This document shows positions 1 through 47,933 of a stretch of DNA of 47,933 bases, in pieces. Origin of the DNA: a virus; IMG/VR virus record IMGVR_UViG_3300035211_000061, positions 1 through 47,933 of that record. One strand, written 5' to 3'. Both the position numbers and the translations under genes were made by a program. Under the pieces are notes generated by a model. That model ran no database searches, was not told where the DNA came from, and worked only from the letters and a program-made list of their open reading frames with translations. Position 1 is the first letter of the stretch, and each line of letters opens with the position of its first letter.

Positions 1-16
1 GTGTTCATCTGCGGAT
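1..16. repeat. Left copy of 16-nt terminal repeat
   Basis: The first 16 bases are repeated exactly as the last 16 bases (47918-47933). Within it CATC (6-9) and GATG (14-17) form a small dyad around TGCG. The terminase is of the GpA (cos-cutting) family, so this could be a 5' cohesive end filled in at both termini during library preparation. It could also be a residual assembly overlap of a circular contig. Confidence 0.8.
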
Positions 17-46
17 GCCGGTCCTCGCGGTCACAGGGATTTTTTT

Positions 47-93
47 TCGACTTAACCAAATCGACTTAACCACACGAATCCGACTGAACCACT
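47..93 (+). repeat. Three direct 11-mer repeats, cosB-like
   Basis: The 11-mer CGACTTAACCA occurs at 48-58 and 62-72, and as CGACTGAACCA at 81-91. A nearly exact inverted copy, TGGTTAAGTCA, lies at 165-175. All sit between the contig end and the small terminase gene, where lambda keeps its terminase-binding R sites. The repeats are seen directly; the role as small-terminase binding sites is inferred. A repressor or activator operator is the alternative. Confidence 0.6.
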
Positions 94-95
94 CC

Positions 96-167
96 TTGTC
101 TTGTAAATAAGACAAAGTCCCGCAATCTAAGGCCAAATATGCCGAATATCCAGTTTTGACAAACTGG
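96..167 (+). promoter_or_regulatory. Two short inverted repeats before terS
   Basis: TTGTCTT (96-102) pairs with AAGACAA (109-115) across a 6-nt loop. CCAGTTT (150-156) pairs with AAACTGG (161-167) across a 4-nt loop. A TTGACA-like hexamer lies at 156-161, but no good -10 follows at normal spacing. These may be protein-binding sites in the packaging region or part of a promoter not read by the housekeeping sigma factor. Confidence 0.4.
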
Positions 168-190
168 TTAAGTCAACTGAGTTTGTCGAT

Positions 191-778
191 ATGAGGCCGA
201 TCACCAAAACGGACCTGTCGAGGCTCGCCGGCGTATCCCAGGCCGCCGTGTCGAAGGCGGTGCGCCAGGGCAAGATCCCCGTGCTTCCGGATGGGACCAT
301 CGACGCGGACGCGCCAGAGTGTGTCGCGTATATCGCTGCTCGATCTGACCGGAAGAAACCGCCTCAGAAAAAAGCGAAAAAGAAGAAGGCCGCCAGGTTG
401 GCGCCTAAGGCACCTCCGCCAATGCCGAACGTCTTCGACTCAGATGGCGAAATCGGAGTTGCCACACGAAAGCTCGCCATGGAATTGCAGCGGCTGTCTG
501 AGCAGACCCAAAATATGATGCTCAAGAACGCCCAATTGGAGGGGAAACTCGTTTCCAGGGACGTTTTCGAGTCGCGGATATGGAATCCCACGGAGACGTT
601 CTTGAGTCGTCTGCTCTCCGATGGGGTCAAGACGATTGTCGCGAAAATAATGCCGATGGCGAGAAACGGTGAGAGCCGCCAGAATTGCGAAATCGCTGTC
701 AGGAAAGAACTGTCGTCGCTGGTGAAATCGTTCAAGGCAGCGATGACGAGGTCAAAGAAGGTATGCCAAAGTGATTGA
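191..778 (+). CDS. Terminase small subunit (putative)
   Basis: A 195-aa protein. The N-terminus (about residues 3-30) reads as a helix-turn-helix of the type in small terminases and Nu1-like proteins (LSRLAGVSQAAVSKAVRQG). A Lys-rich stretch (53-70) follows, then an extended helical region (90-190) suited to oligomerisation and to binding the large subunit. It would recognise the packaging site immediately upstream, where 11-mer repeats are clustered. It overlaps the large subunit gene by 8 bases, which implies coupled translation. The ribosome binding site is weak. Function is inferred from position and the N-terminal HTH rather than from a strong family signature. Confidence 0.75.
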   Translation: MRPITKTDLSRLAGVSQAAVSKAVRQGKIPVLPDGTIDADAPECVAYIAARSDRKKPPQKKAKKKKAARLAPKAPPPMPNVFDSDGEIGVATRKLAMELQRLSEQTQNMMLKNAQLEGKLVSRDVFESRIWNPTETFLSRLLSDGVKTIVAKIMPMARNGESRQNCEIAVRKELSSLVKSFKAAMTRSKKVCQSD

Positions 779-2756
779 TCTCAGTTCCGTCGGCGAAGAG
801 TACGTCATATCCCGCCTACTCGATTTGACTGACGACATTCGGCAGTTGTCGCCGGTGGAGTACAGCGAAGAGAATCGCTACCTACCGCCATCGGTAACCC
901 AGTTTCCAGGATATATAGATTTCGACCTCACCCCCCACCTGATAGAGCCCCTCGAATGCATGGACGTCCGCTCGCCGATACGGGAGGGGTGCTTTATGAA
1001 GGGGCATCAGATTGGGGCCTCGACGATTCTGGAATCGACTCAGTTTTATTTTTCAGCGCACATAAAGACCGTTCCGATCATGTACGTCACGGCGGACCGC
1101 GAACTCGCAGCCAGTCGACTCGAATTGAATTTCATCCCCATGTTTTCCCAATCCGGGATGAATATTTTCCAGACCGGCGACGAGGGCAACACCCGGAAGA
1201 CCGGCAAGACGAGGGAGAGGCTTCAGTGGATTGGCGGCGGGTACATGGTCCCGTTCGGCGCAAAGAATGCCGACAAAATGCGTCAATTTTCCATCGCGGT
1301 GCTGGTAATGGACGAGGTAGGGGCCTGGACTGACCTCAAGGACGGCGACCCGGTCGAGCTGCTGAAAGACCGAACATCCGGTTTTGAAGGGGTGAATAAG
1401 ATTTTGATCGTCTCGACGCCGACCATCGAGGGGAGCTGCAAGATGTTCAAGCAATTCATCCGCGGCGATCAGCGCGTCTACAAATTCCGGTGTCTGGATT
1501 GTGGATATCCTCAACAGATGCGATGGAGTGGCACGAACAGAGAGACGGGAAAAGGTTATGGGTTCTACTGGGACTACACTAGCGAAGGCCAGCTCGACGA
1601 GTCGACGGTCAGATACTTGTGTCGAAACTGCGGCCGTCCCCACCTCGAGGACGAGAAATACAAGTTCATCACCAAGGAGTCGTGCTTCTGGGATCCGACC
1701 GCTACCGCGGTGGGTCCGAACATTCGCAGCTGGCACGCGCCGTCGTTCATTTCGCGCATTCAGCCGTGGTACAAGCACGTCTACAAGTGGCTATCCGCCG
1801 TCGATGCGAAATCCGGCCGCGTCAAAGACACCTCGGCGATGCAGGTTTTCTACAACAACGTTCTTGGCTGGCCCTGGCGCGTCGAGGGGGGACGTGTTCG
1901 GTTCACCTCAGTATCGGCTCACCGCCGAATGTTTTACCGAAAGGGCGAAATACCGAACCGGGAGATCGAGCAGCACTGCATCACTGGCGTTCTGTTTCTG
2001 ACCATGACCGTCGACGTCCACAAAGCCCACCTGAACGTCGCGATATGGGGCTGGACGGCCGGCGATGGCTTTGGGTTCAACCCATGGCTGATAGATTACT
2101 TCCAGATCCTGGACGACTCCGAGGTGGGTTTCGAGTCGATAGATGCGCCAGGGTGGGGGGAGCTCGCCGAAATTATCGATAACCGATCGTGGAAGTCGGA
2201 CGACGGCAAAGAATACCGTCTCATCGTGAGCCTGATTGACTCCGGATACGCTGAGAGCGTCGTTGTTGACTTCTGTCGACAGTGGGCCGGCGGAGTGTGG
2301 CCGATAAAGGGTGACAATCAGACGCTCACCACCAAGGGGATCAAGAGCTTCAGCGCCTCAAAAACGAAAACCGGCGAGCTGCTTTATGTCATCACCGTCA
2401 ACCACTACAAGGACCGCATCGCGCCGGTGCTGCGCCGGACATGGCGGCCCGATGAAGGTATCCAGCGGCCCTATACCTTCAACGCCCCGGTGGATATGAC
2501 CGATGACGAACTCAAGGAGCTCACGCGCGAGTACAAGATTGAGAAGAAATTCCCGAACGGTCGGAAGGTCTACGAATGGCACCGGCCCCACGGCGCCGAC
2601 AATGAACTGTGGGACCTCATCGTTTATGGTCACGCCTCGGTGGAGATCATCGCTCAACGGATCTGCATGGAAGAGTATGAGCTCGACGCCGTCGACTGGC
2701 AGAGATTTTGGGATTACTGTCGTACTGGAGTGTTCTGGGTCAATGCCGCGGTCTAA
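771..2756 (+). CDS. Terminase large subunit, lambda GpA family
   Basis: A 661-aa ATPase/nuclease that cuts concatemers and pumps DNA into proheads. A divergent Walker A-like motif (KGHQIGAST, about residues 77-85) and a Walker B (VLVMDE, about 176-181) mark the ATPase. Two CxxC pairs (about C241/C244 and C284/C287) form a zinc-knuckle-like element typical of Terminase_GpA. The C-terminal half contains the Asp-rich nuclease region (for example TMTVDVHKAHL). GTG start, overlapping the small subunit. Length matches lambda gpA (641 aa). GpA-type enzymes normally make cohesive ends, which fits the contig-end repeat. Confidence 0.95.
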   Translation: MIDLSSVGEEYVISRLLDLTDDIRQLSPVEYSEENRYLPPSVTQFPGYIDFDLTPHLIEPLECMDVRSPIREGCFMKGHQIGASTILESTQFYFSAHIKTVPIMYVTADRELAASRLELNFIPMFSQSGMNIFQTGDEGNTRKTGKTRERLQWIGGGYMVPFGAKNADKMRQFSIAVLVMDEVGAWTDLKDGDPVELLKDRTSGFEGVNKILIVSTPTIEGSCKMFKQFIRGDQRVYKFRCLDCGYPQQMRWSGTNRETGKGYGFYWDYTSEGQLDESTVRYLCRNCGRPHLEDEKYKFITKESCFWDPTATAVGPNIRSWHAPSFISRIQPWYKHVYKWLSAVDAKSGRVKDTSAMQVFYNNVLGWPWRVEGGRVRFTSVSAHRRMFYRKGEIPNREIEQHCITGVLFLTMTVDVHKAHLNVAIWGWTAGDGFGFNPWLIDYFQILDDSEVGFESIDAPGWGELAEIIDNRSWKSDDGKEYRLIVSLIDSGYAESVVVDFCRQWAGGVWPIKGDNQTLTTKGIKSFSASKTKTGELLYVITVNHYKDRIAPVLRRTWRPDEGIQRPYTFNAPVDMTDDELKELTREYKIEKKFPNGRKVYEWHRPHGADNELWDLIVYGHASVEIIAQRICMEEYELDAVDWQRFWDYCRTGVFWVNAAV

Positions 2757-3016
2757 TTCCAGACCGCCCATATCTGGATAGGGCTTCCGTTGTTGCGGGA
2801 TTGGCCGATCCTTGCGCACCGGCCTGTTCTTTTTTTCGACTTTCCATATCGGTTTACATCTCCACCTCCATGTGCGCACGTTTCGATGCGCAGTTTGCAA
2901 AGATCGTCGTCGGAGAGATCTTCAATTACCGCGCCCAGTTTGTCAATGCGATCCTGGGTGATCCCACCGGGTAGCTCTGCGTCGAGCAGGATTTCAATTG
3001 CTTTACTGGTTGTCAC
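2753..3016 (-). CDS. Small hypothetical protein
   Basis: An 87-aa protein with GTG start at 3016, preceded by GGAAGG about 8 bases upstream. The first 45 residues look protein-like and acidic (ILLDAELPGGITQDRIDKLG). The C-terminal third is basic and may be read into a terminator-like region. It lies downstream of the acidic gene on the same strand and its end overlaps the terL stop by four bases. It may be co-transcribed with that gene. I do not recognise the family. Confidence 0.5.
   Translation of the reverse strand: MTTSKAIEILLDAELPGGITQDRIDKLGAVIEDLSDDDLCKLRIETCAHGGGDVNRYGKSKKRTGRCARIGQSRNNGSPIQIWAVWN
2803..2836 (+). terminator. Possible terminator after terL
   Basis: GGCCG (2803-2807) can pair with CGGCC (2820-2824). 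A run of seven T (2830-2836) follows after a 5-base gap. It sits about 45 bases past terL and could end the packaging transcript before the leftward genes. The stem is short and lies inside the opposing small gene, so support is moderate. Confidence 0.35.
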
Positions 3017-3095
3017 TCGGCTTTCCTTCCATCGTCAGAATTGTCCGCCGATGGGTCCCACCTCGTTGGAGATGGGACCGACGGGGGTCGGTCGG

Positions 3096-3944
3096 TTAGT
3101 CCCTGTCGGTTCGCCACTCCAACGCTTCGGCAACGACAGTTCCATGCTCGCCTACCCTTCCATGCTCGCCTACCCATTTCTCAAATTCTGCACGATCCTC
3201 AGTTTCAGGGTGACACTCTCCAGCGTAGCACTCCCATATTTCCTCGGCGTTATCCACTAATTCGTCCGGGGTGAGTTCGCGCTGAACCTTCCGGCTGATT
3301 GTGTTGCCGTTGCTGTCGTAGTCCCCAATCTCTTCAAAACCACAGGAGATCCACTCATTGCCGCCTGGGGCACCTTGGCCACAATACCAGTTGTAAAAAA
3401 AGCCGGTCCCGTGGAGATGGAGGTAGGCGCGCAGGGCGTTAACGTTGTTGCCGTGGAGATCGCTTTTTCCCGGTTGCATAAAATCGGACAGGCTTACCAC
3501 ATGGTAGCCACCGTTGGAAATTTCGTCCGTTGTTGGCTCGAAAACCGACTCCTCCTCATTTCCATCCCACCCATCTGTGTCACCGTCTTCTACCCAGGCC
3601 TTGATGTCTTCCGCGCATTGTTCCGCATCGTCATAGTAATGGGCAAATCCGGGGAGTTGGAGCGTGATTCCTCCGCCATTGTCGAAAATCAGGCGGGGCT
3701 CACCGTGGTATTGGGCGACGAGACCAGATATTAGTTCCTCGCGCATCTGTGCCATATACCCTGATTTCCATTCCGCTTCTGTTTCATCTGCCTCGTCGAT
3801 GTTCGAAGAAGCCCAGACGTCATCGGCCCATTGCCTGAAAAGTTCACCGAAAAGCTCATCGGCAACGGCATCTTTGCTCTCTGCCTCAAACGGTCCTGAA
3901 TCCCCATAGAGATCATTTGTGTTGTAAAATTTGATGTTCGACAT
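3096..3944 (-). CDS. Highly acidic 282-aa protein, possible moron
   Basis: The start is ATG at 3944, with GGAGAA upstream; an upstream extension in the same frame lacks a ribosome binding site and would read through the promoter. The protein is strongly Asp/Glu-rich (patches such as NIDEADETEAEW and EDGDTDGWDGNEEE) with many Trp and Gly, no transmembrane segment and no signal peptide. Near the C-terminus the six residues VGEHGR/VGEHGT are tandemly duplicated, encoded by an 18-bp tandem repeat at 3141-3176. It reads opposite to the surrounding head genes, from its own promoter (3991-4019), which is typical of a lysogen-expressed cargo gene. The acidity would fit a DNA mimic or anti-defence role, but that is a guess; no family is recognised. 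Confidence 0.75.
   Translation of the reverse strand: MSNIKFYNTNDLYGDSGPFEAESKDAVADELFGELFRQWADDVWASSNIDEADETEAEWKSGYMAQMREELISGLVAQYHGEPRLIFDNGGGITLQLPGFAHYYDDAEQCAEDIKAWVEDGDTDGWDGNEEESVFEPTTDEISNGGYHVVSLSDFMQPGKSDLHGNNVNALRAYLHLHGTGFFYNWYCGQGAPGGNEWISCGFEEIGDYDSNGNTISRKVQRELTPDELVDNAEEIWECYAGECHPETEDRAEFEKWVGEHGRVGEHGTVVAEALEWRTDRD
3141..3176. repeat. 18-bp tandem duplication in acidic gene
   Basis: Two adjacent 18-bp units (3141-3158 and 3159-3176) differ only at the last base. They add six residues in frame near the C-terminus of the acidic protein. The near identity suggests a recent slippage event. Confidence 0.9.
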
Positions 3945-3990
3945 TGCATTTTCTCCTGTTTCTCGATGGCCACCGCGACCATCTGCAATA

Positions 3991-4019
3991 AGATTATCCG
4001 ACACTGCGCGTAGTGTCAA
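3991..4019 (-). promoter_or_regulatory. Promoter with operator palindrome
   Basis: On the minus strand TTGACA (4019-4014) is a perfect -35. A -10 candidate GATAAT (3998-3993, 15-bp spacing) or TAATCT (17-bp spacing) follows. Between them lies the dyad GACACT-N6-AGTGTC (4000-4017), placed exactly where a repressor would block polymerase. It would drive the acidic gene at 3096-3944. The elements are seen; regulation is inferred. Confidence 0.6.
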
Positions 4020-4199
4020 TAAAAAAAGTAACAAAAAAATATTATTTTATATATGTCCGTTTTTATTACATTTTTTCCTATCAATTTGTCTTTATACACA
4101 TCTAACCACCTGGCACATTTCGCCCAGCTTGTGATTTTATAAATAGTAGATTCTGTCTACTATTTGCGTATTTCGGGCGATTCGGTCGCCGGGTGGGAC
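4020..4199. promoter_or_regulatory. AT-rich intergenic region
   Basis: About 180 bases, much richer in A/T than the rest of the window, without a convincing gene. It separates the leftward acidic gene from the rightward head operon and probably holds the promoter for the latter. A TATAAA at 4138-4143 is a possible -10, without a matching -35. A perfect 10-bp inverted repeat is at 4141-4165. Confidence 0.45.
4141..4165 (+). promoter_or_regulatory. Perfect 10-bp inverted repeat, operator-like
   Basis: AAATAGTAGA (4141-4150) and TCTACTATTT (4156-4165) are exact reverse complements around TTCTG. The element is AT-rich, has no T-tract after it, and overlaps a possible -10. An operator or 5' mRNA hairpin is therefore more likely than a terminator. 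It also covers an alternative TTG start at 4164, which argues for the ATG at 4200. Confidence 0.55.
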
Positions 4200-6533
4200 A
4201 TGCAATCACGATTCGGCACAATATCGGCTTCTGAATTGGCGCCATCCCTATCGTCGGATCTTTCATGGGCCGGGTCGGTGAAATCCCGCGTGGTTGCCTC
4301 GAACAGTATCGGCGTCGGCGCCGTACTGCGACCCAACATCGTCGGGGAGCTCGTCGAGGCGGACGGTAGCGCGGCGCCAGTGAGCCCCGGTGTCTTCATC
4401 GCCATCGAGTCGGGCACCGGTTCTCGGCGCGTCCTATACTGGGGCGGCGGATGGATCCGGAACGATGCGTGGACGTTCACTCCGGGACTCCCATTGTATC
4501 TGGACCAGGTGACGCCAGGTGGCATGTCGCATTTGAGCAACGGATCCGCGCCGATAGGGTTCGCCGAATCCGCGACGACAGTCTATTTTGGACAGGTTCA
4601 CAATTCCTTCAGCGAGGAGGTCGCCACGGCCACCGTGACGATGACGATCTCCGGAACTGACTTCGAGGCCTTCATCGCATTGGATACTGACACGTATCCG
4701 GACGCTGAGGCGACGTGGACGTTTCCGGATGCCTCCACCTCCGCGAGCACCCACCCGGACGTGACCGGCGTAGGAGCTGGCGACGTAGTCCTCGAGGTGA
4801 CGCCGGCGGCGGCGCTCACCTATCTCAATGTCGGTTACGACGGTGGGGATGATGGCCCTGTAGAAATAGACCTCTTGGCCCAGCAGAATGTAACGGCGAT
4901 CACCGGGTTGTCATCGGCGCCGGCGCTCGACATACTCTGCACCTCGAACAACCCCATCACCACCCTCGACCTGAGCGGACTGTCGGCACTCACCGACGCC
5001 GAGCTGTTTTCGTGCACGGCGCTGGACACGCTGACATTGAGTGGCAACACGAGTCTTTTGAGACTTTGCATCGAGGGGTGCAGCGTTGCCACACTTGACA
5101 TAAGCGGATGCACGGCGCTTACCGACATCCGGGCCGGTTCGAACGGCATGACAAACCTCAATTTTGGGGACCTGGACACCACTCTCGAGCACATCTGCGT
5201 GAACCAGAACCCGGGATTGAATCAGCTCCCAAGCGTTGATCGGTTTACAAGCCTCACCGAGTTCTTGATGTTCGGATCGAATCAGTCCGGCGTATTTGAT
5301 CCAGCGGCTCCAAACCTCGGGAATGTCGCGATAGAGGACAACGCTTACACGTCGGTCGACATCTCCGGATGCGGCGCCGTCACCTCTCTGAACGCCTCAA
5401 ATAACGCCATCACATCGGTATACCTATCGAACAACACCGGGTTGCTATCGGTAGATCTATCGGATAATTCTCTCAACGAAACCCAGATTGACGCCGTGTT
5501 GGCTGTGCTCGATGCATATGCGCTTGACAACATGGTAATCGACCTCACCGGAAACGTCCCGCCGTCGGCCACGGGGATGGCTGATGTTGTCTCTATCCAG
5601 GGGCGCGGCGGAACGGTCGCCGTGGATTCGTCGGCGCCTTATGTGGTGACCTACGACCCAGGCGACGGAGATACCGGTGTTGCGATAGACGCGACGATGA
5701 CGTTGACGTTCAACGAGGCCGTGACGGCGGTATCCGGAAACATCGATCTCTATGACGATACCGACGCGCTTGTTGAGTCTTTTGACGTCACGACCGACAT
5801 CACGGGATCTGGAACGACGGAGATCTCATTCACACCGGCATCGAATTTGACCGCTGATACCGGATACTACATCCAGATCGACGCGGGGGCATTGGAAGAT
5901 TCTGAAAGTAACGCCTATCCTGGAATAGCTGATACGACAACGTGGAATTTCACAACTGCATCCGCAGGAACACAGCTTTTCCTGGACGATTTCAATCGTG
6001 CAGACGGTTCTGTCGGGAACAACTGGCTCGACTATGGATCTCCGACATCTGCCATCGTCAGCAACCATCTAGAGCTCTCGCACAGCGGGTATGCTGCAAT
6101 TTACAACATGTGTGGCGATGCGTTACCCGCCGACTACAGTTTCCAAGCATCCATTCCAAGCGGGAGCTTGGCGACGAGGTATGAATGGGGCGTTGGAGTT
6201 CGATGCATCTACACCGGTGTGCCGGAATTGGATGGAATCAGGGTATTCCTGAATGGACTCGACCCAATTGTTGCCGGAAATACAAAGGCATTCAACGCGG
6301 ATCCGGTCACCGTTACTGTTACGAACGGATTTCCGGCATCTTGGTCCGTGGACCAGGCGCATACCCTCGAAATAACGTGTGTCGGTACGACAATAACAAT
6401 CATCTTGGACGGGCAGGAATACGGATATTTCACCTCGGCTGTCAACAACCAGGCGGCAACCGGTATCGCGTTCCTCGGGAATCCAAACGGCGGGGTGCAC
6501 GCCTATGACGACGCTACCGTGACATCGGTATAG
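4200..6533 (+). CDS. Leucine-rich-repeat virion protein, multi-domain
   Basis: About 777 residues from ATG 4200 (GGGTGGG upstream); an in-frame TTG at 4164 has no ribosome binding site. The order of parts is: an N-terminal domain with the fiber-type motif GGGWIRNDAWTFTPGLPLYL (about residues 80-110); a PKD/Ig-like stretch (about 150-205); leucine-rich repeats of the TLDLSGLSALT / TLDISGCTALT type (about 205-470); an SbsA-like Ig domain with VTYDPGDGDTGVAIDATMTL (about 478-587); and a C-terminal lectin/glucanase-like beta domain (about 590-777). It sits between the terminase and portal genes with head genes downstream, so it is probably a capsid- or neck-attached fiber that binds a surface polysaccharide or protein. 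Domain identities are by eye; function is inferred. Confidence 0.75.
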   Translation: MQSRFGTISASELAPSLSSDLSWAGSVKSRVVASNSIGVGAVLRPNIVGELVEADGSAAPVSPGVFIAIESGTGSRRVLYWGGGWIRNDAWTFTPGLPLYLDQVTPGGMSHLSNGSAPIGFAESATTVYFGQVHNSFSEEVATATVTMTISGTDFEAFIALDTDTYPDAEATWTFPDASTSASTHPDVTGVGAGDVVLEVTPAAALTYLNVGYDGGDDGPVEIDLLAQQNVTAITGLSSAPALDILCTSNNPITTLDLSGLSALTDAELFSCTALDTLTLSGNTSLLRLCIEGCSVATLDISGCTALTDIRAGSNGMTNLNFGDLDTTLEHICVNQNPGLNQLPSVDRFTSLTEFLMFGSNQSGVFDPAAPNLGNVAIEDNAYTSVDISGCGAVTSLNASNNAITSVYLSNNTGLLSVDLSDNSLNETQIDAVLAVLDAYALDNMVIDLTGNVPPSATGMADVVSIQGRGGTVAVDSSAPYVVTYDPGDGDTGVAIDATMTLTFNEAVTAVSGNIDLYDDTDALVESFDVTTDITGSGTTEISFTPASNLTADTGYYIQIDAGALEDSESNAYPGIADTTTWNFTTASAGTQLFLDDFNRADGSVGNNWLDYGSPTSAIVSNHLELSHSGYAAIYNMCGDALPADYSFQASIPSGSLATRYEWGVGVRCIYTGVPELDGIRVFLNGLDPIVAGNTKAFNADPVTVTVTNGFPASWSVDQAHTLEITCVGTTITIILDGQEYGYFTSAVNNQAATGIAFLGNPNGGVHAYDDATVTSV

Positions 6534-6541
6534 GAGACGGC

Positions 6542-7030
6542 ATGATAACGACAGTCAACCCGACACAAGTAATTCTTCCGATTCTGGCACTCACGCAGAC
6601 CGGGGAGGCCAACGGAACTATCACCTCGGGAACTGTTCGTGTGTTTCAGGTAACGGCCGGGGCCGAGGTGAACGTGCTCGCGGCAACTGCGCTCGTTAAT
6701 ATCGCCGGTTCCAGATGGGCGTATGCATGGGCACCGACGTCGTTGGCGGCCGGGCAATATATCGTTGAATACGCGCTCACCGATGGCGCGGCGAACTATC
6801 TGTCACAGGACGATTTGGTGGTACTCGATATTGCGACAGCAACGGCGATTGTTGCGGCCCAAACCGACATCACCTACACGCGAAACATCGTGTCAGGTGG
6901 GCGGGCACAGGGCAACAACCAGATGATCATCTATGGACCCGACGGTGTGACGCCACTGCGCACGTTCAACACGTTCAACGCCGCTGGTTTACCGGCAAAC
7001 ACAGACATTGTAAGGACGGTTCCAGTTTGA
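6542..7030 (+). CDS. Small beta-rich structural protein (putative)
   Basis: A 162-aa protein, starting at ATG 6542 after GGAG and eight bases past the leucine-rich-repeat gene. Its Thr/Val/Ala-rich sequence suggests a beta-sandwich (for example GSRWAYAWAPTSLAAGQYIV), like an Ig-like decoration or fiber accessory domain. Position implies it works with its upstream neighbour or is a minor head protein. No family recognised. Confidence 0.65.
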   Translation: MITTVNPTQVILPILALTQTGEANGTITSGTVRVFQVTAGAEVNVLAATALVNIAGSRWAYAWAPTSLAAGQYIVEYALTDGAANYLSQDDLVVLDIATATAIVAAQTDITYTRNIVSGGRAQGNNQMIIYGPDGVTPLRTFNTFNAAGLPANTDIVRTVPV

Positions 7031-7398
7031 GCAATCTGGTCACAGAGGGGCTCGCATCCCCGGGGAGTCTGTTGGTAACCGGAGGTCTTGGGATTGCAAC
7101 GGCAATTCCCGCGGTAGTTCAGCCCGTGACGATCCCAGCGTATGGAACAGCTGCATACCATCAGTATTGGATTGATACTTACACGCAAGAGATCTTGCTT
7201 ATCAATCAGCAACTCGTATCGTTGATGCAGACCACCTTGCAATCGCATTCTCACGATACCGGACAGACTCGACAGTCTGCCACGAGAAAGCGGGAGAGTG
7301 AGTTGATAGCGGCGAGGAAGCGACTTCAAAACGAAATCGCGGAGCATGCCGCGCTCAAAAACGGTTGCAGCTCTGTTTACGCATGGGTGGGAATATGA
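7027..7398 (+). CDS. Small head-module protein, unknown
   Basis: A 123-aa protein with TTG start at 7027 overlapping the preceding stop, and its own stop overlapping the portal ATG. The gene is thus translationally coupled on both sides. The N-terminal half is Gly/Ala-rich; the C-terminal half (about 60-110) is a charged helix. It occupies the place where lambda has the head-joining gene W, but it is longer and I see no sequence likeness. Possible head-joining or fiber-anchoring protein. Confidence 0.6.
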   Translation: MSNLVTEGLASPGSLLVTGGLGIATAIPAVVQPVTIPAYGTAAYHQYWIDTYTQEILLINQQLVSLMQTTLQSHSHDTGQTRQSATRKRESELIAARKRLQNEIAEHAALKNGCSSVYAWVGI

Positions 7399-9065
7399 GT
7401 TGGCCGTTCAATACAGCGCGACTCGTTGAAGAAGAGACGCCGTGGGTGTGGCCGGAGCAACCGGAAACGGCACAGGTTGAGCAGCCAGTCAAGCCGCAAG
7501 CCGCAACAACGTTTTCGAATCCGTCGACCGGTTGGAATGGTGAGCACTTCCCCGGGGTGCTCGGTCAAATCGACGAAATCGCCGGATTGGACTATTGGGC
7601 ACTTCGGGCCAGAAGCGGAACCCTATTCCGAACCAACTCCTATGCCATTGGAATTGTAAATCGCCTCGTCACCAATGTGATCAACACTGGATTGGAGCCC
7701 GAGTTCTCTCCGGAGGAAGGCGTACTCGGCGTCGAAGAGGACTCGCTCAAGGATTGGGCGGACGATAAAGAGAACCGGTATCGGATCTACGCTCGATGCA
7801 AAGACATCATCGACACCAAGGGGTACCGAGTAGACGGTGAGATACAGGCGCAGATCTACAAAGAGGCGTTCATTGATGGTGATTGCCTGGTGACGTGTCC
7901 AATCCACAAGGCAACTGAACTACCTCAGACGAGATTTTTCAGCGGCAACCGAATACAGACACCTCCGCTCCGAGATCTCGATGAGAATATCATCGACGGC
8001 GTCCATATCGACGAGAATGGAAAGCACCTTGGGTATTGGGTGAGAGACGATTCGAAGGGTCCATTTTTCCATGGAGAGTACACCTATGTCCCTGCATATG
8101 GACAGAGGAGCGGTCGTCGTACCGCATGGCTCGTGTACGGGCCGAATAAGCGCGAAGACGATGTAAGGGGCATGCCTGGCCTCGGCATCGCCATACAGCC
8201 ACTCAAGGCCATCAACGACTATCGCGGCGCCGCCCAACTCAAGGCGAGCATCAACTCCATGATCGTCGGCTTCATCAAGCGACAACAGGAGACCGGTAAA
8301 ATGCCCGCCCTGTCCAATGCCGCTGTGCGCGCCGGCACGGTCAGTGATGTCCAAGAAAACCGTCCAGTTGGTACGCGCAATATTCTTCCCGGTGTTTATT
8401 TCGAGTACCTGAATGCCGGAGAGGAGCCGGTTCCGTATTCGTACCACGGTACCGATGTGAATTTCGCATCGTTCGAGGCGGCGATTCTGGCGGGTCTTGC
8501 GTGGGCGATGGAGATACCAGCAGAGATCCTTCTTCTGTCGTTCAAAAACAACTACTCCGCATCTCAGGCAGTAATTCGTGAATTCTGGATGTTTCTCGTG
8601 AAGGAGCGATCTCGTTTCGCTTCTCAGCACTGCCAAAATCTGCTTGAGGAGTGGTTTATATCGGAAATTCGTCTCGGAAAAATAGAGGCAGATGGATTCC
8701 TCGAAGCGCTCATAGACCCAACCAAATACGACATCAAACAGGCGTGGCTCACTGTCGATTGGCTCGGTGCAATCAAGCCGAGTGTCGACATCATGAAAGA
8801 GGTCAACGCCCACAAGGGCCTCGTCTCCGAGGGTTGGGAAACAAACACGCAAGCGACGAAGATCCTCACAGGTGGAAAGTGGGACAAAAATATCCGAAAA
8901 GTCGCACGTGAAAACGATCTGAAGGCAGCGGCGATGGAGCCCATATTGAGACTGCAAAGAGAGTACGGATCTGAAAACGTGACAAATGCAATGCGCGTCC
9001 TCGGCATAGGCGGACCGGATTTTTCCGACATCGTCGACGATGAGAACGATGGAGCTGCAGCATGA
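7395..9065 (+). CDS. Portal protein, lambda family
   Basis: A 556-aa protein forming the dodecameric ring through which DNA enters and leaves the head. The start chosen is ATG 7395, overlapping the previous stop (ATGA). Recognisable lambda-portal segments include the N-terminal RARSGTLFRTNSYAIGIVNR, the KAINDYRGAAQLKASINSM stretch, and the LAWAMEIPAEILLLSFKNNY segment that pairs with the ASQAVIREFWMF helix. Lambda gpB is 533 aa, so the length fits. The 3' end overlaps the protease gene by four bases. Confidence 0.93.
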   Translation: MSWPFNTARLVEEETPWVWPEQPETAQVEQPVKPQAATTFSNPSTGWNGEHFPGVLGQIDEIAGLDYWALRARSGTLFRTNSYAIGIVNRLVTNVINTGLEPEFSPEEGVLGVEEDSLKDWADDKENRYRIYARCKDIIDTKGYRVDGEIQAQIYKEAFIDGDCLVTCPIHKATELPQTRFFSGNRIQTPPLRDLDENIIDGVHIDENGKHLGYWVRDDSKGPFFHGEYTYVPAYGQRSGRRTAWLVYGPNKREDDVRGMPGLGIAIQPLKAINDYRGAAQLKASINSMIVGFIKRQQETGKMPALSNAAVRAGTVSDVQENRPVGTRNILPGVYFEYLNAGEEPVPYSYHGTDVNFASFEAAILAGLAWAMEIPAEILLLSFKNNYSASQAVIREFWMFLVKERSRFASQHCQNLLEEWFISEIRLGKIEADGFLEALIDPTKYDIKQAWLTVDWLGAIKPSVDIMKEVNAHKGLVSEGWETNTQATKILTGGKWDKNIRKVARENDLKAAAMEPILRLQREYGSENVTNAMRVLGIGGPDFSDIVDDENDGAAA

Positions 9066-10183
9066 AACTATTGATGCTCGAATACGAAATTGAACGCCTT
9101 GCAATGCTATTTGGATCGGTCGTCGGAATGGCGCAGCCTGAGGCAAAGGATCGCAAGCGAAATACGGTAAAGGTTCGAGATGGTGTCGCTACGATCCGAA
9201 TTGCCGGTCCGCTGTATCCGAAGCGCGATGCATGGCTTGATTATTGGGGAGAGGACTACACCGTCTACTCTGAGATCATATCTGACATAGACACGGCGAA
9301 GAGGAAAGGTGCAAAGCAGATCGATTTCGAAATCGATAGCCCTGGCGGATACGTTGACGGTCTTTACGAAGCGATGAATTCGATCTCCAACGCCGGTATC
9401 CCGACTCGGACGATTGCCGGTGACGTTCTCGCCAGCGCGGCATACATGCTCGCGTCACAGACGAATGAGATTGTCGCAAAAAATGAAGTGTCAGCAGTTG
9501 GAAGCATCGGAATTGCCACGACGATGTACACGTCTGACCGTATTGTCGATATAACAAATTCAGATAGCCCAAAGAAGCGACCGGATGTGAGCACTGAAGA
9601 GGGAAAGAAAGTTGTCGAGGCGGAGCTCGATGATTTTTACGAAGTGTTTGCCGAAATGATCTCGACGGGTCGCGGAATATCGGTTGATAAAGTGAAGAAA
9701 AATTATGGCCAAGGGGCGGTAATGACCGCGCGTACGGCCCTTTCCAAAGGCATGATCGATGGAATCATGCAATCAAAGCAGTCGACAGAATCGACTGCCA
9801 AAACAGGAGTAGACATGGATCCTAAGACTCTGAAAGAGGAACACCGATCTACCTATGACGCCATTTACAACGCCGGGAAAGAGGCTGGGAAAGAGGAGAT
9901 GAAAGCTTTGAATCTTGACCGCCTCGGGGCCTACCATGAAATGGCGAAGGGTAGCGGCGATTTCGAAGGTGCCTTCGAGGCGGCTTTGAAGCTCGAGCCG
10001 ATCTCAGAAACAGTCCAGCAGCGGCACAACATGGCGGCCCAGAACCGTCACCACCGCGCCGCGAGACTGGACGACAACCCGCCCAATATCGGCCAAGGCA
10101 AAAGCGATCAGGTCGACCCCAAAGCCGAGACGAAAAAGGGCATGGAAGCCGCCGTTAAAGGCTTGGTTTGGGAGGTGCTGTAA
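9062..10183 (+). CDS. Head maturation protease, peptidase S49 family
   Basis: A 373-aa protein of the SppA/ClpP-like fold, equivalent to lambda gpC. The SPGG oxyanion motif is at residues 93-96, the catalytic serine is S125 in DVLASAAYML, and the likely catalytic lysine is K171 or K172. The last third (from about residue 252) is a charged helical scaffold segment with its own strong start (see nested gene). It would cleave scaffold and portal inside the prohead. Overlaps: ATGA with portal, TAATG with the decoration gene. Confidence 0.93.
   Translation: MKLLMLEYEIERLAMLFGSVVGMAQPEAKDRKRNTVKVRDGVATIRIAGPLYPKRDAWLDYWGEDYTVYSEIISDIDTAKRKGAKQIDFEIDSPGGYVDGLYEAMNSISNAGIPTRTIAGDVLASAAYMLASQTNEIVAKNEVSAVGSIGIATTMYTSDRIVDITNSDSPKKRPDVSTEEGKKVVEAELDDFYEVFAEMISTGRGISVDKVKKNYGQGAVMTARTALSKGMIDGIMQSKQSTESTAKTGVDMDPKTLKEEHRSTYDAIYNAGKEAGKEEMKALNLDRLGAYHEMAKGSGDFEGAFEAALKLEPISETVQQRHNMAAQNRHHRAARLDDNPPNIGQGKSDQVDPKAETKKGMEAAVKGLVWEVL
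9815..10183 (+). CDS. Nested capsid scaffold, Nu3-like
   Basis: Inside the protease gene and in the same frame, AGGAG (9805-9809) lies five bases before ATG 9815. This would give a separate 122-aa protein identical to the protease C-terminus: charged and helical, with ALNLDRLGAYHEMAKGSGDF and a basic tail. Lambda makes its scaffold Nu3 in exactly this way from gene C. The internal start is seen directly; use as scaffold follows from the family. Confidence 0.75.
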   Translation: MDPKTLKEEHRSTYDAIYNAGKEAGKEEMKALNLDRLGAYHEMAKGSGDFEGAFEAALKLEPISETVQQRHNMAAQNRHHRAARLDDNPPNIGQGKSDQVDPKAETKKGMEAAVKGLVWEVL

Positions 10184-10584
10184 TGAGTGCTCTCACGATC
10201 ACAAATCACGATCTCAATGACGGCATCATCGCCGCGGGTGAATTCGAGGACCAGCTGTTAACCAGCGCAGGCGCAGCGACGTATCTGGACAACACCCTCG
10301 TTGCCCTCGACACGTCGACCCTCAAAATGGTCCCGTATGTAAAGGGCGGTTCGACGAACGGAAACGGTGTCGTTTACGGGATGATCACGAAAGGGCTCGT
10401 CGCGGCAGGTGCAGGTGATAGCCCTGTTCGAGTGATGACCGGCGGGCGTGTGCTGAAGGACAAAACGGTCATCTACGCCGACGGAGATGCCAGCAACATC
10501 GACAATGCAGTCAAAATCCTTTGCCTCGACAAAGGGTTGACGCTCGTCGACTCAACCAATCTGCACGTTGCGGATAACTCGTAA
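10183..10584 (+). CDS. Head decoration protein, lambda gpD-like
   Basis: A 133-aa protein starting at ATG 10183 (TAATG overlap with the protease stop; GGAGG at 10171). It carries the gpD pattern of a small beta protein: VALDTSTLKMVPYVKGG, a VVYGMITKGLVAAG segment, and a DNAVKILCLDKGLTLV C-terminus. It trimerises on the outside of expanded capsids and stabilises them. The order protease-D-E is the lambda order. Confidence 0.88.
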   Translation: MSALTITNHDLNDGIIAAGEFEDQLLTSAGAATYLDNTLVALDTSTLKMVPYVKGGSTNGNGVVYGMITKGLVAAGAGDSPVRVMTGGRVLKDKTVIYADGDASNIDNAVKILCLDKGLTLVDSTNLHVADNS

Positions 10585-10595
10585 GGAGGCACGAG

Positions 10596-11690
10596 ATGAC
10601 TGACACTGTTAGAACCCTTGCGCCGTACATGAACAGCGCTCCCGCGCCCGGTTTTCTGTCCGGGATGTTCGCCGTCACGGACATGAGCTACATGAATTCC
10701 GAGAAGGTTCGGTGGGACGTCCAGCGCGACGACGAAGACGTAGCTTTCCCGCTCCCCGCACCGGATACCGGCTCATATCACAACCGTGATGATGAGTTCG
10801 ACGACAAAAAGGTTACTCCGCCGCCATACGGTGAGAAATTCACGATCTCCGCGTCATCCCTCGGGAAGGAACGGACGCTCGGACGAACAGAGTACGAAGA
10901 CCCGGGATTCATTCGCGAGGCGAATGAGCGGGCGGCCTACATGACCGGACGGCTCATGCGCAAACTTCGCCGAGGTATGGAGCTGCAGGCGAGCCAGGTG
11001 TTGACGCTCGTCGACGGCATCAACCTGGTGAACTCATCAAACGTATCCGTCTATACGCTGGACTATGCCGCCAAGGCGACGCATTTCCCCAATGCGGGCA
11101 CGGCATGGAGCTCCGCGACGTTCGCTCAGATGATCACCGATCTCCAATCCCTGGCAGACGTGATCAGAAACGACGGTCTCTCTGATCCGCGTCGGATCAT
11201 CATGGGAACCCAGTCGTTCGAGCTGTTCGCGGCGGCCGCAGAGGCGAGCACGGCGAAGCGTTTCGACAATCGCCGTTCCGACCGCGGCGAGCTGTTTCCG
11301 TTGACCAACCCCGGCACCGGTGGCGGTCAGTACAGGGGAACCATTGACCTTGGAAACTTCAAGCTCGACATCTGGACCTATGGCGCTCGCTACAAGCACC
11401 CGTACAGCGGAACGAAAACCCTGTACATCCCGAACGACAAGGTGATCATGCTGTCGGACAACATGGCATTCGAGACCGTCTTCGGTCGAATTTTCCTGTT
11501 TGACAATGGTCTCCCCCGTCCGCTCCCGCAGCTCAGGGCGAGGGCTCGAATGGTCGAACAGGGAATGGACATCTTTTACAACAACTGGACGGAGCTCAAC
11601 GGGTCCGGCGTGACGGTTGAGCTGTTGTCTCGTCCGCTGTGCATTCCGAAGGGGATCGATACGTTCGGCACCTTGGACACGGGGATCTGA
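10596..11690 (+). CDS. Major capsid protein, lambda gpE family
   Basis: A 364-aa HK97-fold shell protein. Family features include VRWDVQRDDEDVAFPLPAP near the N-terminus, the VTPPPYGEKFTISASSL segment, and the helix REANERAAYMTGRLMRKLRR. RBS GGAGGCACGAG precedes ATG 10596. Length is close to lambda gpE (341 aa). It is the main virion protein and should be the dominant band in purified particles. Confidence 0.94.
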   Translation: MTDTVRTLAPYMNSAPAPGFLSGMFAVTDMSYMNSEKVRWDVQRDDEDVAFPLPAPDTGSYHNRDDEFDDKKVTPPPYGEKFTISASSLGKERTLGRTEYEDPGFIREANERAAYMTGRLMRKLRRGMELQASQVLTLVDGINLVNSSNVSVYTLDYAAKATHFPNAGTAWSSATFAQMITDLQSLADVIRNDGLSDPRRIIMGTQSFELFAAAAEASTAKRFDNRRSDRGELFPLTNPGTGGGQYRGTIDLGNFKLDIWTYGARYKHPYSGTKTLYIPNDKVIMLSDNMAFETVFGRIFLFDNGLPRPLPQLRARARMVEQGMDIFYNNWTELNGSGVTVELLSRPLCIPKGIDTFGTLDTGI

Positions 11691-11692
11691 TC

Positions 11693-11905
11693 ATGAGCAA
11701 AGACAAAACCAAGGCGAATCAGCCCGATGAAAGCAAGGCGAAACCCAAGGTATATGTCGTCTCAAAGCGGAGATCTGTCACGAGCAAACGAGGGATTCTC
11801 GGCGAGGGAGAGACGGTTTTTCCGTCCGACTTGCACGGTGGACAGGAGGCCTTCGACGATTTCGTATCCAAAGGGATTTTCGTCGAGAAGATCGCAAAGG
11901 GATAA
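11693..11905 (+). CDS. Small basic head protein, unknown
   Basis: A 70-aa protein with a Lys-rich N-terminal tail, then a compact domain (YVVSKRRSVTSKRGILGEGE). It begins three bases after the capsid stop. Lambda has the small accessory gene FI here, but I see no sequence match. Probably a head accessory or head-tail connector. Confidence 0.65.
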   Translation: MSKDKTKANQPDESKAKPKVYVVSKRRSVTSKRGILGEGETVFPSDLHGGQEAFDDFVSKGIFVEKIAKG

Positions 11906-11911
11906 ACGTGC

Positions 11912-12289
11912 TTGTCAATCCGTGACGCAGCGCATCTCGTTTTAGGCGAGATCATGAATGACGATGAAATCGGCGGGGATCCGTGCACCATCACGAGCCC
12001 CGTCGGTTTCACCCTTCCATTCCGTGCGTTCGACACAGACATTCATCTATCGATTGACCCTGGGACAAATCAACAGGTAACCGGTCGTCAATCTTCTGTT
12101 GCGGTGATGATCTCTGCGCTGATGGCGGTTGGATTCGAGAGCATCTGCGGAATACCGGATCGTACTTCTCGGCCATGGGTTGTAACCATTGCGGATGTCA
12201 ACGGTATCGAGAGGACATTCAAGGTCGCGTCAACGGCCCCGGATTACGCTGCAGGTATGATGATCCTATTTCTTGAGGCCTACCAATGA
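11912..12289 (+). CDS. Head-tail connector or completion protein
   Basis: A 125-aa protein from TTG 11912; a nearby GTG is out of frame. A beta-rich core with HLSIDPGTNQQVTGRQSSVA resembles small head-completion/connector proteins that precede tail genes in related phages. It overlaps the next gene by four bases (ATGA). Assignment is by position and pattern only. Confidence 0.6.
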   Translation: MSIRDAAHLVLGEIMNDDEIGGDPCTITSPVGFTLPFRAFDTDIHLSIDPGTNQQVTGRQSSVAVMISALMAVGFESICGIPDRTSRPWVVTIADVNGIERTFKVASTAPDYAAGMMILFLEAYQ

Positions 12290-12945
12290 CTATCCCCCTG
12301 ATCAACAAAACAGACAATTTCGAGATCATCCGGGATAAGATCGCCGAAATCCTCGCGGTAGAAACCGTCCACCAGCAAGCCATGGCCACCGCGGACGGAT
12401 ACGATCCTGAAGACTGGCGGTTTCTCGTCTATGCCGAGCGAGCCAATCCATGGGAGTTGTTTCGCGACGGCGCCAACACGACACCGATTGTCAATGTCTG
12501 CCACGACGATAGCCCGGTAGACTTGCGAGCGTCGAATTTGCATACGCGACAGCGCCACCGCAGCCGATACAACATCGACTGCTATGCATACTCGCCATCC
12601 GTTGAGACGACAGGAGGTCACGTCCCTGGTGATGAATCGTCGGCAAAACTCGTCCAGGGGATCGGAAGAATGATCCGCAACGTCATCATGCATGACGACA
12701 ACAGGCAACTCGAGTTGCCGACCATCGTGCAGAAGCGGCACGTTTCAACCATGATGACGTTCCAACCACGAGTTGGAAATCAACCGGTTCAGCACGTCAT
12801 GGGGTTTCGGGTGGACGTCGAAGTCGAGCACAACGAGACGACGGATCAGTTTGACCCGCCAACTCTTGAGGTAATCAACATTCAACTTTTCCACGAGCCC
12901 GACGGGCAGATCATCGCCGAGCTCGAATACAACAGTGAGGTATAA
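12286..12945 (+). CDS. Tail terminator-like protein (putative)
   Basis: A 219-aa protein directly before the sheath gene, where contractile-tailed phages encode tail completion/terminator proteins. Features include an N-terminal helix (FEIIRDKIAEILAVE), a central beta region with many His/Arg residues, and a long C-terminal beta hairpin region. It starts four bases before the previous stop. Family not recognised; role inferred from synteny. Confidence 0.6.
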   Translation: MTIPLINKTDNFEIIRDKIAEILAVETVHQQAMATADGYDPEDWRFLVYAERANPWELFRDGANTTPIVNVCHDDSPVDLRASNLHTRQRHRSRYNIDCYAYSPSVETTGGHVPGDESSAKLVQGIGRMIRNVIMHDDNRQLELPTIVQKRHVSTMMTFQPRVGNQPVQHVMGFRVDVEVEHNETTDQFDPPTLEVINIQLFHEPDGQIIAELEYNSEV

Positions 12946-12947
12946 AC

Positions 12948-14435
12948 ATGCCTGTAACCTACGCATATCCCGCATCGCAACGCGCCCGCGGGACTGCCAT
13001 CAGGACGGTGTACGAGAACCTCGGTGCGTCTGGGTCGAGATACCGGCCGGTTAGGATTCTGGTATTTGGGCTCGGCGGCGCATCGTCCACCTATTCGACG
13101 ACGAAACGCCAGGTCTATTCTGCGGCCGAGGTCGGTACGCTCTATGGTTTCGACTCCCAACTCTATCCGGCGATGGAGTCGTTGCTTCCGAGAAACGGTG
13201 ACGGCGTCGGAAACATCCCGGTGATCGTGCATCCGTTGGCGCAACCGACGTCCGGAGGAGTCGCCGCGGCCGGTTCGATTACCCCTTCCGGAACACAGAC
13301 GGTTCAGCAGTCGTACTGGATCAAGATCAGCAATCGGTTGTCGCTCGAAATCGTCATGGCCGTTGGGGATACCGTGGCAGATTTTATCACGGCCGGAATC
13401 GCAGCGATCAACGGCGTGCTCGGCATGCCGGGAACCGCATCCAACGGAACGACAACGCTCGATTTCGAAGTCGGATGGGAGGGGGCGAGTGGAAACGACG
13501 TGCACATCGAGGTGGTATCACCCGATGATGCGGACATGTCTTTCGCGATCACCCAGCCAACCGGCGGCGCCGGAACGGTATCGATCACGGATGCACTGGA
13601 CCAGATCGGAAACAGTTGGGACAGCCACGTGTTGAACTGTCTCGAGTACAGTAACACGACGTTGCTCAGCGAGTACTCGACCTATGGCGAGGGACGGCGC
13701 CAACCGACGGTACACAAGCCGCTGTTGGTATTCAGCGGGTCAAACGCGAGCCTCGCAACAGTGACGGCGATCACGGACGCTCGGCCGACCGACAGGACGA
13801 ACGTCATTCTCACCGAGCCAGGTTCCAACGACCTTCCATGCGTAATCGCCGCAGACCAGCTCAGGCGCATCGCCAAGCGCGCCAATGAGAATCCGGCCTA
13901 CGATTACTGCATGATGGATTGCCCGCGGCTGACGCCCGGACCTGATAGCTCTCAGTGGGACGACGATCAGAGGCAGTCGGCATATCTCGCGGGGTGCTCG
14001 TCGACCGTCGTCGTTGATGGCGTGGTCTATATCAGCGATGTGGTGACGATGTACCATCCGACCGGCGAGGACCCGCCTGCCTACAACAAGGCGGTCAACA
14101 ACGAGAAGATTGCAACCGTGATCTACAACATCGACCGTGAGTTCGGCGGCAATCGATGGTCAGGGCGTCCACTGGTGCCCGATGGGCAGGTCGTGACGAA
14201 TCCCGAGGCACGCAAGCCCAAGGCCGCGAAGGCTGCGGTAGACGGCATCCTGGAAGCGCTCGCGAAGGACGCGATCATCTCAGATCTCGATTTCGCAATC
14301 GAGAACAGTTCGGCATCAATCGGGACGACCAACCCGGATAGGCTCGACGTCAAGGTTGTGTTCAAGGTTTCCGGCAATGCGAATGTCATCTCAATCGATT
14401 TGGCGTTCTCTCACTATTTTGAGGTGGCAGCATGA
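12948..14435 (+). CDS. Tail sheath protein, Mu gpL-like
   Basis: A 495-aa contractile sheath subunit. Typical features: N-terminal GTAIRTVYENLGASGSRYRP, the ASTYSTTKRQVYSAAEV insertion motif, and a conserved C-terminal half with the sheath core (NNEKIATVIYNIDREFGGNRW and VVTNPEARKPKAAKAAVDGIL). Length equals Mu gpL (495 aa). It ends in a four-base overlap with the tube gene. This gene fixes the morphology as myovirus. Confidence 0.93.
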   Translation: MPVTYAYPASQRARGTAIRTVYENLGASGSRYRPVRILVFGLGGASSTYSTTKRQVYSAAEVGTLYGFDSQLYPAMESLLPRNGDGVGNIPVIVHPLAQPTSGGVAAAGSITPSGTQTVQQSYWIKISNRLSLEIVMAVGDTVADFITAGIAAINGVLGMPGTASNGTTTLDFEVGWEGASGNDVHIEVVSPDDADMSFAITQPTGGAGTVSITDALDQIGNSWDSHVLNCLEYSNTTLLSEYSTYGEGRRQPTVHKPLLVFSGSNASLATVTAITDARPTDRTNVILTEPGSNDLPCVIAADQLRRIAKRANENPAYDYCMMDCPRLTPGPDSSQWDDDQRQSAYLAGCSSTVVVDGVVYISDVVTMYHPTGEDPPAYNKAVNNEKIATVIYNIDREFGGNRWSGRPLVPDGQVVTNPEARKPKAAKAAVDGILEALAKDAIISDLDFAIENSSASIGTTNPDRLDVKVVFKVSGNANVISIDLAFSHYFEVAA

Positions 14436-14815
14436 GCGCCTTTGGAGGACCCCCTGTTGCAATCAGTCTTGACGGTCCCGATTTCACTTGCACCGGTGAA
14501 AGCAGCCCGGACTACGACTATGGCGAGGTGGAAAACGAGGTGATGCCGAACGGCGACGGAGAAACCGCCAGGCTCATCCAGAAGCGTGTCCCGTGGTTCA
14601 TCAACAATTGTGAGATCGAAATCGATATGGACAACAACGACATGGAACGAATCCATGTCGTCAAGAAAAAGGGGTTTATCGACATCACGCTCACGCTCGC
14701 CGGCGGCGAGGTCATCGGCGGACGAGGGGCAATCGTCGGAACCGTGAGCCACGACGTCGCCAACGCGAAAGCAACGCTGAACATTGCGGGAGCAGGTAAG
14801 CTCAAGAAACAGTAG
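14432..14815 (+). CDS. Tail tube protein, Mu gpM-like
   Basis: A 127-aa protein forming the rigid inner tube. The N-terminal INTRIN-type region is short here (AISLDGPDFTCTGESSPDYDYG); it is followed by NGDGETARLIQKRVPWF and a C-terminal TLTLAGGEVIGGRGAIVG strand pair, as in Mu-type tubes. It is coupled to the sheath gene. The stop is TAG; the downstream 99 bases stay open in the same frame and contain a 25-nt copy of part of the gpN-like gene. Confidence 0.85.
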   Translation: MSAFGGPPVAISLDGPDFTCTGESSPDYDYGEVENEVMPNGDGETARLIQKRVPWFINNCEIEIDMDNNDMERIHVVKKKGFIDITLTLAGGEVIGGRGAIVGTVSHDVANAKATLNIAGAGKLKKQ

Positions 14816-14816
14816 A

Positions 14817-14841
14817 TTGAGAACCTGGAAACCGCTTACAT
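14817..14841 (+). repeat. 25-nt repeat, copy 1 (intergenic)
   Basis: This 25-base sequence, just after the tube stop codon, is repeated exactly at 18105-18129 inside the gpN-like gene. Similarity continues weakly for about 15 more bases. In both places the frame gives the peptide ENLETAYI. Confidence 0.9.
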
Positions 14842-14918
14842 TGAAAGGATCGAATATGTCCCGGCCGGCGCTTATTCCTTTCACGCTATAGGCCGGGGCG
14901 CTTTGAAAGGAAACTGAC

Positions 14919-15323
14919 ATGGAAGAAAAAGTCTGTTTGGAAATCGCAGAACAGGATTTTCAGCGAATGGTTGTTGCTGCAGACGTTGACGTCGAAGGCA
15001 TGAGCGATATTGAACGAGCTGATTTTGAGGACACAAAGCGGAAGTTTGTGCGATTGATTCAACGCGGCAAGATGGTAGTCGGCGACGACGGTCTCCCCAC
15101 GCTCATCACCGGAACCGAAAGCGTTCCTGAGTTGAAATTCAAGACGCCGTATTCAGACACGGTGATCGCCCAAGGCGACATCCCAGGTGATAACAATGCC
15201 GCTCAGGGGAGAGCGATGATTTCAGTAGCAACCGGTGTCCCGCGTGCGCTGATAAGCACCGGTGTGAAAGGGAGGGATTTTCTTTTAGCCCAGAGAATTA
15301 TCAATTTTTTTCTGGTCGACTAG
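14919..15323 (+). CDS. Tail assembly chaperone, short form
   Basis: A 134-aa protein between tube and tape measure, the constant site of the tail assembly chaperone pair. It has an acidic N-terminus and the NNAAQGRAMISVATGVPRALI segment. RBS GAAAGGAAACTGAC precedes ATG 14919. A T7 run near the 3' end (15305-15311) lets ribosomes slip back two bases into the extended form. It would coat the tape measure during tube polymerisation. Confidence 0.75.
   Translation: MEEKVCLEIAEQDFQRMVVAADVDVEGMSDIERADFEDTKRKFVRLIQRGKMVVGDDGLPTLITGTESVPELKFKTPYSDTVIAQGDIPGDNNAAQGRAMISVATGVPRALISTGVKGRDFLLAQRIINFFLVD
15305..15312 (+). promoter_or_regulatory. Programmed -2 frameshift site (T7 run)
   Basis: The zero-frame codons AAT TTT TTT CTG lie 9 bases before the chaperone stop. 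Moving back two bases on the T7 run keeps Phe on TTT and opens a frame that continues to 15549. Mu is known to use a -2 shift at the same locus. A +1 shift would reach the same frame and cannot be excluded. Confidence 0.65.
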
Positions 15324-15549
15324 CATCAAGGAGCCGAAGCTTGTTAGAAAGGGTGAAAATGTGCTTCTTGGCCATGACCGTTATGGTCGTCCGCGCCATA
15401 CGCGAAGCCAGGTATGCGAGGAGATGTACCTCAACATCTGCATGCACTACAAAAACCTCCCTGACCATCGAACCCTTACGGCGTCCAGAATCGCGTTCTT
15501 TTACGAAGGCATCCGTAGGATGCTGTTGGATATGACGAAACCGAAATAA
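15310..15549 (+). CDS. Tail assembly chaperone, frameshift extension
   Basis: This frame is open from 15289 to 15549 and has no good start of its own before GTG 15361. The residues before that GTG (SIKEPKLVRKGENV) already look coding, with GHDRYGRPRHTRSQVCEEM after them. Joined to the upstream gene by a -2 shift, it gives a fusion of about 210 aa. Its stop overlaps the tape measure ATG. The fusion would recruit tube subunits to the tape measure. Confidence 0.65.
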   Translation, partial: FWSTSIKEPKLVRKGENVLLGHDRYGRPRHTRSQVCEEMYLNICMHYKNLPDHRTLTASRIAFFYEGIRRMLLDMTKPK

Positions 15550-17159
15550 TGCCGAGAGATCTCAAAGTAAAGACGACATTTCAAAGCGTCGACAAGTCAA
15601 CTCGGGTGATCGGAAAGATCCAAAGCAAGATGATGCGGTTTACTGCGTCAACTGCTATGGGGCTTCGCAAGATAGATAGAACCATGTCAAAGGTTCGACG
15701 CGGAATGTCGCACGGCCTTAAAATCGGTATTGTCTCTGCATCTGGTGCAGCGATAGGACTTTATGCTGCAATAAACAAAACAGCGGCATCAATGGATCAA
15801 CTTGCAAAGCGTGCACGAACGATTGAATTTCCAATAGAAGAATTTCAGGAATGGCGTTTTGTATCAGAACAGAGCGGTGTGAGTACTGACATATTCGAAA
15901 AGAGTATGCAGAAATTTGCAAGGGTAATCGGTGATGCAAAAAACAAAACTGGAAGCCTCTATACTGTTCTCAAAAAAAATGACCGAGGCCTATTAAGACA
16001 AGTTCGCGTTACCAAGGACACATCTGAGGCATTTGAGGTTATGGTCGATGCGATACGAAAAGTTGAAGATCCAACAAAAAAAGCATCTATCGCCGCAGCT
16101 ACATTTGGTCGATCCGGAATCGACATGATCAACATGGCAAATCTCGGTTCGAAAGAGATCGAAAAGCTTAGAAAGCAGATGCGTGAGAATGGAGTTGTGA
16201 CGGCTGAACAGGCAGCCAAGGCAGAGGCATACAACGACATGATGAACCGAGTCAGGAAGACCGGCATGTCGCTCATGGTGGACGTTTTTTCACCGATGAT
16301 GCCAGTACTTACAAACCTTGCTGACGGCGCCAGAAAATGGGCGGTTGCAAACAAGGGATTGATCAGCTCAAAACTGAAAAGCTATCTGGATTGGACGGTC
16401 AACAACTTCGATAAAATCGTAAGCACTTTGAAGAAAATTGGCATTGGAATCACCATATTCTATGGGCTTAGCGCAGCGATCAAAGTCGCCAGCGTATCGA
16501 TGCAGGTTTTCAACGCGCTTTCGAAGATTGACCTATCGAAGGTGAGAAAACTCGGTTCATATTTTGGAAAAACACTTCCTGCCGAAATAGGTAAGAGCAG
16601 CTCTGCCATGAAGTTGTTCGGCAAAGGGCTTGGCTTGGTCGGCGCAGCGCTCATTACCTACGAAATAGGCAAGCTGATATACGACAACTTCGCCGCCCCA
16701 ATGATCAGGGCGAACAAAGAGCTTGATCGGTTGAAGGGAAAAATAGAGGAGACGAAGAAAAAAGGCTTGTCAAACCTGAATTCGCCTCAGCTTCAGACTG
16801 AAAAAAAGAGAGCCGAAAAGGCGCTCAATCTCGAGAAAGACCTCGGCAAGAAGACCGGGTGGTTGATGGCGACATCAACGGGAATGGGCGCTGGTTTCGG
16901 CGTGCTCCAATACGACAAAGCGCAGACTGCGCGCGAGAATGAGTTGAAGAAATACGGGACACAGGTTAGGAGCGCCATTGTTCGACGTCGGGACATTGAC
17001 ATTGCGCGGTCTCCGATGTCAGACGAGTGGTCGACCAGCACGCAGATGGTCAAGGAGCAGGTAGAGATCACTATCAAGGACGAGACCGGCAGGGCCCGTA
17101 TCACCAAGGGTCGCCGAGGCGGAAGGCTGAAGCTCGCCCACACCGGGAGTATGCCGTGA
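15549..17159 (+). CDS. Tail tape measure protein
   Basis: A 536-aa protein with a basic N-terminus, long amphipathic helices, two hydrophobic segments (about 55-75 and 295-325) and a C-terminal domain of the Mu type (EQVEITIKDETGRARITKGRRGG). It is short for the family. At the usual ~0.15 nm per residue the tail would be about 80 nm. The last residues overlap the GTG of the gpN-like gene. Confidence 0.85.
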   Translation: MPRDLKVKTTFQSVDKSTRVIGKIQSKMMRFTASTAMGLRKIDRTMSKVRRGMSHGLKIGIVSASGAAIGLYAAINKTAASMDQLAKRARTIEFPIEEFQEWRFVSEQSGVSTDIFEKSMQKFARVIGDAKNKTGSLYTVLKKNDRGLLRQVRVTKDTSEAFEVMVDAIRKVEDPTKKASIAAATFGRSGIDMINMANLGSKEIEKLRKQMRENGVVTAEQAAKAEAYNDMMNRVRKTGMSLMVDVFSPMMPVLTNLADGARKWAVANKGLISSKLKSYLDWTVNNFDKIVSTLKKIGIGITIFYGLSAAIKVASVSMQVFNALSKIDLSKVRKLGSYFGKTLPAEIGKSSSAMKLFGKGLGLVGAALITYEIGKLIYDNFAAPMIRANKELDRLKGKIEETKKKGLSNLNSPQLQTEKKRAEKALNLEKDLGKKTGWLMATSTGMGAGFGVLQYDKAQTARENELKKYGTQVRSAIVRRRDIDIARSPMSDEWSTSTQMVKEQVEITIKDETGRARITKGRRGGRLKLAHTGSMP

Positions 17160-18400
17160 CTCTGAAGCCTGCCAAATACAAGAGCCCGTCCGGCCAGGTA
17201 GTTCCGTTCGACTACGAAGACATCGAATCGAATGTTGACACCAAGGCCGCGGTCTTCGAGACAGCCCTTGGAAACGGCACCTACGTCCAACCAAACGGTC
17301 ACACTAGCGGTCGTTTCCCGATGGCGTGTTTTTTCAGCGGTGAAAATTACGAGGACAAGGCTGAAGCGTTTCTGTCGGCTGTATTGGAGACCGGCGAGGG
17401 GATCCTGTCTCATCCAATTCATAGCGACATCAACGTTGTTCCGGTTGGTACCGTGGTGCGCGCAGACAACCTCGTCACGGCTGGAAACCAGGTCGTCTAT
17501 ACATTGACATTCTTCGAGACGACCGGCCTTCAGATTGGCGAGCAGCGCGGCCTAAAGCAGGTTTTCGATTCTCTAATTCAAGCATCATCGGTGGATTTCT
17601 CGCAGAAGGTAAAAATCGAGAATGACCCGGTAGATAAAGGTGCGTTCAGGGCTCGACTTGAAAGCACCCTGAATGTCATGCGAAAGCGTCTCAAGGATGC
17701 GTCTGGTGCCGTTGCCAAGGTCAACAATGCCATTGAGGACACGGGGGACTCAATCAGCAGAGGGCTCGACATGCTCCTCGGTGAGCCTCTAACTCTTGCT
17801 CGTCAAATTCAGATGCTTATCGGAGAGCCGCGGCGCCAAAACAACGCAGTCCAGGCAAAGATTGACGGATACCTAGATCTTGCCGCCGACATCTTCCAGG
17901 CGAGTTTGGCCGAGCCAGGGAAATACAGCAGGGACTCGGCGAACAATTTCCATTTCAATAAGATGCGCGCTCAGACCATCGTAGCGAACACCGCAATGGT
18001 CATTTCGGACAGTACTGAGTTCCTCACGAGGTCCCAATATATCGCGGCATCTGACACGCTCTCCGCTCTCTTGGAATCGTACCAGACATGGCACGACGAC
18101 AACTTTGAGAACCTGGAAACCGCTTACATCGACCCGACGAATATCGATACCGGAGACGGCATCTCCGAGTTGTACGAGCTGGTATTGTCGGTGTGCTCCG
18201 ATATGATCACGAAGTCGTTCAACGCGAAAATCGAATACCGGGAGCAACTGGCCTCAGACCGGACACCGATTGACCTCTGTTACGAGTTGTACGGGACGAC
18301 CTCCAACGACACCATGGACCTATTTTTGGCGAGCAACAAAATAACCGGTGACGAGCACTTTCTGATACCGAAGGGGAGGGAAATTGTCGCGTATCTATAA
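17156..18400 (+). CDS. DNA circulation/baseplate protein, Mu gpN-like
   Basis: A 414-aa protein from GTG 17156 (GTGA overlap); an upstream in-frame extension is a shadow of the tape measure. The N-terminal domain matches the DNA_circ_N pattern: VVPFDYEDIESNVDTKAAVF, GRFPMACFFSGENYEDKAEAF, then ETGEGILSHPIHSDINVVP. The C-terminal half is helical. In Mu, gpN is a baseplate wedge/hub component. It contains the second copy of a 25-nt repeat. Confidence 0.88.
   Translation: MTLKPAKYKSPSGQVVPFDYEDIESNVDTKAAVFETALGNGTYVQPNGHTSGRFPMACFFSGENYEDKAEAFLSAVLETGEGILSHPIHSDINVVPVGTVVRADNLVTAGNQVVYTLTFFETTGLQIGEQRGLKQVFDSLIQASSVDFSQKVKIENDPVDKGAFRARLESTLNVMRKRLKDASGAVAKVNNAIEDTGDSISRGLDMLLGEPLTLARQIQMLIGEPRRQNNAVQAKIDGYLDLAADIFQASLAEPGKYSRDSANNFHFNKMRAQTIVANTAMVISDSTEFLTRSQYIAASDTLSALLESYQTWHDDNFENLETAYIDPTNIDTGDGISELYELVLSVCSDMITKSFNAKIEYREQLASDRTPIDLCYELYGTTSNDTMDLFLASNKITGDEHFLIPKGREIVAYL
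18105..18129 (+). repeat. 25-nt repeat, copy 2 (in gpN-like gene)
   Basis: Exact copy of 14817-14841; here it encodes ENLETAYI in the gpN-like protein. This is probably the source copy, because the surrounding protein sequence is continuous. Confidence 0.9.
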
Positions 18401-19589
18401 AGCCACCGGTGGCGAGAGTTGGAGCGCCGTTGCTCGCCGGACGACCGGGAATGATGTCGACGCGGACGCTATCCGGAGGGCGAACCCAGGGATGCGCGCG
18501 CCACTGGAAGCTGGAGCCACCGTACAGATCCCAATCGGAGAGGAGTTCGATCCGTCACCGTCGGATGACGAGCTGCAGATCGTAATAGATGGACAGGAGA
18601 TCGGAACCTTTGACCACTTTGAAATTCAGGTGGCCATCGACGCGATCTCAAAATGCAGTCTCGTTTTACCGAACGAACCGGAGACGAGGAAGATTCTTCG
18701 CCCCCTCGGCGCGCAGAGGATAATTATCAACGCTTTCGGCCGGCGGATATTTACCGGGCGTTGTCGAACACCGATACCGAACAATACGCCTGAGTCTAAG
18801 ACGCTCGATGTCGAGTGCTACTCTGATCCGGCCGTACTCGAGAGGGGAACACCGCAGATCTCGAACATGCCCGGAGAGTGGAAGGACGCGCAGCTCGAAC
18901 AGATTGCAGACGATCTCTGCCGGGTGCACGGTATCTCGCTTCGGTTCGAATCTCCTACAGTGGCGCGTTTCAAGCGCGTCGATATCCAACCCGGTCAACC
19001 GGTGCTTGGGTTTCTCTCCGATCTGGCGACGCAGCGGGGACTTCTGATTGCATCGGACGAGTTCGGCGGGTTGGTGTTTCGAGGCGGTGAGTCGGTTGGG
19101 ACGCCGGTTTCGTTCATCGAGGAGCGACCCGGGATCGATGTTCACATCGGAATCAACGAAGATCGGTATTTCTCATCGGTGACCGGGTCGGTCCCGTCCA
19201 AGAGCCGCAGGGGTCGAAAGGGGGCGAGTTTCACCGTCGACAACCCCTACAGGACAGACGTCATATGTGACCACCATTTCGACTGCCAAGACATCGACGA
19301 GGGCGAGCTAGAGGACGCGGTGAAGGCTGCGGCCGGAAGAATGTTTGCCGAGCTGGTGGCGGCGAGTGCCGAGGTCGCCACGTGGAAAAATGACCAGGGG
19401 GAGATCTATTGGCCGGGACAGACCGTTTGGGTTAAGGACGAGGCGGAGTATGTTCCGGATTTCGTCGAATTTCTCGTCTCCATGGTGACGCTGAAACGCA
19501 GCTCGGAAGGCATGTCGTCATTTTTGAACCTGACCCTACCGGGTGTCTACAACGGAGAAATTCCGGAGGTGTTGCCGTGGCAACAATAG
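18384..19589 (+). CDS. Baseplate hub, Mu gp44-like, with fused LysM/gpX domain
   Basis: A 401-aa protein, TTG start at 18384 after a strong GGGGAGGG. Residues 1-52 form a LysM or tail-protein-X domain (GESWSAVARRTTGNDVD, then IRRANPGM and VQIPIG), which other phages encode as a separate gene. The rest is the gpP/gp44/gpD-type hub: IVIDGQEIGTFDHFEIQ, LVLPNEPETRKIL, DIQPGQPVLGFLSDLATQRG and GVYNGEIPEVLPWQ. It forms the central baseplate ring above the spike. Confidence 0.9.
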   Translation: MSRIYKATGGESWSAVARRTTGNDVDADAIRRANPGMRAPLEAGATVQIPIGEEFDPSPSDDELQIVIDGQEIGTFDHFEIQVAIDAISKCSLVLPNEPETRKILRPLGAQRIIINAFGRRIFTGRCRTPIPNNTPESKTLDVECYSDPAVLERGTPQISNMPGEWKDAQLEQIADDLCRVHGISLRFESPTVARFKRVDIQPGQPVLGFLSDLATQRGLLIASDEFGGLVFRGGESVGTPVSFIEERPGIDVHIGINEDRYFSSVTGSVPSKSRRGRKGASFTVDNPYRTDVICDHHFDCQDIDEGELEDAVKAAAGRMFAELVAASAEVATWKNDQGEIYWPGQTVWVKDEAEYVPDFVEFLVSMVTLKRSSEGMSSFLNLTLPGVYNGEIPEVLPWQQ

Positions 19590-20077
19590 GCCATATCAAG
19601 AGCACGCAGATCGTCGACGGACAGATCACGGCCGTTGTGGAGACAGGAACGGGGCAGACGGTTACAGGGATCGTGATGCCCGCATCCGGATCCGAATTCC
19701 ACCCCCTCCCGGGGGACCGCGTCCTGTTCCACTGGGCCGGGCAGGAGGTTCACATCTCCGCCGTGGTTTCCGAAGATGCATCAACGGGGAGAGGTGAAAG
19801 TCTGATATTCTCCAGAAACGCCGCTGGGCAGGTCGTAGCGTCCGTTCATCTTCGGGACAATGGCCAGGTGGTCGTAACCACTACCGGGGCCGTGGTGGGC
19901 AATGGAGCGTCTCCCGTGGCGCTTGCGCAGAAAGTAGATGCGCTATGGACGGCACTGTGGGGAGTGATAAACGGATGGACGCCTGTTTATGAGACAGCCT
20001 TAAAGGCCAACTTTTTATCAGCGTTCCCACCACCCGGGCCACAAACCGTTGGCTCATCCAACCTGAAGGCAGACTGA
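19577..20077 (+). CDS. Baseplate assembly protein V/spike, Mu gp45-like
   Basis: A 166-aa protein from GTG 19577. It has the OB-like N-terminal domain of gpV proteins (GIVMPASGSEFHPLPGDRVLF) and a C-terminal beta-helical region (QVVVTTTGAVVGNGASPVAL). Its C-terminal tail is Pro-rich instead of ending in a long needle. It overlaps the hub gene by 13 bases. Membrane-puncturing spike. Confidence 0.88.
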   Translation: MATIGHIKSTQIVDGQITAVVETGTGQTVTGIVMPASGSEFHPLPGDRVLFHWAGQEVHISAVVSEDASTGRGESLIFSRNAAGQVVASVHLRDNGQVVVTTTGAVVGNGASPVALAQKVDALWTALWGVINGWTPVYETALKANFLSAFPPPGPQTVGSSNLKAD

Positions 20078-20532
20078 TGGGAGACTATTCCACAAACCAA
20101 CCACAGCGCGGCGACGTCTGGCACTTCATGGGAGAAAACGGCGGAGACATCGAGGAGAAGGACGGATTCATCACGATGACGACGTTCATCGAAACGCTCA
20201 TCAACTACTGTCTCTTTGGAGGGAACAACGATGACGACGGCAGCGCGGCCACATCAAACCAGCAGTGGTGGGGAAATGAAGATGAGCCGGATGAACGGAA
20301 ACTTCGAGGGAAGCTCCAATCGATGTTGGACGGTCGGCCGTTGACGAGCGCGCTTCTGCCGACGTTCCAGGACGCCGCCAAGGAAGACATCAAAAGTGGC
20401 GCACAGGGATACATCGATACGGTTTTTGTTTCGGCATCAATCTCGGCGCCGAGTAGGTTGGACCTGTTTATCTCGGTGACCGACGCGCATGGTACACCGT
20501 ACGAAGTGAATTTGAGAGGGATAACAGTATGA
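20077..20532 (+). CDS. Baseplate protein, Mu gp46-like
   Basis: A 151-aa gp25-fold wedge protein. The QQWWGNEDEP motif and the following KLQSMLDGRPLTSALL segment match the GP46 family. The C-terminal beta strand pair (LDLFISVTDAHG) is typical. The start overlaps the previous stop by one base. Confidence 0.87.
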   Translation: MGDYSTNQPQRGDVWHFMGENGGDIEEKDGFITMTTFIETLINYCLFGGNNDDDGSAATSNQQWWGNEDEPDERKLRGKLQSMLDGRPLTSALLPTFQDAAKEDIKSGAQGYIDTVFVSASISAPSRLDLFISVTDAHGTPYEVNLRGITV

Positions 20533-21728
20533 CGCCTCGAAGGACCGCAAAGGAGATCTCGGATCTCGTCATTTCCCAGCTCGAAACGAGTCTGAGCACA
20601 TCGATACCGTTGCTGCCGAAAAGCTTCTGTCGGGTTTTGGCAAAGGCCATCGGCGGAGTCTTCGTGATGCTCTATCAGTACGCCGGCGACATCCTGATGC
20701 AGATGTTCGTCAAGTACGCATCGAATGAGCCGCGAAACGTCAACGGTGTCACTATCACCCCGCTGAAGGAATGGGGGGATCTGGTCGGCATCTACCAGGC
20801 CCAAGGGGTTCGGGCTGAGCGCACGGTTGAGATCACGGTGCTTACACAGGGCGGGACTATCTCGAGTGGGTCCCGTATCGCCAACCCGGCTACGCAGATG
20901 ATCTACACAGTTGTAGGCGACGTTTCCCTGAATGCCTCGACGGTGCGTGCTCGCATTCGAGCTACGAAAGTTGGAGAGATCGGCAATGTGGATACCGGAA
21001 CGATGCTTCATTTCGTTTCAGCACCGGACGACATCGAGAAAGAGGCTGTCGTCGTTGCACCGGTATCGCCTGAGATCGATGTCGCCGGGGAAGATCCGGA
21101 GAGCACCGAGCTGTTCAGGGAGCACATCCAAGAATTTTTCATGGCTCGTCCACAGGGTGGCGCCATGCAGGATTATCGAAACTGGGCTGAGGAGACCCCG
21201 GGAGTCAAGAACGCCTATCCATATTCTGGTTGGACGGATGAAGGTATACCAAATAGTCGGGCCGGACAGGTGTTTTTGTTCATTGAGGGAGTTACGGGAG
21301 ACGGCATACCGGATATCGGATTATTAGGTGCTGTTTCTACATATGTTGAAAACGACACAAGTGGACTGGCAGCTCGACGCACGATCAACACCTACGTCCA
21401 ATATCTACCCATTACGAGGACTGTATTTGACGTCACCATCACCGGTTTGTTTTCAGATGACGACGTTACTACTCAGGCAGAAATAGAGGCGGAGCTTGCA
21501 AAATTCTTCCTCGGCCGTGAGCCGGGTGGGCAGGCCGGATACACGGTCCTACTTCCGAAGCGCGACATCGTCGCAAGAACAGAGGTTGGCGGCATCGTAA
21601 GCCGTATCGCGGCTTCTCATAACGGACTCGTGACCGGTGTTGCCGTGAGCGTGTCTGGAACGTATCAGGAGTTTTTCTACCTCCAAGAGGGCGAGAAAGC
21701 GCGCCTCGGGACGGTCTCATGGAACTGA
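20529..21728 (+). CDS. Baseplate J-like protein, Mu gp47-like
   Basis: A 399-aa wedge protein. N-terminal helix ISDLVISQLETSLSTSIPLL; the conserved GVRAERTVEITVLTQGGTIS segment; and PQGGAMQDYRNWAEETPGVKNAYPYSG, the hallmark of the baseplate J/gp47 family. Coupled to gp46 (ATGA overlap). Confidence 0.92.
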   Translation: MTPRRTAKEISDLVISQLETSLSTSIPLLPKSFCRVLAKAIGGVFVMLYQYAGDILMQMFVKYASNEPRNVNGVTITPLKEWGDLVGIYQAQGVRAERTVEITVLTQGGTISSGSRIANPATQMIYTVVGDVSLNASTVRARIRATKVGEIGNVDTGTMLHFVSAPDDIEKEAVVVAPVSPEIDVAGEDPESTELFREHIQEFFMARPQGGAMQDYRNWAEETPGVKNAYPYSGWTDEGIPNSRAGQVFLFIEGVTGDGIPDIGLLGAVSTYVENDTSGLAARRTINTYVQYLPITRTVFDVTITGLFSDDDVTTQAEIEAELAKFFLGREPGGQAGYTVLLPKRDIVARTEVGGIVSRIAASHNGLVTGVAVSVSGTYQEFFYLQEGEKARLGTVSWN

Positions 21729-22510
21729 GCGACTGGGTAAAGGTTTTCGACAGGCTCCTACCTCGTTCGAGGTTGTGGGGTCTGATTATCGATAGACCGC
21801 TGAAACGCTTTTTTTACGGCCTGTCGATTGTGCCGAAAACGATTCGTGAGCACCTCGGTAGTGTGCTTCTCGAAGCCTTCCCTGCTCATACGACCTATCT
21901 TCACGATTGGTCCGAACAGTTTGGCGCGCTCGAAGACGAGACGGACGAGCAGCTCTCCGCGGAATGGGGCGCGTTCGGTGGACAGTCACCGGAATACATC
22001 CAGGGAGTCTTGCGCGACGCTGGGTTCGACGTTTACGTTCACGAGTGGTGGGAGCCAGGTGTAGATCCTCCCGTGGCAAGGACGCCGAGCCCGATAGACC
22101 TAGTTGATTCCTCAATCGTGTTGGTAAACGATATTTACGAGATCGGAAAAAACTACCTGCACCAATTCGGTGACAACGTTTCCCAGTTCGTTCATGACGC
22201 CTCGGTTCGGTTCGGCGCCTACGACGGGTACACCGTGACGCTCAAGCGCTATCCATGCCCGGACATCCCAGCGGAGTACCCAGTCTACTTCTATGTCTGC
22301 GGTGAGACGTGGCCGGAATACGCCGTTGTTCCTGAGGCGGATTTCAGAAAACTGATCCGACTTATTTTCAAAATCAAACCCGTCGACAAGAGGGTAATCC
22401 TGCGAATCTCGCCGTTTGACGACATTCAGGACGTGTGGGATCTCGACCCGCAGATTGACGAGATACAGGACATTATTTCGGCCACTGATGATATTCAGGA
22501 CCGATATTGA
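21719..22510 (+). CDS. Baseplate/tail protein, Mu gp48-like (YmfQ family)
   Basis: A 263-aa protein, longer than usual for the family, with WGLIIDRPLKRFFYGL near the N-terminus and a sequence typical of DUF2313/YmfQ proteins in the first 200 residues. The final 40 residues contain Asp-Ile repeats (DDIQDVWD, EIQDII, DDIQDRY), probably a short coiled or beta extension that attaches the fiber. Overlaps gp47 by 10 bases. Confidence 0.85.
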   Translation: MELSDWVKVFDRLLPRSRLWGLIIDRPLKRFFYGLSIVPKTIREHLGSVLLEAFPAHTTYLHDWSEQFGALEDETDEQLSAEWGAFGGQSPEYIQGVLRDAGFDVYVHEWWEPGVDPPVARTPSPIDLVDSSIVLVNDIYEIGKNYLHQFGDNVSQFVHDASVRFGAYDGYTVTLKRYPCPDIPAEYPVYFYVCGETWPEYAVVPEADFRKLIRLIFKIKPVDKRVILRISPFDDIQDVWDLDPQIDEIQDIISATDDIQDRY

Positions 22511-22519
22511 GGTGATACC

Positions 22520-23833
22520 ATGGCATTGTTTCCATATCGTATTTTCAGGATCCAGGACGCGGTGGCGTCAATCAACGACGGTCAAATTTGCATCGAGGAT
22601 GGCAACGATAGCGACCTCGGTTTTCGCATGTTCGGATACAAAGACGGAAACGGCGTCACTCAGAAATGTTTGGCGAAAAACCAAGACGCCTACATCCAAG
22701 ATCTACGTCTGAACGGGTCGACCACCATCGGTGAAACAGGATTGCTCAAACACGACACGAACGGAGATGTAACCGGCGGGAAGCTGTCGATCGCCGAACT
22801 AGAGGATTTACTCACCGAGCCGCTTCCGACGGGTGGGGTCACCGGCCTCGAGGAAGATCAAGTCCTGATCGGAAGCGCAACGGGGTTGATCGATCAGACC
22901 AATAGTCTCAAGTTTGACGATACCGATCTGTTGATACGATATGATCCTTCCACAGACCCAGACAAATACATGGGAATAAACTGGCGACAGGTCTACGGAG
23001 GTGACACGGTAACAATTGGAGGATCCGTTGAAGCGATCATCGCACTCGGCGTAAATCTGGAACTCACCGGAGACATGACGAAATCCATTGCTCTCGGGTC
23101 AGGTACCGTCGATGCGAACCGTTCTGTTATCGCTGGTGACGCCCTCAATATAGGACAGGGATCTGGAACTAATGACCCTACCGGAGACTCACTGCTATGC
23201 CTTGGTACGAGCATCGATGCGGACGCTGGATTCGCGAGTTTGATTGGAAATGTCATTGACGTAAATGAGGTTTATTTTGTTTCCGCACTTGGCGATAATT
23301 TGGCGATCAACCACGACTATTGCACTGCGCGAGGAAAGTACGTCACGACGATGGCGAAGGGCGCTCGTCATTGGGGCATGGATCGATACGACAGTGTAAC
23401 AGGTACCTCTGAGGGAATTGATGGACTTATCCTTGCAGGAGAATCCACGGGTGATGAAACCGTGGTATTGCATTCTACTTTTGCAGGAAGCGAAGCATCG
23501 ATAACTATACCTGATGGGGTTATTGGAATATTTGATATAGATGTCATTTCGTCTGTATTCTCTGCAGACTCAGCAAGCAGTGGAATAAGGTTGTCACATG
23601 CCAGGGTATTCCTTTGGCAAAATGCTGGATATACGGCATGGAGCTTTGCCGTAAACCCATCATACGTGGCGACAAAAACAGCGACATGGGATGCAGTGAT
23701 AAGCGTGCTGCCAGGATCAAGCGGTGCTTTCAACATCAGAATGATAGTCTCAAGTACCAGCGGAGAGGTTATAACGCACACCGCTAGAATTAGCGGATTT
23801 ACAAATCAAATGTCACTGATCGCGACAAGTTAA
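22520..23833 (+). CDS. Tail fiber protein
   Basis: A 437-aa protein after the baseplate genes. The N-terminal 60 residues form the particle-binding part. Residues about 170-260 hold repeats of the YadA-head type (MTKSIALGSGT, NRSVIAGDALNIGQGSG, DSLLCLGTSI). The C-terminal beta-sandwich is probably the receptor-binding tip. The stop is shared with the start region of the glycosyltransferase gene. Confidence 0.82.
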   Translation: MALFPYRIFRIQDAVASINDGQICIEDGNDSDLGFRMFGYKDGNGVTQKCLAKNQDAYIQDLRLNGSTTIGETGLLKHDTNGDVTGGKLSIAELEDLLTEPLPTGGVTGLEEDQVLIGSATGLIDQTNSLKFDDTDLLIRYDPSTDPDKYMGINWRQVYGGDTVTIGGSVEAIIALGVNLELTGDMTKSIALGSGTVDANRSVIAGDALNIGQGSGTNDPTGDSLLCLGTSIDADAGFASLIGNVIDVNEVYFVSALGDNLAINHDYCTARGKYVTTMAKGARHWGMDRYDSVTGTSEGIDGLILAGESTGDETVVLHSTFAGSEASITIPDGVIGIFDIDVISSVFSADSASSGIRLSHARVFLWQNAGYTAWSFAVNPSYVATKTATWDAVISVLPGSSGAFNIRMIVSSTSGEVITHTARISGFTNQMSLIATS

Positions 23834-24789
23834 TGATTTTGCGAAACTTGAAAATATGGTGCATCAACCTAGATCGGTCACGGGATCGCTGGGATCATAT
23901 TTTCAAAACCTTCGGACCGGATGTTATTCGGGTTCCAGCTATAGATGGCATGGCGTGGTCAGACGGGACTTATGATTTGCATGGACGTCCACATTGGGGA
24001 AAGATTCCAGAAGACGTCGACCCTATGTTCAGATACTTCAATATGTTTCCGACAACCTACGCATGTAATCTTTCACATATAAAGGCTTTACGTCAGTTTC
24101 TGGATACCAATGAACCATGGGGGATCATCATCGAGGACGACACCGAGCCTGTTGGAGATCTGTCGAAGATCGAAGTGCCAAACGATTGCGACTTCTTCTA
24201 TCTCGTCGGGTCTTCACATCCTGGTTGCCGTTTGTCCCTGTATCCGGACGGCCAAGTTCACGGATTCCGCACGTTGGCAGCCTATGCACTATCGAGACGT
24301 GCGGCTATTTTGGCATTATGCGCTATGATTCCGATTCAGTATTATCAGGCTGACCATCAGATACCATTGCGATGTTTTGAGTCGACGCTACGCGGCAACT
24401 GGGATCATCCAGAGTGGCCAGAATTGCCGTATCGTATCAAGGCGTATGGTCAACAGGAATCCATTGTGCAACATAGCGAGCACGCAAAAATATCGACGTT
24501 CACGCGCGACGGTAGAAAGCCTTGGATACCGGACAATATGAACAATTTGAAAGGTGAAACTATGACAACGATAAAGGCAATCGAGAACAAAGAGAAGGAT
24601 TTGAGCGTAAGAATCCTACAGGCGAAACGCATCGAGATCATGGGCGAGGTCGCCAAGGGCGAGCAAAAAAAGCGAGAGCTCGAAGAGCAACTCAACCAGG
24701 CGAACAACAGCGTGACGTTTCTGCGTGGCGCCGTCGCGATGCTCGATGATCTTTTGAAAGAGAATTCAGAGCTACCGAAAGAGGAATGA
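23833..24789 (+). CDS. GT25-type glycosyltransferase with coiled-coil tail
   Basis: A 318-aa protein. Residues 1-230 match glycosyltransferase family 25: IWCINLDRSRDRWDHI, VPAIDGM, ACNLSHIKALRQFL and the metal-binding WGIIIEDDTEP. The last 75 residues are a charged coiled coil that has its own ribosome binding site and ATG at 24562. It sits between the fiber gene and a second receptor-binding gene, so it may glycosylate a fiber or modify the host surface polysaccharide. GT25 members normally act on LPS or collagen, so the target is inference. Confidence 0.75.
   Translation: MILRNLKIWCINLDRSRDRWDHIFKTFGPDVIRVPAIDGMAWSDGTYDLHGRPHWGKIPEDVDPMFRYFNMFPTTYACNLSHIKALRQFLDTNEPWGIIIEDDTEPVGDLSKIEVPNDCDFFYLVGSSHPGCRLSLYPDGQVHGFRTLAAYALSRRAAILALCAMIPIQYYQADHQIPLRCFESTLRGNWDHPEWPELPYRIKAYGQQESIVQHSEHAKISTFTRDGRKPWIPDNMNNLKGETMTTIKAIENKEKDLSVRILQAKRIEIMGEVAKGEQKKRELEEQLNQANNSVTFLRGAVAMLDDLLKENSELPKEE
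24562..24789 (+). CDS. Nested coiled-coil protein (75 aa)
   Basis: Within the glycosyltransferase frame, AAAGGTGA lies seven bases before ATG 24562. It would give a separate 75-aa protein, almost entirely coiled coil (EVAKGEQKKRELEEQLNQAN). It may once have been an independent gene that lost the stop codon between it and the glycosyltransferase. Confidence 0.5.
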   Translation: MTTIKAIENKEKDLSVRILQAKRIEIMGEVAKGEQKKRELEEQLNQANNSVTFLRGAVAMLDDLLKENSELPKEE

Positions 24790-24790
24790 C

Positions 24791-26206
24791 ATGGCAATAA
24801 GCTTGGTAAACAGATATGGTTTTCGAGCCAATTCACCCGATGGCAATTACCCAAATGGATCATTTCGAAACGAGTCGATAGAAGGCGCTGACGACGGAAC
24901 ACCACTCGAGATCACTTGGGCAAACGACAAGGAGGGGTTTTTCCAGGGAACCTTGGCAAAGACAGGGCGCATGCCGAACAACATCGACGATACTGCGGTG
25001 CACAGTCAGTACCTGAACGCGATGACGGAGATCGCCCGCGCAAACTCAGCCCCTCCTACGGCAACGAAGTACGATGTCTGTTCTGGATACCGTGATATGC
25101 AATGGTCGGATCCGAATATTTCGAGCAACTATCTCGACACCGCGCTGACGATAACCGATTCGTGCATAGCGTGGGACCCGTTTTACGAGCGCCCAATGAT
25201 TCTGGTCTGCAATCCCACGGGAATCTATCGCGTTGATGGTTGCTGGGATTACGATTCGCCAATTACGATTGCTCCAGTATACGTAAACCTCGGGACGCTC
25301 AACGCGATCTGTTCTATGTGTTCGGATGGTGAATATCTGTACGTCGCCCACATTTCAAGCGGGACACTTAGACTGTCAAAATTCAGGCTCGCAAACTGGA
25401 CCGGACAGCCATTGATAACGGTTGACACGTCAATTCCACAGGCCAGCGTGAACGCGTATTTCACAACGCTCATCGACGCCAGCCCAACGCGAATTGGGAT
25501 GCTAGTCGGAACCAGTGGTCAGTACATATACTGGCAAGTCGCCTCCATCGCGAAAACAAACCTCGCCTATCAACTCGGACGTGGGAACACCCCCGCAACG
25601 TCGGATACCGAAATGGGCGGAAATGCGGCGCGGATTGTTTCTGATGGAACCCGCCTGTTTTGGCCTGCTTACAATCAGTCGAACGATGATCGGTATATCC
25701 TTTCGGCATACCTTTCTGACCCAACATCATCGGCTCATCCAGTCCCGACACTCGTGTTGCCGAGTTACACTCTTACCGGCATCGTATATGCGTGCGGCGC
25801 GGTTGTGGTCTCGTCAAACACGAATAAACTGTGGGCGTTCTGGCCAGCGGATGATTCGTTCGGACATTCAAGCACCGACTATACCTATCAACTCGAGGAT
25901 CCGGCACCATATGTTTCGGTCCCAGGTTCGACACTTGGATTCGATGGCATGAGCATGTGGAATGCCAATTATTACGCGACAAGCGGATCTGTGCGTCTCG
26001 GTATCAGAGGGATTCCGATCTCTTCATTCTCACCTCGTGTCAACGGGTTCAACATCGGAATTTCACCGCCGGTGTCTTACAGCAGCGTGTCAAATCCGGT
26101 GACCAGTAACGTACCCGGGAAAATATACCACGACAAGCAGGACCTATGGTTCGTCGGCGCCGACGGCCACGTCATGAGGTTTTGCCAGCCGTGCCTGAGG
26201 AGATAG
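24791..26206 (+). CDS. Second tail fiber/receptor-binding protein
   Basis: A 471-aa protein. The N-terminal 75 residues have a form common in fiber adaptors (DGTPLEITWANDKEGFF and DDTAVHSQYLNAM). The rest is a series of beta blades, each with Trp/Tyr-rich edges (for example MCSDGEYLYVAHI and IVSDGTRLFWPAYN), suggesting a beta-propeller. The start comes two bases after the glycosyltransferase stop, with GAAAGAGGA upstream. Probably binds a cell-surface ligand. Confidence 0.7.
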   Translation: MAISLVNRYGFRANSPDGNYPNGSFRNESIEGADDGTPLEITWANDKEGFFQGTLAKTGRMPNNIDDTAVHSQYLNAMTEIARANSAPPTATKYDVCSGYRDMQWSDPNISSNYLDTALTITDSCIAWDPFYERPMILVCNPTGIYRVDGCWDYDSPITIAPVYVNLGTLNAICSMCSDGEYLYVAHISSGTLRLSKFRLANWTGQPLITVDTSIPQASVNAYFTTLIDASPTRIGMLVGTSGQYIYWQVASIAKTNLAYQLGRGNTPATSDTEMGGNAARIVSDGTRLFWPAYNQSNDDRYILSAYLSDPTSSAHPVPTLVLPSYTLTGIVYACGAVVVSSNTNKLWAFWPADDSFGHSSTDYTYQLEDPAPYVSVPGSTLGFDGMSMWNANYYATSGSVRLGIRGIPISSFSPRVNGFNIGISPPVSYSSVSNPVTSNVPGKIYHDKQDLWFVGADGHVMRFCQPCLRR

Positions 26207-26216
26207 AGAGGATGTC

Positions 26217-26390
26217 ATGAAACAATGGTGGAAATCAAAAACGATTTGGATGGGGATCGCGGCGGTCGTGAAGGCCGTGGCTGACTGGTATCTCGCCGGC
26301 GACCTGAACACAGATACCCTACTGCTCGCGCTATTCGGTGTCGCGAGCGTCGTTCTCAGGCCGGTGTCGACGAAGAAATTGACGAGGTAA
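26217..26390 (+). CDS. Small membrane protein, holin-like (57 aa)
   Basis: A 57-aa gene, preceded by AGAGAGGATGTC. It begins MKQWWKSKTIWMGIAAVVK and has a second hydrophobic stretch (TLLLALFGVASVVLR) ending in basic residues. Small phage membrane proteins of this pattern (SKTIW near the start, VLR near the end) are common next to lysis genes. Two short membrane segments and its place before a coiled-coil membrane protein suggest a holin or holin partner. Confidence 0.65.
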   Translation: MKQWWKSKTIWMGIAAVVKAVADWYLAGDLNTDTLLLALFGVASVVLRPVSTKKLTR

Positions 26391-26394
26391 TCCA

Positions 26395-26802
26395 ATGCCG
26401 TTCTCGAGATCTGACAGAGAGGAGATTTATGGGTTGTCACGCGCGGCCGCGGTGGAGGTGTTTTCTGACAAGGCCGACGGCATTTTTCATCGGATAAATG
26501 ACGAGGCCCATGAGAGCCTCAGGCGGCTCGACAATCTCACGAGCTCCCTAATGGAGCTATCGGGCCAGATTGCCAATACAGCGCAGACAGTGGCCGTCCT
26601 GGTGGCTCAGTCGGAGAGTTACGCCAAAACCCTCGAGAAGGTGCACGACATCGAGGTTTCTATTCCGTCTAAAATATCAGACGAGGTAAAGGCGTGCCAA
26701 AAACAGCGCGACCAAAAAACACGGTGGTCGATAGGGACGCTGATTTCGCTCCTATCGGTCGCCATTGCACTTGGGGCACTGGTTGTGTCCCTGAAAATTT
26801 GA
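26395..26802 (+). CDS. Coiled-coil protein with C-terminal membrane anchor
   Basis: A 135-aa protein. Residues 25-95 are amphipathic helix or coiled coil (HESLRRLDNLTSSLMELSGQ) and residues 110-133 are one hydrophobic segment (IGTLISLLSVAIALGALVVS). This layout is that of XhlA-type holin partners and small tail-anchored phage proteins. It forms a cluster with the 57-aa membrane protein and the downstream lipoprotein. Confidence 0.65.
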   Translation: MPFSRSDREEIYGLSRAAAVEVFSDKADGIFHRINDEAHESLRRLDNLTSSLMELSGQIANTAQTVAVLVAQSESYAKTLEKVHDIEVSIPSKISDEVKACQKQRDQKTRWSIGTLISLLSVAIALGALVVSLKI

Positions 26803-26815
26803 AAAGGAGAGATCA

Positions 26816-27352
26816 ATGCGAGTCCTGATCCTATCAATCGCAGCGGCAACGCTGCTCAACTGCACGCCGGCGGCGAACTATGCGAAGAACATCACCCCGG
26901 ACAAGGCGGCGCCGACATGTGACGCCGCGAAGGAGCACCTGGTTGACATCGGTTGCATGCAGATACCCGTGTGCGCCCAGCTCGTGAACGACGCCGTGGA
27001 GAGGTATATCACCCAGAGGATGCCGAAAGACGCGAGGTTTGAAGTCTACTGCGACATTGCGCTCATGACCGGAATTCTGCCGGTGACGTGCATCATGGAG
27101 GCTGATACGCCAGACGAGGTTATTGAGTGTGGAAAGATTATGACTACGAAGATTACCGGAGACGTTTCGATCGGCCTATTTGCCAATACTCGGTTGGTTC
27201 GACGTAATAGCCTTTTCGATGAACGAATTTTCTTGTCAAAAATGTACCGTCATTCAAAACGCCGAAATTTGCGTTACCTATCTGACCGCGAAGGATGGCC
27301 TCTATCCGCTTCGCATCGCCATCACACCGTCTCGACTCAGCTCGTAATTTAG
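26816..27352 (+). CDS. Lipoprotein in lysis cluster, o-spanin-like?
   Basis: A 178-aa protein starting with a lipoprotein signal (MRVLILSIAAATLLNC, cysteine 16). The mature part has several more Cys residues. By position after two holin-like genes it could be an outer-membrane spanin component. The last ~65 residues, basic and unlike the rest, run antisense through the 3' end of the YqaJ exonuclease gene. The natural stop was probably lost at a module junction. Function uncertain. Confidence 0.55.
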   Translation: MRVLILSIAAATLLNCTPAANYAKNITPDKAAPTCDAAKEHLVDIGCMQIPVCAQLVNDAVERYITQRMPKDARFEVYCDIALMTGILPVTCIMEADTPDEVIECGKIMTTKITGDVSIGLFANTRLVRRNSLFDERIFLSKMYRHSKRRNLRYLSDREGWPLSASHRHHTVSTQLVI

Positions 27353-28058
27353 CCATCTCATCGGCCAACCTGGTGGCTCCATGGTCCAATGCGACAGTGA
27401 ACCTACTGTCACCACGGTAAAGTCTCTTTGTCGACTGTAGCGCCTTAGGGTGGTCGGGCACCTCCGGAGGGATTCTCTTTTTGACGTTATGGTTCCAAAA
27501 CGCGTCCAACTCAGGATACGCCATCTCGAAAAACTCCGCGTCGTACTCCATGTCGGCGTTGGCCAACACGCAACCAGGAAACTGACCGGTAATCGAGCAC
27601 ATGTCAGTTTGTTTGCACGCCGCCTGTATCTGGCACTGCACCCAATACTGCTCAGGCGGCTCCTCGGCCCACTCATCGGCGCGAAAGATGTAGCGAGGGT
27701 CATTGACCTGCTTTATCTCAAGCGGCCACCAGCGGCCGTCAACGAGGACCTCTCGGTCTAGTGTCGCACCAAGCCACGGGATGTCCGGGTGCACGGCGAT
27801 CTCCGTTGCGCCAGGGTTACGCACCTCGCGGCCGGTCTGCTCTGCGTACAGGTCGGCGGTGAACGGTTCCATGTAACGACCATATTTCAAAATCGGGCTG
27901 TCGTATTCGCTGATCTCATCCGTGGTCTTGTCGAGGTAGACGTCGAGGATATTCCGAAATGCCCCGTGCGCATTGATGACCGCTGCCACGTCGGACGCGG
28001 TGAGATACTGCTTGCGCTCTTTCAGCCATTCTTTACGGGACTTCATTTCGCGATTCAT
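27153..28058 (-). CDS. YqaJ-type exonuclease (lambda Exo family)
   Basis: About 301 aa from ATG 28058 (GGAAGG upstream; a 14-codon extension in the same frame is possible). PD-(D/E)XK core: KQYLTASDVAAVINAHG, KYGRYMEPFTADLYAEQTG, PWLGATLDREV and PLEIKQV. It would resect double-strand ends 5' to 3' and feed a single-strand annealing protein; the candidate partner is at 29555-30718. Its last ~65 codons overlap an opposing lipoprotein gene. Confidence 0.9.
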   Translation of the reverse strand: MNREMKSRKEWLKERKQYLTASDVAAVINAHGAFRNILDVYLDKTTDEISEYDSPILKYGRYMEPFTADLYAEQTGREVRNPGATEIAVHPDIPWLGATLDREVLVDGRWWPLEIKQVNDPRYIFRADEWAEEPPEQYWVQCQIQAACKQTDMCSITGQFPGCVLANADMEYDAEFFEMAYPELDAFWNHNVKKRIPPEVPDHPKALQSTKRLYRGDSRFTVALDHGATRLADEMAKLRAESRRCDGDAKRIEAILRGQIGNANFGVLNDGTFLTRKFVHRKGYYVEPTEYWQIGRSKRLR

Positions 28059-28281
28059 GACCAAGACATCCTTCCTTTGGATCGAAATTGTCGCATTCAC
28101 CTAATGGAATGTACAGAATTCCTTCACCGTGCATTCTCAGGAACTCCGCCTTGAGTTCGTCGGCAGTGAATTTCTTTCCGCCATCCTTGGTTATGTAACC
28201 CGTTGCTCGCCGCCAGTCATTTTTGGACCAATTCATAAGTGGACCTTCGATGCTTTGCGACATGTGAAAACTTCTAGTCAT
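28033..28281 (-). CDS. Small hypothetical protein
   Basis: An 82-aa protein, ATG 28281 after GGAAGGAAAG, overlapping the preceding stop; its end overlaps the exonuclease start. Contains WSKNDWRRATGYI and a short Cys/His cluster (ECDNF...CLGHE) that might bind a metal. Part of the recombination operon; family unknown. Confidence 0.6.
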   Translation of the reverse strand: MTRSFHMSQSIEGPLMNWSKNDWRRATGYITKDGGKKFTADELKAEFLRMHGEGILYIPLGECDNFDPKEGCLGHESRNEVP

Positions 28282-28483
28282 CGTATCTTTCCTTCCTGTT
28301 TATCGTGCGAAATATTTTTCCAATCGACCATCCAAGCCGATCGGCATCGGCCTTGTCGTCGGAGGTAGGAAGATTGCACGATTTGAAAAATTGACGGGCA
28401 GCGATCGCCTCGGCTTCAGAAATGTCCATTCCGGAGTCGAGACAGATCGCGATCCGTTCCTCAAACTGGTAGCGGTCGATCAC
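28274..28483 (-). CDS. Small hypothetical protein
   Basis: A 69-aa, mostly helical protein (FEERIAICLDSGMDISEAEA) in the leftward recombination operon, coupled to its neighbours. It contains SDDKADA, encoded by a 20-base stretch that recurs exactly in the annealing-protein gene at 29832-29851. Family unknown. Confidence 0.6.
   Translation of the reverse strand: MIDRYQFEERIAICLDSGMDISEAEAIAARQFFKSCNLPTSDDKADADRLGWSIGKIFRTINRKERYDD
28344..28363. repeat. 20-nt repeat, copy 1
   Basis: Exact copy of 29832-29851; both lie in leftward genes and both encode SDDKADA in frame. Confidence 0.8.
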
Positions 28484-29191
28484 CTACCAGACGACCATGT
28501 GTTTCGGGTCGACTCGGTCCCTGATGTACTTGTAGACGGCTTCAGAGCAGGATTGCTTCCATCGGTATCCAGACGCCTCATAGAGCGCCACGAGGGGGCC
28601 TTCCTTGCCCTTGCTCAGTCGAATCAGGTAGGTGTCCTGTGGCTGTTCCACTTCTCTGAATGTGCGGAAAGATCTGAGCGTCACGAATGGTTCGAGCTTG
28701 CCGCTGTCCTTGCGGTTGATCCCGCTTTTGTACGTGACGGTCTGGGTCATGCCGTCGTCGCTCGTGACGGTCTCCTGGACATCTGTGATACACGACAGCG
28801 CGGCAATCATCGATTTGTAATTGTCGTCGCGGTCGAAGAAGTCTGATGCCCTGACAATAAACCTCTCAGGATCCAGTGGCGTATCGAACGGGAACCCCAT
28901 CGGCAATATCGGAGTGGCGGCATGTATGAGTTTAGTGTACAAACACATATTGTCTTCTCTGATGCAAGTAACCGTGACTTGATCGATAGAGCATTGAATC
29001 GTTAGTTGATCGTGATATTGAGATGCAACGTCAACAACAGATTCAAGCGAGCTACCAGATGTACGGTCCGGTGACGGACACCTAAGAACATCTCCGCTCT
29101 TGGTGTGCCTCTCAACGCCAGCCTTGTCGATGAATGTCGGCGATTGGGGATTGTGTATTTCAATAATCTTCGCAATTGCTTCTGAGATCAT
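28484..29191 (-). CDS. Conserved phage protein near recombinase, unknown
   Basis: A 235-aa protein resembling a family often found beside phage annealing proteins and exonucleases. Recognisable parts are the FPFDTPLDPERFIVRASDFF segment, TSDDGMTQTVTYKSGI, and FVTLRSFRTFREVEQP followed by TYLIRLSKGKEGPL. The role in replication or recombination is not known. Starts in an ATGA overlap with the upstream gene. Confidence 0.7.
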   Translation of the reverse strand: MISEAIAKIIEIHNPQSPTFIDKAGVERHTKSGDVLRCPSPDRTSGSSLESVVDVASQYHDQLTIQCSIDQVTVTCIREDNMCLYTKLIHAATPILPMGFPFDTPLDPERFIVRASDFFDRDDNYKSMIAALSCITDVQETVTSDDGMTQTVTYKSGINRKDSGKLEPFVTLRSFRTFREVEQPQDTYLIRLSKGKEGPLVALYEASGYRWKQSCSEAVYKYIRDRVDPKHMVVW

Positions 29192-29541
29192 GATTGACCT
29201 TCCTTTCTGATCATGGAGTGAACTTCACCAGTCTCCGGATCGTATCCGATCGGAAGCTGTTGGGATGCGTTGATGTAACCGATCTTCGTGTTCGGCTCGA
29301 TTTGGATCATGTCAATGTTCGGGTTTTCGTCAGGGAAGGCAGTTTTTACAACCGCCTTGGTGGCAATCTTCAACCGGTCGTCATCGGGTATGAACTCCAG
29401 TGTCAAGGTTACCTTCCTGGCTTTCCCTGCGGGTTTGTTGTGATCGTGGATATCATGAAACGCCGAGTTTACGGCCTCATGTAACGACTCGACCACGGCG
29501 CCGTCTCTCAGTAAATTGATGTCAAATCTCTCCCAAGCCAT
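29188..29541 (-). CDS. Phage 'replication terminator'-type small protein
   Basis: A 117-aa protein. It has the pattern of a small phage family often annotated replication terminator protein: an N-terminal helix (VVESLHEAVNSAFHDI), a short Lys/Pro linker and a beta strand KARKVTLTLEFIPDDD. The C-terminus mentions no catalytic motif. The name is historical; the function is unproven. Usually found next to the 235-aa family, as here. Confidence 0.6.
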   Translation of the reverse strand: MAWERFDINLLRDGAVVESLHEAVNSAFHDIHDHNKPAGKARKVTLTLEFIPDDDRLKIATKAVVKTAFPDENPNIDMIQIEPNTKIGYINASQQLPIGYDPETGEVHSMIRKEGQS

Positions 29542-29554
29542 ATTATCTCACTTT

Positions 29555-30718
29555 CTATGACCGCTGAGACAGCTCGTCTCGCAGCCATTGCAATTGTTCT
29601 TCGGTTGCGGCCGAGAACATAAATTTCTGGAACCCATCTCCATATTGACAATCCCTGTCCGCGCCTCGGCAGATCTCGGATATGTGTTTCATCCCGTCAT
29701 CGCCCCAAATTGCATGGGCCATGTCGGTACAATCTGTTTTGAGCTCGAGTATCTCTGGTGGATCTGCCGGGACAACTTCCGCTTTCTCGCGCAGTTGATC
29801 CTTGAGGCGTTCAGGTTTGGATTTCGGAGTTGCATCGGCCTTGTCGTCGGACACCTCGACAGCTTTCATCTCATCGTGAAAAGTAGTTTCGCCAGCCCTT
29901 ATTGACCCGAATAGATCCCGAAGATTCTGAAGCTCAGACGGTGAGCACGTATCAACCCTGTGACCGAGATATTTCACGAGGTCGTCGGCATCGACACCAA
30001 TCGACCCAAATGAATCGATGATTTTTCGCACTTGCTCTTTTGGATCCTTCGGAATATCCCCATTTCGTATCTGTAGAATACGACGCTCACACTCGTCCTG
30101 AATATCACCGGGCAGGAGACGGAGCACTCCGTTACGGAACGCCTTTGAAATCGCGGAATTCTGTTTCGGCGTGATCTCATCATCGGTCGCGCGCCTCAGA
30201 TAGACAACGTTGCCATCAGAGTTCAGGCGCTGTGATATGGCGATCTCTCCCTCTTTCAAATAGCGCCGCTCGATGGTCTTCTTTATCGGGATGTCGGTGG
30301 AGATCGCGGCGTTACTCTCGATGTCAATAACGGTGGCGCGCACCATCCTCATGTCGTCGTCTTCGTAGGTCACAAATGCCTTCATGTCGAGGTTGCCCAT
30401 CGCCCTGAATGCCGACTCGGCGAAGCGAATTGAAAGCCCTTGAATCGGCTTTGCGTCTCGCTTTTTGCTGCGAGGTGGAAGGCGATAGAATGCGACGCCG
30501 GCGAATCCGGGTCGCTCACATTCTGCCTTCAGTGCCTGACGGACTCTCTCAATATTCCTCGGCCGCTGCATAGCGACGATGTAGCGGGCTTTCACCTCGG
30601 CCTCAGCCTGAGCGGCGAGAACACTGGAAATCGTTTCTGCGGCCTGTACGAGGCCATTCTCGTTTCCGATGGCGAGGGCGTTCCCCGCATCTTGGTACTG
30701 TTGGATTTGGTTGTTCAC
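29555..30718 (-). CDS. Candidate single-strand annealing protein, RecT-like
   Basis: A 387-aa protein, GTG 30718 overlapping the ParB-like stop. The core shows IQGLSIRFAESAFRAMGNLD, ATVIDIESNAAISTDIPI, VYLRRATDDEITPKQNSAIS and FRNGVLRLLPGDI, a pattern I know from phage proteins coded beside exonucleases. Charged linker at about 285-325 (SDDKADATPKSKPERLKDQ), then a C-terminal domain. The role as annealing protein is inferred from its place in a YqaJ operon; I cannot confirm the fold. Confidence 0.6.
   Translation of the reverse strand: MNNQIQQYQDAGNALAIGNENGLVQAAETISSVLAAQAEAEVKARYIVAMQRPRNIERVRQALKAECERPGFAGVAFYRLPPRSKKRDAKPIQGLSIRFAESAFRAMGNLDMKAFVTYEDDDMRMVRATVIDIESNAAISTDIPIKKTIERRYLKEGEIAISQRLNSDGNVVYLRRATDDEITPKQNSAISKAFRNGVLRLLPGDIQDECERRILQIRNGDIPKDPKEQVRKIIDSFGSIGVDADDLVKYLGHRVDTCSPSELQNLRDLFGSIRAGETTFHDEMKAVEVSDDKADATPKSKPERLKDQLREKAEVVPADPPEILELKTDCTDMAHAIWGDDGMKHISEICRGADRDCQYGDGFQKFMFSAATEEQLQWLRDELSQRS
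29832..29851. repeat. 20-nt repeat, copy 2
   Basis: Exact copy of 28344-28363, encoding SDDKADA in the linker of the annealing-protein candidate. Confidence 0.8.
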
Positions 30719-31500
30719 GCTGTTTTTCTCCTATTCAATTCCTCGTCTAGCTCCTCGATCACTGCGGCGAGTTCTGTTTCGGTGCATTTCGATACATCAA
30801 TCGCGAAACCGCCGGCGTCCTGTTCGGTCGCCACGATCCGGATCTTCCTCCGTCTCGGCTCGCCCTTTTTCGGTCCGGGTTTCCTCAGTCCATTGGAAAG
30901 AACCGCCGTCAAAGCAGACTCCTGCCTATCCTTCGGCTTTCGCGAAATCATGAGGGCGGACGTAAGAGTTATGCGCCCCGCGCCCAAGGCTTCTTGGACC
31001 ACATCAGTAGCTTCCTCGGCGACTCGGATCCACAGTTGGATTGTCCGCCATTCGACGCCGAACATTGAGCACAGTTCTTCTCTGTCCGCGCCAAGTTCAA
31101 GCATTCGCTTGGCATTCGTACCGCGCACCACTGGGGAGTCATCGGTGCGTTGAACGTTTGCGATGGTCGCGTGCTTGGCGGCCTCGTATTCCTTTATTGT
31201 TCTCGGTATCGCCGGTATCCGTATCTTCCTGTCTGGATATCTTTTCGCCGCCTCACGGGCCGCTCTGACACGCTGTCGGCCATCCACAACTTGGTACTCG
31301 TCACCGACTTTTCGGACGATGACCGGTTCAAGTATTCCAATATTCGGGTCCGCGATTGATTCGACCATTGACTCATCGATGGGCAGCTCCACTCGGCGGT
31401 CGTACAACTTGTGAGACGGATCGGTAATCACCACGAGACGCGGATCGTCTGCGTCGAACCAGAAGTGGCTGCCCTTGGTTGTGTTTTTTATTGTTCCCAC
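30715..31500 (-). CDS. ParB/Srx-domain protein
   Basis: A 261-aa protein, GTG 31500 after GGGAG. The N-terminal ParB-like domain has ILEPVIVRKVGDEYQVVDG followed by GRQRVRAA (residues 74-81). It is followed by an HTH-like region (GADREELCSMFGVEWRTIQL) and a basic linker (KPGPKKGEPRRRKIRI). ParB-like phage proteins act as CTP switches, nucleases or regulators. There is no ParA neighbour, so plasmid-like partition is unlikely. It lies between the Rad50-like ATPase and the annealing candidate. Confidence 0.8.
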   Translation of the reverse strand: MGTIKNTTKGSHFWFDADDPRLVVITDPSHKLYDRRVELPIDESMVESIADPNIGILEPVIVRKVGDEYQVVDGRQRVRAAREAAKRYPDRKIRIPAIPRTIKEYEAAKHATIANVQRTDDSPVVRGTNAKRMLELGADREELCSMFGVEWRTIQLWIRVAEEATDVVQEALGAGRITLTSALMISRKPKDRQESALTAVLSNGLRKPGPKKGEPRRRKIRIVATEQDAGGFAIDVSKCTETELAAVIEELDEELNRRKTA

Positions 31501-31513
31501 TTTAAGCTCCCGT

Positions 31514-32932
31514 TTATCCGACCTGGCGAATTATCTCGAGATCGTGGTTAGCAACCCGAGCGATGAACGCTTGGGCACCGTGTGATTTGAGTTGTTCGTC
31601 CATAATCGCCATGGACTCGGAGTCGAGCGCCTCTGCGCCGTCGATGAATACGGGACGGAACTTCGCGTCTCCAAATCGGAGACAGGCAACCTGAACGGCA
31701 ATCTGAATTCGCTTCGCGGTGTTCAGCTGAGACCACGGGACGCCGTTAACCGTCACGACGTTTCCGGATACGTCCAGGCCGTGTATCGGCATGTCGGAGC
31801 ACATGCTCGCCTTGTACTCATCGAGGCGTTTCAGCGCCTCTGTGAGTCTCTCAGAGTACAGTTTCAGATCATCCGCCTCGCGCTCGAATTGATCCGCCAT
31901 TGCATGCCTCTCGCGAATCCTGACAATCTCCGAGCTGCGCTCTTTTAGCATCGAAATTTCAGAAGAAAGTTCATCAATTTCCGGGATCATCTTGTCGATG
32001 TCTTCGATAACCTCTTTCAAAGTGGATTCTGTCAACTCGATAGAATTGGCGGTTTCGACGCGGTCAATTGACAATTGCGCGTCGAGTTCATCGCGCTTTG
32101 CGGAGATCCGCTGCTCGGCCTCGCGACGAACCTGCTCAGAATATCGTTCAAGTTCTGCCGCGGAGAGTTTTTCTTTTTCGGTTAGGGCGGTTTTTGCTTT
32201 TCTCTTGTCCATCTCCGCCGCCTGGTGAGCAGCGTCAAATCTCCGTTGTCGTTCCATTCGGAGATTGTCGCGCCTCCCCTCCTTTTCTCCGATGTCCTCG
32301 ACGGATGGTATCTCTGCCGGAACGCTTCGCCGCGTCTGCTCACATGTTGCGCGCTTCTGTTTCTCGTCTCGATTTACACCGGTCCGTTCGCGGAAAATAT
32401 TATCGCGATGTAAGGCAATCTCTACTAGTGGGTGGAGACCATCGGGAACGGCCGGAAATTCGGATTCATCAAGTCCGATTGCGCTCCACAGGTCAGCTGC
32501 ATTGTATTCGAGCGGCAAAGCCTCAAGGAGCAATTGAACGCGCTCTTTGTCGTTGCACTCGAGAAATTTTATCGGGTTTGCGAGTCGTGTATCGTAAAGG
32601 TTTTTTAGGTATGTCGCAGGCCGCGGTACGTCCTCGAACGCCGCCGTATCACCAACCTGCTTTTTTACCGACGTACCGCGCTCGTCCTGTTTGGCAATGA
32701 TCGTCCCGTCCTCTCCGTCGAGCGTGAGAACGATCTCAGATTTCTCATCATCGGCGGCATCGATAGAGCGGATCTTCATTATGGATCCACCCTCGACCAT
32801 GTTCTTGAGCGCTTCCATTGCCGATGTCTTGCCGCTACCGTTTCGGCCCTCAAAGATCGTTATCTCACCCGGTGCGATGTCCAACTCTTTGATGCCGAGC
32901 ACATTTCTGATTCGGAGCCCTATTGCTTTCAT
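31514..32932 (-). CDS. Rad50/RecF-like SMC-family ATPase
   Basis: A 472-aa protein. Walker A EGRNGSGKTSAM (residues 28-39), a long coiled coil (about 185-370), then a signature-like PWSQLNTAKRIQIAVQVA and a Walker B PVFIDGAEALD (D431 followed by Gly, not the usual Glu). It is small for SbcC/Rad50 and lacks a zinc hook. No SbcD-type nuclease is encoded nearby. Probably a DNA end-processing or recombination factor working with YqaJ and the annealing protein. Confidence 0.82.
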   Translation of the reverse strand: MKAIGLRIRNVLGIKELDIAPGEITIFEGRNGSGKTSAMEALKNMVEGGSIMKIRSIDAADDEKSEIVLTLDGEDGTIIAKQDERGTSVKKQVGDTAAFEDVPRPATYLKNLYDTRLANPIKFLECNDKERVQLLLEALPLEYNAADLWSAIGLDESEFPAVPDGLHPLVEIALHRDNIFRERTGVNRDEKQKRATCEQTRRSVPAEIPSVEDIGEKEGRRDNLRMERQRRFDAAHQAAEMDKRKAKTALTEKEKLSAAELERYSEQVRREAEQRISAKRDELDAQLSIDRVETANSIELTESTLKEVIEDIDKMIPEIDELSSEISMLKERSSEIVRIRERHAMADQFEREADDLKLYSERLTEALKRLDEYKASMCSDMPIHGLDVSGNVVTVNGVPWSQLNTAKRIQIAVQVACLRFGDAKFRPVFIDGAEALDSESMAIMDEQLKSHGAQAFIARVANHDLEIIRQVG

Positions 32933-32934
32933 TG

Positions 32935-33156
32935 CTATATCTCCAGTTTTGATATTTTGTTCAACGCCAATTTCAGGTCATCTATGACGTTGTGGATTTC
33001 AACGATTGACGGGTCCAACGGCGTCATCTCTCCAACGATATAATCTAGCCTACTGATGGCGGTGCGAACCAATGACATGACCATTTTCGTGCTCATTCCA
33101 GGTCGATGATCGCTTTTAACAGCGTCCCGTACCAATTCTTCGATATTTTTCGACAT
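32935..33156 (-). CDS. Small helical protein, unknown
   Basis: A 73-aa protein with GAAAGG 13 bases ahead of ATG 33156. All-helical appearance (KMVMSLVRTAISRLDYIVGE). It ends two bases before the ATPase start and may be its partner. Its 16-nt leader, including the start codon, is repeated at the acidic gene start (3937-3952). Confidence 0.55.
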   Translation of the reverse strand: MSKNIEELVRDAVKSDHRPGMSTKMVMSLVRTAISRLDYIVGEMTPLDPSIVEIHNVIDDLKLALNKISKLEI

Positions 33157-33175
33157 TGCATTTTTCCTTTCAGTC

Positions 33176-33367
33176 CTATGCGAGGACTTTGTTGATTTGT
33201 TCCTCCGAAACCGGACGAACCGTGTATTCGTAATCAGAAAAAAGTCTTCGCAGTTCTTCCGAATATGTTGTTGCTTCAGTCATTGATTTTCCGCGATCTC
33301 TCACACTCCCCCAAAGCTCTCTCACCAACTTCTCCCCATTCCATGCCGATACCAAATAATGCGTCAT
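33176..33367 (-). CDS. Small hypothetical protein
   Basis: A 63-aa protein from ATG 33367, overlapping the 3' end of the upstream small gene in another frame. Begins MTHYLVSAWNGEKLVRELWG and ends with a charged helix. Early-region gene of unknown function. Confidence 0.5.
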   Translation of the reverse strand: MTHYLVSAWNGEKLVRELWGSVRDRGKSMTEATTYSEELRRLFSDYEYTVRPVSEEQINKVLA

Positions 33368-33515
33368 CGGATGCCTCCATTACTTCGTGGTGACGGAAGA
33401 AAAGCCCATCTCCCGTTCCATCGATGTCAATAAAAAGTCCGCGCGAAAGGCGCTTTGTAACGTCTCCGGTTCTTCCGAAAAAAATTGATGTTGTATTTGT
33501 AATCCTAGCGCGCAT
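33276..33515 (-). CDS. Small hypothetical protein
   Basis: A 79-aa protein with AAGGAG ahead of ATG 33515. Contains LFIDIDGTGDGLFFRHHEV; the C-terminal third overlaps the next gene. First gene after an operator-like repeat cluster at 33558-33592. Unknown function. Confidence 0.5.
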   Translation of the reverse strand: MRARITNTTSIFFGRTGDVTKRLSRGLFIDIDGTGDGLFFRHHEVMEASDDALFGIGMEWGEVGERALGECERSRKIND

Positions 33516-33557
33516 TTGGACTCCTTGAGTTTATTAAATAGACTTACGAACAAATCT

Positions 33558-33592
33558 CACGGACCGTCACGGACCGTCACGGACATGTCCGT
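33558..33592. promoter_or_regulatory. Tandem decamers plus 14-bp palindrome
   Basis: CACGGACCGT occurs twice in tandem (33558-33577), followed by CACGGACATG. ACGGACATGTCCGT (33579-33592) is a perfect palindrome. It overlaps the end of the 238-aa gene and lies 40-80 bases upstream of the next leftward gene. Operator-like; a short AT-rich stretch follows it. Binding protein unknown. Confidence 0.5.
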
Positions 33593-34283
33593 AGAAATCG
33601 CATGCAGTATTCACGATTCCGTGGCTCGAAATGCATTTTGATTTCGCATTGGAAATCAAAACTAGCGCGGGTTGCTCCGACAGGTCTGGCCCTGGAAGTG
33701 CATTGTACGTCGGACACTCTGTGACTTCTGCATCGCGGTTCAAGAGGCGAAACCCGCAATTGAGCTGTCGCCATCGATAGATTTTCGATCTCGACTCACC
33801 GAGGCCGCGAAGCATGCGCAATCGATACGTATATCGCTCGACTGGCCCGCCGAGCTCCGCGAGTTCCGCCTCTTCGCCCCTCCCCCCTCGACGCGTCGAC
33901 GCAAACACCTCATAGGCGTTGGAGGGGGAGCGCCCCCCAGTGGACAGCAAGGCGAGTGTTGGGCCGTCCAACGGGGGGCACGTGAGGAAATCAAAGGCAG
34001 TATCCGGATCTTCAAAATCACCAACCAGGAGACGGGAAGCACGGCGCTTCAGGTCGCTTTCAGGCATACGCGCCCAGGATGCCCAGTCATTGACCTTATT
34101 CGTCCAATAGGCGGCGGCCTGCTCCTCATGGCGGGCAACCTCGACGGCTTTCCTGATGGCAGCAAACGCTCGACGAAACGCTTTGACGGTCGGCCCGTCG
34201 TCGACCTCGTCGAAATCCTCTGCGGCAAGCGCAAAGTCGTCGAGTAAATTTTCGTCTGGGCGTATGGCGGTGGCGGTATTCAC
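33567..34283 (-). CDS. Hypothetical protein downstream of integrase
   Basis: About 238 aa from GTG 34283, preceded by GGAGGAAGC and overlapping the integrase stop (GTGA), so it is translated with the integrase. The first 90 residues are acidic then helical (FRRAFAAIRKAVEVARHEEQ). The C-terminal half is Arg-rich and less convincing. Its last codons run into the decamer repeats. No HTH is visible, so I do not call it a repressor. Confidence 0.5.
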   Translation of the reverse strand: MNTATAIRPDENLLDDFALAAEDFDEVDDGPTVKAFRRAFAAIRKAVEVARHEEQAAAYWTNKVNDWASWARMPESDLKRRASRLLVGDFEDPDTAFDFLTCPPLDGPTLALLSTGGRSPSNAYEVFASTRRGGRGEEAELAELGGPVERYTYRLRMLRGLGESRSKIYRWRQLNCGFRLLNRDAEVTECPTYNALPGPDLSEQPALVLISNAKSKCISSHGIVNTACDFYGHVRDGP

Positions 34284-35497
34284 GCTTCCTCCTTGTGCAT
34301 CTCGAAAATTTTGTCTTCTCGGCACTTGGCGGGCCCCATGATTCCCCAGTATTTTTGATACGCATCAGGCCTCAGGTGGGCATAGCGCCGTGTCATTTTG
34401 CTATCCTTGTGACCGAGGATTTCCTGCAGCGCGTATGGGTCTCCGCCGTTCATTACCCAGTGACTGGCGAATGTGTGGCGGAGCGAGTGGAAGGTGATGT
34501 ACTTTGGTGGGAACCCTCCTCGATGCAAGACGTTGTGAAGGACCTCCTGGAAGATTCGCCCGGATTGGTCCCACATTTGGCCCTTGTTATTTGGGAACAC
34601 TAACCGTTTAGAGCCGCTGGCGAGTTTCCATTCCTTCAAAACCGGCAATAGTTCGTCTAGGATTGGAACGCTGCGGACCTCGCCAGATTTTGTCAGACCA
34701 CCATACGATCGCTGGACAGTTATGAGGCGGCGTTCGAAACTGATGTCCTCCCAGCGTAGCCCAGCGAGCTCCCCTGCCCTCATTCCGGTGTAGATCGCGG
34801 TGGCGTACATCGGCAACACAACCGGCCAATGGTGCGCCTTTGCCGCGAGCAAAAAGTGCTCACGCTCCTCAGTTGTCTTCAACCATCGGTAGTCACCTGA
34901 AAAATACCGAACGCGCGGAAGTCTTATTTTTGGCTTTTTATCAATCCATCCCCACTCAATAGCCTGCCCGAGCATTCCGCCGAGTAGAACCAGTATGTTT
35001 CGAGCCGTTTGTGGTGCCTTCGATGAAATTAAATCGGCCTGGAAAACCGCTATCCTCTCCGCCGTCACATCGCTGATTTTCAACCCTGAGAACGCCGGAA
35101 TAAGATGAACGCGCGTTATGGATTCATCGTCCTTTCTCGTCCGTTTTTGCGGTGTCCTGGTTTCGAGCCATTTTTGCGCCAACTCGTCAAATGTGTGGCC
35201 ATCCGGCGGTCTCACCCTCAGCCCGCGCCTGACCTGCTCTACCTCCAGTTTTCTCGCCATCAGCGCATACTCGGCATCCTTGTAGTCGCCGTACACCTCG
35301 CTTCTGCGATATCCGGATTCGTCCATCCATCGGATCTGCCATTTTCTGCCGTGCCTGATTGGTTTACTCACTCTGATATGTCTACTCAAGACGCACCTCC
35401 ACCTTGCAAGCGGCACATAAGCGCCACTTGGTTTCCCCGCCATATCTGAGATTTCGAAATCCAATATGACTGTATCAAGACACGGTAAAGGTGGCAA
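34280..35497 (-). CDS. int: Tyrosine recombinase/integrase
   Basis: Up to 405 aa; the true start may be one of several codons within the first 45. A basic arm-binding N-terminus (KWQIRWMDESGYRR), a core-binding domain (about 100-195), then a catalytic domain with R240 (TGMRAGEL), K270, H337-x-x-R340 (HSLRHT), H363 (LGHKDS) and the nucleophile Y372 (MTRRYAHL). It would recombine attP, 150 bases upstream at 35647, with the tRNA-Arg gene of the host. Confidence 0.93.
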   Translation of the reverse strand: MPPLPCLDTVILDFEISDMAGKPSGAYVPLARWRCVLSRHIRVSKPIRHGRKWQIRWMDESGYRRSEVYGDYKDAEYALMARKLEVEQVRRGLRVRPPDGHTFDELAQKWLETRTPQKRTRKDDESITRVHLIPAFSGLKISDVTAERIAVFQADLISSKAPQTARNILVLLGGMLGQAIEWGWIDKKPKIRLPRVRYFSGDYRWLKTTEEREHFLLAAKAHHWPVVLPMYATAIYTGMRAGELAGLRWEDISFERRLITVQRSYGGLTKSGEVRSVPILDELLPVLKEWKLASGSKRLVFPNNKGQMWDQSGRIFQEVLHNVLHRGGFPPKYITFHSLRHTFASHWVMNGGDPYALQEILGHKDSKMTRRYAHLRPDAYQKYWGIMGPAKCREDKIFEMHKEEA

Positions 35498-35555
35498 AAA
35501 ACTACATTTTGAGCTATTTCGTCACGATTTTCGTCTATGACCGAAAAAGCGCGTA

Positions 35556-35564
35556 TTTGGCGCA
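35556..35564 (+). repeat. Candidate integrase arm site
   Basis: TTTGGCGCA followed by GAAATG. A close copy (TTTGGCGCA then AGAATG) lies at 35814-35822 beyond the core, and a reversed variant (TTTCGGCGCA on the minus strand) at 35613-35622. Repeats flanking a core are the usual form of arm-type sites. Confidence 0.35.
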
Positions 35565-35646
35565 GAAATGCACATATGCCGTGCAGCAACTCACTGCAAA
35601 ACATTGCATCAATGCGCCGAAAATATTGATTATTTTTGTTTTTTCG

Positions 35647-35691
35647 TGGCGGACGATAAGCGACTCGAACGCTTGACCTTCGGTTCCGGAG
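35647..35691 (-). other. attP core: 3' half of tRNA-Arg(CCG)
   Basis: Read on the minus strand this is exactly 45 bases from tRNA position 32 to 76. It comprises anticodon loop CTCCGGA (anticodon CCG), 3' anticodon stem ACCGA, variable loop AGGTC, T arm AAGCG-TTCGAGT-CGCTT with a perfect stem, acceptor ATCGTCC, G73 and CCA. The 5' part of a tRNA is absent and the adjacent bases do not pair. Insertion at a host tRNA-Arg gene would therefore restore it. Confidence 0.9.
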
Positions 35692-35940
35692 TTGGTTCGA
35701 ATTGCTTCCTGTTTCAGTGCGGTGCATGCGTTGAGCCTAATTGGAACAACTCAGCATGTCAAATATTTTTTTCTCGCTTAAATTCTTTTTTGACCATTTC
35801 CAATATATTTAATTTTGGCGCAAGAATGGCGCCGAACACGTCCTTTTAAAAGCGCAGCAAAACCAAAAAGGAACCTCAAAGGCCATCTACCGCTATCGTT
35901 CGTGTAGTCAATTTGCGCTACTGCGCGGAGAGGAAAAACG

Positions 35941-36144
35941 ATGGCATTGCTGACGATAAAAGAGGTTGCGAGTCGACTCTCATTGAGCGTGAACACAATC
36001 AGGCGGTGGGTTCTCGAAGACAGAATCAACTACATCAAGCTCGGCAAAGGGAACAGCTCAATCAGGTTTGAGGAGAAGGATATCGATGCCCTGATCGAAT
36101 CCGGTAGGCGCGGTCCATCCACCGATGACGTTCAGACCGTCTGA
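35941..36144 (+). CDS. Excisionase-like HTH protein
   Basis: A 67-aa protein, ATG 35941 after GAGAGGA. Residues 1-55 form a winged helix of the MerR/excisionase (helix_turn_helix_17) type: LTIKEVASRLSLSVNTIRRW, then a wing with KLGKGNSSIRFEEKDI. Right next to attP and first in the rightward operon, so an excisionase or recombination directionality factor is likely. A transcription regulator is the alternative. Confidence 0.75.
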   Translation: MALLTIKEVASRLSLSVNTIRRWVLEDRINYIKLGKGNSSIRFEEKDIDALIESGRRGPSTDDVQTV

Positions 36145-36151
36145 GTGGGCC

Positions 36152-36835
36152 ATGAACAAGAAGAAACCCAGGCGGCCTATCGGTCCAAATGAGCTGAAAT
36201 GGATTGAGGACAATATTGGCTACACGATCAGGATCGCCCAGTACATGTACAGAAAGTACAACAAAAAATACGATTTCGACGACATCCTATCGTCCGCATA
36301 TGATGGACTTGTTGACGCGGCAAGATTTTATGATCCGGAAAAAGGTTCCGCGACGACATTTTTATCATTTCGGGTCTCCGCGATCATATCGAGGGACATG
36401 AAAAACCAGTGCTACACGCGCCCCCTACGGGTTCCAATTATCACCCAGGAAAAGCATAATCGAGAGTTTCTCGCCGCGGCGAGGGAGGAGGCGATGACCG
36501 GGGAGAACGTTCCGGTTGACCCGCTCCCGAGTCAGCGTCTCGTGTCCAAGGTGTCAGATCGCGATACCTACGACCTGAACGATATGGATCTGATCGACTC
36601 ATGCACCAGAACACCGGAAGAAGTTTTCGAGGCTAAAGAAGCCGCGATCATCGCGTTTGGCACCGTCAAAAATAAGCGCAGTCGGTCCATAATAATAGAT
36701 CGTTTTTTCCGAGGGAAAACCCTCGAGGAAGCCGGGGATAAAATCGGTATCAGCAGGGAGAGGGTTCGGCAAATCCAGGACGAAACGCTCGAACTAATGC
36801 GCGAAGCAATAGAAAGGAGCGGCAATGATCAATAG
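36152..36835 (+). CDS. Phage-encoded sigma-70 family factor
   Basis: About 227 aa from ATG 36152, seven bases after the HTH gene stop. Region 2 at about 41-85 has FDDILSSAYDGLVDAARFYD and PEKGSATTFLSFRVSAIISR. Region 4 at about 177-219 has IIIDRFFRGKTLEEAGDKIG followed by ISRERVRQIQDE, a near-perfect sigma HTH. The middle region is longer than in small ECF sigmas. It would direct host RNA polymerase to phage promoters, probably for late genes. No anti-sigma is visible. Confidence 0.88.
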   Translation: MNKKKPRRPIGPNELKWIEDNIGYTIRIAQYMYRKYNKKYDFDDILSSAYDGLVDAARFYDPEKGSATTFLSFRVSAIISRDMKNQCYTRPLRVPIITQEKHNREFLAAAREEAMTGENVPVDPLPSQRLVSKVSDRDTYDLNDMDLIDSCTRTPEEVFEAKEAAIIAFGTVKNKRSRSIIIDRFFRGKTLEEAGDKIGISRERVRQIQDETLELMREAIERSGNDQ

Positions 36836-37169
36836 ATTCACGGGCAATCCGCTTCCGCCAGGGTGGTATGAGATTCCACATGGCGGATACCACGGGGCTT
36901 GGGTCAATCCGAAAAAACAGATGAAGGTGATCGCCTCGTTCGAGGTTCACGACCAAAAACAGTGGCTTCACGTGTCGATCTCGCATGAACGGAGGATGCC
37001 GACTTATCAAGACCTGGTCTACCTCAAGCGGCATTGGATTGGTGTGGACAAAAAAGCGGTGATGGTACCCCCAGAAGAGTCTGAGCACGTCAATATTCAT
37101 CCGCGGTGTCTCCATCTTTTTTGTTGTCTGAATGGGGATCCATTGCCTGATTTCAAATGGTCAATTTGA
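36825..37169 (+). CDS. DUF7694-type phage protein
   Basis: A 114-aa protein, ATG 36825 after AAAGGAG, overlapping the sigma stop. The conserved block LVYLKRHWIGVDKKAVMV, then SEHVNIHPRCLHLF and GDPLPDF, is that of a widespread small phage family of unknown function. Its stop overlaps the start of the DUF1376 gene (TGATG). Confidence 0.75.
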   Translation: MINRFTGNPLPPGWYEIPHGGYHGAWVNPKKQMKVIASFEVHDQKQWLHVSISHERRMPTYQDLVYLKRHWIGVDKKAVMVPPEESEHVNIHPRCLHLFCCLNGDPLPDFKWSI

Positions 37170-38137
37170 TGAACCGATATGACTTCTACATTGGTGACTA
37201 CTTGAGGGACACCTCGGACTTATCTATGGCCGAGGACGGCGCCTATGTCCGCTTGCTGAATTGGTACTATGCGAATGAAAGACCGATTGAGGATCGGAGA
37301 AAATTTTCGGTCGCGCGTGCCGTGACTGAAGAGGAACAGAAAATAACCCAGTGGGTTTTGTCTAGGTTTTTTATTTGCAGAAAAAAAGACGGCGTCGATA
37401 TTTGGGTTCACAAGAGGTGCAACCTCGAGATAGCAAAAGCAGTTCCTCGCATTAAAGCAGCGAAAGAAAACGGAAAAAAAGGAGGTCGTCCAAAAAAGGA
37501 AACCCAGAAAAAACCCAGTGGGTTTTCCAATGGGTTACCTACTGGGATACCCAGTGGGGTACCCAGTGGGGAAAGCTCTCCTTCTCCTTCTACTTCAGAT
37601 AATATATCTATTGGGAGATCCCATATATATATAAACGGAACTACTTCAAGGGATCAAATTGAGGAGACATCGAAAGTTGATCTACAGCCAATCGACGAAG
37701 CATTAGAGTTCCTTCCGAAACTGGAAGATAGGAATCTCGCAAGATTCATCCTGACCGTTTGGTCGGACTGCACAACAGCGGACGCCGTCGCATGGGTACA
37801 GCAAGCGAAGACATACCTCATGCAGCTCGACGGAGACCCGATGAGGTGGCTTGAGGACATCTCCACGAGCAAATCGCCAAACGACCCTGTCTACGACATT
37901 AACGGCCGGAACAGGCTTCATCAGTGGCTGATGAATTGCCTGAAAAACACCATCCGGAAACAAAAACAAACCGCCTCGAAGACAGGCGGAAAAGTAGAGC
38001 AACAGCTCGAGAAACTAGGGAGGCTCCGAAATGAGCGAATACGAAGAGAGGCAGAGGCCAACGGTGACCATGGACACCGTGGAGAGGATGTTTGCACGGA
38101 TGACGGCGGCATACCAGGGACGGATCGAGTCTTCTGA
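37169..38137 (+). CDS. DUF1376 (YdaU-like) replication protein
   Basis: About 322 aa from ATG 37169. The N-terminal DUF1376 domain begins MNRYDFYIGDYLRDTSDLSM and contains EDGAYVRLLNWYYANERPI; such proteins sit where phages encode replication initiators. A Lys-rich patch (KAAKENGKKGGRPKKE) follows, then a Pro/Ser/Gly linker made by a 12-bp tandem repeat, and a helical C-terminal domain. The last 35 codons overlap the helicase-loader gene in another frame and are probably not conserved. Confidence 0.78.
   Translation: MNRYDFYIGDYLRDTSDLSMAEDGAYVRLLNWYYANERPIEDRRKFSVARAVTEEEQKITQWVLSRFFICRKKDGVDIWVHKRCNLEIAKAVPRIKAAKENGKKGGRPKKETQKKPSGFSNGLPTGIPSGVPSGESSPSPSTSDNISIGRSHIYINGTTSRDQIEETSKVDLQPIDEALEFLPKLEDRNLARFILTVWSDCTTADAVAWVQQAKTYLMQLDGDPMRWLEDISTSKSPNDPVYDINGRNRLHQWLMNCLKNTIRKQKQTASKTGGKVEQQLEKLGRLRNERIRREAEANGDHGHRGEDVCTDDGGIPGTDRVF
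37514..37573 (+). repeat. Five 12-bp tandem repeats in coding sequence
   Basis: Five adjacent 12-base units related to CCCAGTGGGGTA (37514-37525, 37526-37537, 37538-37549, 37550-37561, 37562-37573). They encode a Pro-Ser/Thr-Gly linker between the two domains of the DUF1376 protein. Being a multiple of three, copy-number change would alter linker length without a frameshift. Confidence 0.9.
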
Positions 38138-38699
38138 CTCAGTCCTCGAAACCTGGTTTTTACTCCTGAGGGACCTGGACGCCGAGGCGACTCTCAAGGC
38201 GACCATGGACATACTCTCTGAGCCGAGGGAGTGGCCACCGACACCCGGACAGGTGCGCGACAGGGCCGTGGACATCTCCCGGGGACAGCTCGTTCCAGTA
38301 TCCCCAACCGAGGCTTGGGAGCACGTTCTGAACTCGGCAGTGGATAGCTCCGTCATCCTGGACGAAAACGAGAAGCGCTCTCTGCGCGTCTGTGGCGGCG
38401 CGTGGGCGCTTAAAACCAGTACGAACGTGGAATCGGTCCGGATGACGTTTATCAGCCACTACAAGGCGTTGTGCTTGGCTGAGAAACGTATCGCGGCAAC
38501 CATTCCGGAGGTCGCTCGCTTCTCAAGGGTGCACCACGAGCTCCCGGCCACGACGAAGGAACTGGATTCCCTCCCGCGGCCGAGCGTCGAGGAGAAAATC
38601 AACCGTGGGACACCGGATGAGGTACGCGAGCTGCTAAAGGGGTATCGGTTCATGGACGAAAACGGCAATCGGGTCGTGCTGACGAACGGGCCAATGTGA
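38031..38699 (+). CDS. Helicase loader/replisome organiser-like protein
   Basis: A 222-aa protein, ATG 38031 with GGGAGG upstream inside the previous gene. The N-terminal helical domain (VERMFARMTAAYQGRI...SVLETWFLLLRDLDAEATLK then EPREWPPTPGQVRD) has the pattern of G39P/helicase-loader N-domains. The phage encodes no replicative helicase, so it would load the host DnaB at the origin with the DUF1376 protein. No Walker motif, so not a DnaC-type ATPase. Confidence 0.65.
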   Translation: MSEYEERQRPTVTMDTVERMFARMTAAYQGRIESSDSVLETWFLLLRDLDAEATLKATMDILSEPREWPPTPGQVRDRAVDISRGQLVPVSPTEAWEHVLNSAVDSSVILDENEKRSLRVCGGAWALKTSTNVESVRMTFISHYKALCLAEKRIAATIPEVARFSRVHHELPATTKELDSLPRPSVEEKINRGTPDEVRELLKGYRFMDENGNRVVLTNGPM

Positions 38700-39241
38700 T
38701 GATTGTTTACGGAATAGACCCTGGCACCGAGCACAGCGGCGTAGTCGCTTATGACGTCGGAGCGAGGGTGGCAATTTACCCCGGTGAGGTATCGAACGAA
38801 GATCTGTTGGCATATCTCCGGAACCCACTCGTAAAAATTCCGCGTCTGAATCTGTCCTGTGTCTACATCGAGACAATCGAGCCGATGGGGTTGCCCGTCG
38901 GGAAATCCACTCTCGAGACGATGCGATGGGTCGGCCGGTTCCAAGAGGCATGGGAATGGTGTTCTGGTAAATCAGCTGTTCTGGTGTCGAGGAGCGATGA
39001 AAAAATAACTCTCTGCGGCGCCGCGACGTTCCTCGACCCTGACAGTGGGCGACGGAGATCAGTCACAGACACTCAGATCCGCCAGGCTATTATCGACCGG
39101 TTCCATCCGATGGGTGGCGGCAAAGTTCCACAGGTCGGCACGAAGGCCAAACCGGGGCCGCTGTACGGCGTCAAGGGGCACGCATGGAGCGCGCTTTCGG
39201 TTGTCCTTACCGGTCTCGAAAAAACAGGAGGCAAAAAGTGA
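38699..39241 (+). CDS. RuvC-like Holliday junction resolvase
   Basis: About 180 aa with an RNase H fold: YGIDPGTEHSG (first catalytic Asp), VYIETIEPMGLPVG (Glu), then TDTQIRQAIIDRF and the C-terminal GPLYGVKGHAWSALSVVL with the last acidic/His site. It would resolve branched DNA made by the recombination cassette before packaging. The start overlaps the previous stop (TGATG). Confidence 0.82.
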   Translation: MIVYGIDPGTEHSGVVAYDVGARVAIYPGEVSNEDLLAYLRNPLVKIPRLNLSCVYIETIEPMGLPVGKSTLETMRWVGRFQEAWEWCSGKSAVLVSRSDEKITLCGAATFLDPDSGRRRSVTDTQIRQAIIDRFHPMGGGKVPQVGTKAKPGPLYGVKGHAWSALSVVLTGLEKTGGKK

Positions 39242-39702
39242 AAAAACAAGAAACATTCTCTCAGCTCATAAAGCGCTTGTCAGTACGTGATGGACTCGAC
39301 TGGATGGACATTGAGACATGCCCCAACAGAGACGCAGCCATTGAGGCTCTTGAGACGCACTGGCGCTGCTGTTTTGACGTCGGTGATTATCATTGCGCGG
39401 ATCAAGCAGAAGAGGCAAGGGACGAGGTAAGGGATTTCGAAGATGAAGTCACAAGCCAACACTGGAAACCGACCGAACAGGACTACAGGGAGTGTTGTGG
39501 GATGTGGGCAACTCGCGACGGATTCGACCGAAAGTATTATCCAAACGACCTTCATGGTTTCGATGACCGGGCGGACTTTGATAGATTCCATAGGAATTGG
39601 GTCCGAATCGAACCCGTCCCCGAGCAGTGCATTCCGAAGCAAGATCCAAAGAGGGAATCGTATCAAATCAGGTTTCCACTATTGGCCGGTGCAATGACAT
39701 GA
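39238..39702 (+). CDS. Acidic hypothetical protein
   Basis: About 154 aa from GTG 39238, with AGGAGG nine bases upstream. Rich in Asp, Glu, Cys, Trp and aromatic residues (WMDIETCPNRDAAIEALE; YHCADQAEEARDEVRDFEDE). No domain recognised. It is coupled at the 3' end to a 26-aa membrane peptide. Confidence 0.6.
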   Translation: MKKQETFSQLIKRLSVRDGLDWMDIETCPNRDAAIEALETHWRCCFDVGDYHCADQAEEARDEVRDFEDEVTSQHWKPTEQDYRECCGMWATRDGFDRKYYPNDLHGFDDRADFDRFHRNWVRIEPVPEQCIPKQDPKRESYQIRFPLLAGAMT

Positions 39703-39779
39703 TCGAAACGGCATGTATTTTTTTGGTGGCGGTCTTCGCCATGGATTGGATCTTTTGGAAACTGAAAGGAATCAGATGA
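39699..39779 (+). CDS. Membrane micropeptide (26 aa)
   Basis: A 26-codon gene overlapping its neighbours by ATGA at both ends, a sign of real coupled translation. It is one hydrophobic helix (ETACIFLVAVFAMDWIFW) with a basic tail (KLKGIR). Function unknown; small membrane peptides of this type can regulate lysis or membrane proteins. Confidence 0.55.
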   Translation: MIETACIFLVAVFAMDWIFWKLKGIR

Positions 39780-40015
39780 CATCAAATATAAAAGTTCGCG
39801 AAGAAACAGATCGCGAGAAAGCCGCTCGCCTCGGAAACGCCATACGGACAGCGAGACGTGAATTCGGATGTAGCCTCGGCACCATTGCTCGAGCAGTCGG
39901 TGTTCGGACATCCTATTTGTCAAGCATCGAGCGCGGAAAGATACCGCTTAATGAAATTGAATCCATGTTCTGCGGAATCATGCGATCTGTTACGTGCAGA
40001 TGGATCAAAGATTGA
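39776..40015 (+). CDS. XRE-family HTH regulator, small
   Basis: A 79-aa protein, ATG 39776 with AAAGGA upstream. The HTH is clear: LGNAIRTARREFGCSLGTIA, then RAVGVRTSYLSSIERGKI. The C-terminus is short, so it lacks the cleavable domain of CI. A Cro-like regulator or operon autoregulator is likely. It is embedded in the early operon rather than beside the integrase. Confidence 0.72.
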   Translation: MTSNIKVREETDREKAARLGNAIRTARREFGCSLGTIARAVGVRTSYLSSIERGKIPLNEIESMFCGIMRSVTCRWIKD

Positions 40016-40044
40016 CAACTTCAAATAATTGAAAGGAAAACCAA

Positions 40045-40821
40045 ATGAAAACTACATACGTAACGCTCAAGCCAGATATGGCCCGCGCGTATCGCGAGAA
40101 ACTAAAGAGGAATACGCGGCGGGTTATCAAGTGGCCGAAATGGTTAGACCCGGCCTTGACAGATACCTCGCTTGAGAGAATCGCCGAGATAATTAACTCG
40201 AATAAGTATCGCGGTGTGGTCAAGCGCGGTCGTTGCGACGGGATAGAGAATCAATTCCGATGCCCCTATGGGTGCCCCGGTGACCAGCTCATCCTTGGGA
40301 CTACGTGGTCGGTACCGAAGGAATTAGACCATCTGAAACCGACAGAGTTACCCGTAGGTTATTTGGCTGGATTGCCTGTAATGACGACATCAGGAACTGG
40401 TGCGGCATTCAATCCTATTCCGATCTGGTCCTACTTCGACGGATACAAAAAACCTGAAGGGTTCGGAAAGCTGCGACCGGGCCGGTTTCTTCCGAACAAG
40501 CTTCGCGATAGAATGCCGCGTGAGACGTTGGAGATTGTACGCGCTGAGATGGTGCAGGACATCACCGAGAAGGATGCAGTGATGGAAGGGGTGAGCACCA
40601 TCCATGTTGAGATCCCACCTGGGCCATCAAACGATTTTGAGGGCGATTATAGATTCGAATATGTTGACTACATGAATCCAGGCGAGTTCGCAGGGTGGAA
40701 TGGCGATGCTGGTTCTTTGTTTTCAGCCAGAGAGTCGTTTCAATCACTTTGGGACTCCATCAATGCAGCCCGTGGATACAGCTGGGACTCGAACCCATGG
40801 GTTTGGGTTTTGGGGTGGTGA
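40045..40821 (+). CDS. ASCH-domain phage protein
   Basis: A 258-aa protein, RBS GAAAGGA. It follows the pattern of phage ASCH-type proteins: RNTRRVIKWP near the N-terminus, CPYGCPGDQLILGTTW, GRFLPNKLRDRMPRETLEIV, MVQDITEKDAVMEGV and the C-terminal LWDSINAARGYSWDSNPWVW. ASCH domains bind RNA or modified bases. Its role in phages is not settled. Confidence 0.78.
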   Translation: MKTTYVTLKPDMARAYREKLKRNTRRVIKWPKWLDPALTDTSLERIAEIINSNKYRGVVKRGRCDGIENQFRCPYGCPGDQLILGTTWSVPKELDHLKPTELPVGYLAGLPVMTTSGTGAAFNPIPIWSYFDGYKKPEGFGKLRPGRFLPNKLRDRMPRETLEIVRAEMVQDITEKDAVMEGVSTIHVEIPPGPSNDFEGDYRFEYVDYMNPGEFAGWNGDAGSLFSARESFQSLWDSINAARGYSWDSNPWVWVLGW

Positions 40822-40824
40822 TAT

Positions 40825-41106
40825 ATGAAATTTTCGAAAGGTAATTGCGGCCACCTTGGCGAGGTGTATTTATTCCAGTGCCCTGGGTGCGGAAATTCTC
40901 ATTGGGTACGTGATCACGGAAAGCCAAGCTGGAAAATATCAGGACTAGAGATCAATGCGCCTACAGTGATCCCGTCAATACTGGTACATGGTAAATATAG
41001 ATGCCATTCGTTTGTTCGATCTGGAAAAATTCAGTTTCTTTCCGACTGTACGCATTCACTCGCCGGGAAGACCGTTGATATACCAGATTGGGACGACGAT
41101 GAGTAA
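40825..41106 (+). CDS. DUF6527-type phage protein
   Basis: A 93-aa protein. FQCPGCGNSHWVRDHG, PTVIPSIL, CHSFVRSGKIQFLSDCTHSL and AGKTVDIPDW are the conserved blocks of a small family common in phages (sometimes mislabelled ammonia monooxygenase). Cys and His placement suggests metal binding. Function unknown. Confidence 0.72.
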   Translation: MKFSKGNCGHLGEVYLFQCPGCGNSHWVRDHGKPSWKISGLEINAPTVIPSILVHGKYRCHSFVRSGKIQFLSDCTHSLAGKTVDIPDWDDDE

Positions 41107-41365
41107 AGTCAATTGGGACAAGACCGACTGGGATCCGTTGGCGACGAAGAAACAACCGTTGCGACCGAATGGATTTGGAAATCCGCAACCAAAGTCGGTG
41201 ATCACAAAAGACGAAATTCTTGGAATCTACGACCAAATGTCGTCCGGACACTATGAATCACCGCTTGACCCTCCACCTGGAGATCCGCGTGCTGCTCATC
41301 CGCCGACGAGTAGGTTTCGAGTGGTGAAAGATGAAGGTGAAGAAGATGCAACGAATAAAGATTGA
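41099..41365 (+). CDS. Small hypothetical protein
   Basis: An 88-aa protein, ATG 41099 overlapping the previous gene. Pro-rich and probably largely disordered (ESPLDPPPGDPRAAHPPTSR). The 3' end overlaps the HNH gene start. Family unknown. Confidence 0.5.
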   Translation: MSKVNWDKTDWDPLATKKQPLRPNGFGNPQPKSVITKDEILGIYDQMSSGHYESPLDPPPGDPRAAHPPTSRFRVVKDEGEEDATNKD

Positions 41366-41852
41366 ATGGAGGCCGGTCGTTGGGCATCCTGAATACAGCG
41401 TTTCAAGTGACGGTAGGATATACAGTCACAAGACCGGCCGATACATGAAAGGCATAGAGCGCAAGCGATCTGGGCACATATGCTTCTTTCCCAATAGAAA
41501 AGTGAAGGTCTATTTCCATACTGCCGTACTGGAAGCGTTTGACCGACCACGGCCGACAGGTTTGGAATGTAGACACTTGGATGGGAATCCAAAGAATAAC
41601 AATTTGAGCAACCTGAAATGGGGAACTCGCACCGAGAACCAACAGGACACAATTGCGCATGGGCATAAGCCAATGGGTGAGAATGCCGAGTTCTCAACCA
41701 TTTCAAATGATGGCGCAGAGGCAGTAAGGGTACTCTCAAAGATCGGATTCTCATCACGCAGAATAGGCGCAATATTTGGTGTGTCACACACAACAGTTCA
41801 GAAAATAGTAAGAGGGCAACGATATGCAACGAACAAAAATAGAGTGGGCTGA
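41346..41852 (+). CDS. HNH homing endonuclease (NUMOD4-HNH)
   Basis: About 168 aa from ATG 41346 (an in-frame ATG at 41331 is possible). NUMOD4 domain (IEWRPVVGHPEYSVSSDGRI), HNH nuclease core (VLEAFDRPRPTGLECRHLDG, then NPKNNNLSNLKWGTRTENQQ), and a C-terminal HTH (IGAIFGVSHTTVQKIVRG). Free-standing homing endonucleases cut intron- or gene-less alleles and spread by repair. Its first codons resemble those of the next gene at the DNA level. Confidence 0.88.
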   Translation: MQRIKIEWRPVVGHPEYSVSSDGRIYSHKTGRYMKGIERKRSGHICFFPNRKVKVYFHTAVLEAFDRPRPTGLECRHLDGNPKNNNLSNLKWGTRTENQQDTIAHGHKPMGENAEFSTISNDGAEAVRVLSKIGFSSRRIGAIFGVSHTTVQKIVRGQRYATNKNRVG

Positions 41853-42810
41853 TTTCAGTTATAATCCGGTCGTAGGATGTAGCAAGGTCTCTGCTGGGTG
41901 CGCCAACTGTTATGCCAAGGCGATGGTTCACCGGTTTCCGTGGATGACTGGAACACATTACCCAGATGAGGCGGGAAATAATTCATTCGGATGGGACGGG
42001 AAAGCCCACTTCTTCCTGGAGCGACTGGAGGAGCCGTTCCGTCTTCGACCGGGCAAGGACAGTCCGCATCGAATATTCGTCTGTTCGATGAGTGACCTAT
42101 TTCACGAGTCACTGACGAACGAGCAGATCGCAGCCGTCTTCGGGGTGATGGCGGCAACGCCGCAGCATCAGTACGTTGTTCTCACGAAGCGGCTACAGCG
42201 GGCGAAATACTGGTTTTCTTTTGTCGGCGCTACGGCTGACCACTACGGTCAGGCCGAATCAGTGATTTGCATGGATAACATGCTGCGCCTCGGTGACACC
42301 ATCGATACAGCGCAAGCAGACATCATAACACAGCGAGAACGATGGCCTCTCCCCAACGTCGTCATTGGTGCCAGCGTGGAGAACCAGAAGGCGGCAGATG
42401 AGCGCATACCGCTTTTGCTTCAGATACCGGCGAGATGGCGCGGTGTTAGCGTTGAGCCGATGCTTGGGCCAGTTGAACTTACAAGATGGATAGGCCCAAA
42501 TCAATATTGCGATCACTTTTTAAAGTATCCGTCTGAAGATGATGTAAAAAGTGGAGTTATTGATTGTTCAAGACCTGAAAATGTTACAGGGAAATGCAGC
42601 GCTGAAAACTGTGTTTTTGGAAAACTTTTTAGTCCAATAGTCATCTGTGGAGCCGAAACCGGTCCTGGAAAACGGCCTTTCAATGATGAATGGGCACTGG
42701 ATCTTCGCGACCAGTGTAAATCGGCGGGAGCGCCTTTCTTCTTCAAAAAGGACGGTGCAGGAAAACCGACGCTCCGAGGTGTCGAGTATCACGAGTGGAT
42801 TGGAGAGTAA
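41824..42810 (+). CDS. DUF5131 (phage Gp37/Gp68 family) protein
   Basis: A 328-aa protein. Begins TKIEWADFSYNPVVGCSKVS then AGCANCYA, the hallmark of this family with a CxxCY motif. VCSMSDLFHE, QYVVLTKRLQRA, VVIGASVENQKAADERIPLL and GVSVEPMLGPVEL are further conserved blocks. Its CxxxxxCxxC arrangement recalls radical-SAM proteins. Biochemical role unknown. Overlaps the HNH gene by 29 bases. Confidence 0.88.
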   Translation: MQRTKIEWADFSYNPVVGCSKVSAGCANCYAKAMVHRFPWMTGTHYPDEAGNNSFGWDGKAHFFLERLEEPFRLRPGKDSPHRIFVCSMSDLFHESLTNEQIAAVFGVMAATPQHQYVVLTKRLQRAKYWFSFVGATADHYGQAESVICMDNMLRLGDTIDTAQADIITQRERWPLPNVVIGASVENQKAADERIPLLLQIPARWRGVSVEPMLGPVELTRWIGPNQYCDHFLKYPSEDDVKSGVIDCSRPENVTGKCSAENCVFGKLFSPIVICGAETGPGKRPFNDEWALDLRDQCKSAGAPFFFKKDGAGKPTLRGVEYHEWIGE

Positions 42811-42811
42811 G

Positions 42812-43045
42812 ATGAACGGTGATTTACTTGGAAAACGCGTTGTCGCAAAGAAGGACTTTCAGATCAGTAGATACGGCGGTAACATAAGGATGAAGGTTGC
42901 CGACGTAAAACAGGGGCAGCATGGTATCGTGTGCGGATTCGATCACGGAAATCCGATTGTGAATATTGTCGCCTATCATCTTCCAACGTCAGTTGGACCA
43001 TTTGAAGACTACTGGGAGTTTACAGATGAAGCCAAGCAAGTGTGA
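42812..43045 (+). CDS. Small hypothetical protein
   Basis: A 77-aa protein, ATG 42812 after GGAGAG, one base past the previous gene. Small beta-barrel look (GKRVVAKKDFQISRYGGNIR; QGQHGIVCGFDHGNPIVNIV), similar to SH3/KOW-type folds. Unknown function. Confidence 0.6.
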   Translation: MNGDLLGKRVVAKKDFQISRYGGNIRMKVADVKQGQHGIVCGFDHGNPIVNIVAYHLPTSVGPFEDYWEFTDEAKQV

Positions 43046-43196
43046 ACGTCGATTTCTCCTCATGTGGATTTTAGATGAGTGCCAGTTACGGTGGCCGGAA
43101 ACAACAAAGCGTGACGTCTGGGAGGCGTACAAAGAGGTAACCAATGACGACATACAGAGTGCGGGTATTGAGACTGGTTTCGGAGCATCTGAATAG
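43026..43196 (+). CDS. Small hypothetical protein (56 aa)
   Basis: ATG 43026 with GGAG upstream, overlapping the previous gene's end. It encodes a short helical protein (FLLMWILDECQLRWPETTKR). Overlap pattern supports expression; nothing else can be said. Confidence 0.45.
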   Translation: MKPSKCERRFLLMWILDECQLRWPETTKRDVWEAYKEVTNDDIQSAGIETGFGASE

Positions 43197-43311
43197 CGAT
43201 GCCGAAGGCGACGACAGGCTAGAAGAGGATATTCGATGCCAGCTCGTCGAGAAATACGGCGAATCCGGTTTCGAGAGTTTTGAAATATACGAGTCTGAAG
43301 ATGAGCAATAA
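43144..43311 (+). CDS. Small acidic hypothetical protein (55 aa)
   Basis: ATG 43144 after AGAGGTAA, overlapping both neighbours. MTTYRVRVLRLVSEHLNSDA and a Glu-rich C-terminus. Coupled to the methylase start at 43301. Unknown function. Confidence 0.5.
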   Translation: MTTYRVRVLRLVSEHLNSDAEGDDRLEEDIRCQLVEKYGESGFESFEIYESEDEQ

Positions 43312-43846
43312 CGTTTGCAACCATACGGAAACGCGGCGAGAGGATTGGGGTACGCCACAGTGGCTATTCGATTTGTTGAATCGACTTTTCAAATTCAAGG
43401 TAGACCTGGCGGCCAATATGGGCAACGCGAAGGTCGAGCGGTATCTGTCGCCGGCGGATGACTTCCTTAGAGGTGGATTCAAGAAGCTGTTGATGACATT
43501 CCCGGATGTTTTTTTCCACGAAAACTGGGCGTGGTGCAATCCACCTTATGGACATAACGGTTGCGGTAAATGGATTGAGCAAATTTTCATGGTCCCTAAC
43601 ACGGTGAGCCTCGTACCCGCCTCGGTGGGGGCGAAGTGGTTTCGGCAGTGTTGGACTTATGCAACTTGCATTGTGTTTCTGCATGACCGGTTGCGCTTCG
43701 AAGGGGCACCGTGTGTGGCGCAGTTCGACTGTTGCTTGGTCATCAAGGGTGAGTCGCTCAACCACGGGCATCTCCGCGATTTGGCTCACGTCGGTACCGT
43801 GGTCCCGATTTGGCACACATTTCCGATGATTGGTAAAGTCGCATGA
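43301..43846 (+). CDS. Phage DNA N6-adenine methyltransferase (Dam)
   Basis: About 181 aa from ATG 43301. Opens DWGTPQWLFDLLNRLFKFKV with DLAANMGNAKVERYL, then the catalytic NPPYG, and LVPASVGAKWFRQC, as in the phage Dam family. Methylation could protect phage DNA from restriction or mark packaging/replication sites. Confidence 0.87.
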   Translation: MSNNVCNHTETRREDWGTPQWLFDLLNRLFKFKVDLAANMGNAKVERYLSPADDFLRGGFKKLLMTFPDVFFHENWAWCNPPYGHNGCGKWIEQIFMVPNTVSLVPASVGAKWFRQCWTYATCIVFLHDRLRFEGAPCVAQFDCCLVIKGESLNHGHLRDLAHVGTVVPIWHTFPMIGKVA

Positions 43847-43873
43847 AAAACAAAATATAGAAAGGAAATCAGA

Positions 43874-44746
43874 ATGAGATCGAACAGCATTGTAAAGGTC
43901 GAGTTTCGCGGTGGCGAGCTCGAAGCGGTGAAGAAGGACGGGAAGGTCTGGGTTTCGGTCCGGCGTGTATGTGAGGCGCTTGGTATTGACGTTGAGAGTC
44001 AGAGGAAAAAGCTGAAGGACGAGGCTAGAGCGCCATGGGCAGTCACGGTCATGATGACCGCAACTGGACCGGACGGGAAAAACTACCAGACATTCATGAT
44101 TGACCTAGACTCATTTCCCATGTGGCTCGGCACTATCGATGCGTCACGGGTAAGAGAAGAGATTCGGCCCATGCTCATTACCTACCAGAAAGAGGCGGCC
44201 ATCGTCCTCAGAGATCACTTTTTTGGGAAACGTACGGAGACACCAGAGGAAAAAGAGGCGCGCCTGTGGGCCCGGGAGCGGCGCCTCATGGCGCAGCAAA
44301 AAGCGCGCGGATGGAGAATCTTCAGAAGACTCGCCGAGGAGTCTCAGCGGACGGAGTTGGTCAAAACATTCGACGTCCGTATCGCAGAGACGCTGACAGG
44401 CGACAGCCACCCCGAGCTGCTACCTGTCGCAGGGGAAAGGGCTGAATGGATGTCACCCGCTGAAATCGGCGAGCAGCTCGACGTTACGGCCCACCGGGTC
44501 GGGCTGACCATCTCGGAGCTTTGGGGCAGGGGCAGGGATGACATTGAGGATATTCGTGAGGTGCGCATGAGCACGGCGCCGAACGGCAAACAGATTACGA
44601 TGAGTTATTACTCTCCCCGAGCGGTCGCGCTTATCAAGCAGAGACTCACAAATTTTGGGTATTGCAGCGTTGAAGAGACTCCGGTCATGAAGATGAAGCG
44701 TGAAAACCTTGATCTGTATCCGGAGAAGTACGGGGATAGACCGTAA
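43874..44746 (+). CDS. Phage antirepressor, P22_AR_N type
   Basis: A 290-aa protein, RBS AAGGAA. The N-terminal domain (VWVSVRRVCEALGIDVESQR, then KKLKDE and MIDLDSFPMWLGTID) is the P22 antirepressor N-domain. A helical linker follows, then a C-terminal winged-helix-like region (SPAEIGEQLDVTAHRVGLTI). It would inactivate a repressor to trigger induction. No target repressor is obvious in this window. Confidence 0.83.
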   Translation: MRSNSIVKVEFRGGELEAVKKDGKVWVSVRRVCEALGIDVESQRKKLKDEARAPWAVTVMMTATGPDGKNYQTFMIDLDSFPMWLGTIDASRVREEIRPMLITYQKEAAIVLRDHFFGKRTETPEEKEARLWARERRLMAQQKARGWRIFRRLAEESQRTELVKTFDVRIAETLTGDSHPELLPVAGERAEWMSPAEIGEQLDVTAHRVGLTISELWGRGRDDIEDIREVRMSTAPNGKQITMSYYSPRAVALIKQRLTNFGYCSVEETPVMKMKRENLDLYPEKYGDRP

Positions 44747-44747
44747 A

Positions 44748-45494
44748 TCACCCGCGATTCCTAAAACACCGCTGAATCTCAATCTGACGAATGACCGCCT
44801 CCCGGTAGATCTCTGGAAACTTTCTCACCACCTCGTCGACGGCCGGCTCAAGCCACTTGTGTGCCTCGGTCCGGACGCTCGGCTTGTCCGCCGAGTATAG
44901 CATGCGCAATTTGGTCCCGGTAGGCCATCCGTGGGCGCTCTTCCGGCCGCCGAGGACTCGATAGAAGCCCGTCGGCCTGTCCCACTGGTCATATCTCTTG
45001 TCGATGAACACGACGCGCTTGCCGCCCTTGATCGCCTCTCGGACGTCCGCCACCGTCCTGCCGGGCCCGCGAATCCGATTTTTCGGTGGGTTGACCTGGC
45101 TCAGCCAGTTTCGGCGTTGTAGACGCCGTGTGCGCACCCTGGCCTCCCCTTGCCCCGCCGCCGCGGCCGTTGGGATTGCTACACCGTGCGATCCGCTCTT
45201 TTGCTGGGTGAAGCCTTCCTCTTGCTTGGCCATGTACTCCTGGACGGACCCGACGGCGCTTTTCATCTGGTCAATGTCCCTGGCAAACGTCTTTTCGTAT
45301 CGTATTGATCGGCGAGTGAAGGTGTTCCGCTCTATGAATTGACGTCCGAGGTCGTCCTTGGCGGTCTCGGACGCTTTGTATGCTGTCGTGTTGAGTGTGT
45401 CCCGGACGGCATACGGAAGGGCGCGCTTCCCGAACCGGTCGAGGTCGTTCTCGAGCTGCTCGATGGGGCGCAGGTCAATATCTATAGTGAGCAT
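44748..45494 (-). CDS. Virion-type protein on opposite strand
   Basis: About 248 aa from ATG 45494, preceded by a perfect AGGAGGT; an in-frame upstream extension is a shadow of the lipoprotein gene. Contains ALPYAVRDTLNTTAYKASET, RNTFTRRSIRYEKTF and AVGSVQEYMAKQEEGFTQQK, a pattern I know from phage minor virion proteins (GPZ/gp10-like head-tail proteins). It is separated from the structural operon and has a strong leader hairpin, so it is probably expressed independently. Confidence 0.65.
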   Translation of the reverse strand: MLTIDIDLRPIEQLENDLDRFGKRALPYAVRDTLNTTAYKASETAKDDLGRQFIERNTFTRRSIRYEKTFARDIDQMKSAVGSVQEYMAKQEEGFTQQKSGSHGVAIPTAAAAGQGEARVRTRRLQRRNWLSQVNPPKNRIRGPGRTVADVREAIKGGKRVVFIDKRYDQWDRPTGFYRVLGGRKSAHGWPTGTKLRMLYSADKPSVRTEAHKWLEPAVDEVVRKFPEIYREAVIRQIEIQRCFRNRG

Positions 45495-45507
45495 GGTACC
45501 TCCTACC

Positions 45508-45536
45508 TGTGAGGGGCTTTGGCGTACCCCCTCACA
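45508..45536 (-). promoter_or_regulatory. Hairpin just before the RBS of the leftward gene
   Basis: TGTGAGGGG (45508-45516) and CCCCTCACA (45528-45536) are exact complements around 11 bases. On the minus strand the hairpin ends eight bases before the AGGAGGT of the 44748-45494 gene. No T-tract follows on either strand. A 5' leader hairpin controlling translation, or an operator, fits better than a terminator. Confidence 0.5.
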
Positions 45537-45624
45537 AGATGAAGTTATCACAAAATGCTTGAAATTTTCTGGAAAAGGCGCATATTTGTAGGGCAATGTC
45601 GATTTACCAAACAAACTGATTATC

Positions 45625-45666
45625 GCCCCGGTCGGGTGTCTTTCGACATTGCAGCCCGGCCGGGGC
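45625..45666 (+). terminator. Strong GC hairpin upstream of lipoprotein gene
   Basis: GCCCCGGTCGGG (45625-45636) pairs with CCCGGCCGGGGC (45655-45666), one G-T pair in 12. A smaller TGTC-TTTC-GACA hairpin lies in the loop. GGCTTTT follows. It may be a weak terminator or an mRNA leader structure; the lipoprotein ATG is 19 bases after it. Confidence 0.5.
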
Positions 45667-45684
45667 GGCTTTTCGAGGTTTGTC

Positions 45685-46446
45685 ATGTCAAAATGGATAT
45701 TTTTGACGGCTTTGGTCATAGGGTGCGACGTAGCACCGGACGCTTTTTCGGGATCCACGGATTCGGATTCGGATACCGACACCGATTTCGACAGTGATGA
45801 CACGGAAAATTCGAGTGATTCCGCAGTTGGTGCCGATACGGACACGGACAACACCGACACCGGCGACAATCCCGTCTGCACGCCGAACGGTATGGACAAC
45901 TGCACATGCCCGGAAGGGGGGAGCGGTGTCCGGATCTGCAATGCAGACGGGTCCGGCTGGGGGGCGTGCCTATGCAGTGAGGTGGAGACGGACACTGATC
46001 GGTGCGATGACTATCGGATCTATGGTGGCGACAACACCGGAGAGCTTTGCATGAGCACTGCAGAGGCAGCTCAGATTTGCGCAGATCATGGTGGAACAGG
46101 ATTCTATGCCCAAAACTGTGTCGACAATGGCTACAATGGGCAGTGCTGCAAGCAACCGCCACTTTGCCCGGAAGACGATATTGCCTATGAGTGTATGATG
46201 GGTGACAAGTTGACAAAATGTGGAGTAGATAGGGGCGGCAAGGTCAATTACAACTATCGATGTGACATGCCTGGAACCCCAGATGCCTTTTGCTGCGAAG
46301 ATATGGACACAACCATGGAGACGTGCACCGGGGATAGATATTGCGTTGATTTAACTGGATCATCTGAGTGCGTTTCCGAGGGTGGAACTCTTGCGGATTC
46401 TTGGGATTGTCCACTTTCTAAAAATCAACGGTGCTGCATTCCATAA
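45685..46446 (+). CDS. Asp/Ser/Thr-rich, Cys-rich lipoprotein
   Basis: About 253 aa from ATG 45685; an in-frame upstream start would spoil the signal. Signal and lipobox: MSKWIFLTALVIGC (cysteine 14). Then a low-complexity Asp-Ser/Thr linker (about residues 24-62; DSDSDTDTDFDSDD), then Cys-rich modules (CTCPEGGSGVRICNADGSGW; CKQPPLC). The style is that of surface lipoproteins in Deltaproteobacteria/Myxococcota, so this is probably host-derived cargo. It may change the lysogen surface or block superinfection; both are inference. Confidence 0.75.
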   Translation: MSKWIFLTALVIGCDVAPDAFSGSTDSDSDTDTDFDSDDTENSSDSAVGADTDTDNTDTGDNPVCTPNGMDNCTCPEGGSGVRICNADGSGWGACLCSEVETDTDRCDDYRIYGGDNTGELCMSTAEAAQICADHGGTGFYAQNCVDNGYNGQCCKQPPLCPEDDIAYECMMGDKLTKCGVDRGGKVNYNYRCDMPGTPDAFCCEDMDTTMETCTGDRYCVDLTGSSECVSEGGTLADSWDCPLSKNQRCCIP

Positions 46447-46459
46447 AGGAGATGAACGA

Positions 46460-46858
46460 ATGAGGAACATAACCCTGTGTACCGTCATATTATTTATGCT
46501 TTCAATTATCGGATGTGGACAGCCAAATTTAAATGTAGAGTGCTCCATGAATGGACTTGGAAATGGTGTTTGTGACTTCACAAACACTGGTGAGGGATCT
46601 GGTGCCCTATGCGGGGAAGTCACCGTTGTGGATAAAAACGGCCGCGAGATAAAATCTTCAGTATTCTGCAGTGGGAATATTGAAAGATCTACAACAAAAA
46701 GGGTCGAGTTTGCCGTTGGTGGAGTTTCAGAGTTTTGCGCGGCAGATGGGCAATCATGGAGTGATGTGTGTAGCTTCACATTTACCACTGATGATGCTGA
46801 ATATAACCGAAAACTGGTTATGAAACGGATTGAAGAAGAAAAGAAATTGGGTGAATAG
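46460..46858 (+). CDS. Small lipoprotein
   Basis: A 132-aa protein from ATG 46460, with AAAGGAGA upstream. Signal MRNITLCTVILFMLSIIGC (cysteine 19). The mature part reads as a small beta-sandwich (ALCGEVTVVDKNGREIKSS) with several Cys, and ends in a charged helix. Forms a pair with the upstream lipoprotein. Possible superinfection-exclusion or lysogenic-conversion gene. Confidence 0.7.
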   Translation: MRNITLCTVILFMLSIIGCGQPNLNVECSMNGLGNGVCDFTNTGEGSGALCGEVTVVDKNGREIKSSVFCSGNIERSTTKRVEFAVGGVSEFCAADGQSWSDVCSFTFTTDDAEYNRKLVMKRIEEEKKLGE

Positions 46859-46861
46859 ACT

Positions 46862-47338
46862 ATGAAAAAGAAACTCACCGAGGAAGAGATCATCTCCCGT
46901 ATCGAGGACCTGAACGCAGACCCGGCCGAGTTGCCGAGCATCATAATCAGAAAGGAAGGCGATGGGTACCGATGCGCAACCGGTGTTCCGAAAGTTCCAC
47001 TGGTGAGACGATCAGACGGGGAAGGGTTCGTTACGACACCGGTTACCGCCTACGGTGCTACTGAGGCCGATGCGCATGGAAGGCTTGCTCAGCTGATAGT
47101 CCAGCGGTTGAAGTGGACGTGCGAGCTGTTGAGTGTCGAGATGAGCACGAAAGATGTAGGGACTAGGATTTCTTCGTATCTCAGAAAGCGAGGATACCGC
47201 GATTTTCAAGTGCGCATTGGTGGTGGCATCCTAGTGGATATTGGAAGACGAATACCCAAAGAGGATTTCACCAGAATAGCCGAGATCACAAAGGGTCACG
47301 AGCTGTCCATTGCCCATGGGGTCGAGGGGGAGAGGTGA
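46862..47338 (+). CDS. Hypothetical cytoplasmic protein
   Basis: A 158-aa protein starting three bases after the previous stop. Contains a helical N-terminus and a mixed alpha-beta core (TEADAHGRLAQLIVQRLKWT); no signal or membrane segment. Family unknown. It is the third gene of the rightward cargo group. Confidence 0.6.
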   Translation: MKKKLTEEEIISRIEDLNADPAELPSIIIRKEGDGYRCATGVPKVPLVRRSDGEGFVTTPVTAYGATEADAHGRLAQLIVQRLKWTCELLSVEMSTKDVGTRISSYLRKRGYRDFQVRIGGGILVDIGRRIPKEDFTRIAEITKGHELSIAHGVEGER

Positions 47339-47481
47339 GATGAGGAAGCTACTGGTGAAAAAATACGGAGATCACCGACGCGCTTGAAACCAGGCCCGGA
47401 CGAGAATACACTTGAGGGCGCTGTGGGCGGGCGAGCGTAGCGAGGTTCGACTGTCGTGATCGATTGATGAAAGGATGACCA
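47339..47481 (+). other. Gap with a 15-codon remnant
   Basis: A coupled ATG at 47340 opens only 15 codons before TGA (47385-47387). The next 90 bases carry no gene. It may be the remains of a gene broken by deletion or frameshift. No repeat or hairpin stands out. Confidence 0.35.
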
Positions 47482-47874
47482 GTGGATTTTCATGAAATAG
47501 CTGTACGGCATCTAAGACTATCGCTGAGTAAGCACAGCGAACTTGGCCCGACGGATGATTTCTTTGGTGCACTTACAGTCCTACAAGGAGATAATCGCAA
47601 TATTCTAGATGAGCTTCATAGTGATGAAAACTTCATCGAAATGTTGGTTTCAGAATCTTATGATGTAGCATCGTATACAGGTATTTCGCAGTTTAGGGCC
47701 ACTGAGGTGGTAGCACAGCTTGTTACAGAATTGCTCGGACATGAAAGCGGTAAGGACTATCCATTTATCAGCGTAAATGTTTATACAGAAGGAATATCCG
47801 GAACATGGTACGAAGATATACTGAGGTGGAGTATTCACGACAAACTGTGCGATCATTATGGAATTCCTAAATAG
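47482..47874 (+). CDS. Hypothetical protein, last gene before cos
   Basis: A 130-aa protein, GTG 47482 after AAGGA. Acidic, mixed alpha-beta (DFFGALTVLQGDNRNILDEL); lower GC than the structural genes, consistent with acquisition from elsewhere. Family unknown. Transcription would run into the cos region. Confidence 0.6.
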   Translation: MDFHEIAVRHLRLSLSKHSELGPTDDFFGALTVLQGDNRNILDELHSDENFIEMLVSESYDVASYTGISQFRATEVVAQLVTELLGHESGKDYPFISVNVYTEGISGTWYEDILRWSIHDKLCDHYGIPK

Positions 47875-47883
47875 AAGATTTAA

Positions 47884-47901
47884 CGGGTCCTGTGAGACCC
47901 G
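47884..47901 (+). terminator. Hairpin before the right end
   Basis: CGGGTC (47884-47889) pairs with GACCCG (47896-47901), 9 bases after the last stop. No T-tract follows directly. Across the joined ends, CCTGTGA (47889-47895) can instead pair with TCACAGG (31-37), which is followed by eight T (40-47). Termination after circularisation is possible. Confidence 0.35.
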
Positions 47902-47919
47902 GTGGGGAGGGGGCGGGGT
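47901..47919 (+). other. G-rich tract next to the right end
   Basis: Runs of G (2, 4, 5 and 4) separated by single bases end one base past the start of the terminal repeat. The spacing would allow a G-quadruplex. It could stall polymerases or help mark the packaging end. Confidence 0.4.
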
Positions 47920-47933
47920 GTTCATCTGCGGAT
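47918..47933. repeat. Right copy of 16-nt terminal repeat
   Basis: Identical to bases 1-16. See the left copy for interpretation. Confidence 0.8.

Follow-up and report, generated by a model that had tools for sequence, protein, structure and literature searches.

Several phages are known to encode sigma factors with proven roles, namely T4 with gp55, SPO1 with gp28 and gp34, and various Bacillus phages with sporulation-like sigma factors (PMC9429907). They are no rarity: a survey of 4,350 phage genomes found sigma factors in 13.4% of them, temperate ones included, and some of these proteins act on the development or dormancy of the host (PMC9429907). Here, we describe a divergent sigma factor gene in an IMG/VR virus record of 47,933 nucleotides, which was analysed as one stretch over its full length and is referred to as the window in the following.

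The gene (36152-36835, plus strand) encodes a protein of 227 residues; an upstream in-frame ATG at 36125, which would extend it to 236 residues, falls within the preceding gene. The protein belongs to the sigma-70 family, and its match to this family is far beyond chance. Region 4 scores 47.8 bits against Pfam Sigma70_r4 (PF04545; E 1.1e-12, cut-off 24.1), region 2 scores 22.3 bits against Sigma70_r2, slightly below the cut-off of 24 (E 1.2e-4), and the sigma70-ECF superfamily model of NCBIfam is passed with 50 bits (cut-off 42.9). Furthermore, the protein matches PHROG 351, ‘RNA polymerase sigma factor’ (E 9e-15), and aligns over residues 16-224 to solved RpoS chains, its best match among PDB sequences (E 8e-15). 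An AlphaFold model built from 37 aligned sigma proteins has a mean pLDDT of 85 and displays confident helices for the sigma2 domain (36185-36412, plus strand, residues about 12-87) and the sigma4 domain (36614-36817, plus strand, residues about 155-222), connected by a linker that is disordered in the model (pLDDT below 50 at 130-151). Region 1.1 is missing, and the model shows no region 3 domain with confidence. In fold searches, the model retrieved sigma-S and sigma-A chains as the top PDB matches and phage sigma factors from the viral library; the whole-chain TM-scores were low, about 0.37, which probably reflects the free placement of the two domains. Since the PHROG 351 match lies in a record that also encodes terminase, portal, capsid and sheath, we regard the protein, on sequence and predicted fold, as almost certainly a genuine phage sigma factor.

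The two domains differ in how well they preserve the promoter-reading residues of their bacterial counterparts. Region 4.2 bears the motif SRERVRQI, in which R202, E203, R206 and Q207 align to R584, E585, R588 and Q589 of E. coli RpoD, the residues that contact the -35 box; together with the Pfam score, this identifies the helix-turn-helix expected for -35 recognition. In region 2.4, by contrast, F73/R74 replace W433/W434 of E. coli sigma-70 and S76/A77/S80 replace R436/Q437/T440, so that its -10-reading residues are altered; R74 is common to FliA. An earlier, sequence-only reading of the window had described a near-perfect region 4 and a clear region 2. The former is borne out, while the latter is clear in the predicted fold and weaker in sequence than stated, so that region 2 is recognized here by the superfamily score and the confident sigma2 fold. 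Because the -35-reading residues are kept and the -10-reading residues altered, the predicted target is a normal TTGACA-like -35 box combined with an unusual -10 element.

The phage that carries this gene is temperate, as judged from its integrase, an excisionase-like gene and a tRNA-3'-end attP. The tyrosine integrase (34280-35497, minus strand; Pfam PF00589 E 6e-29, PHROG 1 E 1e-67) is divergent from the early operon, whose first gene encodes an excisionase-like HTH_17 protein (35941-36144, plus strand; Pfam HTH_17 E 5e-12, PHROG 66 excisionase E 1e-8). Between them lies a tRNA 3'-end fragment, the likely attP core (35646-35674, minus strand), with a 5-bp T stem, a TTCGAGT loop, a 7-nt acceptor strand, the discriminator and an encoded CCA. 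This pattern of T arm, acceptor strand and CCA occurs only once in the window and in none of 200 mononucleotide shuffles; as a likely attP, the fragment also offers a possible route to the host. Rfam and ARAGORN detected no RNA gene in the window. The sigma gene directly follows the excisionase-like gene and overlaps by 11 bases at its end with a gene for a DUF7694 protein (36825-37169, plus strand; Pfam PF24746 E 5e-19), which as a query retrieved no related viral contig. A DUF1376 or primosomal-type replication protein (37157-38137, plus strand; Pfam E 3e-17, PHROG 3992 E 4e-23), a possible helicase loader and a Holliday junction resolvase (Pfam, PHROG) come next. As the sigma gene comes second in the operon, behind the excisionase-like one, and the phage has both a tyrosine integrase and an attP, early expression upon induction is likely.

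Since a single attP lies between the integrase and the excisionase-like gene, instead of an attL and an attR apart from each other, the record resembles a genome that was excised or packaged and would be circular in the cell. A 16-base direct terminal repeat, GTGTTCATCTGCGGAT at 1-16 and 47918-47933, suggests that the sequence closes into a circle or has an end close to cos, 190 bases ahead of the terminase gene. The virion genes comprise a GpA-type large terminase, a portal, a lambda E-like capsid, a contractile-tail sheath, a tape measure and a baseplate hub, and the late (packaging) block opens with the small terminase subunit gene (191-778, plus strand; PHROG 57 E 1.5e-13). Further along, an antirepressor-type protein with a P22_AR_N domain (43874-44746, E 8e-35) hints at a repressor-antirepressor switch besides the sigma factor. 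At 45649-46446, the protein starting from about 45685 has the look of a lipoprotein that is rich in Cys and contains Ser/Thr-Asp repeats; this style occurs in Myxococcota-like bacteria and may be a clue to the host. A scan of genome contigs with the large terminase, aimed at the host, found none.

These computed features (family, both domains, kept -35 and altered -10 residues, operon position, temperate life style) are the basis of our preferred reading, to which we assign a probability of roughly 55%: that an early-expressed phage sigma factor turns the RNA polymerase of the host towards phage promoters. A divergent sigma-70 family protein would be made early after infection or induction, and its region 2 is predicted to bind the host core enzyme. 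Its RpoD/RpoS-type region 4.2 would then read a TTGACA-like -35 box, its altered, FliA-like region 2.4 a non-standard -10 element, and polymerase would be moved from host to phage promoters as the lytic cycle enters its next stage. Core binding, the change in promoter choice and the preference for phage over host targets are the steps that we infer here. The position of the gene, between the excisionase-like and the replication genes, speaks in favour of this reading.

The relatives of the phage show how common such a gene is in its surroundings. In its structural genes, the phage is related to Shewanella phage SppYZU01 and to the VP16T group. Word-based scans of viral and genome contigs revealed no close relative of the sigma factor, and its nearest homologues in the collections are less than 33% identical, which counts against our reading. 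With a four-sequence sigma alignment as query, 80 viral loci were found, one of which (L029) lies on contig G001, whose phage is closely related to that of the window (terminase 58%, sheath 60%, portal 52%). The sigma factor of G001 is RpoS/RpoD-like (E 1e-48) and just 26% identical to that of the window. Its gene (L091:7645-8559) is located in the early region, directly before a homologue (34%) of the window gene at 40045-40821; the open reading frame just 5' of it (L091:7139-7723) appeared ECF-like by eye and matched no sigma model. In G038, another near relative (sheath 53%, major capsid 72%), neither the region 2 nor the region 4 models detected a sigma factor. In G071, which is more distantly related (capsid 41%), a gene located between those for the large terminase and the portal (L191:758-1375) encodes a FliA/WhiG-like sigma factor of 205 residues. 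A region 4 search of 93 related records returned only G001 and G071 above the cut-off, with the qualification that many of these records are fragments with structural genes only, where absence weighs little; the six isolate genomes among the relatives, searched whole, contain no sigma factor. In a tree of 55 sigma proteins, the window and G001 sigma factors are not joined, and we claim no kinship for the window protein, which sits on a very long, unsupported branch. A protein encoded opposite to the early operon (44748-45504, minus strand) is kept in both G001 (56%) and G038 (46%) and has no Pfam match.

Related phages therefore mostly do without a sigma factor. The genes are rare, belong to three different classes and do not share one conserved position, a pattern suggesting that this clade acquired them repeatedly and independently. 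Furthermore, because nearly all structural relatives lack one, late transcription in the clade does not generally need a sigma factor. Conversely, G001 carries a non-orthologous sigma factor in place of that of the window, a swap that suggests selection for possessing one.

Rarity and the mixture of classes are also what would be expected of an optional acquired gene, and they could be explained if the sigma factor were directed at the host. By analogy with the sporulation-like sigma factors reported in Bacillus phages, it might be a fitness gene that alters host expression, such as stress, development or surface genes, during lysogeny or infection, and that is unneeded for phage genes. Dormancy-altering phage sigma factors have indeed been published (PMC9429907). 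We nevertheless consider this unlikely, as the gene is second in the early operon, outside the accessory block and its lipoprotein-type genes (45649-46858), and a lysogen normally keeps its early genes silent.

The promoters of the window bear on the preferred reading, redirection to phage promoters, in both directions. Host-type sites were scored with a sigma-70 matrix modelled on E. coli, whose type of promoter may not be the one that the host uses. By this measure, the best site at the early (xis) start is no better than chance (P 0.49 against shuffles), and the corresponding values are 0.61 at the small terminase start and 0.65-0.86 at the 4164/4200 starts. The starts at 43874 and 45685 have weak candidates (P about 0.04 before correction; 0.035 for 45685), and that at 47482 has a good host-type promoter (P below 0.005). 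Since the early start scores no better than the small terminase or 4164/4200 starts, the scarcity of host-type promoters is not special to late starts. A search of 11 transcription-unit starts for a bipartite motif of 5+4 bases with a spacing of 15-18, limited by the few starts and the lack of close relatives, yielded none that is common beyond shuffles, which counts against the redirecting sigma factor.

The region upstream of the small terminase gene (1-190, plus strand) contains four GACTTAACCA-type repeats, a TTGTC..GACAA dyad and the element TTGACA-N4-GGTTAA at 156-171. This element recurs in G038 (L181:127-142), is absent from the other loci among 187, and matched in none of 100 shuffles, with about 0 expected by chance. 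In G038, GACAAT, a fair -10, lies 17 bases after TTGACA; in the window, this place is taken by GAGTTT, which is also a dyad half, and there is no consensus -10. The retention of a consensus TTGACA with no consensus -10 at 17 bases is in favour of a redirecting sigma factor. It should be noted that the TTGACA lies within an imperfect dyad, TTGACAAACT-N14-AGTTTGTCGA, and may be part of an operator rather than a promoter. Overall, the region fits a promoter-operator whose -10 is off consensus in the sigma-bearing phage, a single case that does not prove sigma dependence. As a repeated promoter, TTGACA-N17-GAGTTT was rejected: it has 49 matches at up to three mismatches against 38.6 expected, and its one exact match is the site of its derivation, inside the dyad. 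The GACTTAACCA-type repeats (49-174; three exact, one of these inverted, and one with a mismatch) could be terminase (cosB-like) or repressor sites; at the corresponding position, the end region of G038 contains GGTTAACC three times, at L181:49, 119 and 137.

An early start with no host-type promoter better than chance, together with the location of the gene inside the excision and replication operon, would also suit a sigma factor of the early or middle stage, i.e. one that boosts its own operon or the genes for replication, recombination or excision instead of the late structural genes. Such a role strikes us as improbable, given that a sigma factor encoded in the operon cannot be required for its initial transcription and that internal promoters are unsupported by any motif. 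Lastly, it is very improbable that the protein is degenerate and inactive and merely competes for core polymerase or binds DNA: region 2 falls short of the Pfam cut-off, and the W-W pair of sigma-70 is missing from it together with further -10-reading residues, yet the 227-codon frame is intact, the sigma2 and sigma4 folds are confident, and FliA-type sigma factors are active though they also lack the W-W pair.

The redirecting sigma factor remains our preferred reading, while the interpretation offered by the sequence-only reading, a late-gene sigma factor, is supported in part. A sigma factor encoded by the phage (Pfam, PHROG, NCBIfam and PDB matches plus a confident fold), second in the early operon of a temperate phage, stands as proposed. 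What falls away is the argument that late promoters lack obvious -35/-10 pairs, since the early start lacks one too, 47482 has a good and 45685 a weak candidate; the expected common motif upstream of late starts did not emerge, and the rarity of the gene among structural relatives, six isolate genomes included, speaks against its necessity. Nor is there a contrast with other temperate phages: as the published survey includes temperate phages and, of the 36 viral contigs with a sigma gene that were tested, 13 also carry an integrase above the cut-off, sigma factors of temperate phages are already a known kind.

A bolder proposal, which we hold to be rather doubtful, is that this contractile-tailed clade repeatedly captured unrelated sigma classes (short and divergent in the window, RpoS/RpoD-like in G001, FliA-like in G071) and built each into its own transcription programme; in the window, the late genes of a temperate phage would then be driven by a sigma factor that pairs an RpoD-like reader of the -35 box with a novel -10 specificity. 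If the sigma factor does drive the later genes, this temperate family would exert temporal control by sigma replacement, not by antitermination or an activator, and three captured classes in one clade would mean that phages easily swap their transcription switch. Being compact, with a -35 reader of the RpoD type and an altered reader of the -10 element, the sigma factor could also find use as a tool. The present evidence supports an ordinary phage sigma gene, real yet fairly unremarkable: a divergent version of the bacterial protein that directs RNA polymerase to its start sites.

Among known systems, the phage sigma factors of PHROG 351 resemble it in a full match from region 2 to region 4, although the window protein covers only the core of the 928-position profile and has a very long branch in the tree. 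Among 50,697 phage records, if a cellular rpoS in a single draft record is set aside, the protein matched nothing except ORF 2 of Salisaeta icosahedral phage 1 (26% identity over 88%, E 3e-5), which carries the annotation RNA polymerase sigma factor. This phage likewise has an integrase, but it is a different virus type, its sigma factor is longer (340 residues against 227), and the two are separate in the tree. With cellular RpoS and RpoD, the protein shares region 4.2 and its -35-reading residues, and differs in region 2.4 and in lacking region 1.1 and a confident region 3; it scores 52.9 bits against the RpoS equivalog model TIGR02394 (cut-off 378.7) and is far under the RpoD equivalog cut-off of NCBIfam. 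Its region 2.4 is instead similar to that of FliA/WhiG (sigma-28), with R74 at the position of the FliA arginine and a weak match at residues 27-80 (TIGR02479, 26.8 bits against a cut-off of 189.6), while its region 4.2 is of the RpoD/RpoS kind. Finally, it is likened to the sigma factors of T4, SPO1 and Bacillus phages by its predicted role, a phage-encoded sigma factor redirecting host polymerase; T4 and SPO1 are lytic, whereas the window phage is temperate.
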